Below are positions 1 to 43,340 of a stretch of 43,340 nt of DNA, piece by piece (the stretch's first letter is position 1; each line of letters starts with the position of its first letter). The stretch is from a virus. The stretch spans positions 1-43,340 of IMG/VR virus record IMGVR_UViG_3300033553_000096; one strand, given 5' to 3'. The notes under the pieces are model-generated. The model saw only the letters and a list, made by a program, of their open reading frames with translations, was not told where the DNA came from and made no database searches. Position numbers and translations under genes: made by a program.

Positions 1-141
1 TGTCAGGCCGGGTGTTGATGACCTTTCTCTAGGTAACTCGAACTATGCACAGGTTCGTATTGGTGTTGATGGAACGCACTATCTTAAGGGAATGGCGATG
101 TATAAGCCAGACCTGCCAGCTGGTGTAGACCTGATGTTCAA
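1..141. repeat. Terminal direct repeat, copy 1 (circular closure)
   Basis: Bases 1-141 are identical to 43200-43340. The open reading frame at the right end continues in frame through this overlap into the left end. The simplest reading is a circular assembly, from either a circularly permuted or a circularised genome, with an overlap of one assembler word length. A true short terminal repeat is less likely because it lies in the middle of a gene. Confidence 0.95.
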
Positions 142-1885
142 CACGAACAAATCAAAGAGTGAAGCTCCTGGCAAACTTGATGCTATGAAGAAGATGGAAA
201 CCGACAAAGATGGGAACATCGATCCATACAACCCATTCAGTTCGGTTATTGATCGTCAAAATGGTGTCATGAACATCCTTAGAGAAGAAGGCAGTTGGTC
301 AGACTGGTCTAACACGCTTTCATCACAGATGCTATCGAAGCAAAGCCCTACGTTGGCTAAGCAACAGCTCAATATGACTTTCGAAAGAAAGATGAATGAT
401 CTCGAAGACATTCTACAACTAACCAACCCTTCTGTTCGTAGAAAGCTACTCGAAGCTTTCGCAGATGGTACAGATTCTGCTGCAGTACAGCTCAAAGCTG
501 CTGCTCTACCACGTCAAGGCAACCACGTAATTCTGCCTGTCACATCTTTGAAGCCCACTGAGATCTATGCACCTAACTTTAAGAATGGTGAGCGTGTTGT
601 TCTGATTCGTTTCCCACACGGTGGCATCTTCGAGATCCCTGAGTTGACTGTAAACAATCGCAACCGTGATGCAAAGAAGCTTCTTGGCAACCAAGCTAAA
701 GATGCTGTTGGTATCAATAGTGGGGTAGCTCAGAGACTTTCGGGTGCCGACTTCGATGGTGACACAGTACTCGTGATCCCTAATGATAGTGGTAGGATTT
801 CGAATGCGCCTGCTCTTGAAGGTCTGAAGGACTTCGATGCAAGACGTTCTTACCCTGCCTATGAGGGTATGCCCCAGATGAAGCCCAGAACTAAGGGTAT
901 TCAAATGGGTGATGTCTCGAACCTGATCACTGACATGACTATCAAAGGCGCAAGTGCAAGCGAATTGGCACGTGCGGTTCGTCACTCTATGGTAGTCATC
1001 GATGCAGAGAAGCATCACTTGAACTACAAGCAATCGGCTATTGACAATGCGATCCCAGCCTTGAAAGAGAAGTACCAAGGTGGTAAGAGATCTGGGGCTT
1101 CTACTTTGATCTCATTGAAGAAGTCTACTACGCCAGTGCCTGAGCGTAAGATGAACTACAAGATTGACCCATCCACAGGTAAGAAGATCTACACAGAAAC
1201 CGGTGCATCGTACACCACTAAGGATGGGAAGCTAATAATCAAGGAAGATCATGTTAGGAAACTAGCTGAGACTGATGATGCGCATACCTTGTCATCGGGC
1301 ACACCAATTGAAAAGGTGTATGCAGATCACTCTAATAGATTGAAGCGTCTTGCTAACACAGCAAGGAAAGAACAGGTAGCTACAAAGAACATCCCCTACT
1401 CTCGTTCTGCAAAGGAGGCGTACTCAGATGAAGTGGCCTCCCTCAATTCTAAACTCAACATCGCCCTCATGAACTCCCCACGTGAACGGCAGGCCCAGAT
1501 AGTAGGTAATGCCGTGTACCGCGCCAAACTACAAGCCAACCCTGACATGGATGATGCTGAGAAGAAGAAGTTGAAAGCCCAAGCTCTAGCAGAGGCCCGT
1601 ACAAGAACCGGTGCTGACAAAGAGTTGGTTAAGATCACCCCACCAGAATGGGATGCTATCCAAGCCGGCGCTATCACACCAAACAAGCTAGACGACATCC
1701 TTAGGAATACGGACCTAGACGAAATTAAACAACTCGCTACTCCTAGAAGTTCGCCTGCCATGTCTACAGCTAAGATAGCAAGAGCTAAGACTATGGCATC
1801 ACTAGGGTACACACAGTCTGAGATAGCTGGTGCCCTTGGTGTGAGTGTGAGTACTGTAACTGAGTCTATCAGTGAAGGAGGTTGA
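1..1885 (+). CDS. RNA polymerase beta-prime-like DFDGD protein, 3' part (gene begins at 42412)
   Basis: This is the C-terminal 628 residues of an 890-residue protein that starts at 42412 and crosses the join of the circular genome. Residues 513-517 read DFDGD, preceded by SGA and followed by TVLVIP. This matches the NADFDGD loop that binds catalytic magnesium in the double-psi beta-barrel of RNA polymerase beta-prime. Upstream, VVLIRFPHGG parallels the NRAPTLHR stretch that precedes the loop in cellular enzymes. A segment around HYLKGMAMY and NTNKSK carries lysines that could belong to the beta-like barrel, which is less certain. The C-terminus (GYTQSEIAGALGVSVSTVT) is a clear helix-turn-helix. 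The length is close to YonO-type single-chain polymerases (about 900 residues). Polymerase activity is inferred, not shown. The stop is followed directly by the next gene. Confidence 0.75.
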   Translation, partial: VRPGVDDLSLGNSNYAQVRIGVDGTHYLKGMAMYKPDLPAGVDLMFNTNKSKSEAPGKLDAMKKMETDKDGNIDPYNPFSSVIDRQNGVMNILREEGSWSDWSNTLSSQMLSKQSPTLAKQQLNMTFERKMNDLEDILQLTNPSVRRKLLEAFADGTDSAAVQLKAAALPRQGNHVILPVTSLKPTEIYAPNFKNGERVVLIRFPHGGIFEIPELTVNNRNRDAKKLLGNQAKDAVGINSGVAQRLSGADFDGDTVLVIPNDSGRISNAPALEGLKDFDARRSYPAYEGMPQMKPRTKGIQMGDVSNLITDMTIKGASASELARAVRHSMVVIDAEKHHLNYKQSAIDNAIPALKEKYQGGKRSGASTLISLKKSTTPVPERKMNYKIDPSTGKKIYTETGASYTTKDGKLIIKEDHVRKLAETDDAHTLSSGTPIEKVYADHSNRLKRLANTARKEQVATKNIPYSRSAKEAYSDEVASLNSKLNIALMNSPRERQAQIVGNAVYRAKLQANPDMDDAEKKKLKAQALAEARTRTGADKELVKITPPEWDAIQAGAITPNKLDDILRNTDLDEIKQLATPRSSPAMSTAKIARAKTMASLGYTQSEIAGALGVSVSTVTESISEGG

Positions 1886-1886
1886 G

Positions 1887-2153
1887 ATGACTACTACATA
1901 CAGCGACAATGTTGAGCACATGCTCACAACTATAGACAATCCTTTCAACCCCCACACACACTTCGATGAATGGCACGCATACGATAGACAACTCGGTTAC
2001 AACACAGTTTCGTTCTTAGCAAGAATCGTTCGTACTTCTAATGCTTTGTCAGAGGCTGATGAACACGTAGCTATCGAAGCTGCAATTGATGAGATTGTTA
2101 GAGAGAACATTAATGGTGTTTACACAAAGATTGCTGCACCAACATCAACTTAG
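1887..2153 (+). CDS. Conserved small phage protein, function unknown
   Basis: This 88-residue acidic protein starts MTTTYSDNVEHML. ATG 1887 is chosen because GAAGGAGG at 1874-1881 sits five bases upstream; an in-frame upstream start would place the ribosome site inside the gene. It lies one base after the stop of the RNA polymerase-like gene, so the two are probably translationally coupled. The segment NPFNPHTHFDEWHAYDRQLGYNT, best viewed as FDEW plus DRQLGYNT, is of a type I recognise from Gram-positive phages next to packaging genes. I see no catalytic motif, membrane segment or signal peptide. It could be a polymerase partner or a packaging accessory; neither is supported by the sequence itself. 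Confidence 0.8.
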   Translation: MTTTYSDNVEHMLTTIDNPFNPHTHFDEWHAYDRQLGYNTVSFLARIVRTSNALSEADEHVAIEAAIDEIVRENINGVYTKIAAPTST

Positions 2154-2302
2154 ATTGTTGGGTAGTGTTCTTCGATCTTGCGGTCCTCTCTCTGGATAGG
2201 GGGGAGGGGGTCGCAGGATCCACCCCCCTGCTTCATCGCGGGCCTCCCTAAAAATTCCCCGGGGGAGAAAACAGAGAAAAGTTTTTCAACTAAGGAGGGA
2301 GT
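2154..2302 (+). other. G/C-tract intergenic region, candidate packaging (cos/pac) site
   Basis: This 149-bp non-coding stretch directly precedes the packaging genes. It holds a G-rich purine tract (2199-2210), a stem of GGGGGT at 2206-2211 with ACCCCC at 2222-2227, and the palindrome CCCCGGGG at 2257-2264 flanked by A-rich DNA (AAAAATT before, AGAAAA after). G/C-rich symmetric sequence next to terminase and HNH genes is typical of phage cohesive-end or packaging-initiation sites. The exact cut cannot be placed from sequence. Confidence 0.4.
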
Positions 2303-2383
2303 ATGTGGTGGGTAATTGGGTTTGTTGCTTGGCTTCTTCTAGTTCTTTTGGTAATGGCCTTCATACATGGGGCCACAAAGTAA
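2303..2383 (+). CDS. 26-residue membrane micro-protein
   Basis: This is a very short frame, MWWVIGFVAWLLLVLLVMAF followed by IHGATK, with an excellent ribosome binding site (AAGGAGG at 2292-2298, five bases upstream). Almost the whole peptide is one hydrophobic helix. It stands alone between the candidate packaging site and the small-terminase-like gene. The function is unknown; a holin-like or membrane-sensing micro-peptide is possible. Translation is supported only by the ribosome site and the coherent hydrophobic sequence. Confidence 0.6.
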   Translation: MWWVIGFVAWLLLVLLVMAFIHGATK

Positions 2384-2413
2384 TCTAATCTAGTCGGAAA
2401 GGAGTTGAAACCA

Positions 2414-2773
2414 ATGGCAACCGAACAAGCAAACAAGTCTAAGACCAAGCAAAGTCGTAGGCCTCCGGCAACAACTCCAGAGGCTAGAGAGAATCAGCTC
2501 ATATCTAGTGCAGTTGATCTTGCTGAGAAGCAACTTCAAGAAGGTTCTGCTTCAGCTCAAGTCATTACGCATTATTTGAAGCTCGGATCTTCTCGAGAGA
2601 AGCTCGAACAAGAGCGTTTGGCCAACGAGAACTCATTGTTGGTTGCTAAGCGAGAGGCTATGGCTTCCGCGCAACGTGTCGAAGAGTTGTATGGTGCTGC
2701 CATCGATGCTATGCGAGCTTACGCTGGGCACGATCCTCTTAAGAACCGAGACGAAGAGGACCAAGATGATTAG
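2414..2773 (+). CDS. Putative terminase small subunit-like protein
   Basis: This 119-residue, highly charged helical protein starts at ATG 2414, nine bases after GGAAAGGAG; an in-frame TTG at 2405 is too close to that site. After a basic N-terminus (KSKTKQSRRPP) the segment ASAQVITHYLKLGS leads into a long predicted coiled coil rich in E, K and R (REKLEQERL), ending in an acidic tail. I recognise the family from Gram-positive siphoviruses, where it sits just before the HNH nuclease and large terminase and may serve as the DNA-recognition subunit. That role is inferred from position; no helix-turn-helix is obvious. Its end overlaps the HNH gene by eight bases. Confidence 0.6.
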   Translation: MATEQANKSKTKQSRRPPATTPEARENQLISSAVDLAEKQLQEGSASAQVITHYLKLGSSREKLEQERLANENSLLVAKREAMASAQRVEELYGAAIDAMRAYAGHDPLKNRDEEDQDD

Positions 2774-3182
2774 ACGATACTCCAGGCTGAAGAGTCTTGA
2801 CACCTTCGAAGACCGTTACCGATATTTGCGTCTGCAGGGTTCTATCGGTCGTTCTAGTTTCGGATTCGATCGCTATGTCAACCAGAAGTTCTACAAGTCA
2901 CGTGAATGGCAGGATGTTAGAGACTTTGTCATTGTCCGAGACAATGGATGTGATCTAGGGATTGAAGGTTACGATATTCATAGTAATCTTTTGGTTCACC
3001 ATATGAACCCAATGGATCTGGAAGAAGTTGTACACGGAGATCCTAGAATCCTCGACCCGGAATATTTGATCACGACAACTCACACAACTCACAATGCTAT
3101 TCATTACGGCGATGAGAATCAAATCCCTCGTCAGCTTGTAGAACGTCGAGCTGGTGACACTTCACTTTGGGAAAGGGTATGA
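2766..3182 (+). CDS. HNH endonuclease, packaging-associated
   Basis: This 138-residue protein starts at ATG 2766, overlapping the previous gene. The HNH core is visible as RDNGCDLGIEGYDI, then LLVHHMNPMDLEE, then LITTTHTTHNAIHYGD. Paired histidines (HH), a later asparagine (HN) and a final histidine (IHYG) form the beta-beta-alpha metal finger. Most of the zinc-knuckle cysteines of the longer HNH subclass are missing. HNH proteins encoded beside terminase in HK97-type phages assist cos cleavage. Its location between the small-terminase-like and endolysin genes fits that job. A free-standing homing function is less likely because it is embedded in a tight operon. Confidence 0.85.
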   Translation: MIRRYSRLKSLDTFEDRYRYLRLQGSIGRSSFGFDRYVNQKFYKSREWQDVRDFVIVRDNGCDLGIEGYDIHSNLLVHHMNPMDLEEVVHGDPRILDPEYLITTTHTTHNAIHYGDENQIPRQLVERRAGDTSLWERV

Positions 3183-3184
3183 CT

Positions 3185-3307
3185 ATGGCAAAGACTGCTA
3201 AAACACCGAAACCACCAGAAGAGCCTGACACTTTCGAGGAACCTCCCGAAGATGTTGAGCCTGATTTCGAGGCAGAGCTTGTCGAGGAAGAAGAGGATTC
3301 CTCATGA
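3185..3307 (+). CDS. 40-residue acidic proline-rich protein
   Basis: This small frame (MAKTAKTPKPPEEPDTFEEP...) ends in an almost purely acidic tail (ELVEEEEDSS). Its stop overlaps the endolysin start by four bases (ATGA), and it begins two bases after the HNH stop; this favours a genuine coupled gene although the ribosome site (GGGAAAGGG) is only moderate. Predicted disordered. Function unknown; it could be a small scaffold-like or regulatory peptide. Confidence 0.6.
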   Translation: MAKTAKTPKPPEEPDTFEEPPEDVEPDFEAELVEEEEDSS

Positions 3308-4053
3308 CTAACTGGAATCATGTAAGTAGCAAGCTCGGACGAATCGAACCAGAGACTCGAGAGATCGCTAGAGAGATCTATGATGTAGCTCAAGATGCTG
3401 GTCATGAGATCTGGTTCATGTGGGGTAATGGAACTAGTCGTGAACACAGCACTGGGCTAGCTCTTGACCTTATGATCCGTAACGAAGCCGGCGGCGATTG
3501 GATCCGCGACTATATTTGGAACAACCGCGCGCGCCTGCGATTGCGTCACGTGATTTGGTGGAGGCACATTCTTTCGACTGTAGTTGAGCCTGGTGTTCGC
3601 CGTAAGATGGTCGATCGTGGAAACCGTACGAAGAATCACTACGACCACCTCCACGTTTGGTTCTTTGCTGGTGACTACCAAGCCCCAAAGAAGGCTACTG
3701 TTGCAGCTGCAACAGTTTCTGGATTGATCCCAAAGATTCAGGCTGCTGTTGAAGTTGAGCCAGACGGTATGTGGGGTCCGAAGACTGACAACAATGTAAT
3801 GTGGATGAGACAGGCCTCTCGTGCTAAGCGAGGGTGGCCCGTGAATCTTGATCGAACTTTCGATGTGGAGATGGTCCAGGCTGTGATCGACACTAAGGTC
3901 GATGGTGTCTGGGGTCCTCTCTCACAAGCGGCTTTGGTCACTTGGCTCAAGGGATTCCAGGATATTCTCGATGTGGTTTCCGATGGGTACTGGGGACTGA
4001 AGACCGATTCACGTCTCTTGTCTCTTCGTCGTCGATATTTCAACCGTTACTAG
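3304..4053 (+). CDS. Endolysin: M15-like peptidase with peptidoglycan-binding repeats
   Basis: This 249-residue lysis enzyme has an N-terminal zinc peptidase domain with H48, D55 (from EHSTGLALD) and H115-x-H117 (YDHLHVW). That is the H-x6-D...HxH pattern of M15 / D-Ala-D-Ala carboxypeptidase and L-Ala-D-Glu peptidases, which cut the peptide part of the wall. The C-terminal half has three DG-x-WG motifs (residues 154, 200 and 227), typical of peptidoglycan-binding domains. There is no signal peptide, so release should need the holin encoded some 20 kb downstream. It sits inside the packaging operon (ATGA overlap with 3185-3307) rather than beside the holin, as in several actinobacterial phages. 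Confidence 0.9.
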   Translation: MTNWNHVSSKLGRIEPETREIAREIYDVAQDAGHEIWFMWGNGTSREHSTGLALDLMIRNEAGGDWIRDYIWNNRARLRLRHVIWWRHILSTVVEPGVRRKMVDRGNRTKNHYDHLHVWFFAGDYQAPKKATVAAATVSGLIPKIQAAVEVEPDGMWGPKTDNNVMWMRQASRAKRGWPVNLDRTFDVEMVQAVIDTKVDGVWGPLSQAALVTWLKGFQDILDVVSDGYWGLKTDSRLLSLRRRYFNRY

Positions 4054-4073
4054 TCACATAAGGGGGTGACCAC

Positions 4074-4439
4074 GTGAGTGACAGCATCCTTACAAGTACA
4101 AAGAAGGTACTGGGTATTGAAGAAGGTTATACTGCATTTGATGCCGATATTCTAATGCACATTAACTCTGTCTTCTCTACGTTGCATCAGCTAGGAATTG
4201 AACCAGAGGTAGGATCTACCACAGTTGAAGACAGCACAACCACGTGGTCCGCCCTCTTTGGCTCAGACCCTAGATACAATGCGATCAAGACCTATGTATA
4301 TTTGCGAGTCCGACTTCTATTCGATCCTCCTGGTACTTCATACCTCATCAATTCTCTTGAGAAGCAATCACAGGAGCTCGAGTGGCGTTTGAACGTTGTT
4401 CGAGAGACTGATGATTACGTAGATCCATTTGTGGCATAG
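4074..4439 (+). CDS. Head-tail connector (gp6-like adaptor)
   Basis: This 121-residue protein starts at GTG 4074 behind AAGGGGG. The sequence LTSTKKVLGIEEGYTAFD...HINSVFSTLHQLG, with the later VYLRVRLLFDPPGTSYL and LEWRLNVVRE, is the helical adaptor family that docks under the portal ring and begins the neck. The length matches the family. Its position ahead of the large terminase rather than after the capsid gene is unusual relative to HK97 but common in the phage group this genome resembles. Confidence 0.85.
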   Translation: MSDSILTSTKKVLGIEEGYTAFDADILMHINSVFSTLHQLGIEPEVGSTTVEDSTTTWSALFGSDPRYNAIKTYVYLRVRLLFDPPGTSYLINSLEKQSQELEWRLNVVRETDDYVDPFVA

Positions 4440-4448
4440 GAGGGAGGT

Positions 4449-4877
4449 ATGATGACAACAATCCAAGATGCAGATGATATTCTAGAACACTACGGCATCA
4501 AGGGAATGAAGTGGGGTGTTCGTAGAAGCGATGAGCAGTTGGCTCGAGCAAGAGGTAAAACTCCTCGCTCAGAGGATTCTTCTAAGGCAAAAGAATCTTT
4601 GGGTAAGGCAAAGACGAGTGGCGCAGGAACTCTTAGTAATAGAGAACTTCAAGAATTGAACAAGCGCCTGAATCTAGAGAAGAATTATGCAGATCTAATA
4701 AGACCAAAGACGAAGCAGAGTAAGCCTCTTTCGAAGGAAGATAAGGAATTCATCGCGTTTCTTATCAGGAAGAGTGGAGAGTTGCTTGTTAAGGAAGTAG
4801 CTAGACGACGTTCAACAACCCAGGTCAGTAATTCGCTCAACCAATGGGATGTTATCGATCTTCGACCGAAAAAGTAA
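4449..4877 (+). CDS. GMKWGVRR-tagged virion-associated protein 1
   Basis: This 142-residue protein opens with the tag ILEHYGIKGMKWGVRR (residues 11-26), followed by SDEQLARAR. A second conserved stretch, LSNRELQELNKRLNLEKNYA, looks like a short helical hairpin I have seen linked to this tag in other phage proteins. It is strongly basic, with no enzymatic motif. The start is ATG 4449 or 4452, both behind AGGAGGGAGGT. Four such tagged genes surround the large terminase and precede the portal, so a structural or capsid-internal role is likely. See the finding on the tag family. Confidence 0.75.
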   Translation: MMTTIQDADDILEHYGIKGMKWGVRRSDEQLARARGKTPRSEDSSKAKESLGKAKTSGAGTLSNRELQELNKRLNLEKNYADLIRPKTKQSKPLSKEDKEFIAFLIRKSGELLVKEVARRRSTTQVSNSLNQWDVIDLRPKK

Positions 4878-4892
4878 AGAAGGGAGGTGTCT

Positions 4893-6638
4893 ATGGCTCT
4901 ATCAAACAGAGCGGCCCCCTATTACTATGGGCAATTCCGCGACGCAGTTCTTCGAGGCGAAATTCCCGTTAACCGGGAGATCGCAATGGAGATGAATCGC
5001 ATTGATGAGCTAATTGACAACCCCCACGTTTACTATGACGACAAAGCTGTTGATGGTTTCATCCTTTTCTGTGAAAACGAACTTACACTGACTGACGGAA
5101 GTGATCTGCATCTGCTCCCGACGTTCAAACTGTGGGCTGAACAGATATTTGGCTGGTACTACTACGTTGAACGAAGCGTGTACGAGCCTTCAGATGGAGA
5201 TCACGGCGGTCGTTACGTGCAAAAGACTATCAAGAAGCGATTGACTACCAAGCAATACCTCATTGTCGCTCGTGGTGCAGCTAAGTCGATGTATGGTGAA
5301 GCGATCCAAGCGTACTTCCTTAATGTCGACACTTCCACAACGCACCAAATCACAACTGCTCCAACAATGAAGCAGGCTGAAGAGATCATGTCACCTCTGC
5401 GCACGGCTATCACGCGCGCGCGAGGACCTCTGTTCAAGTTCCTTACTGAAGGATCTATGCAGAACACAACGGGCTCAAGAGCCAATCGTGTGAAGCTAGC
5501 GTCCACCAAGAAAGGGATTGAGAACTTTCTAACTGGATCTATTCTCGAGATTCGCCCAATGTCGATCAACAAACTCCAGGGTCTTCGTCCAAAAGTCTCA
5601 ACAATCGACGAATGGCTTTCTGGTGACATTCGAGAAGACATTGTCGGTGCGGTTGAGCAGGGTGCATCGAAGTTGGAAGACTATCTGATCGTCGCTATCA
5701 GCTCGGAAGGGACAGTTCGTAACGGTTCCGGTGATACAATCAAAATGGAACTTGCGGACATCCTGAAGGGCGAGTACATAGCTCCTCACATCTCTATCTG
5801 GCACTATAAGCTAGATGAGTTGGAGGAAGTGAGCGATCCTGCTATGTGGTTGAAGGCTAATCCGAATCTTGGAGCAACGGTCACATACGAAACGTATCAC
5901 CTTGATGTTGAACGTGCAGAAAAAGCTCCCGCATCAAGGAATGATATTTTGGCCAAGCGGTTTGGGATACCGATGGAGGGGTATACGTACTTCTTCACGT
6001 ATGAGGAGACCCTTCCTCATCGACCCCAGAAGTTTTGGCAATTGCCGTGTGCTCTTGGCGCGGACCTTTCGCAGGGTGATGACTTCTGTGCATTCACTTT
6101 CTTCTTTCCCCTGCGTAATGGAAAGTTCGGTGTTAAGACTAGGAGCTATATTACAGAACTAACCTTGATGAAGCTCCCAGGAGCTATGCGTTTCAAGTAT
6201 GATCAATTCGTCAATGAAGGAAGTCTGCAAGTGCTTCCAGGCACTGTTCTAGACATGATGGAAGTCTATGACGACCTTGACGAGTTCATCAGAGTTGAAG
6301 AGTACGACGTTAGAGCTTTTGGTTTCGACCCGTATAATGCCAAAGAGTTTGTGTCTCGTTGGGAAGCTGAGAATGGACCGTTTGGTATTGAGAAGGTAAT
6401 CCAAGGTGCTAAGACTGAGTCCGTGCCTCTTGGTGAACTTAAGAATCTCAGTGAAGAACGAATGCTGATCTTTGATCAAGAGCTAATGACCTTTGCTATG
6501 GGTAATGCGATTACCATTGAAGATACCAACGGTAACCGGAAGCTTCTAAAGAAACGCCAAGAAGAGAAGATTGACAACGTGGCTGCGATGATGGATGCGT
6601 ACATCGCATACAAGCTGAACAAGGAGGCATTTGAATGA
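4893..6638 (+). CDS. terL: Terminase large subunit
   Basis: This 581-residue motor is the ATPase and nuclease that pumps DNA through the portal. A Walker A-like loop VARGAAKS lies at residues 125-132, a Walker B STIDEW at 236-241 with the catalytic glutamate, and a nuclease acidic cluster begins with GADLSQGDD at 389-397. The C-terminal KIDNVAAMMDAYIAY matches the end of the RNase H-like nuclease fold. ATG 4893 is preferred over GTG 4887 because the latter overlaps the ribosome site AGGGAGGT. It is flanked on both sides by GMKWGVRR-tagged genes and overlaps the next one by four bases. Confidence 0.95.
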   Translation: MALSNRAAPYYYGQFRDAVLRGEIPVNREIAMEMNRIDELIDNPHVYYDDKAVDGFILFCENELTLTDGSDLHLLPTFKLWAEQIFGWYYYVERSVYEPSDGDHGGRYVQKTIKKRLTTKQYLIVARGAAKSMYGEAIQAYFLNVDTSTTHQITTAPTMKQAEEIMSPLRTAITRARGPLFKFLTEGSMQNTTGSRANRVKLASTKKGIENFLTGSILEIRPMSINKLQGLRPKVSTIDEWLSGDIREDIVGAVEQGASKLEDYLIVAISSEGTVRNGSGDTIKMELADILKGEYIAPHISIWHYKLDELEEVSDPAMWLKANPNLGATVTYETYHLDVERAEKAPASRNDILAKRFGIPMEGYTYFFTYEETLPHRPQKFWQLPCALGADLSQGDDFCAFTFFFPLRNGKFGVKTRSYITELTLMKLPGAMRFKYDQFVNEGSLQVLPGTVLDMMEVYDDLDEFIRVEEYDVRAFGFDPYNAKEFVSRWEAENGPFGIEKVIQGAKTESVPLGELKNLSEERMLIFDQELMTFAMGNAITIEDTNGNRKLLKKRQEEKIDNVAAMMDAYIAYKLNKEAFE

Positions 6639-7135
6639 TTACAGATACGAAGCCTCCCTTGGATGAGGCATTGCTGAAACATTACGGCGTCAAGGGAATG
6701 AAGTGGGGTGTTAGACGCTCTGATGAGCAGTTGGAACGTGCTAGAAAATACCGCCCAACCACTAAACAGAAGCAAGTTGCTATTGGAACACTCATTGGCA
6801 TTGGGGTTGGGGCAGCTGCGGCTATCATGATCTCAACTGGGACCGTACCACTAACATTTGTAAGTGCTCCTGCTTCTGCAGCAGCTACATCGGCAGCTTC
6901 AACTCTAGGTACTGCAGCAGCAAAGAAAGCGCTTGGGTCTAAGACTGTGAATGATTTCTTTAAGGATCCTTCGGGCAGTGGGCATAGTGTGTTCAACTCC
7001 TCTGTAGGTCAGCTTGGTTCATTCGATCCTGATGTATCTCCACAGGGCACGTTCAACCCTAACATAGCGCCAAAGGGTAAGTTCAATCCTAACATAGCGC
7101 CACAGGGTAAGTTCAATCCTGATGTGAAACGATGA
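6635..7135 (+). CDS. GMKWGVRR-tagged protein 2 with hydrophobic core and decapeptide repeats
   Basis: This 166-residue protein has the tag LLKHYGVKGMKWGVRRSDEQL at residues 13-33, then a hydrophobic and alanine-rich segment (VAIGTLIGIGVGAAAAIMIS) that could cross or insert into a membrane. It ends with four tandem ten-residue repeats of the form G-x-F-(D/N)-P-(D/N)-(V/I)-x-P-(Q/K) covering residues 128-166. Its ATG overlaps the terL stop (ATGA), with AAGGAGG upstream. The hydrophobic core suits a protein ejected from the capsid into the cell envelope; that is inference. Confidence 0.75.
   Translation: MITDTKPPLDEALLKHYGVKGMKWGVRRSDEQLERARKYRPTTKQKQVAIGTLIGIGVGAAAAIMISTGTVPLTFVSAPASAAATSAASTLGTAAAKKALGSKTVNDFFKDPSGSGHSVFNSSVGQLGSFDPDVSPQGTFNPNIAPKGKFNPNIAPQGKFNPDVKR
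7016..7132 (+). repeat. 30-bp coding tandem repeat (four units)
   Basis: Units at 7016, 7046, 7076 and 7106 (the last 27 bp) encode the decapeptide G-x-F-x-P-x-(V/I)-x-P-x. Units two and three are the most similar to each other (differing mainly at third codon positions), suggesting recent slippage or unequal exchange. Confidence 0.85.
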
Positions 7136-7153
7136 TGCCCGAGGAGGTGATAT

Positions 7154-7906
7154 ATGCGAATCACAAACGATGATTACAAGCCGTCTCTTGATCCCGAATC
7201 ATTGGAACACTATGGTATCAAGGGAATGAAGTGGGGTGTCCGTAGGACTGATGACCAGCTTACGCGCGCCCGCGGAGGAAAAGTAGGGAACGCAATTAAG
7301 AAGTCAGCTAAGCAACAGGTTGATTTCTATAAGCCGGCAGCAAGGGTAGCTACCTCGGGTGCTAAGAAGGTCGGGGGAGCAGCTAAGAAGTCAGCTAAGC
7401 AACAGGTTGAGTTTTACACTAAGCCTGCTGGCAAGGCAGCTGATGCCGTTCGAAAGCGTAATGAAAACAAGATGCCAACAAAGTCACAAAGCAAGAGAAT
7501 CAAGGAAGCTAGAGCGGAACTAGGCCCTCTTCGTAAAAACGAATTTAAAAACGCAGAGGGTATAAAAGCTAAAGCCAGCATTGCTTTTCTTGGAGAGCTT
7601 TCAAAAGAACATTCTCTTGAGTATCGCGCTAACCCGAATCGTGTAACCGCATACAAACGAACATCTGGAGAAAAAGTAGCAAATCTTCTTCTATCTCTCC
7701 CAACTATCGGGACATCTTTGATCTACGAAGCAGCCGGTAAGTGGACATTGGATCGTGTTCGAGAGGATCAGGCTAAGGCTTCGATTGAATTGATGGAAAA
7801 GAATGGCGAGATGGATAAGTTTCTTGAGGATCTAATGAAACTCGAAAAGATGAGCGAATCAGAGTTTCAGAAGCACCTGGTGGACATTGGCGAGGAAGAG
7901 GGTTAA
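7154..7906 (+). CDS. GMKWGVRR-tagged protein 3, basic
   Basis: This 250-residue lysine-rich protein starts MRITNDDYKPSLDPES and carries LEHYGIKGMKWGVRR at about residues 17-31, followed by TDDQLTRARG. Between residues 45 and 95 a unit KKSAKQQV-(D/E)-FY occurs twice, separated by KVGGA-type linkers, so part of the protein arose by internal duplication. A modestly hydrophobic stretch (VANLLLSLPTIGTSLIYEAA) lies near residue 175, and the C-terminus is an acidic helix. It shares its first 30 residues with the gene that follows. No enzymatic motif. Likely a virion component handled the same way as the other tagged proteins. Confidence 0.75.
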   Translation: MRITNDDYKPSLDPESLEHYGIKGMKWGVRRTDDQLTRARGGKVGNAIKKSAKQQVDFYKPAARVATSGAKKVGGAAKKSAKQQVEFYTKPAGKAADAVRKRNENKMPTKSQSKRIKEARAELGPLRKNEFKNAEGIKAKASIAFLGELSKEHSLEYRANPNRVTAYKRTSGEKVANLLLSLPTIGTSLIYEAAGKWTLDRVREDQAKASIELMEKNGEMDKFLEDLMKLEKMSESEFQKHLVDIGEEEG

Positions 7907-7947
7907 ATCAATCTTCTATATTTCGAGAAAGTAGGTGAAGCATTCGA

Positions 7948-8532
7948 ATGAGGATTACAAATGACGACTTGAAACCATCACTTGACGAAGCACTAGAACA
8001 TTACGGTGTCCAGGGCATGAAGTGGGGCGTCCGTAGAGATCAGAAAGCTCTAGATCGATCTGCTGGGAGGTCTCTTTCCAAAGGAAGACCTCGAGACGAT
8101 CAAATTAAAGATGCTCGTGGTAGCGTTATTCGTAAGAAAGCAAATCTTAATAAAGCGAGTGTTAAAGTAGCGAAATTGGAAAAAGCTGCTTACAACGCTC
8201 GTGGTAAAGCTGACGTAGCTAAAGAAAAGAAGCTCGCGCCTATGAACTATAAGCCTGGCTCTAATGAGTGGGCTAAAAACATTGATCCTGCACGTGAAAA
8301 AGAGTACGAGCAGAATGCAAAGAAAGCTGAAGCGCAAGTTAGGCTTGCTCAGAAACAGTTCCAGGAAGCTCAGAAGGATTTTGATAACAATCCAGCTAGA
8401 GCTCTTTCTGCCAGAATGACTTATGGAGAAATGGTTGTTAGCTCTTTGTTTCTAACTCCAGTGGCAACTGTTACTTTAGTTGGCGTAACCGAAGGAGTTG
8501 CAGCTAAGCGTCGTGCAGAATTGAGAAAGTGA
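7948..8532 (+). CDS. GMKWGVRR-tagged protein 4, coiled coil
   Basis: This 194-residue protein starts MRITNDDLKPSLDEA, then LEHYGVQGMKWGVRR (residues 16-30). The first 30 residues are a diverged duplicate of the preceding gene. Residues 55-150 are a predicted long coiled coil (VRLAQKQFQEAQKDF and similar). Near the C-terminus lies a hydrophobic stretch (MVVSSLFLTPVATVTLVGV). The start ATG follows a weak GTAGGTGA. It directly precedes the portal gene, where a scaffold would be expected. A scaffold role cannot be separated from a packaged-protein role by sequence. Confidence 0.75.
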   Translation: MRITNDDLKPSLDEALEHYGVQGMKWGVRRDQKALDRSAGRSLSKGRPRDDQIKDARGSVIRKKANLNKASVKVAKLEKAAYNARGKADVAKEKKLAPMNYKPGSNEWAKNIDPAREKEYEQNAKKAEAQVRLAQKQFQEAQKDFDNNPARALSARMTYGEMVVSSLFLTPVATVTLVGVTEGVAAKRRAELRK

Positions 8533-8563
8533 CAATCTATATTTTCCAGAAAGGAGGTGAGAC

Positions 8564-9811
8564 GTGGGAATCATTGGCGAACGAATCAAGCATGCATGGA
8601 ATGCGTTCCTAAACCAGGATCCAGAGCAGAGGATTCACTCATATTCTAGTGGAATTTCCTATGGAGGCCGTCCGGATCGTATTCGATTTACTATCCCAAA
8701 TGAACGATCGATCATCTCCTCTATCTATACGCGTCTAAGTGTTGACATTGCGGGAATCGACATCCGGCATGTTCGTTTGGACGATGCGGATCGATATTTG
8801 GAAGACATTGATAGTGGTCTCAATCGATGTCTAACGCTCGAAGCTAACATCGACCAGGCGGCAAGAGCTTTTAAGCAAGATATTGCTATGACGATCCTAG
8901 ACAAGGGCGTCGCAGCTATTGTTCCGGTCGACACAACGATTGACCCAGGTAAGAGTGGGAGTTTTCAAATCAAGACGCTTCGCGTTGGTGAAGTCAAGTC
9001 TTGGATGCCAAGGCACGTGACCGTTAGCCTCTATAACGAGGCAGTCGGTATGCGTGAAGAGATCATACTAGAAAAGAAGTATGCAGCTATTGTTGAGAAT
9101 CCGCTATATTCTGTAATGAATGAGCCGAACTCAACTTTGCAGCGACTGATTCGAAAGCTTAATCTTCTGGATGCGGTTGATGAACAATCTAGTTCCGGCA
9201 AACTCGACCTTATCATCCAGCTTCCATACGTGATCAAGTCTGAAGCTAGACGACAGCAGGCTGATCAACGTCGGAAGGACATCGAGTTCCAACTCAAGGG
9301 AAGTCAGTACGGCATCGCATATACTGATGGAACTGAGAAGGTTACTCAGCTCAATAGGCCTTCTGAGAACAATCTCCTAGCTCAGATCGAGTATCTGACC
9401 GCTATGTTGTATGGTCAGCTTGGTCTTACAGAAGGAGTTATGAACGGTACGGCTGATGAAGCAGCGATGCTGAATTACAACAACCGGACTGTCGAGCCTA
9501 TTGTAACAGCTATCATTGAGGCTATGCGGCGGACATTCCTTACAAATACTGCTCGGTCTCAGCGGCATTCTATTATGTTCTTCCGTAATCCGTTCAAGCT
9601 TGTTCCTGTAAATGATATTGCAGAGATTGCAGACAAGTTCACCAGGAATGAAATTCTGACTTCAAATGAGATCAGACAAGTTATTGGCTTCAAGCCAAGC
9701 AGCGACAAGAAGGCAGATCTGCTAGTGAATAGCAACATGCCTCAGGTCGATGCCAAGCCGGCTCCGTCGGGGTCGGAACCACAACCAGCAAGTAAGGAAG
9801 GAGACAGCTGA
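8564..9811 (+). CDS. Portal protein
   Basis: This 415-residue protein forms the dodecameric channel at one capsid vertex through which DNA is packaged. GTG 8564 follows AAAGGAGGTGA. Supporting features are the N-terminal ERSIISSIYTRLSVDIAGID, the central EIIL/PLYSVMNEPNSTLQRLIRKLN region, a long helix with LLAQIEYLTAMLYGQLGLTE, and MFFRNPFKLVPVNDIAEIADKFTRNEILTSNEIRQVIG near the end, which can be read in pieces as the stem and wing of the fold. The proline-rich tail is disordered. It is placed immediately before the protease-capsid gene. Confidence 0.9.
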   Translation: MGIIGERIKHAWNAFLNQDPEQRIHSYSSGISYGGRPDRIRFTIPNERSIISSIYTRLSVDIAGIDIRHVRLDDADRYLEDIDSGLNRCLTLEANIDQAARAFKQDIAMTILDKGVAAIVPVDTTIDPGKSGSFQIKTLRVGEVKSWMPRHVTVSLYNEAVGMREEIILEKKYAAIVENPLYSVMNEPNSTLQRLIRKLNLLDAVDEQSSSGKLDLIIQLPYVIKSEARRQQADQRRKDIEFQLKGSQYGIAYTDGTEKVTQLNRPSENNLLAQIEYLTAMLYGQLGLTEGVMNGTADEAAMLNYNNRTVEPIVTAIIEAMRRTFLTNTARSQRHSIMFFRNPFKLVPVNDIAEIADKFTRNEILTSNEIRQVIGFKPSSDKKADLLVNSNMPQVDAKPAPSGSEPQPASKEGDS

Positions 9812-9812
9812 T

Positions 9813-11768
9813 ATGGACGCTGACTTTAGCGGCTACGCGACAAAGGCTGGCCTCAAGTGCTCCGACGGCCGGACCATTATGCCTGAAGCTTTCAAGCATA
9901 TGGATGGTATGACGGTTCCGTTGGTATGGCAGCATGGGCACAGTGAGCCAGGCAACGTCCTTGGGCACGCAGTGCTTGAGGCTCGGGAAGATGGAATTTA
10001 CGCTCACGGATATTTCAACGACACTATTTCCGCACGGAACGCCAAGCAGTTGGTTCAGCACAAGGACATCACAGCGCTGTCCATCTATGCGAACCAGTTG
10101 GTTGAGCGAAGCAAGCAGGTCTTTCACGGTGTTATTCGTGAACTCAGCCTGGTCCTTTCTGGTGCGAACCCAGGGGCACTCATTGACAACGTAGCTATTG
10201 CGCATAGCGATGGCTCGACTGACGTCCTTGAGGATGAAGCTATCATCTATACTGGGCTTGAATTTCAGCACAGTGATGAGTCTGATGACGACGATGACGA
10301 CGATGGTGATCTCGGGCACGCTGACGATGACACCACTGTTCGGGATATTTACGATTCTCTGTCTGAAGAGCAGAAGAATGTCGTCCATTACATGATCGGG
10401 GCTGCTCTCGAAGCGGCGACCAGTGCGAAGCAGTCCGGAATCAACGACGACGAGGGAGACCTCTCTCACCAGGAAGGAAATGAGGACATGACGAACGTCT
10501 TTGAACAGAAGGGCAAGGGTAAGGGAGGCGAGACTCACGAGCTTTCACATGAAGATGTGAAGGGTATTGTTGCTGATGCAATGAAGGGCGGCTCCCTTAA
10601 GGAAGCTGTTGAGTCCTATGCTCTTAAGCATGGCATCACGGATATTGATACTCTCTTCCCAGATGCTCAGACCATCGATGCAACGCCGGAGTGGATTTCT
10701 CGGCGGATGGAGTGGGTTGCCGGTGTCATGAATGGCACTCGCCACACCCCCTTCTCGCGCATCAAGACTCGCACCGCGGACATCACGTTCGAGGAAGCTC
10801 GTGCGAAGGGCTATGTCAAGGGCAGCCTGAAGAAGGAAGAATTCTTCGGAGTTGCACAGCGAGTTACTACGCCGACCACGATCTACAAGAAGCAGAAGCT
10901 GGATCGTGACGACATCATCGATATTACTGACTTTGATGTTGTGGCGTGGCTCAAGGGCGAGATGAGGCTCATGCTCGAGGAGGAGCTTGCGCGCGCGATC
11001 CTCATCGGTGATGGTCGTGACGTTGCTGACGAAGACAAGATCAAGGACCCGGCTGGTTCGACTGAGGGTGCCGGTATCCGTGCGATCGTCAACGATCACG
11101 AGCTCTATGTCACCACGGTGAACGTGAACCTCGGTGACACCGATTCGAGCTACAACGAGGTCGTTGAGAACATCGCGCGTTCGCGTAGGTTCTACAAGGG
11201 CTCGGGTACTCCGACGTTCTACACCACCGAAGCGGTCAAGACTGAGATGCTCTTGGTCAAGGACAACTTCGGTCGTCGTCTCTACAGCACGGAGGCTGAG
11301 CTTGCTTCGGCACTTCGTGTTAACGCTATTGTCGCAGTTGAGGTCATGGAAGGCCAGGGAGACCTGGTTGGCATCGTCGTTAACCTGAAGGACTACGCCG
11401 TTGGCGCAGACCGTGGTGGCGATATTTCGATGTTCGATGACTTTGACATCGACTACAACCAGTACAAGTACCTGATTGAGACTCGCCTGTCCGGAGCACT
11501 CACGAAGGTCAAGTCTGCTATGGTTATCCGTGAGACGGCCAGTGCTAATGTACTGACTGTCCCGACGGTGCCCACTATGGCTGATGACACGGTGACCATC
11601 CCGACTGACGCGACTGTCGATTACTTTATCGACGGCGTTTCGGCCGCAGATGCTGCCACCGAGGTTCTTACCGATGGCGAGACGGTTGTCGTTACCGCGG
11701 TTGCTGCGACCGGGTACTACTTCGCCACCGATGCCGAAGACGAGTGGAGCTTCACTTACAACGCCTGA
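9813..11768 (+). CDS. Fused prohead protease and major capsid protein
   Basis: This 651-residue polyprotein starts at ATG 9813. Residues 1-135 are an HK97-type (S78) prohead protease: WQHGHSEPGNVLGHA supplies the histidine (H41 or H43), ALSIYA supplies serine S90, and RELSLV follows. A linker rich in aspartate (DESDDDDDDDGD) leads to residues 226-651, an HK97-fold major capsid protein with the recognisable stretches FSRIKTRTADITFEEARAKG, TPTTIYKKQKLDRDDIID and GEMRLMLEEELARAIL. The last 70 residues (after VLTVPTVPTM) look like an added Ig-like surface domain. An in-frame ATG at 10488 with AGGAAGG ten bases upstream could give a free 426-residue capsid protein. The protease probably also cleaves the linker. 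Confidence 0.92.
   Translation: MDADFSGYATKAGLKCSDGRTIMPEAFKHMDGMTVPLVWQHGHSEPGNVLGHAVLEAREDGIYAHGYFNDTISARNAKQLVQHKDITALSIYANQLVERSKQVFHGVIRELSLVLSGANPGALIDNVAIAHSDGSTDVLEDEAIIYTGLEFQHSDESDDDDDDDGDLGHADDDTTVRDIYDSLSEEQKNVVHYMIGAALEAATSAKQSGINDDEGDLSHQEGNEDMTNVFEQKGKGKGGETHELSHEDVKGIVADAMKGGSLKEAVESYALKHGITDIDTLFPDAQTIDATPEWISRRMEWVAGVMNGTRHTPFSRIKTRTADITFEEARAKGYVKGSLKKEEFFGVAQRVTTPTTIYKKQKLDRDDIIDITDFDVVAWLKGEMRLMLEEELARAILIGDGRDVADEDKIKDPAGSTEGAGIRAIVNDHELYVTTVNVNLGDTDSSYNEVVENIARSRRFYKGSGTPTFYTTEAVKTEMLLVKDNFGRRLYSTEAELASALRVNAIVAVEVMEGQGDLVGIVVNLKDYAVGADRGGDISMFDDFDIDYNQYKYLIETRLSGALTKVKSAMVIRETASANVLTVPTVPTMADDTVTIPTDATVDYFIDGVSAADAATEVLTDGETVVVTAVAATGYYFATDAEDEWSFTYNA
10471..10490 (+). 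promoter_or_regulatory. Internal ribosome binding site and start for capsid protein alone
   Basis: AGGAAGG at 10471-10477 lies ten bases before the in-frame ATG 10488 (MTNVFEQKGKGKGG). Capsid proteins of related phages begin with just this kind of sequence (NVFEQ...), so initiation here would make the major capsid protein in excess over the fused protease. Confidence 0.55.
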
Positions 11769-11783
11769 TAATCGGAGCTGCAG

Positions 11784-12107
11784 ATGGCAAAGTTCTACGG
11801 CGAAATCGGTTACGGCGAAACGACAGAGACATCGCCAGGCGTGTGGACAGATACCATCACCGAGAAATCATATTACGGAGATGTCATCCGAATCTCACGT
11901 CAGCTCAAAGAGACTGAGGGTCTGAACAAGGATCTATCAGTCGGAAACTCTGTCAGTATCGTCGCTGACGCTTATGCCAACGAACACTTCTTTGCCATTC
12001 GCTATATTCGATGGGCGGGGACTCTGTGGACAGTATCAAATGTCGACGTGCAGAGTCCTCGCCTCATCTTAAGGTTGGGAGGTGTCTACAATGGGCCGAC
12101 GAGTTGA
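11784..12107 (+). CDS. Head-closure / neck connector protein
   Basis: This 107-residue protein (MAKFYGEIGYGETTETSPGV...) shows the segments YYGDVIR, LSVGNSVSIVADAYANEHFF and SPRLILRLGGVYNGP. These are of a conserved small neck protein found right after the capsid gene in Gram-positive siphoviruses, usually labelled head-tail connector or stopper. It is beta-rich. It overlaps the following gene by 17 bases, indicating translational coupling. Confidence 0.8.
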   Translation: MAKFYGEIGYGETTETSPGVWTDTITEKSYYGDVIRISRQLKETEGLNKDLSVGNSVSIVADAYANEHFFAIRYIRWAGTLWTVSNVDVQSPRLILRLGGVYNGPTS

Positions 12108-12396
12108 TTTTCAAACTATTCTCGAGGGCATTCTAGGCACTAGGAATGTATATTTCCAACCTCCTGCCAATGTGCAAATGCAGTATCCGTGTATTGTCTA
12201 TAAGAGGGACAATGCACAGACCCGGTTCGCTGGCAACTTTCCATATCGCTATACAAAGCGGTATATGGTTACTTTTATAGGTCAGGATCCCGACAGTGAG
12301 GTCCCTGACAAACTTGCCGCATTGCCTATGGCTATATTTGATAGGCATTACGCAGCTAATAATCTAAACCACGACGTCTTTAGCATCTTCTTCTAG
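12091..12396 (+). CDS. Tail terminator-like / neck protein
   Basis: This 101-residue protein starts at ATG 12091 behind GGGAGGTG; a GTG nine bases earlier overlaps that site. The pattern GTRNVYFQPPANVQMQYPCIVY near the N-terminus and FDRHYAANNLNHDVF at the C-terminus (each best considered in shorter blocks) matches the small protein that caps the tail tube or joins head and tail in this phage group. Its position between the neck protein and the tail tube gene fits. Confidence 0.78.
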   Translation: MGRRVDFQTILEGILGTRNVYFQPPANVQMQYPCIVYKRDNAQTRFAGNFPYRYTKRYMVTFIGQDPDSEVPDKLAALPMAIFDRHYAANNLNHDVFSIFF

Positions 12397-12410
12397 AAAG
12401 GAAGAGAACC

Positions 12411-13079
12411 ATGGCACAGCTCCTTGCATGGGACTCGGTTGGCGAACGGTTGTACGAGACCGGTGTCGATCATGGAGTCCTGTACGTCCCCGATGTAACA
12501 GGTGATTACAATACCGGGTTTGTCTGGAACGGTTTGGTGTCAGTTAGTGAGTCGCCGACCGGTGCAGAGCCTAGCCCGCAGTACGCCGACAACATCAAGT
12601 ACCTCAACCTTGTCTCGCTCGAGGAATTCGGCGCAACGGTCGAGGCGTTCACGTATCCGGATGAGTTTGCTCAGTTCGACGGTAGTGCTGAGCCCGAGCC
12701 AGGTGTTCTGGTTGGGCAGCAGACTCGTGGGACCTTCGGTCTTGCGTATCGTACCCAAGTTGGTAACGATGTTGCGGGTACCGATCTTGGTTACAAGCTG
12801 CACCTCATCTATGGAGCTATGGCGGCTCCGACCGAGAAGGCTTACGGAACGGTCAATGAGTCTCCCGAGGCTCTGACGTTCTCGTGGGAGCTCACCACAA
12901 CGCCTGTGGCAGTTACTGGTTACAAGCCGACTGCATCGTTGGTGATTGACTCGACGAAGGTGGATGCCGCGAAGCTTGCCGCGCTTGAGGTAATCCTCTA
13001 TGGCGATGACGACACAGTAGTGGTTGAGCCGCGTATGCCACTTCCCGATGAAGTGATCGCGCTGTTCGCTACTGTGTAA
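12411..13079 (+). CDS. Major tail (tube) protein
   Basis: This 222-residue beta-rich protein forms the stacked hexameric tube. Distinctive blocks are [46 protein letters not shown] and [11 protein letters not shown] strong AAAGGAAGAG site lies upstream. It is followed directly by the tail chaperone, the usual order. A second, roughly 40-45% identical copy lies at 13654-14409. This copy has the more standard length and is taken to be the principal tube subunit. Confidence 0.9.
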
Positions 13080-13099
13080 ATCTGAAAGGAGGCCAGGGA

Positions 13100-13642
13100 G
13101 TGCTTACGATTGAAGTTCCAATGAAAGAAGCTTTCGACGAAAGCAAAGGAGAATTCGTTTCTTCTGAGACGTTCGTCCTTGAGCTCGAGCACTCTCTGGT
13201 CTCCCTGTCAAAATGGGAGTCGTTCTGGGAGAAACCCTTCCTGAGTAAGGATGATAAGACTTCTGAAGAAACTCTGTGGTATATAATAGCTATGACTTTG
13301 ACGCCGAAAGTTCCCAGCGAGGTTTATGGGAAACTTTCTAACGACAATCTGGCGCAGGCGAACCGTTACATCAATGCTAAGATGACTGCTACCTGGTTCA
13401 GTGAGAAGCAAAACAAGATTCCAAGCAGAGAAGTCATCACAGCGGAGCTCATCTACTACTGGATGATCGCTTTGGGCATCCCATTCGAGTGCCAAACCTG
13501 GCATCTGAATCGTTTGTTGACGCTGGTACAAGTTTGCAACGTCAAGAATGCTCCTCAGAAGAAGATGGGCAAGAGAGAAGCAGCTGAACGGCAACGAGCT
13601 CTCAATGCCGAACGCAAAGCTAGACTCAACACTACTGGATGA
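13100..13642 (+). CDS. Tail assembly chaperone
   Basis: This 180-residue protein starts at GTG 13100 (VLTIEVP) behind AAAGGAGG. Conserved blocks [67 protein letters not shown] and a basic C-terminus ([12 protein letters not shown]) identify the chaperone that coats the tape measure protein during tail assembly. I see no convincing programmed-frameshift extension: the next frame opens as the tube paralogue. Unusually, the tape measure gene is 3 kb downstream instead of adjacent. Confidence 0.85.
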
Positions 13643-13653
13643 GAGGAGGAAAC

Positions 13654-14409
13654 ATGACTCGACTTATGTGGAATGCAGCTGGAGAACGAATATTCGAAGC
13701 TGGCGTCGACCGCGGCGTTCTGTACATTGAAGGCGAAGTTGGAGTTCCTTGGAATGGATTGATTTCTGTTTCTGAATCTCCTTCCGGAGGCAAGGTAACT
13801 CCTTACTACATCGATGGTATCAAGTACTTTAATCATGTTTCACTCGAAGAGTTCGAAGCAGCCATCGAAGCATACACATACCCCGAAGAATTCGCTGAAT
13901 GTGACGGCACGAAGCTTGTAAAGAATGGACTCTTTGCAACACAGCAGAGAAAGAAGTCCTTCGGTCTTGCCTATAGGACCAAGGTTGGTAACGACAACGA
14001 CGGAATTGATCACGGGTACAAGCTCCACGTTGTCTACAATGCGACTGCCGAGCCAACTAATCGGTCAAACAATACGATCAGCGATTCGGTTGAACCGTTC
14101 AACTTTAACTGGTCTATATTTACAAAGCCTTCTGTGTTTACCGGCTATAAGCCTACGGCACACTTTGTGATAGATTCTCGAACGACTCCACCTACATTGC
14201 TTGGTCAGATCGAGAACATTCTCTATGGATCTGATGTTGATGGGCTTACCTCTCGTCTTCCTTCGGCGGACGAACTTCTCTATATTTTCGATTCCCACGA
14301 ATCTGGTTTCATCGATGCAGGAACTCTGGTCGAGCCATATTACAACACCATTGACGCCGGGATCATTCCCGAGGCGCAAACCGATACTTTCGATGCAGGA
14401 GGCCCATAA
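13654..14409 (+). CDS. Second major tail protein paralogue with DAG-rich tail
   Basis: This 251-residue protein starts at ATG 13654 behind GAGAGGAGG; an in-frame ATG at 13639 lies before the ribosome site. Residues 1-215 align throughout with the tail tube protein at 12411: WNGLISVSESPSGG, LEEFEAAIEAYTYPEEF, FGLAYRTKVGNDN and GYKLHVVYNA. It adds about 40 residues with three repeats of the type (I/F)DAG. The extension may form a surface-exposed domain or mark a subunit used only at one tail end. The duplicate sits after the chaperone, outside the normal tail-tube slot. Confidence 0.85.
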   Translation: MTRLMWNAAGERIFEAGVDRGVLYIEGEVGVPWNGLISVSESPSGGKVTPYYIDGIKYFNHVSLEEFEAAIEAYTYPEEFAECDGTKLVKNGLFATQQRKKSFGLAYRTKVGNDNDGIDHGYKLHVVYNATAEPTNRSNNTISDSVEPFNFNWSIFTKPSVFTGYKPTAHFVIDSRTTPPTLLGQIENILYGSDVDGLTSRLPSADELLYIFDSHESGFIDAGTLVEPYYNTIDAGIIPEAQTDTFDAGGP

Positions 14410-14963
14410 TGGCTACACGCATGTTGCAAAGGCGTGGTACGGCAGCCGAATGGGCTGCGCAGAATCCGACTCTCGTCGATGGTGAGATCGGCTTTGAGAC
14501 TGACACTAAAGTTATCAAGATCGGCGATGGTGTAACGGCTTGGAACGATCTTAGTCTATCGCCAATTACTGCTGCGGGTACTGTGATGACTGGACCATTG
14601 GTTCTCATTGCGCCAACAGAGCCTAACCATGCTGCTCGGGTGGCTGATCTTAGTGGGTATCTGCTTAAGTCCGGCGGTACGATGACCGGTGCATTGACTA
14701 TTGTCGCCCCATCACTAGCTGACCATGCGGCTCGTTTAGCTGATATTCCAACTAATTTTGTACCAGACACCCGGCTTGTTAGTACGGGTGGTGGGTTGCA
14801 AGGTGGCGGATCATTAGCTGCAGATAGAACACTAAGCGTGAATGCTGACGTTGTACAGAGGTATGATACAGGATCACCTAACAAGATTCGAAAGCTTACA
14901 CAAGCTACCTATGATGGCATTGCCACCCCAGATGCTTCTACTCTCTATGTAATTGTGGGGTGA
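14409..14963 (+). CDS. Tail-fibre-like protein with tropism-determinant-type N-terminus
   Basis: This 184-residue protein overlaps the preceding stop (TAATG). Residues 1-50 (MLQRRGTAAEWAAQNPTL, GEIGFETDTKVIKIGDGVTAWNDL) are the short domain that begins many phage fibres and receptor-binding proteins. Then come two copies of a repeat ending in (P/L)-x-x-x-HAAR-(V/L)-AD, with MTGPLVLIAP and MTGALTIVAP, followed by STGGGLQGGGSLAADRTLSV, a common trimeric fibre shaft element. The C-terminus ends DASTLYVIVG. It probably forms a surface fibre attached to the tail tube or baseplate. It lies inside the insertion between chaperone and tape measure. Confidence 0.8.
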   Translation: MATRMLQRRGTAAEWAAQNPTLVDGEIGFETDTKVIKIGDGVTAWNDLSLSPITAAGTVMTGPLVLIAPTEPNHAARVADLSGYLLKSGGTMTGALTIVAPSLADHAARLADIPTNFVPDTRLVSTGGGLQGGGSLAADRTLSVNADVVQRYDTGSPNKIRKLTQATYDGIATPDASTLYVIVG

Positions 14964-14969
14964 TTAAAT

Positions 14970-15917
14970 ATGTCTTATAACGTCTATAGTGTTTCTGCAG
15001 ATCAAACCGTTAAGAAGCTAGACCAAAACTTAAATGAAATTTGGTCTTTTTCTACTAACCCGTATGTTCCTCAGGATATAGCAGTAGACCCCGATGGCAA
15101 TACATATGTAGTTGTTAGTAGTAATCGCTTTTTTAAAATTTCTCCGTCTGGAATAGAACTTCTCAACGTTTCCCCCATAGATTCTGCAATATATGGAATT
15201 GCTGTGGGAAACGATGGATATATTTATATTGGTGGGAACGACTCGAGAGTTCGTAAGTTAAACTCTTCTGGCGCTCAGATTTGGACAAATATATTTTCAA
15301 ATCGAATAGAGGGTGTCTCTGTAGATGCTGAAGGCAATGTTTATGCGGCGTCCCAAGACGGAAACATAAGAAAAATTTCCCCTGGTGGAGCTACGCTGTG
15401 GAACTTTTACAAAAACGTATGGTACGCTGTTGAAGTAGATACTTTGGGCAATGTTTATGGGGCATGCTTCGACACAAACGTTTACAAAATTTCTCCAACG
15501 GGTTCCCAAGTATGGTCGTTTACCGGGCATACCGGTTATGTTCTTGATGTTCATGTCGATGTAAATGGATTTGTTTATAGTGCAGGACGTGATGGGACCG
15601 TTCGTAAAATTTCTCCAACGGGTTCCCAAGTATGGTCGTTTACCGGGCATACCTCAGGCTATACTTATGATGTAGTCACTGGCCCCGATGGTTCTTCGTT
15701 TTCCGGAGGACAAGATAACAAGGTTCGTAAGATTGCATCTACGGGTGGGGAACAAGCGGTCTTTAACGACCACGGTCACTATGTTTACGCTATTGCTTCG
15801 GACCCAGGACTTGCAGCAGCATTCCCTCCCACTTTCCCCCCAGCGTACGTCGGTTCAGACCCTGTAGTTGCGATGTTTATAGGTTCGACGCCTGTTGACG
15901 ATCTAAAGATTGGATGA
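14970..15917 (+). CDS. Beta-propeller receptor-binding or decoration protein
   Basis: This 315-residue protein consists of about six repeats of 40 residues of the form G-N-x-Y-x-(A/G)-x-x-D-x-x-(V/I)-(R/Y)-K-I-S-P-(T/S)-G-x-x-(V/L)-W-(S/N)-F, typical of PQQ/WD-like propellers. Two adjacent blades share the identical stretch KISPTGSQVWSFTGHT, encoded by a 48-bp exact DNA repeat. The C-terminus YVGSDPVVAMFIGSTPVDDL resembles the strand-swap tag at the end of several actinophage fibres. Codon use is more A/T-rich than the neighbours (runs such as TTTTTTAAAATTTC), and the ribosome site is weak. Carbohydrate or receptor binding is inferred. Confidence 0.8.
   Translation: MSYNVYSVSADQTVKKLDQNLNEIWSFSTNPYVPQDIAVDPDGNTYVVVSSNRFFKISPSGIELLNVSPIDSAIYGIAVGNDGYIYIGGNDSRVRKLNSSGAQIWTNIFSNRIEGVSVDAEGNVYAASQDGNIRKISPGGATLWNFYKNVWYAVEVDTLGNVYGACFDTNVYKISPTGSQVWSFTGHTGYVLDVHVDVNGFVYSAGRDGTVRKISPTGSQVWSFTGHTSGYTYDVVTGPDGSSFSGGQDNKVRKIASTGGEQAVFNDHGHYVYAIASDPGLAAAFPPTFPPAYVGSDPVVAMFIGSTPVDDLKIG
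15486..15653 (+). repeat. 48-bp exact direct repeats within propeller gene
   Basis: 15486-15533 and 15606-15653 are identical, exactly 120 bp apart, which is one propeller blade of 40 codons. Lack of silent differences indicates a recent duplication or gene conversion of a blade. Confidence 0.9.
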
Positions 15918-15920
15918 AAC

Positions 15921-16259
15921 ATGCCCATGGTATTTACTGAATCCCCCACTTCCGATAAAATTGTTTTGATTCACAACTTTCCTGATCAACTAACTCAAAC
16001 AGAACGCGACGCCGGTTACGAGGTTACAGCAGCAGATGTTGAGCCTCCCACTACTACCGAAGATGAGCGTGCTCTGCCATATTTCCGTAATGGCGCAGTT
16101 GTGTGGGAGGTTGAAACCATTCCAGATCCGATCAGAGATCGATTTACAGCACTAGAAACAGCAGTCCAAGGGATCAAGAACCGTACTGCTGCGGTAGTAA
16201 CTACAGCAAATTCAGATGCTACTGCAGTGAGGGACGCGATCGTAGGGCCGCCTGTCTAG
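15921..16259 (+). CDS. Small protein of the fibre module, function unknown
   Basis: This 112-residue acidic protein starts MPMVFTESPTSDKIVLIHNF. The second half (DRFTALETAVQGIKNRTAAV) is probably a trimeric coiled coil. It lies three bases after the propeller stop with only a weak ribosome site, so coupling to the propeller gene is likely. Position and coiled-coil end suggest a fibre chaperone or a small trimeric tail component; this is inference. Confidence 0.65.
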   Translation: MPMVFTESPTSDKIVLIHNFPDQLTQTERDAGYEVTAADVEPPTTTEDERALPYFRNGAVVWEVETIPDPIRDRFTALETAVQGIKNRTAAVVTTANSDATAVRDAIVGPPV

Positions 16260-16280
16260 CTATATTTGAAAGGAGCCAGA

Positions 16281-16652
16281 ATGTTCAAGCATCGAGGCTC
16301 CTTCGACAAGCTGGAGTCATTCTTAGAATCCATGCAGAATCTCGATATTCGTAAAACAGTCGAACTCTATGCTCAAGAGGGCGTCTCTGCCCTGTCTTCA
16401 GCTACTCCAGTGGAGTCAGGGCTTGCCGCTAGTTCTTGGGACTATGAAGTTGACTATGGTAAGGACAAAGTCACAATTGCATGGACTAACGACGATGTCG
16501 AGAGCGGCTTCCCCGTTGTGATCATGCTTCAGTATGGGTATGCGACCGGAACGGGTGGCTATGTCCAAGGAAGAGACTACATCAATCCAGCAATCCAACC
16601 TATATTTGACCGAATCGCCGATGAAGTATGGAGGGTGGTGACATCAGCATGA
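16281..16652 (+). CDS. HK97 gp10-like tail completion / neck protein
   Basis: This 123-residue protein starts at ATG 16281 behind AAAGGAG; an in-frame upstream ATG lacks spacing. The pattern VSALSSATPVESGLAASSW, YEVDYG...TIAWTNDD, and LQYGYATGTGGYVQGRDYI is characteristic of the gp10-like family: a helix, then ATP-x-x-(T/S)-G, then QYG with GY-(V/I)-x-(G/A)-R-(D/P)-(Y/F). Such proteins usually sit between the neck and tube genes. Here the gene lies after the fibre insertion and overlaps the tape measure start by four bases. Confidence 0.8.
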   Translation: MFKHRGSFDKLESFLESMQNLDIRKTVELYAQEGVSALSSATPVESGLAASSWDYEVDYGKDKVTIAWTNDDVESGFPVVIMLQYGYATGTGGYVQGRDYINPAIQPIFDRIADEVWRVVTSA

Positions 16653-19600
16653 GTAGTATCGATCGTCGCGTAGTTGAGATGGAATTCGACAACAAACAAT
16701 TCGAAAACGGCGTTAAAGATACCCTAGCTTCATTGGAAGCATTGAAGCAAGGACTCAAGCTGGAAGGCGCCACCAAGGGTCTCCAAGATATTAATGCTGC
16801 TGGGCAGGGTGTCGACTTGAGCGGTATCGCTTCTGGGGTTGAGAATATCTCAAGCAAGTTCTCTGCCCTGGGTGTAATCGGTTTCACAGTAATTCAGAAC
16901 CTTACTACATCGGCAATGGACTATGCTAGAAAGATATCTGGTCTTGTTCTTGATCCTTTGGTCGCTGGTGGTAGACGTCGTGCCGAGAACATCGAGCAGG
17001 CCAAGTTCCAGTTCAGAGGTCTTGGCGTAGATGTTGAAAAGGCAATGGCCGACGCTCTGTATGGTGTTAAGGACACCGCATACGGTCTAGATGCAGCTGC
17101 CAAAGCTGCTTCACAGCTTAGTGCTAGCCAGGTAACACTTGGCGAAGACATGCAAGCTGCACTTCGAGGCATCTCGGGTGTAGCAGCTATGACCAATAGC
17201 TCTTATGAGGATACTGCACAGGTATTCACAAGAGTTGCTGGTCAGGGTCGTTTGATGGGTAACGACCTTAATAGTTTGGCATCTCGAGGTCTTAACGCAG
17301 CAGCAACGTTGGCTGATGCTTTCGGTGTTACTGAGGCCGAGATCCGAGAGATGGTTACGAAGGGTGAGATCTCCTTCGACATGTTCTCGAAGGCAATGAA
17401 TGATGCCTTCGGTGAAAACGCTACCAAGGCTAACGAGACATACGCGGGTTCTCTTTCGAACCTTCGTGCGGCTCTAGGGCGAATTGGTGCTGGGTTCTTC
17501 ACTCCATTCCTGGAACAACAGCGTGACTTGTTCAACGCGTTGACTCCAGCAGTAGATGCAGTTGGCGAAGCACTTAAGCCAGTCATCGACATGATGCTTC
17601 GGGTCAGTGGAGCAAGAAACCAAGGTATTGCTAACTTCATCGGTGGACTTCAACTTGATAAGTTGCCGTTGTTGATCAACCCAGTTCTGAGAATCATCGA
17701 AAATCTCTACACTGGATTGATCTCGGTCCTCGGCCCACTTCGTGATGCCTTCCAACAGATCTTCCCACCGGCAAGTCTCATGGAAATCCGCCTGATCCTT
17801 ATGGCGATTGAAGACTTCACTAGAACACTCAAAATGGGAGCTGAGGGTGGAGAAAACCTCCGGAGGACTTTTGCTGGAGTGTTTGCAATCTTCAGTATAG
17901 GCTGGAGTATTCTTAAGGAAGTTGCTAAATTCTTCTTTGACATCTTCGGTATAGTCGCAGAAGGCTCCGGGGGATTCCTGGAAGTAACTGCCAACATCGG
18001 GGACTTTCTTGTAGCGCTTGACCTAGCGATTAAGAATGGCGAAGGACTTACAAACTTCTTCGCAGGCCTTCGGGATGTGCTTGAAGGACCTATTCGTTTT
18101 ATCAAGAATCTCGCAAGTGCTCTACTTAGTCTATTCGACTTCGATCCGCCATCTGCTGGGGTACTCACCGACGCGTTCGAACCAATGGGACGTCTTGGAG
18201 AGATTCTTCTCAACATCTGGGATCGGGTCATTGCCTCTTGGAAGAGAGTCGGTGAAACATTTAAGCCGGTTAAGGACTTCCTTGTAGGTATATTTGGTGA
18301 CACTATCGACAGCATCATGGGTGCTTTCTCAGATCTTGATTTCGATCAGATCATAGACATCCTTAACACGGGGTTGCTTGGCAGTCTTCTGGTTGTCTTT
18401 AGAACTATCTCTAGAGACCTAGGTTCGGGGATGGGTAGTGCGATCCACCAGCTCACTTCCCCGTTCGCAAGACTGACTTGGACATTGCAGACGATGCAGA
18501 CCACGCTTCGTGCAATGACCCTTATGCAAATCGCTATTGCTGTCGGTATTCTAGCAGCTTCAGTTGTTGCATTGTCGAAGGTTGATGGCCCAGGGCTTGC
18601 CAAGGCACTTGGTGCCATCTCCGTGATGATGACCCAACTGGTTCTAATGGTCAAGGGTCTTAGCCTTATCGGCGGCACTTCAGGTCTTATAGGTGTCGGT
18701 GCTGGTTTGATCCTGCTTGCTGTTGCTCTTAGGATCCTAACCTCGTCCGTAAAGGCTCTTGCTGAGCTTGATATGGAAGGGTTGACTAAGGGTCTCAGTG
18801 GTGTTGTGATTCTAATCGGCGCTTTGATCCTCGCGGTTCAGGGCATGTCTGGGCAATCTGTAGACATGATCAAGGCTGGGGCGGGTCTCCTGCTTCTTGC
18901 CTTCGGTATCAAGGTTCTAGCATCCGCTGTAACAGATCTTTCTGGTCTTAGCTGGGAAGAGATGGCTAAGGGACTTGTGGGTGTTGGTACACTGCTTGGG
19001 GCACTAGCTATATTTACCAGGCTCGTCGATGCGAACAAGGGTGGTCTAGCTCAGGGAGCTGGATTGCTACTGCTTGCCGCTGGTGTCTGGGTTCTAGCAG
19101 ATGCGGTGTCTACATTCGCAGAACTTAGTTGGGAAGAGATCGCTAAGGGTCTTACTGCTGTCGTCGCTATCCTGGCAGCATTCGCTATATTCTCAAGAAC
19201 TGTTGGCGATCCTAAGTCTCTCATGGCTTCTGGTGCTGCCTTGGTTCTTGTTGGTATAGCGATGAAAATCCTTGCTAGCGCAATGGGCGATTTCGCTCAG
19301 TATAGTTGGGAAGAGATCGCTAAGGGTCTTGTCTCTATGGCAGTGGCTCTGGCAGCTATTTCGATTGCTATCAACACGATGCCTGCAACATCCGTGGGAG
19401 CCGCAGCGTCTATTGCGATTGTCGCAGGTTCCCTTATTCTAATCGCCAACGCTATGGAGCAGGTTGGTGACATGAGTTGGAGTGAGCTAGCAGGCGCCGT
19501 TATGGGTCTGGGGGCTATGCTAGGCCTAATTGTCATCGCCATGAATGCTATGACAACGGCTCTCCCAGGTGCTGCTGCGACGTTGGTAGTTGCTGCCGCG

Positions 19601-21097
19601 CTTGCGATTCTTGCACCAGTTCTTCTTAAGTTTGCTGACATGTCTATGGGTGAAATGGCTAGGGGTCTAGGGATGCTAGCCGCTGTCTTCATCGTCCTTG
19701 GTGTTGCAGGGCTTGTACTAGCTCCAGTTGTGCCGGTTCTCATTGGACTGGGTATTGCTGTGGGTCTCCTTGGTATCGGTCTGATGGCGGCAGGAGCTGG
19801 TATATTCTTGTTCGCAGCTGGTCTTACGGCTTTGGCAGCCGCAGCCGCAGCAGGAAGCGCTGCTCTCGTAGCGATGCTATCTGCAATTATCAGCCTATTC
19901 CCAATGCTTGCTGAACAGCTTGGTCTTGCTCTGATCGTCTTCATCGAGGTCGTAGCAACTGCTGGTCCAGCTATGTTGGAGGCTATGACTGCGATTCTTC
20001 AGGCAGTGATTGGTGCTATCGAAGACAACTCCCCCGATATTATCAACATGATTGGGGACATGGCGCTTGATCTGGTTGAGAAGCTTAGGGATATTATCCC
20101 GCCGATGGTAGAGGCTGCTCTAGATCTTATGATCGGCATTCTCGAGGCTATGAACGAGAAGGTGCCGGTAATCGTTGGTTTGATGATTAAACTGATGATT
20201 GCGATATTGGAAGAGATCACTAAGCGCATTCCTGAAATGGCTGCTGCATCTACAGCTCTATTGGTAGCGTTCCTTAATAGTGTTGCGGACAATCTTGGTG
20301 ATGTGATTACGGCTGGTGCCGATATTATCATCGCTCTGATCGAGGGCATCTCTGACAACATGGTACGTATCGTTGAGGCGGGCATCGAAGCTATTATCAG
20401 CTTCATTAACGGTGTTGCTGAAGCCATCAGAGACAACACAGACGCACTTAACGCCGCCGGTGGTAACTTGGCATCGGCGATTATTAGTGGGCTTACAGGA
20501 GGTCTCACAGGCGCAGTAAGTAGGGTTGCGAGCGCTGCTCGCGGTCTTGCTAGTAGTGCTATCGAGGCAGCCAAGGGTATATTTAAATCTAACTCGCCAT
20601 CGCTAGTGTTTATGCGTATTGGTGACGATGTTGGTAGTGGTCTAGTAATCGGTATTGACAACACAGCCGATATTGTTAAGAAGTCGGCTGAGAGCTTGGG
20701 TAAGGGTGCTGTTGACGCGATGAGAGAATCTATCGCAGGCCTTTCAGAAGCACTAGCTGTTGATACAGACATGAACCCAACTATCACTCCAGTGTTGGAT
20801 CTGTCCGAGTTCCGTAAGGACGCAGCGTCACTAAATGCCGCTATCCCGGAGCCCCATATTTCAGTTGATCTAGCGTACTCGCAGGCTAAGAACGCTTCGA
20901 CTGGGTATCAGGCAAATGTGGATACGCCAAACACAACGTCTACGGAGGACGATATTTATTCTCCGGCGGGAATTACGTACAACCAATACAACACCTCGCC
21001 TAAGGCTCTGTCTTCGGCAGAGATCTACCGTCAAACGAAGAACCAACTATCTGTAACGAAGGGAGCTCTGACGCCTAATGCTGCTGAAAGCGCTTGA
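16649..21097 (+). CDS. Tape measure protein
   Basis: This 1482-residue protein sets tail length; at about 0.15 nm per residue the tail would be roughly 220 nm. ATG 16649 overlaps the previous stop and follows GGAGGGTGGTG; the upstream ATG 16628 precedes that site. The N-terminal 330 residues contain the conserved tape-measure domain (LAASQVTLGEDMQAALRGISGVA-like region with GQGRLMGNDLNSLASRGLNAA). Residues 620-1090 are strongly hydrophobic with repeated (S/M)-W-(E/S)-E-(M/I/L)-A-(K/G)-G-(L/A) units every 56-59 residues. These segments may form a channel in the host membrane during DNA ejection. No lytic domain was recognised. Confidence 0.95.
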   Translation: MSSIDRRVVEMEFDNKQFENGVKDTLASLEALKQGLKLEGATKGLQDINAAGQGVDLSGIASGVENISSKFSALGVIGFTVIQNLTTSAMDYARKISGLVLDPLVAGGRRRAENIEQAKFQFRGLGVDVEKAMADALYGVKDTAYGLDAAAKAASQLSASQVTLGEDMQAALRGISGVAAMTNSSYEDTAQVFTRVAGQGRLMGNDLNSLASRGLNAAATLADAFGVTEAEIREMVTKGEISFDMFSKAMNDAFGENATKANETYAGSLSNLRAALGRIGAGFFTPFLEQQRDLFNALTPAVDAVGEALKPVIDMMLRVSGARNQGIANFIGGLQLDKLPLLINPVLRIIENLYTGLISVLGPLRDAFQQIFPPASLMEIRLILMAIEDFTRTLKMGAEGGENLRRTFAGVFAIFSIGWSILKEVAKFFFDIFGIVAEGSGGFLEVTANIGDFLVALDLAIKNGEGLTNFFAGLRDVLEGPIRFIKNLASALLSLFDFDPPSAGVLTDAFEPMGRLGEILLNIWDRVIASWKRVGETFKPVKDFLVGIFGDTIDSIMGAFSDLDFDQIIDILNTGLLGSLLVVFRTISRDLGSGMGSAIHQLTSPFARLTWTLQTMQTTLRAMTLMQIAIAVGILAASVVALSKVDGPGLAKALGAISVMMTQLVLMVKGLSLIGGTSGLIGVGAGLILLAVALRILTSSVKALAELDMEGLTKGLSGVVILIGALILAVQGMSGQSVDMIKAGAGLLLLAFGIKVLASAVTDLSGLSWEEMAKGLVGVGTLLGALAIFTRLVDANKGGLAQGAGLLLLAAGVWVLADAVSTFAELSWEEIAKGLTAVVAILAAFAIFSRTVGDPKSLMASGAALVLVGIAMKILASAMGDFAQYSWEEIAKGLVSMAVALAAISIAINTMPATSVGAAASIAIVAGSLILIANAMEQVGDMSWSELAGAVMGLGAMLGLIVIAMNAMTTALPGAAATLVVAAALAILAPVLLKFADMSMGEMARGLGMLAAVFIVLGVAGLVLAPVVPVLIGLGIAVGLLGIGLMAAGAGIFLFAAGLTALAAAAAAGSAALVAMLSAIISLFPMLAEQLGLALIVFIEVVATAGPAMLEAMTAILQAVIGAIEDNSPDIINMIGDMALDLVEKLRDIIPPMVEAALDLMIGILEAMNEKVPVIVGLMIKLMIAILEEITKRIPEMAAASTALLVAFLNSVADNLGDVITAGADIIIALIEGISDNMVRIVEAGIEAIISFINGVAEAIRDNTDALNAAGGNLASAIISGLTGGLTGAVSRVASAARGLASSAIEAAKGIFKSNSPSLVFMRIGDDVGSGLVIGIDNTADIVKKSAESLGKGAVDAMRESIAGLSEALAVDTDMNPTITPVLDLSEFRKDAASLNAAIPEPHISVDLAYSQAKNASTGYQANVDTPNTTSTEDDIYSPAGITYNQYNTSPKALSSAEIYRQTKNQLSVTKGALTPNAAESA

Positions 21098-21929
21098 AGT
21101 AACAAATAGTCGGGGTTCTGTTCTGAACCTCCCGCTGGAAGACGCAAGTGAGGGGTTCATCGTTAAGGATATTTTGAATCTAGGCCCAGTGAAGGCTACG
21201 CTATCGTCTTCTAGCTTCGCGAACTTGGATGGTGCACAATACCACTCAAGTCGACGTGAGGCTAGGAACATCATAGTCAAGCTGGGCCTAGACCCGGATT
21301 ACGGTGTGTCATCTGTGTACGATCTTAGGACACAGCTATACAACTTCTTCATGCCTAAGACACAAGCGAAGTTGACATTCACTTTGTTTGACAAGTTCTC
21401 ACTTAGTGTTCTTGGCCAGGTGTTTGAACTGGAGATCTATGGCCGCATCGAGTCGTTCGAACCAGACATATTCTCGAATGAACCAACCGTCGACCTCTCA
21501 CTAATGTGCTTTAATCCGGATTTCATCGACCCGGACGAAGCTATATTTGAGGGGTCTACTGTTGCGGACTTAACTGAAGCGGTTCTCACATATGATGGTA
21601 CTGTAGAGACTGGAGCGTTGTTCACTATCCTCCCAGATAGGGCTATGCCCGATGTTACCATCTATCATCGACCACCAGACGACACACTTCGTACGATATA
21701 TTTCACGTACGATCTGATTGCTGGAGACAAGCTTGAGATCAGTAGTGTCATAGGGGATAAGTACGTGACATTGACGAGAGCCGGTGTTGAGGCATCTCAG
21801 CTATATTCTCTGTCACCTCAGTCCAGTTGGTTGGAACTTATGCCTGGCGACAATAATCTACGCGTATACTCTGATGGGGCAGCAGTACCTTACACCCTTG
21901 AGTATACCAACAAGTATGGAGGGCTGTGA
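21078..21929 (+). CDS. Distal tail protein (Dit-like)
   Basis: This 283-residue protein overlaps the end of the tape measure gene by 20 bases. The N-terminus (LPLEDASEGFIVKDILNLGPVKA), the ARNIIVKLGLDPDYG region with FFMPKTQAKLTFTLFD, and LEIYGRIESFEPDIFSNEPTVDLSLMCFNPDF are those of the siphovirus distal tail family that forms the hub below the tube, read in short blocks. The C-terminal half is beta-rich and probably a carbohydrate-binding-like insertion. It is followed by the Gp37-like hub protein, as expected. Confidence 0.85.
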   Translation: MLLKALEVTNSRGSVLNLPLEDASEGFIVKDILNLGPVKATLSSSSFANLDGAQYHSSRREARNIIVKLGLDPDYGVSSVYDLRTQLYNFFMPKTQAKLTFTLFDKFSLSVLGQVFELEIYGRIESFEPDIFSNEPTVDLSLMCFNPDFIDPDEAIFEGSTVADLTEAVLTYDGTVETGALFTILPDRAMPDVTIYHRPPDDTLRTIYFTYDLIAGDKLEISSVIGDKYVTLTRAGVEASQLYSLSPQSSWLELMPGDNNLRVYSDGAAVPYTLEYTNKYGGL

Positions 21930-23098
21930 TGGAGATCTATATTTTAGACACTCAACTCCGTCGCAACCATGTGGTTGACAAGTTCGAGTCAATGATTTGG
22001 ACTGAAAGATGGCAATCGATTGGAGATTTTGAGCTGAGCCTGAAATCTACGCTCGAAAACAGAACCCTATTCATCATTGGGACTCATCTAGCCATTAACA
22101 ATTCGTACCGAGTCATGACTATTGAAACTGTAGAAGATTCCGTAGATGAGGACGGTAAGGGTTTGCTCCATATTTCAGGACGGTCTCTCGAGGCTATTCT
22201 GGAAGATCGAGTCAGTCGTCATGCTATGACGGACACACTTATCGAACCCAACTGGGTGTTCAGCGGAACACCAGGCGACATCATTCGTGAGAAGTTTGAT
22301 GAGATCTGCCGTCCTCCAGGGGTTCTATCCGCTGATGATGAGATCCCTTTCATCATGCCAGGGTCTATATTTCCAGCATCTAACATTCCGGAGTATGCAA
22401 GTTCGATCGATTGGGTACAGGAGCCGGATTCTCTGTACAATGCTATCCATGAGGTTGCCAAGATCTATGATCTAGGGTTCAGACTCGTTCGTAACTTTGA
22501 TGAATCTGAGCTATATTTTGATGTCTATACAGGGAACGACCGAACCACTAAACAGTCCGTCCTAGACCCTGTGGTCTTCTCTGTGGACCTTAACAACATC
22601 CAGAATACTACTGAGTTCATGAGTGTTAGTAAGTCTAAGAACGTCGCGTATGTCTTCTCAGACCTTGGCTACGAGGTTGTCTTTGCAGAGGGTGTGGACC
22701 CAACAATTTCTGGGTTTGAACGACGTGTTCTCGTGGTCACTACTACATCTGAGACTGGGTCTCCTGCCGAGATTACAGCAGGGCTTGTCCGCGCTGGCAT
22801 GGAAGCTTTGCAGCAGAACCGTAAAAACCGGCTGTTTGATGGTGAAGTGAATCAGCGGGACACATACACCTATGGCGTAGATTACGATCTTGGTGATCTG
22901 GTTGAGATGCGTAATCGGGATGGTGTGATTACTTACAAGCGCATCACTGAGCAGATATTTGTATCCGATACCAATGGCGAGCGATCTTACCCAACGTTGG
23001 CTATGGACATGTACGATGACTATTTGACATCGTTGAGTTACGTTAATAGCGACACAGTTTGGGCTGACATGACCACTGAAGTTTGGGCTGATCTGTGA
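21929..23098 (+). CDS. Gp37-like tail hub protein (ReqiPepy6 Gp37 family)
   Basis: This 389-residue protein starts at ATG 21929 (TGATG overlap with the previous stop; an adjacent GTG at 21926 is possible). MEIYILDTQLRRNHVVDKFESMIWTERW, then GDFELSL, and ISGRSLEAILEDR are hallmarks of the Siphovirus ReqiPepy6 Gp37-like family. This family is a minor tail protein of actinobacterial phages that takes the place of the tail-associated lysin or hub. The C-terminal DTYTYGVDYDLGDLVEMRNRDG forms the last beta domain. No peptidase domain is fused. Confidence 0.85.
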   Translation: MEIYILDTQLRRNHVVDKFESMIWTERWQSIGDFELSLKSTLENRTLFIIGTHLAINNSYRVMTIETVEDSVDEDGKGLLHISGRSLEAILEDRVSRHAMTDTLIEPNWVFSGTPGDIIREKFDEICRPPGVLSADDEIPFIMPGSIFPASNIPEYASSIDWVQEPDSLYNAIHEVAKIYDLGFRLVRNFDESELYFDVYTGNDRTTKQSVLDPVVFSVDLNNIQNTTEFMSVSKSKNVAYVFSDLGYEVVFAEGVDPTISGFERRVLVVTTTSETGSPAEITAGLVRAGMEALQQNRKNRLFDGEVNQRDTYTYGVDYDLGDLVEMRNRDGVITYKRITEQIFVSDTNGERSYPTLAMDMYDDYLTSLSYVNSDTVWADMTTEVWADL

Positions 23099-23117
23099 TC
23101 ACTAAAGGAGATATTTA

Positions 23118-23408
23118 ATGGCTATCGGTGACACTGCCCAGGCGGCAGGCTTTCCTATTGTCCCTGAAACGGGAGAAGAAGGTAGGCTACGGTGGGCGGC
23201 TAGAGAACAAAACCGGACACGTGACTTTGTAGCCCTAGTGAAGAATCTCATTCCAGTCGGAAAGCCTGCGTATCGGACTGCAGCTGGGATCTCATCGGGC
23301 ACTAGTGACCCAACTGGAGGTGTTGACGGCGATATTTACTACAAGATCGTTGGCGGAACGACGATTGCTACGTACGTAAAGTACGGTGGCAACTGGATTG
23401 GAGGGTAG
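23118..23408 (+). CDS. Small minor tail protein
   Basis: This 96-residue protein has an AAAGGAG site seven bases before the ATG. The N-terminal half is helical (WAAREQNRTRDFVALVKN), and the C-terminal half (SSGTSDPTGGVDGDIYYK, VKYGGNWIGG) resembles the short beta motif that ends phage collar and fibre proteins (T-x-P-T-G-G-x-D-G-D-x-Y-x-K). It probably trimerises at the tail tip. It lies four bases before the next gene. Confidence 0.7.
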   Translation: MAIGDTAQAAGFPIVPETGEEGRLRWAAREQNRTRDFVALVKNLIPVGKPAYRTAAGISSGTSDPTGGVDGDIYYKIVGGTTIATYVKYGGNWIGG

Positions 23409-23411
23409 TGA

Positions 23412-23894
23412 ATGGTTGAACCAAATCCTGACCCCACTATCCTTACTCTTGATGCGTTGCGACGTGAGATCGCTATGTTGGGAGAACATGTTGATACCAA
23501 GCTTGAGGCCTCCGAACTTGTAGTAAAAGAGAAGGTTCGTAGACTGGATAGTCTACTTGATAACGCCGATGAGCTTCGTAGAGAACAGAAGACGGACACT
23601 AACAAGGCTGTAGAAGCAGCATTGAGTGCTCAGAAGGAGTCTTCAAGTAAGATGGAGAAGTCTATATCTGATCGGATTGCTTCTCTGAATTCAAATTTCA
23701 GTACAGAAACAAACGGTATCCACAATAGTATCTCGGACTTGAAAGACCGTCTGACGATCCTGGAAGCAGTCAAGCAGGGTGCTACTGAGCAGAGGTATGA
23801 GAGAAGGCAGAGTGTCTCTAGCCTATACGCTACGATCAGTATCATCGTTACTGTCGTTCTGGCAGCGATGACAATCATAGCATTTACAGGGTAA
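23412..23894 (+). CDS. Coiled-coil protein with C-terminal membrane anchor (lysis module)
   Basis: This 160-residue protein starts EPNPDPTILTLDALRREI. Residues 10-125 are mostly coiled coil; residues 137-157 (SSLYATISIIVTVVLAAMTII) are a single membrane helix with the C-terminus outside or in the membrane. Proteins of this design stand directly before the holin in actinobacterial phages. It may be a second holin-class or spanin-like factor; the specific role is unknown. Confidence 0.75.
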   Translation: MVEPNPDPTILTLDALRREIAMLGEHVDTKLEASELVVKEKVRRLDSLLDNADELRREQKTDTNKAVEAALSAQKESSSKMEKSISDRIASLNSNFSTETNGIHNSISDLKDRLTILEAVKQGATEQRYERRQSVSSLYATISIIVTVVLAAMTIIAFTG

Positions 23895-23921
23895 TGCTAT
23901 ATTTATAGAGAAGGGCTTCAA

Positions 23922-24284
23922 ATGTCGAACTCACCAAAGGTATTGATCAAGAACAACACAGTTTATGACGTTCTGAAGTATGTTGCTCTGATCGTGCTTC
24001 CGGCGTTGGCCACGCTATATTTTGCACTGTCACAGATCTGGGGGCTTCCCTACGGTTCTGAGATTGTAGGGACGATCACAGCATTCGATACTTTTCTAGG
24101 CTTCGTTCTAAAGATTAGTACCACAGCGTACGACAAGAGTGATAGCAAGTTCGACGGAACTATCGATGTTATTGAGGACGATGACAAGAAGCTTTTCAGT
24201 TTAAATGTGGATGGAGATCCCTACAAGTTGGAAGATCGCTCCGAACTCAGGTTCAAGGTGAATACAGTGAAGAATAACTACTAA
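23922..24284 (+). CDS. Holin, r1t-like
   Basis: This 120-residue protein has membrane helices at about residues 17-37 (YVALIVLPALATLYFALSQI) and 47-66 (IVGTITAFDTFLGFVLKIS), separated by WGLPYGSE. This is the two-helix layout and loop of the r1t holin family. The acidic C-terminus is cytoplasmic. It would form the lesion that releases the M15-like endolysin encoded at 3304. It ends just upstream of the first iterated promoter, so it is the last gene of the late operon. Confidence 0.88.
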   Translation: MSNSPKVLIKNNTVYDVLKYVALIVLPALATLYFALSQIWGLPYGSEIVGTITAFDTFLGFVLKISTTAYDKSDSKFDGTIDVIEDDDKKLFSLNVDGDPYKLEDRSELRFKVNTVKNNY

Positions 24285-24293
24285 ATTGTCGGG

Positions 24294-24322
24294 TCGCAGC
24301 ATACACATGCCCTATAGTGAGA
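24294..24322 (+). promoter_or_regulatory. Iterated promoter element, copy 1
   Basis: TCGCAG, 13-bp gap containing ACATG, then TATAGTGAGA. It is followed by CCCTACAAAGGAG and the ATG at 24340. It is the boundary between the late operon and the accessory region. Confidence 0.75.
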
Positions 24323-24339
24323 CCCTACAAAGGAGAAGT

Positions 24340-24627
24340 ATGTTCACCCTGAACCCACCTGTAGAAGAATCAGAGCTCGACAAAGCTATTAACGAAGTGA
24401 TTCGTGAAATGGCCATGCGAAGCAGTGATTCTGAAGAGTATGCCAAGATGGTAGACCAGCTAACGAAGCTATATTCGCTGAAGGAGATTGATTCCAAGAA
24501 GCGAGTTAGCCCAGATACGCTGGCCATCGTCATAGGCAACCTCGCCGGAATCATCTTGGTCGTAGGCCACGAACGAGCACACGTTGTGACTTCGAAAGCT
24601 CTGAACTTCATCATGAAGTTGAGATGA
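24340..24627 (+). CDS. Small membrane protein, conserved in actinobacterial phages
   Basis: This 95-residue protein uses ATG 24340 behind AAAGGAGAAGT; the frame opens upstream but that part is promoter. The N-terminus is acidic and helical (LDKAINEVIREM...). Residues 62-80 (LAIVIGNLAGIILVVGHER) form a membrane helix followed by HVVTSKALNFIMKL, a C-terminal signature I recognise from many actinophages. Function unknown. It has its own promoter (copy 1) and terminator (24654). Confidence 0.78.
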   Translation: MFTLNPPVEESELDKAINEVIREMAMRSSDSEEYAKMVDQLTKLYSLKEIDSKKRVSPDTLAIVIGNLAGIILVVGHERAHVVTSKALNFIMKLR

Positions 24628-24653
24628 ACCACAATCCCTAACAGGTTCGAAGA

Positions 24654-24684
24654 CTAAGGGCCCCTAACACGGGCTCTTAGTTTT
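24654..24684 (+). terminator. Intrinsic terminator
   Basis: CTAAGGGCCC (24654-24663) pairs with GGGCTCTTAG (24671-24680) across loop CTAACAC, followed by TTTT. The loop sequence recurs in the terminators at 24965 and 25398. Confidence 0.85.
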
Positions 24685-24772
24685 CGCCTGTTAGACAAGG
24701 GTTATATTTTTTGGAATCCCAAAAATCCCCGGCGGGAAATTTTAGAAAAAACAAAGTAGTTATCAATTCGTA
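24685..24772 (+). other. Non-coding spacer with A/T hairpin and G/C palindrome-like segment
   Basis: TTTTTGG (24708-24714) and CCAAAAA (24719-24725) form a hairpin with loop AATC. Next comes TCCCCGGCGGGA in A-rich context, similar in layout to AAAAATTCCCCGGGGGAG at 2252-2267. No reading frame is supported here. Possibly a second protein-binding or packaging-related site. Confidence 0.35.
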
Positions 24773-24801
24773 TCGCGGGAATTACATGGGGTATAATGAG
24801 A
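24773..24801 (+). promoter_or_regulatory. Iterated promoter element, copy 2
   Basis: TCGCGG (one change from consensus), 13-bp gap with ACATG, then TATAATGAGA, followed by CCCCTAC and a TTGGAG ribosome site for the gene at 24826. Confidence 0.75.
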
Positions 24802-24825
24802 CCCCTACTATATTGGAGAAACCAA

Positions 24826-24954
24826 ATGAAGAAGCTGACAAGCGTCGTCTTCACCGCACTTTGGCTGTACGTGCTTATGCACGCTGTAGCCGGACTAGTG
24901 TTGATGACCCACGACGCATTCGCCGCTTTCCTCGACTGGAAGAACCGTAAGTAA
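24826..24954 (+). CDS. 42-residue membrane micro-protein
   Basis: MKKLTSVVFTALWLYVLMHA begins a peptide with one membrane helix (about residues 5-28) and a basic end (DWKNRK). Ribosome site TTGGAGAAACCAA precedes it. It is isolated by its own promoter (copy 2) and terminator (24965). The overlapping longer frame in another phase begins inside the terminator region and is rejected. Function unknown; a superinfection or membrane-modifying role is typical speculation for such peptides. Confidence 0.7.
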   Translation: MKKLTSVVFTALWLYVLMHAVAGLVLMTHDAFAAFLDWKNRK

Positions 24955-24964
24955 CACCTCAAAG

Positions 24965-24995
24965 CCTAAGGCCCCTAACACGGGCTTTAGGTTTT
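24965..24995 (+). terminator. Intrinsic terminator
   Basis: CCTAAGGCCC and GGGCTTTAGG pair across loop CTAACAC, then TTTT. The T tract runs into CGTCGCAG of promoter copy 3, so terminator and promoter are fused end to end. Confidence 0.88.
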
Positions 24996-24997
24996 CG

Positions 24998-25026
24998 TCG
25001 CAGGAATTACATGCCGTATAGTGAGA
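24998..25026 (+). promoter_or_regulatory. Iterated promoter element, copy 3
   Basis: TCGCAG, 13-bp gap GAATTACATGCCG, TATAGTGAGA. No coding frame follows; a structured RNA begins at its GAGA. Confidence 0.75.
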
Positions 25027-25128
25027 AGATAACCGAACCAGCTATTCGATAAAGTGATAGCGGTGTCCTAAACTAGGGCAGCTGATCTGGAAGACAGCTA
25101 AAAGACGGAATCTTCTTATATATTTTTT
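25023..25128 (+). ncRNA. Structured RNA 1 (three-armed, with closing stem and T tract)
   Basis: AGAAGAT (25024-25030) pairs with ATCTTCT (25110-25116), closing about 93 nt. Inside are three abutting hairpins: ACC-A-GCTAT / ATAGC-GGT (25037-25064), GTCCTA-AAC-TAGGGC (25065-25079) and AGCTG-A-TCT-GGA-AGA-CAGCT (25080-25099). TATATATTTTTTC follows, which can end transcription. No open frame of useful length is present. It has the fold outline of a cloverleaf, but no tRNA T-arm or CCA end. Confidence 0.65.
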
Positions 25129-25130
25129 CG

Positions 25131-25159
25131 TCGCAGGAATTACATGGGGTATAGTGAGA
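25131..25159 (+). promoter_or_regulatory. Iterated promoter element, copy 4
   Basis: TCGCAG, 13-bp gap GAATTACATGGGG, TATAGTGAGA, then CCCCTACCCCTCAAAGGAG leading to ATG 25184. It starts immediately after the T tract of structured RNA 1. Confidence 0.78.
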
Positions 25160-25183
25160 CCCCTACCCCTCAAAGGAGACGCA

Positions 25184-25390
25184 ATGGAAACCATCGTCAT
25201 CGAAGAGAGCCGTACCCTCCGTGTCAAGAATTTCGTCAACCGCCACAAGGTTGCCATCACAGTTGTCGCCACCAGCACCGTCTGGTACGCGCTCAACCGT
25301 ATGGCCCTGAAGCAGCACGACGAGTTCCTGAAGGAGAACGACCTCTACGACGAGTTCTATCTGCCCACCGACGAAGAAATGGGAATCTAA
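25184..25390 (+). CDS. Small single-helix membrane protein
   Basis: This 68-residue protein has a short N-terminal charged part, a membrane helix around residues 22-41 (KVAITVVATSTVWYALNRMA), then an acidic tail (DEFLKENDLYDEF...). AAAGGAG lies eight bases upstream. It forms a complete cassette with promoter copy 4 and the terminator at 25398. No known family recognised. Confidence 0.72.
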   Translation: METIVIEESRTLRVKNFVNRHKVAITVVATSTVWYALNRMALKQHDEFLKENDLYDEFYLPTDEEMGI

Positions 25391-25397
25391 ACCAAAG

Positions 25398-25428
25398 CCT
25401 AAGGCCCCTAACACGGGCTTTAGGTTTT
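25398..25428 (+). terminator. Intrinsic terminator
   Basis: Same stem and loop as 24965: CCTAAGGCCC, loop CTAACAC, GGGCTTTAGG, TTTT. Confidence 0.88.
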
Positions 25429-25450
25429 CCTAAAAACAAAAGGTGTCATA

Positions 25451-25660
25451 ATGACTATCAAAGAACACTTCGAAGAACACAAGACTATCTATATTCTAGG
25501 CACCACGATCGTCATCGCAGGTTTCACATACCTTATAGTGAGAGAGTGTCACGCAGCCTTGCTTCGCGGGGCTGATGGACTGGAGACTACTAATGCTTCG
25601 GTTACCGTGCACCCTCTTTCTTTTTTCTTGCAAGTACCCTATAGGAAGGATGCACCATGA
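25451..25660 (+). CDS. Small membrane protein with embedded promoter and RNA element
   Basis: This 69-residue protein starts MTIKEHFEEHKTIYILGTTI. One membrane helix (about 13-33) ends in LIVRE. The first 60 residues are related to the start of the gene at 26077 (HKTIYI, FTxLIVR, SVxVHP), so the two are duplicates. Promoter copy 5 (25515-25543) and a hairpin-rich RNA lie within the coding sequence; TATAGTGAGA encodes LIVR. The ribosome site (AAAAGG) is mediocre. It may be that RNA conservation alone keeps the similarity, so protein status is moderately certain. Confidence 0.55.
   Translation: MTIKEHFEEHKTIYILGTTIVIAGFTYLIVRECHAALLRGADGLETTNASVTVHPLSFFLQVPYRKDAP
25515..25543 (+). promoter_or_regulatory. 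Iterated promoter element, copy 5 (inside a gene)
   Basis: TCGCAG, 13-bp gap GTTTCACATACCT, TATAGTGAGA, located within the frame 25451-25660. Confidence 0.65.
25540..25626 (+). ncRNA. Structured RNA 2 (embedded in the 25451 gene)
   Basis: GAGAGAG (25540-25546) can pair with CTCTTTC (25614-25620, one G-U). An inner hairpin CAGCC / GGCTG (25554-25558, 25570-25574) matches in position the CAACC / GGTTG hairpin of RNA 4; the middle G-C pair is replaced by A-T, a compensatory change. A T6C tract follows directly (25621-25627). Confidence 0.5.
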
Positions 25661-25887
25661 CCACCAAGGCATTCGAACTCGCTGAAGGTTGGCCCCACAA
25701 GCACCTGAACGAATTCCCTGACGAAGTCCACATTTCTCCGCGAACCGCATATTTCACGCGAGACGGAAAAGTGATGGCGCTTCGAGTCGAAGACATGGAC
25801 GCCGAAAAGGTCCACGACGCCAACGAGCAGTTGGTTGAGGAAGGCTTCAAGCCCGAGGAGATCTTCCGCGTCCTGGATCTCGGTTAG
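25657..25887 (+). CDS. Small soluble protein, function unknown
   Basis: This 76-residue acidic protein (MTTKAFELAEGWPHKHLNEF...) has AGGAAGG nine bases upstream of the ATG. The central part ISPRTAYFTRDGKVMALRVED looks like a beta hairpin. The C-terminal half is helical (EKVHDANEQLVEEGFKPEEI). It overlaps the previous frame by four bases. No family recognised. Confidence 0.7.
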   Translation: MTTKAFELAEGWPHKHLNEFPDEVHISPRTAYFTRDGKVMALRVEDMDAEKVHDANEQLVEEGFKPEEIFRVLDLG

Positions 25888-25890
25888 ACA

Positions 25891-25919
25891 TCGCAAGAAT
25901 CACACGCCCTATGGTGAGA
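25891..25919 (+). promoter_or_regulatory. Iterated promoter element, copy 6
   Basis: TCGCAA, 13-bp gap GAATCACACGCCC, TATGGTGAGA. It drives structured RNA 3, not a gene start directly. Confidence 0.72.
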
Positions 25920-26052
25920 AGAGATCGCTTATGCGATTCCGAGACACGAATGTGTAGGTGAAAACCCTACCCGGAGTGGTAGCCATAAAAGATAAGGCTA
26001 CTTAATGAACAGTTTTCGTTGGACTGTTACCTCTTCTCGTTCTATATTTTTT
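25916..26052 (+). ncRNA. Structured RNA 3 (four-armed with 8-bp closing stem)
   Basis: GAGAAGAG (25916-25923) pairs perfectly with CTCTTCTC (26031-26038). Arms inside: ATCGC-TTAT-GCGAT (25924-25937); TCCG/CGGA (25938-25941, 25972-25975) enclosing ACAC-GAAT-GTGT; GTAGCC/GGCTAC (25979-25984, 25996-26001); AACAGT/ACTGTT (26008-26013, 26023-26028). TCTATATTTTTTC follows. The frame that could run from 26005 into the next gene lacks a ribosome site and overlaps this RNA, so I start that gene at 26077. Confidence 0.68.
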
Positions 26053-26076
26053 CTCCCTATCCGAAAGGACAAAGTG

Positions 26077-26466
26077 ATGCACGAGAAAATTGAGAAGGCC
26101 AAGCAACATCTCAAGGACCACAAGACAATCTATATCGTGGGCGGAGTCGCAGTTTTTACATGCCTTATAGTGAGAAGGGGATGTTACGCAACCTTGTCTA
26201 ACTCGGTTGATAGTTCCGGCTCCCCGCCGGTTTCCGTACATCCCTTTTCTATTTTTTCTAAGTCGGGTGACATCATTACGACGGTTCACAACGGGCATAG
26301 AGGACACCCAGGGTTCCGTACAAGGAATCTCGAAACTGGGGCCATGTTTAACACTCAAGCAGATGCGGCTTCAGCATTTGGTGTTTCAGAACGAAACCTC
26401 TCACAACATTTAAACGGTAAGTACTCGAATGCAGAAGGTTTTCACTTTGAACGACTTGCCGCCTAA
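26077..26466 (+). CDS. Membrane-anchored NUMOD1-like DNA-binding protein
   Basis: This 129-residue protein starts at ATG 26077 behind GAAAGGA. The N-terminal amphipathic segment and membrane helix (HKTIYIVGGVAVFTCLIVRR) duplicate those of the gene at 25451. Residues 75-129 (RTRNLETGAMFNTQADAASA, FGVSERNLSQHLNGKY, GFHFERL) resemble the NUMOD1 helix-turn-helix found attached to homing endonucleases, but no nuclease domain is present. Promoter copy 7 and a structured RNA lie inside the coding sequence. A DNA-binding module joined to a membrane helix is unusual; an association of DNA with the membrane is one inference. Confidence 0.68.
   Translation: MHEKIEKAKQHLKDHKTIYIVGGVAVFTCLIVRRGCYATLSNSVDSSGSPPVSVHPFSIFSKSGDIITTVHNGHRGHPGFRTRNLETGAMFNTQADAASAFGVSERNLSQHLNGKYSNAEGFHFERLAA
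26147..26175 (+). promoter_or_regulatory. Iterated promoter element, copy 7 (inside a gene)
   Basis: TCGCAG, 13-bp gap TTTTTACATGCCT, TATAGTGAGA, within the coding region 26077-26466. Confidence 0.68.
26172..26257 (+). ncRNA. Structured RNA 4 (embedded in the 26077 gene)
   Basis: An 11-bp closing stem joins 26174-26184 (GAAGGGGATGT) to 26238-26248 (ACATCCCTTTT), with G-U pairs near its base. Inside are CAACC / GGTTG (26189-26193, 26205-26209) and CCGGC-TCCCC-GCCGG (26216-26230). CTATTTTTTC follows. The same region is translated in the host gene, so the sequence is doubly constrained if both are real. Confidence 0.58.
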
Positions 26467-26469
26467 CAG

Positions 26470-26498
26470 TCGCAGTTTTTACACGCCCTATAGTGAGA
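26470..26498 (+). promoter_or_regulatory. Iterated promoter element, copy 8
   Basis: TCGCAG, 13-bp gap TTTTTACACGCCC, TATAGTGAGA. It lies four bases past the stop of the 26077 gene and initiates structured RNA 5. Confidence 0.75.
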
Positions 26499-26595
26499 GA
26501 CCACCTCTTGGAACAGCCATTGGGCAGTTCTGCAGGCCCGCCATTAGGTAGACCTGCTAAGCCCGCCGTTAGGTAGACTTACAACGTGGTCTCTC
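26495..26595 (+). ncRNA. Structured RNA 5 (10-bp closing stem, three repeated hairpins)
   Basis: GAGAGACCAC (26495-26504) pairs perfectly with GTGGTCTCTC (26586-26595). Inside are three hairpins: GAAC-A-GCC-ATTG-GGC-A-GTTC (26511-26530); GCAGG-CCC-GCC-ATTA-GGT-AGA-CCTGC (26532-26557); TAAG-CCC-GCC-GTTA-GGT-AGA-CTTA (26558-26581). The last two keep the same CCC/AGA internal loop, GCC/GGT pairs and RTTA loop while the outer stems differ completely yet still pair. This is strong evidence for a selected RNA fold. No protein frame fits the region. Confidence 0.75.
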
Positions 26596-26598
26596 TTT

Positions 26599-26672
26599 AA
26601 CAACGTATCGACCGTGGAATTTCCGTGGTCGCCGATCGTGGAATTTCCGTGATCGCCGATAGGAGCGTTGTT
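26599..26672 (+). ncRNA. Structured RNA 6 / leader with two repeated hairpins
   Basis: AACAACG (26599-26605) pairs with CGTTGTT (26666-26672), and TATCG (26606-26610) with CGATA (26657-26661). Inside, the same 13-nt apical sequence GTGGAATTTCCGT occurs twice, closed once by GACC/GGTC (26610-26630) and once by GATC/GATC (26634-26654), a compensated change. It directly follows RNA 5 and precedes the membrane gene at 26702, so it may be the second half of one RNA or a leader. Confidence 0.65.
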
Positions 26673-26701
26673 ATATTTCTGCCTAATCCAAAAGGACGGA
26701 C

Positions 26702-26857
26702 ATGCACTATCACCCGCACAGGCACTATGGAGTAGGAAAACTGTTCCTAGACTTTTTGCTTGTCTTCCTTACACAAGGAATCTGGCTAGTCTGGATCGTC
26801 ATCCGATATTTCCGATCAAACACCAATGTAGAAGGATACTACCATGAACATCGGTAA
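26702..26857 (+). CDS. 51-residue membrane protein
   Basis: MHYHPHRHYGVGKLFLDFLL begins a peptide with a histidine-rich N-terminus and one long membrane helix (LFLDFLLVFLTQGIWLVWIV), then a basic stretch (IRYFRS) and a hydrophilic tail. AAAAGGACGG lies upstream. It overlaps the start of the next gene by 14 bases, which supports translation. Function unknown. Confidence 0.72.
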   Translation: MHYHPHRHYGVGKLFLDFLLVFLTQGIWLVWIVIRYFRSNTNVEGYYHEHR

Positions 26858-27623
26858 TCTCCTGAGGCGCTTCGAGAAACTGACTATCGACAACTCCCCA
26901 ACGATCCTTACTGCTCTGGGAGTCGTGGGCACGTTGTCTACCGCATATTTGACAGGGAAGGCTTCTGTCAAAGCAGTGTTGCTTCTACAGGAAGAATACG
27001 AGCGTGTCAACCAAGATGATCAAGAGCTTCTTCCCACGAACAAAGAGGTCGTACAGCTTGTCTGGAAGCTATATTTGCCAGCAGTAGGTACTGGAGCAGT
27101 GACTATTGCTGCTATCGTTTTCGCCAATCGAGTCAGTAGCCGGCGTGCAGCAGGCATGGCAGCAGCATATTCTATCTCTGAGAAGGCTTTCTCTGAGTAC
27201 AAGGATAAGGTTGTTCAAAGGGTTGGTGAAAAGAAAGAGCAGGGGTATCGGGACGAGCTAGCCCAAGAACGTGTTGGTAAAAACCCACCCAACGATTCCT
27301 CTGTCATCATCACTGATAACGGCGAAGTTCTCTGTTATGACCACTTCACGGGTCGATATTTCAAGAGTAGCATGGAATCGATCCGACAGGCTGAGAACGA
27401 GATCAATCGCATTATCTTGAATCAGGGCTACGCTAGTGTTAGTGATCTGTATGAACTGCTAGGACTTCCGGTCACATCATTCTCTGATGAAGTTGGGTGG
27501 AACAGCGATCGTATGCTTAAAATCCAATTCTCAACAGTGATGTCGACCGACAACCGTCCGTGTCTCGCAATAGACTTTGATCTCCACCCAAACAGGAAAT
27601 TCTCTCACTTCGCCGAAGGCTAA
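26844..27623 (+). CDS. DUF6353-like phage membrane protein, copy 1
   Basis: This 259-residue protein has two hydrophobic segments, about residues 20-45 (ILTALGVVGTLSTAYLTGKAS) and 78-98 (YLPAVGTGAVTIAAIVFANR), then RRAAGMAAAYSISEKAFSEYKDK and a soluble domain with NRIILNQGYASVSDLYELLGLP. The layout matches the DUF6353 family of phage proteins. A second diverged copy lies at 29375. Both belong to the same early operon. Role unknown; membrane location is predicted. Confidence 0.78.
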   Translation: MNIGNLLRRFEKLTIDNSPTILTALGVVGTLSTAYLTGKASVKAVLLLQEEYERVNQDDQELLPTNKEVVQLVWKLYLPAVGTGAVTIAAIVFANRVSSRRAAGMAAAYSISEKAFSEYKDKVVQRVGEKKEQGYRDELAQERVGKNPPNDSSVIITDNGEVLCYDHFTGRYFKSSMESIRQAENEINRIILNQGYASVSDLYELLGLPVTSFSDEVGWNSDRMLKIQFSTVMSTDNRPCLAIDFDLHPNRKFSHFAEG

Positions 27624-27640
27624 CCAAGAAGGGAAATTTG

Positions 27641-28171
27641 ATGCTTAAGAAGACCATTACATACCCAGATCTCGATGGGAACTCGATCACTGAGGACTTC
27701 TACTTCAACCTCAGTAAGGCTGAGATTGCTGAAATGGAGCTCAGTCATGCTGGTGGGTTCTCGGGATATTTGAAGACTATGATCGAAACGCAGGATGGTG
27801 CCCAGATCATCGCTACGTTCAAGAACATCCTACTTTCTGCTATCGGTCGACGGTCGGAAGATGGTAAGCGGTTCGTCAAGTCTCAAGAGATTCGTGACGA
27901 GTTCGTTCAGACAGAGGCATATTCCCAGCTGTTCATGGAATTGGTGACTGATGGGACGGCGGCCGCGCAGTTCGTAGAGTCGATTGTGCCCAGCGACTTG
28001 CGAGAAGCGATCGCTAAGGGAGAGAACGCCCTCGACTTGCCGACGGCTAAGGACGAGCCGGAGAAGCCGGCGTGGATGATTGAAGATCGTGACCCAACAC
28101 AGGCTGAGTTTGCAGCTATGTCTAAGGAAGAGATGCAGGAAGCGTTTCAGCGTAAGACGAATCGCAAGTAA
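27641..28171 (+). CDS. Conserved phage protein resembling a tail-chaperone-like family
   Basis: This 176-residue protein starts at ATG 27641 behind GAAGGG (an in-frame TTG at 27638 is too close). The opening MLKKTITYPDLDGNSITEDFYFNL, then KAEIAEMELSHAGGFSGYL, and later RRSEDGKRFVKSQEIRDEFVQTEAYSQLFMEL, seen as short blocks, are of a small family often labelled tail assembly chaperone in Firmicutes phages. Its place among early membrane genes argues for a different or additional job. The end overlaps promoter copy 9. Confidence 0.65.
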   Translation: MLKKTITYPDLDGNSITEDFYFNLSKAEIAEMELSHAGGFSGYLKTMIETQDGAQIIATFKNILLSAIGRRSEDGKRFVKSQEIRDEFVQTEAYSQLFMELVTDGTAAAQFVESIVPSDLREAIAKGENALDLPTAKDEPEKPAWMIEDRDPTQAEFAAMSKEEMQEAFQRKTNRK

Positions 28172-28190
28172 CACACGCCCTATAGTGAGA
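28162..28190 (+). promoter_or_regulatory. Iterated promoter element, copy 9
   Basis: TCGCAA, 13-bp gap GTAACACACGCCC, TATAGTGAGA. It overlaps the last codons of the preceding gene and is followed by GACCCCTCTACTACAAAGGA and ATG 28218. Confidence 0.75.
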
Positions 28191-28217
28191 GACCCCTCTA
28201 CTACAAAGGATATTCTA

Positions 28218-28478
28218 ATGGATGACAAGATCAAGCTCGCCAAGGGCTTCACCAAGTTCGTCGTCGGAACCAGTGTCGGTTCTGTCGTAGTCAAGGCCGT
28301 CAAGAGCAATGTGACACCAGCCAACACACTTCAAGGAGTGCAGTTGATTGTTGGAGCATACGCGATTGGCGGCATGGTTAGCGACAGAGCTGTCGACTGG
28401 GCCGGACCGAAGTTCGATGAAGCACTTGAGACCCTGCAAAAGATCAAGTCCAGCCTGAAGGATCAAGCCGACGCGTAG
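28218..28478 (+). CDS. Small membrane protein
   Basis: This 86-residue protein has two moderately hydrophobic helices (FTKFVVGTSVGSVVVKAV and VQLIVGAYAIGGMVSDRAV) separated by a short loop. The helical C-terminus (FDEALETLQKIKSSL) is charged. It resembles the small GAYxIGGMV-containing membrane proteins of actinobacterial phages. It forms a full cassette with promoter copy 9 and the terminator at 28491. Function unknown. Confidence 0.75.
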   Translation: MDDKIKLAKGFTKFVVGTSVGSVVVKAVKSNVTPANTLQGVQLIVGAYAIGGMVSDRAVDWAGPKFDEALETLQKIKSSLKDQADA

Positions 28479-28490
28479 ACCCCCTCAAAG

Positions 28491-28522
28491 ACTGAGAGCC
28501 CCACATGGGCTTTCAGTTTTTC
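28491..28522 (+). terminator. Intrinsic terminator
   Basis: ACTGAGAGCCC (28491-28501), loop CACAT, GGGCTTTCAGT (28507-28517), followed by a T-rich tail. Confidence 0.85.
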
Positions 28523-28541
28523 TTTCGGATCGAGGACTATT

Positions 28542-29216
28542 ATGGTAAGCGAATTTCCAAGCAATAGCCATCGAAGTAAAGAGGTCGGCGCAAAAGAACC
28601 CGTCGAGCCGAAGAAGCAAGAAGACAAGAAGAAGATTGACAAGGTTGTCCAAAGTGATGTTGTTAGACGAAAGAAGCCTCTTGGCAAGCGTTTCAAGGAG
28701 ATCTTTGTTGGTGGTGACGCACGGGGTGTTTGGGCATTCGTAGCTCTTGACGTGATGGTCCCCGCTGCTAAAGATATGTTCGCAGATGCAGTTAGCCAGG
28801 GTGTAGAGCGAATGATATATGGAGAAGCTCGCTCTACAGGTCGGCGTACGGGTCGTAAACCGAATGAACCGTACATCAGTTACAACCGATATTCTAGCAA
28901 TGGCCCTGGTCGGCGACGTCCAGGACACTCTGAGGAACGACCACGAGAAGTGATGAGTCGTAGAGCGAGAGCCACACACGACTTTGATGAGATTATTCTA
29001 GCCACTCGAGTTGAAGCAGATGAGGTTCTTGATCGTCTGTACGATCTCGTATCGAAGTATGAGTCAGCCACAGTTGCAGATCTGTATGATCTGGTTGGTG
29101 TCTCTGGCAGTTACACAGACGACAAGTGGGGTTGGGTTGACCTTCGTGGTGCAGGTATAGCTCGTGTTCGAAACGGATATTTGCTAGATTTGCCAAAGCC
29201 TGAGCCTCTAGATTAA
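28542..29216 (+). CDS. Conserved phage protein (Firmicutes-phage type), function unknown
   Basis: This 224-residue protein has a lysine-rich disordered start (KEPVEPKKQEDKKKIDKVV), then VVRRKKPLGKRFKEIF, a helical segment (YIxxDVLxPAxK type: VALDVMVPAAKDMFADAVSQG), an arginine/glycine/serine-rich linker, and a globular C-terminal domain (TRVEADEVLDRLYDLVSKYE, VADLYDLVG, GSYTDDKWGW). I recognise the same architecture from many Gram-positive phages next to replication genes. No catalytic residues are evident. Nucleic-acid binding is plausible from charge. Confidence 0.78.
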   Translation: MVSEFPSNSHRSKEVGAKEPVEPKKQEDKKKIDKVVQSDVVRRKKPLGKRFKEIFVGGDARGVWAFVALDVMVPAAKDMFADAVSQGVERMIYGEARSTGRRTGRKPNEPYISYNRYSSNGPGRRRPGHSEERPREVMSRRARATHDFDEIILATRVEADEVLDRLYDLVSKYESATVADLYDLVGVSGSYTDDKWGWVDLRGAGIARVRNGYLLDLPKPEPLD

Positions 29217-29227
29217 GGAGTCTATAT

Positions 29228-29365
29228 ATGCCTAGCGATGAGCAAATGCGGGAAGCGATTAAGCATGCCTATTCGCATCCAAACTGGGGCGAAAAGGTCG
29301 ATGACATGCCGGCTAAGCAAGTCGCAGCCATATATTTTCGACTCCTAGACCAGAAGAAGATTTAA
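29228..29365 (+). CDS. 45-residue conserved small phage protein
   Basis: MPSDEQMREAIKHAYSHPNW begins a short helical protein that ends AAIYFRLLDQKKI. A TAAGGAGT site lies upstream, and AAGGAG for the next gene overlaps its stop. The pattern (helix, W, helix, VxAIYFxL) is one I know as a small conserved protein in Firmicutes phages. Function unknown. Confidence 0.75.
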   Translation: MPSDEQMREAIKHAYSHPNWGEKVDDMPAKQVAAIYFRLLDQKKI

Positions 29366-29374
29366 GGAGAAACT

Positions 29375-30271
29375 ATGAACCTGGTAAAGATTAAGAACGT
29401 CGTGACCTCAAAGGTCGGACGGCAAATTCTAATGGGAAAGAAGAACTCGCCAACTATTCTCTTCGCTGGAGGTGTAGTTGGCGTAGTTGCTACTACAGTT
29501 CTCGCTTGCAAGGCTACTCTGAAGCTTGAGGATGTTCTTGACGAAGCTGAGACAGACCGCAAGAGAGCCAATGAACTTAAGCACAAGAGCTATTCCGAAG
29601 AAGATCGTCTGAACGATCACCGCATCATCACCTTTCGTACGGCCGGAAAGGTTACTAAGCTTTACGCTCCGGCTATCGCAGTTGGTATTGTTTCAATTGC
29701 AGCTCTCACTGGTTCGCATGTTGTTCTCTCTCGTCGAAACGCCGCTGTCATGGCGGCATATTCTGCGCTGGACAAGGGTTTCAATGAGTACCGGGCTCGG
29801 GTACGGAATGAGCTAGGTGAAGAGAAGGATCTTGAGTTTCGTCACGGGACTCAGACCATCACTGAAACCATCGAGACAGATGAAGGATCCAAGAAGGTCG
29901 AACGTAAAGTTGCCTCCGGGGATATTCCCTCCATCTATGCTAAGTTCTTTGATGACGGATCTACTTCTTGGTCACGAGAGCCTGAGTATAACCGAGTCTT
30001 TCTAAGTTGTCAGCAGAATTACGCGAACGATCTTCTGCGTGCTCGAGGGCATGTGTTCCTCAACGAAGTGTATGACAGGCTCGGTCTTCCCAGAACCAAG
30101 GCAGGCGCAGTTGTTGGGTGGGTTATGAGTAAAGACGGCGACAATTACGTTGACTTCGGGATATTTAACCAGGATCGTCAGCGTACTCGCATGTTTGTTA
30201 ATGGCGAGGAAGGTTCGATTCTTCTGGACTTCAATGTTGATGGCGTGATCTACGACTTGTTGGAGGATTAA
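29375..30271 (+). CDS. DUF6353-like phage membrane protein, copy 2
   Basis: This 298-residue paralogue of the 26844 product has hydrophobic segments ILFAGGVVGVVATTVLACKAT (near residue 30) and LYAPAIAVGIVSIAALTGSHV (near 92), then RRNAAVMAAYSALDKGFNEYRARV, and a soluble domain with FLSCQQNYANDLLRARGHVFLNEVYDRLGLPRT. It lies eight bases after an AAGGAG site. The two copies differ strongly in the region between the membrane part and the C-terminal domain. Role unknown. Confidence 0.8.
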   Translation: MNLVKIKNVVTSKVGRQILMGKKNSPTILFAGGVVGVVATTVLACKATLKLEDVLDEAETDRKRANELKHKSYSEEDRLNDHRIITFRTAGKVTKLYAPAIAVGIVSIAALTGSHVVLSRRNAAVMAAYSALDKGFNEYRARVRNELGEEKDLEFRHGTQTITETIETDEGSKKVERKVASGDIPSIYAKFFDDGSTSWSREPEYNRVFLSCQQNYANDLLRARGHVFLNEVYDRLGLPRTKAGAVVGWVMSKDGDNYVDFGIFNQDRQRTRMFVNGEEGSILLDFNVDGVIYDLLED

Positions 30272-30273
30272 TC

Positions 30274-31101
30274 GTGAGTGAAACTGCGAATCTTCTCAGC
30301 GAGACACTAGACATCGCTGAAGAGACCATGGATATTCTGGAACACCAAACAGACCAAATGACTAACGGTCATCCAGTGATTGTCTACGGACTTGTCGGGG
30401 CGATCATTGGCGGTACTGTTGGATATTTGGTTACCAAGCGGTTCATGAAGGCTAAGTACGAGCAAATTGTCGAAGAAGAAATTGCCAACGCTAAGGAGTT
30501 TTATCGTGCGCTCAACAAGAAGGAAGATTTCAGAACTCCGGCTAAAGCTGCAGAAAAGCTTCACCCAGATTCGCTTGTGGTTGTCACCGAAGCCGCCGAC
30601 GCGATCCGATCGTATCAAGGCGAAGATGGAGACGATGAAGATGACTACGAAGAAGAAGTTGAAGAGGTAGGTGAAGTCGAAGTCTTTCTGGAGGATCACC
30701 CAGAAGATGATGACTGGGACATCGAGGAGGAAATGAAAACTAGAACGCCAGACGCGCCCTATATTATCAGTTCAGAAGAGTTCATGCTGAACGAACCTGA
30801 GAACAGCCAGACAACACTCACCTATTACCTAGGTGATGGGACTCTTGCCGATGAACGAGAGCAGGAGATTCCCTTTGTTGAACCCGTGGTTGGTGAAGAG
30901 AACCTCTATCACTTCGGCCGCGGTTCTGGTGATGACAATCTGGTCTATATTCGAAACGAACGACTTGGAGCAGATTATGAGGTAGTTAAGAGCGACGGTA
31001 AGTACGCTTATGAGGTCCTCGGGTTTCAGCACTCTGACGGAGGTGCTAGAGGTCGCATACAGGAGAATGAACCACGTAGGCGCCGAGGTGAGTTTGAGTG
31101 A
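30274..31101 (+). CDS. Membrane-anchored acidic phage protein
   Basis: This 275-residue protein starts at GTG 30274. A membrane helix lies at residues 36-55 (VIVYGLVGAIIGGTVGYLVT), followed by a helix and a very acidic region (GEDGDDEDDYEEEVEEVGEV). The C-terminal domain (APYIISSEEFML, LTYYLGDGTLADEREQEIP, DDNLVYIRNERLGADYEVV) is a conserved beta-rich module recognised from Gram-positive phages, where this gene precedes the 31098-type gene. Function unknown. The arrangement suggests a membrane-associated complex with the two DUF6353-like proteins. Confidence 0.75.
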   Translation: MSETANLLSETLDIAEETMDILEHQTDQMTNGHPVIVYGLVGAIIGGTVGYLVTKRFMKAKYEQIVEEEIANAKEFYRALNKKEDFRTPAKAAEKLHPDSLVVVTEAADAIRSYQGEDGDDEDDYEEEVEEVGEVEVFLEDHPEDDDWDIEEEMKTRTPDAPYIISSEEFMLNEPENSQTTLTYYLGDGTLADEREQEIPFVEPVVGEENLYHFGRGSGDDNLVYIRNERLGADYEVVKSDGKYAYEVLGFQHSDGGARGRIQENEPRRRRGEFE

Positions 31102-31637
31102 GTGCTCACCTCGATGAGCGATATTTTGACTGGCTGTATAGCCAAGTCTGCTCAGTCGAGACGCAACGTCCGTCAAAGTCGTATAGGAACCTTCTGGATA
31201 TTCTCTACACCAAAGAGTTTGTCTGGTTGGTTCCTAACGACGACAATAGAGTAGAAGATGGTAAGGACCTCAGATACGAATTCTTTGAAAGCGAAGGTAT
31301 TACGATCAAGACGCGAGACACTCATTGGCTAAGCCTAGGGTGTTCTATGCTTGAGATGTTGGTTGCCCTATCACGAAGGATCTCGTTCGAAGCAGGTGAT
31401 GAGCCAAGAGTATGGTTTTGGCACATGCTTACGAACATAGAGCTAGACCATCTCAACGATCGTAAACGCATTTCAAATGAAGACGTCGAAGGGGTTCTCG
31501 ACCGAGTGATTTGGCGTACTTACAATTACAATGGTGGGGGTGGGTTGTTCCCATTGCGCTATCCAGAGGAAGATCAACGTAAGGTCGAGCTATGGTACCA
31601 GATTAGTTCCTATATTTTCGAGCACAATTTGGTATGA
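31098..31637 (+). CDS. Conserved phage protein upstream of polymerase
   Basis: This 179-residue protein starts at GTG 31098, overlapping the previous stop by four bases. Conserved blocks are YFDWLYSQVC, YRNLLDILYTKEFVWLVPND, EDGKDLRYEF, SMLEMLVALSRR, VWFWHMLTNI and GGGLFPLRYPEEDQRKVELW. The family is widespread in Firmicutes phages beside replication genes, but its activity is unknown to me. It is soluble and mostly helical. Confidence 0.78.
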   Translation: MSAHLDERYFDWLYSQVCSVETQRPSKSYRNLLDILYTKEFVWLVPNDDNRVEDGKDLRYEFFESEGITIKTRDTHWLSLGCSMLEMLVALSRRISFEAGDEPRVWFWHMLTNIELDHLNDRKRISNEDVEGVLDRVIWRTYNYNGGGGLFPLRYPEEDQRKVELWYQISSYIFEHNLV

Positions 31638-31648
31638 AAGGAGGTTAA

Positions 31649-34600
31649 ATGGATTTCTTTCAGATCGGTACTAAAGAATCTAGAGGAGGAGTAATCGAAG
31701 TCTTTCCAGACTTTACAGTTGGCCGATCGAAAGATCTCATGGTTCGTGGACGATCCTTTTATGCTATCTGGGATGAGGAACTAGGTTTGTGGTCTACAGA
31801 CGAGTACGATGTGCAGCGTATTGTAGATCAGGAGCTCCAAGACTTTGCCGAGAAGCTGAAGAAAGACGGCCATAGCTGTACTGTGAAGTACCTTCGATCG
31901 TACGGCAGCAATAGCTGGAATCAATTCCGTAGCTTTGTCAATAACATCAGCGATAATAGTGTCCAGCTTGATCAGAAGCTTACCTTCAGTAACACAAAGG
32001 TGTCTAAGGACGACTATGTGAGCCGAAGGTTACCGTATGCTTTAGTTTCTGGCGATCATGACGCCTGGGACGAGCTTGTAGGGACGCTATATTCTGCTGA
32101 GGAGAGGGCGAAGATCGAATGGGCGATCGGGAGTGTAGTAGCTGGCGACTCAAAGACTATTCAGAAATTCATGGTGTTCTACGGCCCGGCGGGTTCTGGG
32201 AAGTCCACCATGCTGAATGTTGTACAGAAACTCTTTCCTGGATACACGACGACGTTCGAAGCAAAAGCCTTGGGAAATCAGAATGCATCTTTTGCTACCG
32301 AAGTCTTCAAGAACAACCCCCTAGTCGCGATTCAACATGATGGTGACTTGTCCAAAATCGACGACAACACAAAGTTGAACTCGATCGTCTCGCACGAAGA
32401 GATGACGATGAACGAGAAGTACAAGCCCAGCTATACAGCTAGGGTTAATGCTTTCTTGTTCATGGGGACAAACCAACCAGTCAGAATCACCGATGCTAAA
32501 TCGGGCATCATTCGCCGTTTGATCGATATTCACCCAACCGGTGTTAAAATTCCGATCAATCACTACCTAACCCTTATATCTCAGATCGACTTCGAGCTTG
32601 GTGCAATTGCGAAATACTGTCTTGATGTCTATCGGAGCATGGGCAAGAACCACTACAACGGGTACCGTCCTCTTGAAATGATGTTGCAGACAGATGTGTT
32701 CTTCAACTTCATCGAGGCTAACTACGACATTTTCAAGTCGCAAGACGGTACTACGTTGAAGCAAGCCTATATTCTGTACAAGGAGTTCTGCAACGACACT
32801 GGGATCGAGTACCAACTCCCTCAATACAAAGTCCGAGAAGAGCTCCGAAACTACTTCGACACATTCAAGGATCGTGCAGAGGTGGATGGGCATATTGTCA
32901 GAAGTTACTATTCCGGTTTCACAGCGCATCCCTTCAAGGCTAGGGACGGTGGACAAGCATATTCTCTAGTGATTGAGGACACTACCTCGCTATTCGACTT
33001 GGAGTTTGCACATTATCCTGCGCAGTACTCTAAGGAGAATGGCACACCGAAGACATATTGGACGAACGTTAAAACCTCGCTCGCTGACATTGATACATCT
33101 GAGCTTCATTATGTCAAAGTACCTGAGAATCATATTGTGATCGACTTCGATCTCAGAGGAGAAGATGGTGGAAAGTCTCTTGACCGAAATCTCGAAGCAG
33201 CTTCAGCTTGGCCTGCCACTTACGCAGAGCTTAGCAAAAGCGGCGGAGGAGTACATCTCCATTACGATTACGACGGAGATACAGGAGAACTGGATTCGAA
33301 TTACAGCGAAGGAATTGAAGTCAAGGCCTTCCGGGGGAATTCTTCCCTGCGTCGTCGCCTCACAAAGTGTAATAGTGTCCCTATAGCCACTATAAGTAGT
33401 GGGCTTCCTATCAAGGAGAAAAAAGTGCTCCATTCGTCAACAATACAAAGTGAAAAGGGTCTACGTGACCTGATTGCTAGAAATTTGAGGAAGGAGATCC
33501 ATCCTGGTACTAAGCCCTCTATCGATTTCATTCAGAAGATCCTCGAAGAGGCTTACGAGTCGGGGATGTCGTACGATGTTACGGATCTACGCTCCAAGAT
33601 CGTGGCATTCGCCAATAACAGCACCAACCAGCCATTCGAGTCTTTGAAGACTGTACAGAAGATGCAGTTCGCGTCAGAAAACAAAGAGATTGCCAAGGAT
33701 ATTTCCACTGACGACCGAATGGTCTTCTTCGATGTGGAGGTCTTCCCAAACCTCCTGGTTATTTGCTGGAAGTACGAAGGTGACGACAACGTCGTTCGTA
33801 TGATCAATCCAGAACCCCAAGAGGTTGAGAAGTTGTTCTCGATGAAGCTCGTCGGGTTCAACAATCGTAGGTACGACAACCATATTATCTACGCTCGATT
33901 CATGGGGTACGACAACGATGAGGTCTACAAGCTAAGCAAGAAAATCATCGGTGGTTCTATCGGAGCAATGTTTGGGGAAGCGTACAGCTTGTCCTACACC
34001 GATATTTACGACTTCAGCTCTAAGAAGCAAGGGTTGAAGAAGTTCATGATCGAACTTGGTATGCGTCATCTCGAAAACGAGTATCCTTGGGACGAACCGG
34101 TCCCGGAGGAAAAGTGGCCTGACGTGGTTGAGTACTGCGTCAATGATGTGTTGGGAACTGAGGCTACGTTCGAAGATCGTAAGCAAGACTTCGTAGCTCG
34201 ACAGATTCTTGCTGAGCTGAGCGGTCTTACGGTTAACGACACAACACAGAAGCACACAGCTAAGATCATATTTGGCAATGAGAGAAACCCCCAGAAGCAC
34301 TTCGTGTACACAGACCTGTCTAAGGAGTTCCCAGGCTATGAATTTGATCTCGGAACGAGTACTTATCGTGGAGAAACTACAGGCGAAGGAGGGTACGTCT
34401 ATGCTGAACCGGGCATTTATTCTGATGTGGCTCTACTCGACATTGCGTCGATGCATCCGACAACCATCGAACGGCTCAATCTCTTCGGTGAGTACACACC
34501 CAAGTTTTCAGAGCTACTTGACGCTAGACTAGCTATCAAGCGTAATGACTACGCCACAGCTCGGAAGATGCTGAACGGCAGGCTCAAGCCATATTTGGAA

Positions 34601-35389
34601 GATGAGGCCAATGCAGAAGCACTTTCCTACGCATTGAAGATCGTCATCAACATCGTCTATGGCCTGACGTCGGCTAAGTTCGACAACCCATTCCGAGACA
34701 ACCGTAACTACGACAACATTGTTGCGAAGCGTGGTGCTCTGTTCATGATCGAGTTGAAGCATTGGGTCCAGAACCGTGGATTCACTGTTGCACACATCAA
34801 GACAGACTCGATCAAGATCCCTGGTGCCACTCCTGAGCTCATCACCGATATTATGGAGTTCGGGACCATCTACGGCTATGACTTTGAGCATGAGGCTACG
34901 TACGACAAGTTCTGCCTCGTGAATGAAGCGGTCTATATTGCTAAGGATGGCGGCAAGTGGACGGCTGTTGGAGCGCAATTCCAGCACCCATACGTCTACA
35001 AGACCCTGTTTAGTGGTGAGGATGTTGTGTTTGACGACTTTTGTGAGACGAAGTCGGTCAAGCAGGGCACTATGTACCTGGATTTCGACTCAGTGCATAA
35101 GGCAGCTGCATTGTCTGACGGTCAAATGCATCACGTTGGACGTACTGGTCGATTCATCCCAGTCACAGAGGAAAGTGGTGGCGGACTTCTCCTGAGGGTT
35201 AAGGACGGTAAGCGATACGCGGTCACAGGAACTAAGGGATATTTGTGGCTGGAGGCTGAAGTAGCAGAGAGTATGGAAGGCGGTTACGAGATCGACATAG
35301 ACTACTTCCATAGGCTGCAAGATGGTGCGATGAATGCGATTGGAAAATTCGGCTCATTCGAAGAGTTTGTGGAGGTAAATGATGAATGA
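31649..35389 (+). CDS. Helicase-primase-family B DNA polymerase fusion
   Basis: This 1246-residue replication protein combines three parts. Residues 170-300 are a D5-type superfamily 3 helicase (GPAGSGKST at 179-187, HDGDLSK near 230, AFLFMGTNQ sensor at 268-276, RR at 289-290). Residues 490-590 are a primase-polymerase-like domain (VIDFDLRG at 497-504 and SGGGVHLHYDYDGD at 531-544). Residues 690-1246 are a family B polymerase with a proofreading exonuclease (FDVEVFP at 694-700, YCVNDV at 829-834) and polymerase motifs A (DIASMHP, 931-937), B (KIVINIVYGL, 997-1006) and C (KTDS, 1051-1054). All key acidic residues are present. AAAGGAGG precedes the ATG. Confidence 0.93.
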   Translation: MDFFQIGTKESRGGVIEVFPDFTVGRSKDLMVRGRSFYAIWDEELGLWSTDEYDVQRIVDQELQDFAEKLKKDGHSCTVKYLRSYGSNSWNQFRSFVNNISDNSVQLDQKLTFSNTKVSKDDYVSRRLPYALVSGDHDAWDELVGTLYSAEERAKIEWAIGSVVAGDSKTIQKFMVFYGPAGSGKSTMLNVVQKLFPGYTTTFEAKALGNQNASFATEVFKNNPLVAIQHDGDLSKIDDNTKLNSIVSHEEMTMNEKYKPSYTARVNAFLFMGTNQPVRITDAKSGIIRRLIDIHPTGVKIPINHYLTLISQIDFELGAIAKYCLDVYRSMGKNHYNGYRPLEMMLQTDVFFNFIEANYDIFKSQDGTTLKQAYILYKEFCNDTGIEYQLPQYKVREELRNYFDTFKDRAEVDGHIVRSYYSGFTAHPFKARDGGQAYSLVIEDTTSLFDLEFAHYPAQYSKENGTPKTYWTNVKTSLADIDTSELHYVKVPENHIVIDFDLRGEDGGKSLDRNLEAASAWPATYAELSKSGGGVHLHYDYDGDTGELDSNYSEGIEVKAFRGNSSLRRRLTKCNSVPIATISSGLPIKEKKVLHSSTIQSEKGLRDLIARNLRKEIHPGTKPSIDFIQKILEEAYESGMSYDVTDLRSKIVAFANNSTNQPFESLKTVQKMQFASENKEIAKDISTDDRMVFFDVEVFPNLLVICWKYEGDDNVVRMINPEPQEVEKLFSMKLVGFNNRRYDNHIIYARFMGYDNDEVYKLSKKIIGGSIGAMFGEAYSLSYTDIYDFSSKKQGLKKFMIELGMRHLENEYPWDEPVPEEKWPDVVEYCVNDVLGTEATFEDRKQDFVARQILAELSGLTVNDTTQKHTAKIIFGNERNPQKHFVYTDLSKEFPGYEFDLGTSTYRGETTGEGGYVYAEPGIYSDVALLDIASMHPTTIERLNLFGEYTPKFSELLDARLAIKRNDYATARKMLNGRLKPYLEDEANAEALSYALKIVINIVYGLTSAKFDNPFRDNRNYDNIVAKRGALFMIELKHWVQNRGFTVAHIKTDSIKIPGATPELITDIMEFGTIYGYDFEHEATYDKFCLVNEAVYIAKDGGKWTAVGAQFQHPYVYKTLFSGEDVVFDDFCETKSVKQGTMYLDFDSVHKAAALSDGQMHHVGRTGRFIPVTEESGGGLLLRVKDGKRYAVTGTKGYLWLEAEVAESMEGGYEIDIDYFHRLQDGAMNAIGKFGSFEEFVEVNDE

Positions 35390-35669
35390 CAAATACCTTA
35401 AAATTATAGAACAGTCTGGATTGCGCCCAGAAGTGGTTGGTGATCTCTTGGACAAGGGATGGGTCTTTGTCGAAACTCCTGGCGAAGGGTTTATGTGGGT
35501 CGCTCCCGGAGCTGGAGGTATCCCTGACTATATCCCACATAAGGAACCTCCTTGCGATTATAACTGTATGAACATGGCTCCTCATCGGCATGGCCTATCG
35601 TGCAACACTAGGTGCAGAGATTGTCATGGCGTTTGTCATCCTGACTGTCCTGCTTATGGAAGGAATTGA
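35382..35669 (+). CDS. Small protein with Cys/His-rich (zinc-like) C-terminus
   Basis: This 95-residue protein starts at ATG 35382 (or 35379) behind GGAGGT, overlapping the polymerase gene end. The C-terminal 40 residues carry CDYNC, HRHG, CNTRC, CHGVC and CPAYG. This is about seven cysteines and several histidines, enough for one or two zinc sites. The N-terminal part is helical. It may bind nucleic acid or the polymerase; its coupling to the polymerase gene supports a replication role. Confidence 0.7.
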   Translation: MNDKYLKIIEQSGLRPEVVGDLLDKGWVFVETPGEGFMWVAPGAGGIPDYIPHKEPPCDYNCMNMAPHRHGLSCNTRCRDCHGVCHPDCPAYGRN

Positions 35670-35671
35670 AA

Positions 35672-36160
35672 ATGGCTAGAAATGATAACACGGTTATGAT
35701 GGAGAACGTTCGAATCATATTCCGAAATTTCGCTGGACGAGAAGGCATGTACAACCGAGAAGGCGATCGGAACTTCTGTGTATTGCTGGACAACGAAACC
35801 GCAGATGCGATGGCTAGAGATGGTTGGAACGTCAAGATGCTGGCTGCTCGTGAGGAAGACGAGGAGGACCAGCCATATCTGCAGGTGTCAGTCAATTTCA
35901 AGGGGCGCCCGCCACGTGTAGTCATGATTACGTCTCGTGGTCGTACTACTCTTAACGAAGACGAAGTAGAGCTTTTGGACTGGGCCGATATTCAGATGGT
36001 GGATATGATCATCAGGCCTTATGAGTGGGCAGTGAACGGTAAGACAGGGATCAAGGCGTACCTGCAGTCTATCTTCGTGACTATCGAGGAAGACGAGCTG
36101 GAGATTAAGTACTCCGAAGTGAACGATATCGCACCTAAGACCGAATACATTGGCGAGTAA
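35672..36160 (+). CDS. Putative single-stranded DNA-binding protein
   Basis: This 162-residue protein starts at ATG 35672 behind GGAATTGA. The pattern [27 protein letters not shown], then [23 protein letters not shown] and [38 protein letters not shown], read as short blocks, is a beta-barrel-like phage family commonly located after the polymerase and thought to bind single-stranded DNA. No enzymatic residues are evident. The function is inferred from family context. Confidence 0.7.
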   Translation: [162 protein letters not shown]

Positions 36161-36178
36161 CCAAAGAGGACTGTTTAC

Positions 36179-36472
36179 ATGATTGAGCCTATTAAGTATG
36201 TCCGAAAGCCATTCGAAGTTGATGCTGTTCAAGTTACAGCGGAGAACCTTGAAGAGCTAGCCGAATGGTGCCAGGGCACACTCGAGGAAGACAACCGTCC
36301 ATACATTCGAGTCCGCGTTGCACGACCTCTGAACGAGCGGCAGACTAAGGCATACGCGGGAGACTGGGTTCTATATGCAGGGACTGGTTTCAAGGTGTAC
36401 ACGAGTAAGGCATTTCACAGAACGTTCGAACAGAAGCCTGTAGAACTCTTTACTGTGAAGCCTGAAGAGTGA
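36179..36472 (+). CDS. Conserved small phage protein, function unknown
   Basis: This 97-residue protein (IKYVRKPFEVDAVQVTAENL, ELAEWCQGTL, DWVLYAGTGFKVYTSKAFHR) belongs to a widely found family of small alpha/beta phage proteins in which KP-x-x-(V/F)-x-AVQVT and (G/D)-D-(W/Y)-(V/I) recur. It lies 18 bases after the previous stop. The biochemical role is unknown. It ends the early operon before a non-coding interval. Confidence 0.75.
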   Translation: MIEPIKYVRKPFEVDAVQVTAENLEELAEWCQGTLEEDNRPYIRVRVARPLNERQTKAYAGDWVLYAGTGFKVYTSKAFHRTFEQKPVELFTVKPEE

Positions 36473-36724
36473 TAAGTAGGTCGAGGTTCCGGTAACGAGT
36501 GATGCGTAACTTTCACGGTTGACCATGAGCCAATAGATTATGTTATGTACATATCCCCTGTGTCCGTCATAGTCTATGAAATCGGTAGGAATCTTCAACG
36601 CTCACTGACCTACACAAATTTGCTCGGCATTAGTCGAGAGCCGGTGGATAGTATGGCTTCAGGGGTCTCAAATTCCTAGCCCAATGCTTATCGCGATCGG
36701 CACCCACTAAACAGAGGAGAACAA
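36473..36724 (+). ncRNA. Non-coding interval with long-range paired RNA structure
   Basis: No supported reading frame is present. GTAGGTC (36476-36482) pairs with GACCTAC (36607-36613), and AGTGA-T-GCGT (36498-36507) with ACGCTCACT (36598-36606, one bulged T). The two 3' strands abut. The enclosed 90 nt include the palindromes TATGTACATA (36544-36553) and CATAGTCTATG (36568-36578). No iterated promoter or T tract marks its ends. It is a candidate leader or small RNA for the gene at 36725. Confidence 0.5.
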
Positions 36725-36958
36725 ATGCATGACTTTTATGAAAGCAAGGAACAGTGCCTGGTAGACATCATGGCGAATACTGACGCGCCTTACCGTGTTG
36801 CTGTCTTGGCGGCTAAGTACGTCTACGAAGAAGGTTGGGGCTATAACAACCATCTTTCGGTCCCGCGTGGTGTTTCGATTTCTCCGAACTTTAATGCAGA
36901 CGACCCGATCATCATCCACTTGACTAAGGAGTCGCAGAAATCACATGGGGTATGGTGA
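36725..36958 (+). CDS. Small soluble protein, function unknown
   Basis: This 77-residue protein (MHDFYESKEQCLVDIMANTD...) has AGAGGAG eight bases upstream of the ATG. It has a helical N-terminal half and a beta-like second half (HLSVPRGVSISPNFNADDPI). Its last codons form promoter copy 10, so the downstream cassette was joined to its 3' end. No family recognised. Confidence 0.68.
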   Translation: MHDFYESKEQCLVDIMANTDAPYRVAVLAAKYVYEEGWGYNNHLSVPRGVSISPNFNADDPIIIHLTKESQKSHGVW

Positions 36959-36960
36959 GA
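36932..36960 (+). promoter_or_regulatory. Iterated promoter element, copy 10
   Basis: TCGCAG, 13-bp gap AAATCACATGGGG, TATGGTGAGA, followed by CCCCTACAAATTGGAG and ATG 36983. It overlaps the end of the previous coding sequence. Confidence 0.75.
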
Positions 36961-36982
36961 CCCCTACAAATTGGAGAATTCA

Positions 36983-37207
36983 ATGAACGAGAACTATGCA
37001 GCCGCCGCTGTTGTTCTGGGATACGTAGGTTTCAGAGCTCACCAGGCTATCAAGCACCACAAGGCTCACCAAGAACGAATGGCTAACATTCGTAATCTTG
37101 AGGACCACCTTGTCGGCAGCATAAACAACCTGCGTGAGAACTTGAACCTATTTCCCCAGAGCAATGACAACTGCGGAGTTACCGTCATCGACATCACCCG
37201 AAACTAG
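36983..37207 (+). CDS. Small membrane-proximal protein
   Basis: This 74-residue protein has the N-terminus YAAAAVVLGYVGFRAHQAIK as a probable single membrane helix, then a histidine-rich helix (KHHKAHQERMANIRNLEDHL) and a soluble tail. TTGGAG precedes the ATG 36983. It forms a cassette with promoter copy 10 and the first of three identical terminators; its stop TAG is part of the terminator repeat. Function unknown. Confidence 0.7.
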   Translation: MNENYAAAAVVLGYVGFRAHQAIKHHKAHQERMANIRNLEDHLVGSINNLRENLNLFPQSNDNCGVTVIDITRN

Positions 37208-37247
37208 ACCTCACAACTAAGGACCCCCACAAGGGTTCTTAGTTTTT
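37203..37247 (+). terminator. Intrinsic terminator, 44-bp repeat copy 1
   Basis: ACTAAGGACCC (37216-37226), loop CCACAA, GGGTTCTTAGT (37233-37243), T tract. The block from 37203 is identical to 37481-37524 and 37697-37740. Confidence 0.9.
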
Positions 37248-37249
37248 AG

Positions 37250-37278
37250 TCGCAGGAATCACAAGGGGTATAATGAGA
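37250..37278 (+). promoter_or_regulatory. Iterated promoter element, copy 11
   Basis: TCGCAG, 13-bp gap GAATCACAAGGGG, TATAATGAGA, then CCCCTACTAAAAGGA. It begins three bases after the preceding terminator T tract. Confidence 0.75.
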
Positions 37279-37299
37279 CCCCTACTAAAAGGAACAATC

Positions 37300-37479
37300 A
37301 TGGAGTACACACTCACCAACTACGACAAGCTTTCGCTCGCCGCCGGTGGTGCAATTCTCGGTACTTGGGCCGTTGCCGTCATCAAGACGCGCAAGGCAAC
37401 CAAGAACCTCGAGAACCACATCGCTGATCGCGACGAAATCGATCGTAACTTGAACGAGCAACTCAACAAGATTGTCTGA
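37300..37479 (+). CDS. 59-residue single-helix membrane protein
   Basis: MEYTLTNYDKLSLAAGGAIL leads into a membrane helix (residues 12-29), followed by a basic and then mixed-charge helix (KTRKATKNLENHIADRDEID). ATG 37300 follows AAAAGGAAC; the in-frame ATG in the promoter is not used. The helix-then-coiled-tail layout resembles the product of 36983. Function unknown. Confidence 0.7.
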   Translation: MEYTLTNYDKLSLAAGGAILGTWAVAVIKTRKATKNLENHIADRDEIDRNLNEQLNKIV

Positions 37480-37480
37480 T

Positions 37481-37524
37481 ACTAGACCTCACAACTAAGG
37501 ACCCCCACAAGGGTTCTTAGTTTT
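37481..37524 (+). terminator. Intrinsic terminator, 44-bp repeat copy 2
   Basis: Identical to copy 1. Its last T is also the first T of TCGCAG in promoter copy 12, so terminator and promoter share a base. Confidence 0.9.
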
Positions 37525-37552
37525 CGCAGCATACACATGCGCTATAGTGAGA
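37524..37552 (+). promoter_or_regulatory. Iterated promoter element, copy 12
   Basis: TCGCAG, 13-bp gap CATACACATGCGC, TATAGTGAGA, then CCCCTATCTAAGGAG. It is nearly the same as copy 1 at 24294. Confidence 0.78.
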
Positions 37553-37572
37553 CCCCTATCTAAGGAGTACTT

Positions 37573-37701
37573 GTGACCAAGTCAATCCAGGTCGCCATAG
37601 TAATGCTTATCGCCTTCGCCGTTTATCAGGTGTTGACCGGTCTTGCAATACTAAGGCCAGACCTTCGAGACCGTCTTATTCACAAACTTTCCCGATACTA
37701 G
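37573..37701 (+). CDS. 42-residue membrane micro-protein
   Basis: GTG 37573 follows TAAGGAG by seven bases. VTKSIQVAIVMLIAFAVYQV starts a peptide with one membrane helix (residues 5-26), then a basic amphipathic end (RPDLRDRLIHKLSRY). The stop TAG is part of the terminator repeat. It is the third cassette of a head-to-tail series sharing one terminator sequence. Function unknown. Confidence 0.68.
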   Translation: MTKSIQVAIVMLIAFAVYQVLTGLAILRPDLRDRLIHKLSRY

Positions 37702-37741
37702 ACCTCACAACTAAGGACCCCCACAAGGGTTCTTAGTTTTT
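37697..37741 (+). terminator. Intrinsic terminator, 44-bp repeat copy 3
   Basis: Identical hairpin to copies 1 and 2, followed by TTTTT. No promoter copy follows; the next gene has only an AGGAGA ribosome site. Confidence 0.9.
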
Positions 37742-37757
37742 ATCTTAGGAGACTAAA

Positions 37758-37967
37758 ATGTTGCAGAAAATCCAAGGACACACCGTATACGTTCTCGAGA
37801 TCACCGAGACCCTAGTACTCCCCATCACAGATGGCGGAGATCCCCAGCTGACTCCGTATGCCGAAGCGGCTACGAAAGCGATCTACGACGGAACCATCCC
37901 AGGCCCAGGTAAGTATGCGATAGAAATCGTCGATGAATCCTATAACGTGTTCGATGTCCTAGAGTAA
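37758..37967 (+). CDS. Small protein, function unknown
   Basis: This 69-residue acidic protein (MLQKIQGHTVYVLEITETLV..., GPGKYAIEIVDESYNVFDVL) looks like a compact alpha/beta fold. CTTAGGAGA lies upstream. It sits just after the third terminator repeat without its own iterated promoter. No family recognised. Confidence 0.68.
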   Translation: MLQKIQGHTVYVLEITETLVLPITDGGDPQLTPYAEAATKAIYDGTIPGPGKYAIEIVDESYNVFDVLE

Positions 37968-38013
37968 ATTACATGGGTTCTTAAATTTATCTTTTAGTTA
38001 TCAAAGGAAAATT

Positions 38014-38415
38014 ATGAGCGAGTTGCTTTCTATCCTAGCCATTCTGATGGCCCCAACAAATCCCTCCCTCTCTGAAGATCTTATGACCATTAGTGCGATG
38101 CTTCCCGAGATGGAAGCCAGAGCTATCGAGTTGGAAAAGGAAGCACCACCAGAAGATAACCACATTCTCAATGAAGTGATTGAGTGTGAGTCTGGTGGAG
38201 ATCCTACACTTCAGAATCCTGTGAGTAGCGCGTCGGGTCTATATCAATTTATCAACTCCACGTGGGAGTATACGTGGACAGGCTATATAGGAGAGCAACC
38301 ACCTACCGCTCGAGCTTACCAAGCAACAGTGGAAGACCAGCATAGAGCTGGGCGAGCATTGTACGAACATGAAGGTCTAGTCCCCTGGTACGCCAGCAGA
38401 AGCTGCTGGGAATAG
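38014..38415 (+). CDS. Rpf/transglycosylase-like muralytic protein
   Basis: This 133-residue protein has a short hydrophobic start (MSELLSILAILMA) that could be a weak export signal. The lysozyme-like domain spans residues 50-133: NEVIECESGGDP with likely catalytic E59, then NPVSSASGLYQFINSTWE, and AGRALYEHEGLVPWYASRSCWE at the end. C58 and C131 could form the disulfide seen in actinobacterial resuscitation-promoting factors. The substrate would be the glycan strand of peptidoglycan. It is far from the endolysin and tail genes; it may help entry or act in a secreted role. Confidence 0.82.
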   Translation: MSELLSILAILMAPTNPSLSEDLMTISAMLPEMEARAIELEKEAPPEDNHILNEVIECESGGDPTLQNPVSSASGLYQFINSTWEYTWTGYIGEQPPTARAYQATVEDQHRAGRALYEHEGLVPWYASRSCWE

Positions 38416-38423
38416 GAGAAATC

Positions 38424-38915
38424 ATGGCAGATATTCTTAGAGTTGTAGAGGACCTACGAGGCCTTGCTTACGAGTTGGAGGATCATGTACTGATGCCAAC
38501 ACCTACGCCAGAAAAGCCTCCGTTGGTTGTTATGATTCGTAACACTCCGCTTAATGTCAAGGCTGGACAGTGGACCCCAGTGCCTATGGACGAGTTCTAT
38601 GGCGGCGACCCAGATCTTGTTCTCGGTAAGTACGTTCGTGGAGCCGGCGGATATTGGAACCATGCAGGGCATGTGAAGTTTGCTTCGGGAGATCAGGGGC
38701 AGAAGAACATCCGCTTCGTAAGGAACATCGAAAGCAGTACACCTGACTGGACAGGTACTGAGGATTGGGTAAGCACCCCAGGTAGGGATTACAAGTCTCA
38801 CAGTTGGATGTTTCAGCCAGAGCTCGGCAAGCCTACGGGATTTGAAGTGTGGTCATCGCACGATGCCGTAATCGAATACGCACAGCTCAAGGCAGTTCGA
38901 CTTCTCAACTACTAA
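38424..38915 (+). CDS. Beta-rich protein paired with the transglycosylase, function unknown
   Basis: This 163-residue protein follows nine bases after the lysozyme-like gene (TAGGAG site). After a helical N-terminus and a proline linker (MPTPTPEKPP), the rest is beta-rich with many tryptophans (GQWTPVPMD, GGYWNHAGHVKFASG, SSTPDWTGTEDW, SHSWMFQPE), like carbohydrate-binding or jelly-roll fibre domains. It may bind the cell surface or wall sugars alongside its neighbour. No family assigned. Confidence 0.68.
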   Translation: MADILRVVEDLRGLAYELEDHVLMPTPTPEKPPLVVMIRNTPLNVKAGQWTPVPMDEFYGGDPDLVLGKYVRGAGGYWNHAGHVKFASGDQGQKNIRFVRNIESSTPDWTGTEDWVSTPGRDYKSHSWMFQPELGKPTGFEVWSSHDAVIEYAQLKAVRLLNY

Positions 38916-38928
38916 ATTAGGAGACAAG

Positions 38929-39093
38929 ATGACGAAGAAGATTCTGGCCATCGGCAGAGTAGCACCTAGGCAGGGTATCTATCGTTTCTACGAGCTTGAG
39001 TGGGAGGAAGCGGGCAACCATAAGATCCTGTATGATTGCGGGACGCGTGTTGATTTGACTGTTTCTCCCGACGATGGAGACATCCTCGAATGA
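38929..39093 (+). CDS. 54-residue protein, function unknown
   Basis: MTKKILAIGRVAPRQGIYRF leads into YELEWEEAGNHKILYDCGTR, a probable small beta sheet. TTAGGAGAC lies upstream. The stop overlaps the start of the next small gene (ATGA). No recognised family. Confidence 0.65.
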   Translation: MTKKILAIGRVAPRQGIYRFYELEWEEAGNHKILYDCGTRVDLTVSPDDGDILE

Positions 39094-39221
39094 AACCATA
39101 CCGTTGCTGCAAACACTGTCTGCATAACAATGGCGAAGGACACAGCCTACCCTGTAACATGTGCGTGGTTGAATCCTGGTACACAAGAAAGAGAACTAAT
39201 GACACACTCCAAAGAAAATAG
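39090..39221 (+). CDS. 43-residue cysteine-rich zinc-ribbon-like protein
   Basis: MKPYRCCKHCLHNNGEGHSL continues PCNMCVVES. Two C-x2-C pairs (CKHC and CNMC) with nearby histidines indicate a tiny zinc-binding module. The ATG overlaps the previous stop. Function unknown; such modules often bind nucleic acid or partner proteins. Confidence 0.65.
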   Translation: MKPYRCCKHCLHNNGEGHSLPCNMCVVESWYTRKRTNDTLQRK

Positions 39222-39229
39222 GGGATAAA

Positions 39230-39535
39230 ATGGCTCAGTCAGTATGGTCCGCATACGGAAGTCCTCTGCATTTGGTCTTGGAAGACAGTTTCGCAGAGGC
39301 TTATAATCGATCAGTTGAGAAGTTTCTTGAAGCACAGAACCTGCACAAGATGGAGCACGGTCACCAGTGGGACCCTCTCAAAGAATCACTCAAGATCTAC
39401 TGGACTGATGAGGAACAGGATGCGTTCGGTAAGTACGCAGACCTCTTGAACATGATGATCGACATCAATGGTGGTGGTCTGGACATCGACATTGAAGATT
39501 GCCCATCTGACTATCTCGTAAAGGTTGAGTCATGA
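39230..39535 (+). CDS. Soluble acidic protein, function unknown
   Basis: This 101-residue protein (MAQSVWSAYGSPLHLVLEDS...) has AGGGGAT eight bases before the ATG. It is helical with an aspartate-rich end (IDINGGGLDIDIEDCPSDYL). It overlaps the next gene by four bases. No recognised family. Confidence 0.7.
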   Translation: MAQSVWSAYGSPLHLVLEDSFAEAYNRSVEKFLEAQNLHKMEHGHQWDPLKESLKIYWTDEEQDAFGKYADLLNMMIDINGGGLDIDIEDCPSDYLVKVES

Positions 39536-39681
39536 CTGAGGCCAAAAAGGAAGAGCTCTGGTTAGCATTCGTAGCTGGATGCACACTCAAGATCGACCCG
39601 ATGCACCCAGACGCTCGTAAGGTATTTGAGAAGTGGATCGAATACTTCAACGAAGCAGAAGCGATGGAGAAGGCTGAATGA
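39532..39681 (+). CDS. 49-residue helical protein
   Basis: [20 protein letters not shown] begins a short, mixed-charge helical protein ending [10 protein letters not shown]. Its ATGA overlaps connect the preceding gene and the helicase gene, a strong sign that it is translated. Function unknown; it might be a helicase partner. Confidence 0.7.
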
Positions 39682-40838
39682 ACCTCTACCCACATCAGGA
39701 GGCGGCTGTCGAGAAGCTCAGTAACGGCAACATCCTCTGGGGTGGTGTGGGTACTGGTAAGTCTCGGGTAGCCGTCGAATACTATATGAGAAACGAAGGA
39801 GACAAAGATGTCTATGTCATCACGACAGCTAAGAAAAGAGATTCTCTGGATTGGACTGGCGAGTTTGCCAGGGTGGCTGTTGGCCGCGATTCTCTATCGA
39901 CTGTTGCGGGCATACTCACGGTAGATTCCTGGAACAACATCGAGAAATACATAGACATTAAGAACGCGTTCTTCGTCTTCGATGAGCAGCGTCTGGTAGG
40001 CAGTGGGAAGTGGTCCAAGTCTTTCATCAAGATCGCCAAGAAGAACAACTGGATCCTTCTCACTGCCACGCCAGGTGATACATGGCTCGATTACATCCCC
40101 GTATTCATTGCCAATGGTTTCTACAAGAACCGGACGGAGTTCAAACGTGAGCACGTTGTTTACAACCCTTACTCGAAGTTTCCGAAGGTCGATCGCTATG
40201 TTGGCGTCTCTAGACTGGTCAGGTATCGGAACCAGATACTGGTAGAGATGCCATATGTCAAACACACTCTAAGAAGGACAAGGACGCTATGGGTAGACCA
40301 CGACAAAGAATTGTTGAACAAAGCGCTTATTGATCGGTGGCACGTATTTGAGAGTCGGCCTATTAGGGACGTGGCAGAACTCTTCCTGGTGATGAGGAAA
40401 ATTGTGAATGCAGACCCCTCCAGGCTAGAGACGATACGGTCGCTGATGATGGATCACCCTAGGATCATCATATTCTATAACTTCGACTTCGAATTGGAGA
40501 TTCTTCGTGGGCTTAAAGACGCCATTACGGTGGCTGAGTGGAACGGGCACAAGCACGAACCCATCCCTCATACGAACCGCTGGGTCTATCTTGTACAATA
40601 CATGGCTGGGGCTGAAGGATGGAATTGCGTCTCGACTGACACGGTAGTTTTCTACTCTTTGACCTACTCATACAAGAACTTTCATCAAGCACATGGAAGA
40701 ATCGATCGACTTAACACCCCATTCGTAGAGCTCAACTACTACACGCTCTTGTCTAAAAGTGCAATCGATTATGGCATCTCGAAGTCCTTGAAAGCCAAGA
40801 AATCCTTCAATGAGGCCGATTTCATAGCCAAATTATAG
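39678..40838 (+). CDS. Superfamily 2 DNA helicase
   Basis: This 386-residue protein has [10 protein letters not shown] (Q-like motif), GVGTGKS at residues 23-29 (motif I), DEQR at 102-105 (motif II, unusual variant of DEAD/DEAH), TATPGD at 129-134 (motif III) and QAHGRIDR at 337-344 (motif VI, QxxGRxxR). It is compact, with a short second RecA domain. Such proteins probably unwind or remodel DNA in phage replication or recombination; the neighbours downstream are two nucleases. Confidence 0.9.
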
Positions 40839-40869
40839 TTATTACCCCTCTAAAAACAGTTATTACCCC
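40837..40869 (+). repeat. Direct repeat AGTTATTACCCC (two copies), possible operator
   Basis: AGTTATTACCCC at 40837-40848 and again at 40858-40869, spaced 21 bp centre to centre, i.e. two helical turns. It lies between the helicase stop and the NUMOD4 gene, at a position suited to an operator. Confidence 0.55.
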
Positions 40870-40906
40870 CTTCTCTGCCAAAAATGATATCAAAAACTTT
40901 CTCTAC

Positions 40907-41503
40907 GCGCGAGACTTGATAACTAAAATAGATACCCAGACTGCACAGAGAAACTTCTTTGCACAAAAAATCTTGGCAAACACAAAGGAGACCTGTGATG
41001 GAATGGAAAGAAATACCCGAGTTCCCTGGCTATTCAATTAGTGATGAGGGGCACGTCCGTAATGATGATACAGGTCGAATCCTCGTGTTGACTCAAAATC
41101 AGCACGGGGTTTCACAAGTCGGTATCATGTGTGAAGGCACTCAGTATAAGCGTGGGGTGGCGCTGTTAGTAGCTAGTGCGTTCTTACACCGCCCACGGTC
41201 TGAGGCATTCGATACCCCTATCAATCTGGATGGCGATCGTCGTAATAATCATCTGAGCAATCTAATGTGGCGTCCTCGATGGTTCGCTATCAAATACCAT
41301 AGACAGTTCCACAATGATAAGCGAGGATTTAGAGACCCTGTAGTTGATGCCCATACTATGGAATGGTTTCCCAGTTCATGGGAAGCGGCTATCAAATTTG
41401 GCTTACTTGATCGAGAGATCATGTTGGCTACGTTGAACAGAACCTATGTGTGGCCCACATACCAAGAATTCAGATTAGCGGAATAATAGTTATCGTCTCG
41501 CGC
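40907..41503. repeat. Inverted repeats flanking the NUMOD4 gene
   Basis: GCGCGAGAC-tt-GATAACTA (40907-40925) is matched in inverse orientation by TAGTTATC-GTCTCGCGC (41487-41503), differing only by the two extra T. The repeats bracket exactly one gene (40998-41486). Confidence 0.7.
40998..41486 (+). CDS. NUMOD4 / HNH-like protein, possibly nuclease-dead
   Basis: This 162-residue protein starts at ATG 40998 behind AAAGGAG. Residues 1-25 (EWKEIPEFPGYSISDEGHVRN) are a NUMOD4 domain. The centre NLDGDRRNNHLSNLMWRP has the LDGD-x-x-NN-x-x-NL-x-W pattern of HNH_3 homing endonucleases, but the usual histidine pair before it is replaced by PI, so catalysis is doubtful. The C-terminus (WEAAIKFGLLDREIMLATLN) is helical. 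It is flanked by inverted repeats and upstream direct repeats, suggesting a self-contained mobile or autoregulated unit. Confidence 0.75.
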   Translation: MEWKEIPEFPGYSISDEGHVRNDDTGRILVLTQNQHGVSQVGIMCEGTQYKRGVALLVASAFLHRPRSEAFDTPINLDGDRRNNHLSNLMWRPRWFAIKYHRQFHNDKRGFRDPVVDAHTMEWFPSSWEAAIKFGLLDREIMLATLNRTYVWPTYQEFRLAE

Positions 41504-41592
41504 ATAAATCGCAGGATATGATAGAAGAGATGGAAACAAGCATTTCTAAAACCGCCTACAATCGTTATGTTTTTGTCTGATGAGGAGGTGTT
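41504..41592 (+). other. Short intergenic region
   Basis: It holds TCGCAG at 41509 but no TATARTGAGA at the right spacing, so it is not counted as a promoter copy. A GAGGAGGTG ribosome site for the next gene lies at its end. Nothing else was recognised. Confidence 0.5.
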
Positions 41593-41877
41593 ATGAGAGA
41601 AAACAGATACCAAGCATCACTTATTAGACACTTGAAAGAAATCTTCCCTGGTTGTGTCGTGTTGAAAAATGACAGCGACTACATACAAGGGATTCCGGAC
41701 TTACTTATTTTGTATGGCGATAGATGGGCTGCACTTGAAGTTAAAGGTTTTGAGTATTCAAACAACCAACCGAACCAAGAATACTACATAGACCTACTGA
41801 ACAACATGTCTTTCGCAGCATTCATCTATCCTGAAAATGAAGAGGAGATCATACATGCTCTTCAACAAGCACTCTGA
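41593..41877 (+). CDS. VRR-NUC domain nuclease
   Basis: This 94-residue protein has NRYQASLIRHLKEIF, then KNDSDYIQGIPDLLILYGDRWAALEVKGFE, containing the catalytic set D of GIPDL and E-x-K (EVK) of the PD-(D/E)XK-type VRR-NUC fold. This fold is found in phages next to SF2 helicases. GAGGAGGTG is upstream. It probably cuts branched or flap DNA during replication; it may act with the helicase at 39678. It overlaps the next gene by 23 bases. Confidence 0.88.
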   Translation: MRENRYQASLIRHLKEIFPGCVVLKNDSDYIQGIPDLLILYGDRWAALEVKGFEYSNNQPNQEYYIDLLNNMSFAAFIYPENEEEIIHALQQAL

Positions 41878-42415
41878 TCTCGCCGGCCAACATGCATTCC
41901 TCAGTGCTAGTAAGTATCACTGGATCAACTATGATGAAGAGAAGCTAGATCGTGTCTTCACAGCTAAAATGGCCGCCCAAAAAGGAACCGACCTCCACAA
42001 CTTCGCTCTAGATGCTATTCGTCTAGGAGTCAAGTTGCCCAAGTCTGCGAAGACTCTACACCTCTATGTTAATGATGCTATTGGGTATAGGATGACACCC
42101 GAGCAGATGTTGTTCTATTCGGTTAATGCTTTTGGAACAGCGGATACGATTTCGTTCCGTCGCAACAAGCTTAGAATCCATGACCTTAAGACTGGGAAGT
42201 TCGTAGCTTCAGTTCATCAACTTGAAGTCTATGCTGCTTTGTTCTGTTTGGAGTATCGTTACAAGCCGACTGAGATTGATATTGAGCTTCGGATCTATCA
42301 GAACGATGAGGTCCAGGTCTTTGAAGCTGACCCGGATGTCATTACTCACATCATGGATAAGATCATAATGTTCGACAAGAGGCTTACTGCGCTTAGATTG
42401 GAGGCGATGTCATGA
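41855..42415 (+). CDS. Cas4-like PD-(D/E)XK exonuclease
   Basis: This 186-residue protein starts at ATG 41855 behind AGAGGAGAT. LSASKYHWINYDEEKLDRVF opens the fold; GTDLHNFALDAI supplies an early histidine; GTADTISFRRNKLRIHDLKTG contains the catalytic D...(D)LK triad; and HQLEVYAALF is the QxxxY motif of RecB/Cas4-type nucleases. No four-cysteine iron-sulfur cluster is visible. It likely processes DNA ends for recombination. Its stop overlaps the start of the RNA polymerase-like gene by four bases. Confidence 0.82.
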   Translation: MLFNKHSDLAGQHAFLSASKYHWINYDEEKLDRVFTAKMAAQKGTDLHNFALDAIRLGVKLPKSAKTLHLYVNDAIGYRMTPEQMLFYSVNAFGTADTISFRRNKLRIHDLKTGKFVASVHQLEVYAALFCLEYRYKPTEIDIELRIYQNDEVQVFEADPDVITHIMDKIIMFDKRLTALRLEAMS

Positions 42416-43340
42416 TCACTATCACAGAAGAAGCATATTTGAAGCATTATGGCACACCTCGTCATTCAGGCCGTTATCCTTGGGGAAGTGGAGACAATCC
42501 TTATCAGGACAACGCTTCCTTCATCGGTATGGTTACTGAGCTTCGAAAAGAGGGTATGACAGAAGCAGAGCGTGCCAGAGCATTGGGTATGACGACCACC
42601 CAGCTTCGTGCCAAGGTCTCGATTGCAAAGAATGAGAACAAGCAGGCAGACATTGCCCAAGCGCAGCGTCTGAAGGATAAGGGTTGGTCTAAGGTAGAAA
42701 TCGGTAAGCGGATGGGTGGTCTTAACGAGTCATCTGTTCGTGCTCTTCTTGCCCCCGGTGCTGCTGACAAGGCTCAGATCTTAGATGCCACAGCTACCAT
42801 GTTGAAGAACCAGGTAGATGAAAAGGGAATCATTGACATTGGCTCTAACGTAGAGCGTAGTATTCCCGGTGCCGTGGGTACAGAACAGAAGCTTGGTATT
42901 AGTAGAAACAAGTTTGACAACGCTATCGCTAAGCTTAGAGAAGAAGGTTACAAAGTACAATACGTTAAGGTTCAGCAGCTTGGTACTGGTAAGTTCACAT
43001 CAGTCAAGGTGTTGACTAAGCCTGACGTAGAGTACTCAGATGTGTTCAAGAATCGAGACAAGATTCGCCAGATCACAGAGCACTCTGAGGATGGTGGTAG
43101 GTCATGGAATGGTCTCAGGCCTGTTGAGTCTGTAGACTCCAAGAGAGTAGCAATCAACTATGCAGAAGACGGTGGTGACGAAGCGGACGGTGTCATCTAT
43201 GTCAGGCCGGGTGTTGATGACCTTTCTCTAGGTAACTCGAACTATGCACAGGTTCGTATTGGTGTTGATGGAACGCACTATCTTAAGGGAATGGCGATGT
43301 ATAAGCCAGACCTGCCAGCTGGTGTAGACCTGATGTTCAA
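42412..43340 (+). CDS. RNA polymerase beta-prime-like DFDGD protein, 5' part (continues at base 2)
   Basis: The start ATG 42412 overlaps the Cas4-like stop (ATGA) and follows TTGGAGG. Residues 1-263 lie here before the repeat begins at 43200. The N-terminus ITEEAYLKHYGTPRHSGRYP-WGSGDNPYQ is a recurrent phage tag, related in its LKHYG part to the GMKWGVRR tag of the head-region proteins. Two helix-turn-helix-like segments follow (GMTEAERARALGMTTTQLRA and GWSKVEIGKRMGGLNESSVR). In frame through the circular join, the protein totals 890 residues. Such N-terminal DNA-binding segments could serve promoter recognition in place of a sigma factor; this is inference. Confidence 0.8.
   Translation, partial: MITITEEAYLKHYGTPRHSGRYPWGSGDNPYQDNASFIGMVTELRKEGMTEAERARALGMTTTQLRAKVSIAKNENKQADIAQAQRLKDKGWSKVEIGKRMGGLNESSVRALLAPGAADKAQILDATATMLKNQVDEKGIIDIGSNVERSIPGAVGTEQKLGISRNKFDNAIAKLREEGYKVQYVKVQQLGTGKFTSVKVLTKPDVEYSDVFKNRDKIRQITEHSEDGGRSWNGLRPVESVDSKRVAINYAEDGGDEADGVIYVRPGVDDLSLGNSNYAQVRIGVDGTHYLKGMAMYKPDLPAGVDLMF
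43200..43340. repeat. Terminal direct repeat, copy 2 (circular closure)
   Basis: Identical to bases 1-141. See copy 1. Confidence 0.95.

Follow-up and report, generated by a model that had tools for sequence, protein, structure and literature searches.

A phage structured RNA with a constant frame and a repeated, variable apical module

Introduction

Protein-titrating RNAs such as CsrB and RsmY carry many copies of one hairpin motif and act as sponges. In the RNA antitoxins of type III toxin–antitoxin systems (ToxI and its relatives), copied RNA modules bind a protein several times. Here we describe RNA 5, a phage RNA that shares the copied modules of ToxI-type RNAs and also recalls two other groups. 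Like the RNA anti-CRISPRs, which mimic CRISPR repeats, it is a small phage RNA with a repeated hairpin that varies between phages, and like the OMEGA RNAs of IscB and TnpB it is a structured RNA beside a phage ORF, some of these ORFs being annotated as HNH.

RNA 5 lies behind a promoter element that has been noticed before. A 43–50 bp intergenic motif with a −10 promoter has been reported in the cluster DJ phages Vardy, Conley, Mossy and Pherobrine, where it was taken to regulate protein genes or to provide their start site (PMC9671010, PMC10868162, PMC11008172, PMC9753669). The portions of this literature available to us report the promoter motif and contain no description of RNA units behind it. 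The cluster DJ motif is the promoter element that precedes RNA 5 and many small genes.

The DNA analyzed (the window) is the whole 43,340-nt stretch of IMG/VR record IMGVR_UViG_3300033553_000096, a virus record with 141-bp identical ends. The virus infects soil bacteria, and its structural genes are related to those of Gordonia, Microbacterium, Curtobacterium and Streptomyces phages.

Results

Anatomy of RNA 5

The body of RNA 5 occupies positions 26495–26595 of the window and consists of a closing helix and three arms, the first bases pairing with the last. The features of the unit are as follows.

26470–26498, plus strand: phage promoter-like element TCGCAGTTTTTACACGCCCTATAGTGAGA, one of 12 copies in the window, with a −10-like TATArT
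26495–26504, plus strand: closing stem, 5′ side, GAGAGACCAC; pairs with 26586–26595
26510–26531, plus strand: arm 1, GGAAC-A-GCC-ATTG-GGC-A-GTTCT
26532–26557, plus strand: arm 2, GCAGG-CCC-GCC-ATTA-GGT-AGA-CCTGC
26558–26581, plus strand: arm 3, TAAG-CCC-GCC-GTTA-GGT-AGA-CTTA
26586–26595, plus strand: closing stem, 3′ side, GTGGTCTCTC; followed only by the short T stretch TTTAAC
26598–26673, plus strand: second two-arm domain in tandem after RNA 5 (direct repeat D17), closing stem TAACAACGT/GCGTTGTTA
26609–26631 and 26633–26655, plus strand: arms of the second domain, CGACC/GGTCG and CGATC/GATCG around a common GTGGAATTTCCGT; TATATTT comes after the closing stem

The first-pass annotation, made from the sequence alone, had drawn three hairpins inside a 10-bp stem here, and the sequence reads as it stated. 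The predicted minimum free energy (MFE) fold of 26493–26597 is exactly that structure (−44.7 kcal/mol, z −3.7, with 0/200 shuffles as good). Arms 2 and 3 do have the identical CCC/AGA internal loops and GCC/GGT pairs it described, and arm 1 is indeed their simpler relative, with a single A·A mismatch and a GCC/GGC inner stem. What it missed is that a repeated phage promoter leads straight into RNA 5 and that the second multi-arm domain, also predicted to fold stably (MFE −33.3, z −3.9, 0/200 shuffles as good), comes after it. RNA 5 has no long or conserved ORF; the ORFs that overlap it encode only 27–42 aa.

Homologues and covariation

Twelve homologues of RNA 5 were identified, with BLAST and with R1, a covariance model. 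They come from the Gordonia phages Rickmore, Pherobrine, Odesza, Avazak, Artorias, Perkunas and Petito, from Rhodococcus phage ReqiPepy6, which has one three-arm and one two-arm copy, and from the metagenomic phages L027, L155 and L167. The RNA 5 of phage Captrips is identical to the Avazak copy. The covariance-model search, which the first-pass annotation had proposed, returned independent matches with the same fold outside the training set, at L155 1490–1596 (68.9 bits), at L167 1501–1609 (72.9 bits) and, in two-arm form, at L151 8101–8182 (60.7 bits). Model R1 found no RNA 5 in the Streptomyces phages Rima, Madamato, pSs2407 and Scap1 or in Arthrobacter phage Argan. When viral contigs were scanned for the arm motif, Rickmore was recovered, together with chance-like matches that have no promoter context.

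The stems covary, as had been proposed from the window sequence. In a 13-sequence alignment fitted to the covariance model, 97.0% of cells are paired, compared with 37–50% for slid structures; 24 of the 35 pairs show double-sided (compensatory) change, with 94 doubly changed cells, and 32 stem cells are G·U. None of 500 shuffles reaches the alignment on any of five measures. The covariation score is 0.583, against 0.172 for shuffles and at most 0.085 for slid structures, and nine of the ten pairs of the closing helix covary. A hand parse of ten homologues agrees with the fitted alignment: 282/286 cells are paired and 23/29 pair positions are compensatory, where the shuffle maxima are 224 and 17. 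Free folding of the listed homologues mostly yields the same fold.

No family in Rfam release 15 matched any part of the window at gathering thresholds, and relaxed thresholds gave nothing relevant in 24950–26720. The homologue loci yielded no Rfam match beyond a Pistol ribozyme and an unrelated tRNA, and a tRNA search of the whole window found none. The first-pass view that this is no recognized RNA class is thus borne out in Rfam. The anatomy of RNA 5 is well supported, and the evidence strongly favors a genuine structured RNA that belongs to no described class and carries a repeated module.

The promoter and the transcription unit

Twelve copies of the 31-nt promoter element lie in the window, all of them on the plus strand, and a shorter core, TCGCAnnnnnnACAyGnnnTATArTGAGA, occurs 508 times over 132 loci. 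What follows the element in the window is in some cases a structured RNA and in the others a gene that has a ribosome-binding site and a start codon. In the mRNA copies, a ribosome-binding site and an ATG follow 15–60 nt downstream. RNA 5 instead begins inside the element: its closing stem opens with the GAGA of TATAGTGAGA. We infer that transcription starts in or just before GTGAGA, so that the 5′ end would lie inside the closing stem.

RNA 5 immediately follows the promoter in 10 of the 13 sequences. In the other three, Odesza and both ReqiPepy6 copies, RNA 5 stands behind another structured RNA; such tandem RNAs behind one promoter resemble the arrangement of RNA 5 and the 26598–26673 domain. 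The 3′ ends of the homologues are mostly T-rich, with a weak T stretch in the window. In 10 of the 13 sequences the minus strand folds better than the plus strand because C·A mismatches become G·U there. No minus-strand promoter was found at any RNA 5 homologue, and this consistent promoter placement favors a plus-strand RNA despite the better folding of its complement. By eye, the promoter of the Streptomyces phages Rima, Madamato, pSs2407 and Scap1 stands before genes only.

The window protein encoded at 92–1885 was considered as a YonO-like RNA polymerase that might read the promoter. Its PHROGs label is phrog_4291, RNA-dependent RNA polymerase. Pfam gives only a weak C-terminal helix-turn-helix and a PDB search only an E 0.1 match to a phage gene 3 protein; the polymerase role stays a candidate reading, and the label looks doubtful.

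A constant frame with a variable apical module

The homologues share a frame made up of the closing stem, the outer stems and a CCN/RGA internal loop. Above the outer stem of arms 2 and 3 there is an invariant C·A mismatch (25/25 cells) and then, in all cases, a C–G pair; the third position of the internal loop is C·A, A·A or U·G. On top of this frame sits an apical module, a stem of 3–4 bp with a loop of 3–6 nt, which takes the following forms.

Window: GCC-RTTA-GGT
Rickmore: GCC-GTTTG-GGT
Pherobrine: GCT-GMTAA-AGC
Avazak: CCG-TTATA-CGG
Petito: CCCG-CCTAT-CGGG
L167: CCC-GATAA-GGG
Artorias, Perkunas and ReqiPepy6 copy 2: CCT-TTATG-AGG

Two or three arms of an RNA carry nearly the same module, and different RNAs carry widely different ones. 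Within an RNA, the similarity of the modules on arms 2 and 3 is 0.77, against 0.23 when shuffled (0/20,000 permutations as high, p < 5e-5), and that of arms 1 and 2 is 0.64 against 0.17 (p < 5e-5). The outer stems of one RNA show no significant likeness (p 0.09). The tip therefore changes in step on the different arms while the lower stems drift independently. The exceptions are arm 1 of Pherobrine and Odesza and arm 3 of L155. Loops differ even between phages of a single host strain, as seen for Avazak, Artorias and Petito on Gordonia rubripertincta NRRL B-16540. The second ReqiPepy6 copy resembles a fusion of arm 2 and arm 3, indicating that recombination between arms happens, and gene conversion between arms could keep the tips alike without selection for repeated binding.

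We favor, tentatively and with slightly less than even confidence, the reading of RNA 5 as a small, stand-alone RNA of the phage which, during infection, acts on a protein as a multivalent decoy or scaffold. The phage promoter would place the start of the RNA on the 5′ side of its closing helix, giving a transcript of about 103 nt, or up to about 185 nt with the second two-arm domain. Both ends would be locked in a long helix, and the RNA should for that reason be stable. Its three arms would display, on a constant frame, nearly the same apical stem-loop three times. In evolution this module appears to have been swapped on all arms together, which makes it most likely the specificity part; it would contact a fast-changing partner with several copies at once. 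A multivalent site is favored because each RNA keeps its modules alike whereas different RNAs have different ones. A protein partner is favored because loops this short and this variable, differing even among phages on one host strain, do not fit a conserved RNA target. That partner may be a host or rival factor, titrated by a decoy, or the protein encoded upstream. Of the multivalent sponge or decoy suggested in the first pass, then, the structured RNA and its repeated module stand on firm ground and the module pattern argues for multivalency, but sponge or decoy action is only one possible reading.

A linked upstream gene

The gene in front of RNA 5 recurs with it.

26077–26466, plus strand: small ORF of 129 aa directly upstream of RNA 5, with profile matches beside RNA units in many phages

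This ORF has a predicted N-terminal transmembrane helix and a C-terminal NUMOD-like helix-turn-helix. Eight of 11 relatives match I-HmuI_NUMOD-like (best 8e-9). In an AlphaFold model the C-terminus has a pLDDT of 88–95, and the top Foldseek hits of that model are sCTP-23166, I-HmuI and the I-TevI DNA-binding domain (E 0.07–0.6), the first two with probability 1.00 (entries I-HmuI 1u3e and 8b6e, E about 0.1). Pfam detects no nuclease domain in the family. A search of 84,980 bacterial and archaeal species genomes, by an insensitive method, gave no match to the ORF. RNA 5 lies behind this family, directly or after another RNA, in 12 of 13 cases and at two genome positions; upstream of the L027 copy there is only a short ORF remnant. 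The ORF is likely the linked partner gene of RNA 5.

This linkage raises an alternative that we consider unlikely yet the most serious one, namely that RNA 5 partners with the membrane protein encoded just upstream in the same phage. The NUMOD-like domain of that protein would bind the arms to form a membrane-tethered ribonucleoprotein, with gene and RNA a matched pair. Besides the 12/13 association, promoters of RNA units are enriched directly behind the ORF family (10/48 of end-closed RNAs against 11/585 other promoters, p 5e-7), a linkage that is inflated in part because several loci were fetched for RNA 5 or for the protein; by eye, several of those 11 other promoters also start RNAs missed by the strict filter. 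The similarity of the recognition helices correlates with that of the apical modules (Mantel r 0.34, p 0.04; with the N-terminus controlled for, partial r 0.38), but the correlation is weak, the sample small and the signal partly shared by descent. Against this reading, NUMOD-like domains are known as DNA binders, and Odesza and Pherobrine combine one module type with different protein types.

Other RNAs behind the same promoter

The promoter precedes further RNA units in the window, each closed at its ends.

25021–25119, plus strand: end-closed RNA unit behind the same promoter
25914–26040, plus strand: end-closed RNA unit behind the same promoter; by eye similar in Gordonia phage Fazel and several metagenomic phages
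26170–26248, plus strand: end-closed RNA unit inside the coding sequence of ORF 26077–26466

Significant internal direct repeats (p ≤ 0.01) occur in 16 of 52 end-closed units of the promoter class, where about 0.5 would be expected. These units carry two or three copied hairpins and include a second, unrelated family (L082 9080–9490; L158 2810–2905 and 3475–3590) with AGTG...CACT arms and an A-rich internal loop. In this second family, too, the same or nearly the same module appears twice per RNA and differs between RNAs.

Several other arrangements were observed. The 25914–26040-type RNA (GAGACACGAATGnGTAGGT...ACAGTTTTCGTTGGACTGT) appears conserved by eye at L158 4215ff, L082 9520ff, L072 12395ff, L076 3817ff, L121 4539ff and L138 4150ff (Fazel), with nothing above Rfam thresholds where scanned. 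The promoter and an end-closed RNA also lie inside small membrane protein genes, as at 26170–26248, at 25538–25620 (ORF 25451–25657), at L082 9709ff and at L155 3074ff; the sequence is dual-coding in these ORFs, with membrane-helix residues (FTYLIVR, FTCLIVRR) specified by the promoter. In cluster DJ phages the same promoter precedes tRNA-like RNAs (L136 20414–20496, L137 22916ff, L138 4059ff, L139 4299ff, L140 4003ff), and another occurs at ReqiPepy6 41206–41278 (L151 644–716), in a region that also has a full tRNA (Rfam match). The tRNA-like RNAs have a short tetraloop hairpin in place of the anticodon arm, and ARAGORN makes no call. A further RNA (CCCTTGAGTC...GAGGCCAT...TTGGAAGGTATAC), apparently conserved by eye at L146 4020–4130, L137 29522ff, L020 10168ff and L151 7890–7997, forms a tandem pair with RNA 5 in Odesza and ReqiPepy6. 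L027 10983–11096 holds three perfect tandem copies of TCTAGGTCAGCGCTATGCGAAGACCGAAA within a closing stem, and the Pistol ribozyme (RF02679, 45.5 bits) lies at L036 1089–1151, at the end of a NUMOD-type ORF and adjoining a repeated-hairpin RNA.

Discussion

Three further readings of RNA 5 were weighed. It could be mainly an elaborate, stable terminator or insulator whose arms owe their likeness to slippage or gene conversion between adjacent hairpins, the module itself being under no selection. Its closing stem, followed by a T-rich tail in most homologues, looks like an intrinsic terminator, and the arm fusion suggested by ReqiPepy6 copy 2 also fits. Yet the T stretch is weak in the window, terminators of a separate, simple family (D3) exist in these phages, and a mere terminator would have no need for covarying inner stems or for the invariant C·A and C–G of the internal loop. 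We regard this reading as quite unlikely. An antisense small RNA, whose exposed and copied loops would base-pair with a host or rival RNA, is less probable again: a loop of so few nucleotides, different in each of three phages that share a host strain, would make a poor antisense sequence. We give hardly any weight to the idea that the hairpins act as DNA, at an origin, packaging or recombination site; they are inverted repeats, and a repeat motif has been tied to rearrangements in cluster DJ (PMC11008172), but their position and orientation exactly behind the promoter, the T-rich 3′ ends and the G·U cells in the stems all speak for RNA.

The multivalent decoy or scaffold remains our preferred reading of RNA 5, its presumed partner and function being deduced from sequence comparison. 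A more general proposal, which we hold to be rather doubtful, is that RNA 5 represents a class of many-armed binders with a constant frame and a variable, repeated tip that diversifies from phage to phage; they would travel with a membrane-anchored helix-turn-helix protein and take hold of host or rival factors that themselves change. Understanding of phage small RNAs is limited to a few cases, and annotation of the many sequenced actinobacterial phages readily misses them. Strong covariation together with a tip that changes on all arms at once offers a testable handle on the binding targets of phage RNAs, and if the tip is the specificity part, RNA 5 might be a programmable protein-binding RNA. 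RNA units also explain why some long gaps behind the cluster DJ promoter motif are free of genes.

RNA 5 also shows differences from the systems that it resembles. Relative to ToxI-type RNAs, its arms are closed by one outer helix and its copies sit on different stems, and no ToxN-like toxin gene was found beside it in a comparison that took in the upstream ORF and the next large ORF (26844–27623, DUF6353), the two that flank RNA 5 and the small ORF 26702–26857. Unlike the situation with OMEGA RNAs, the neighboring ORF has only a membrane helix and a NUMOD-like domain, with no nuclease domain such as RuvC or HNH detected by Pfam, and no guide segment was seen in the RNA. The inner stem of 3–4 bp with its internal loop is unlike usual CRISPR repeats, as judged by general repeat shape, and this would set RNA 5 apart from the RNA anti-CRISPRs. 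Compared with CsrB and RsmY, RNA 5 lacks GGA loops, and its module differs from one relative to the next but is constant within each RNA.
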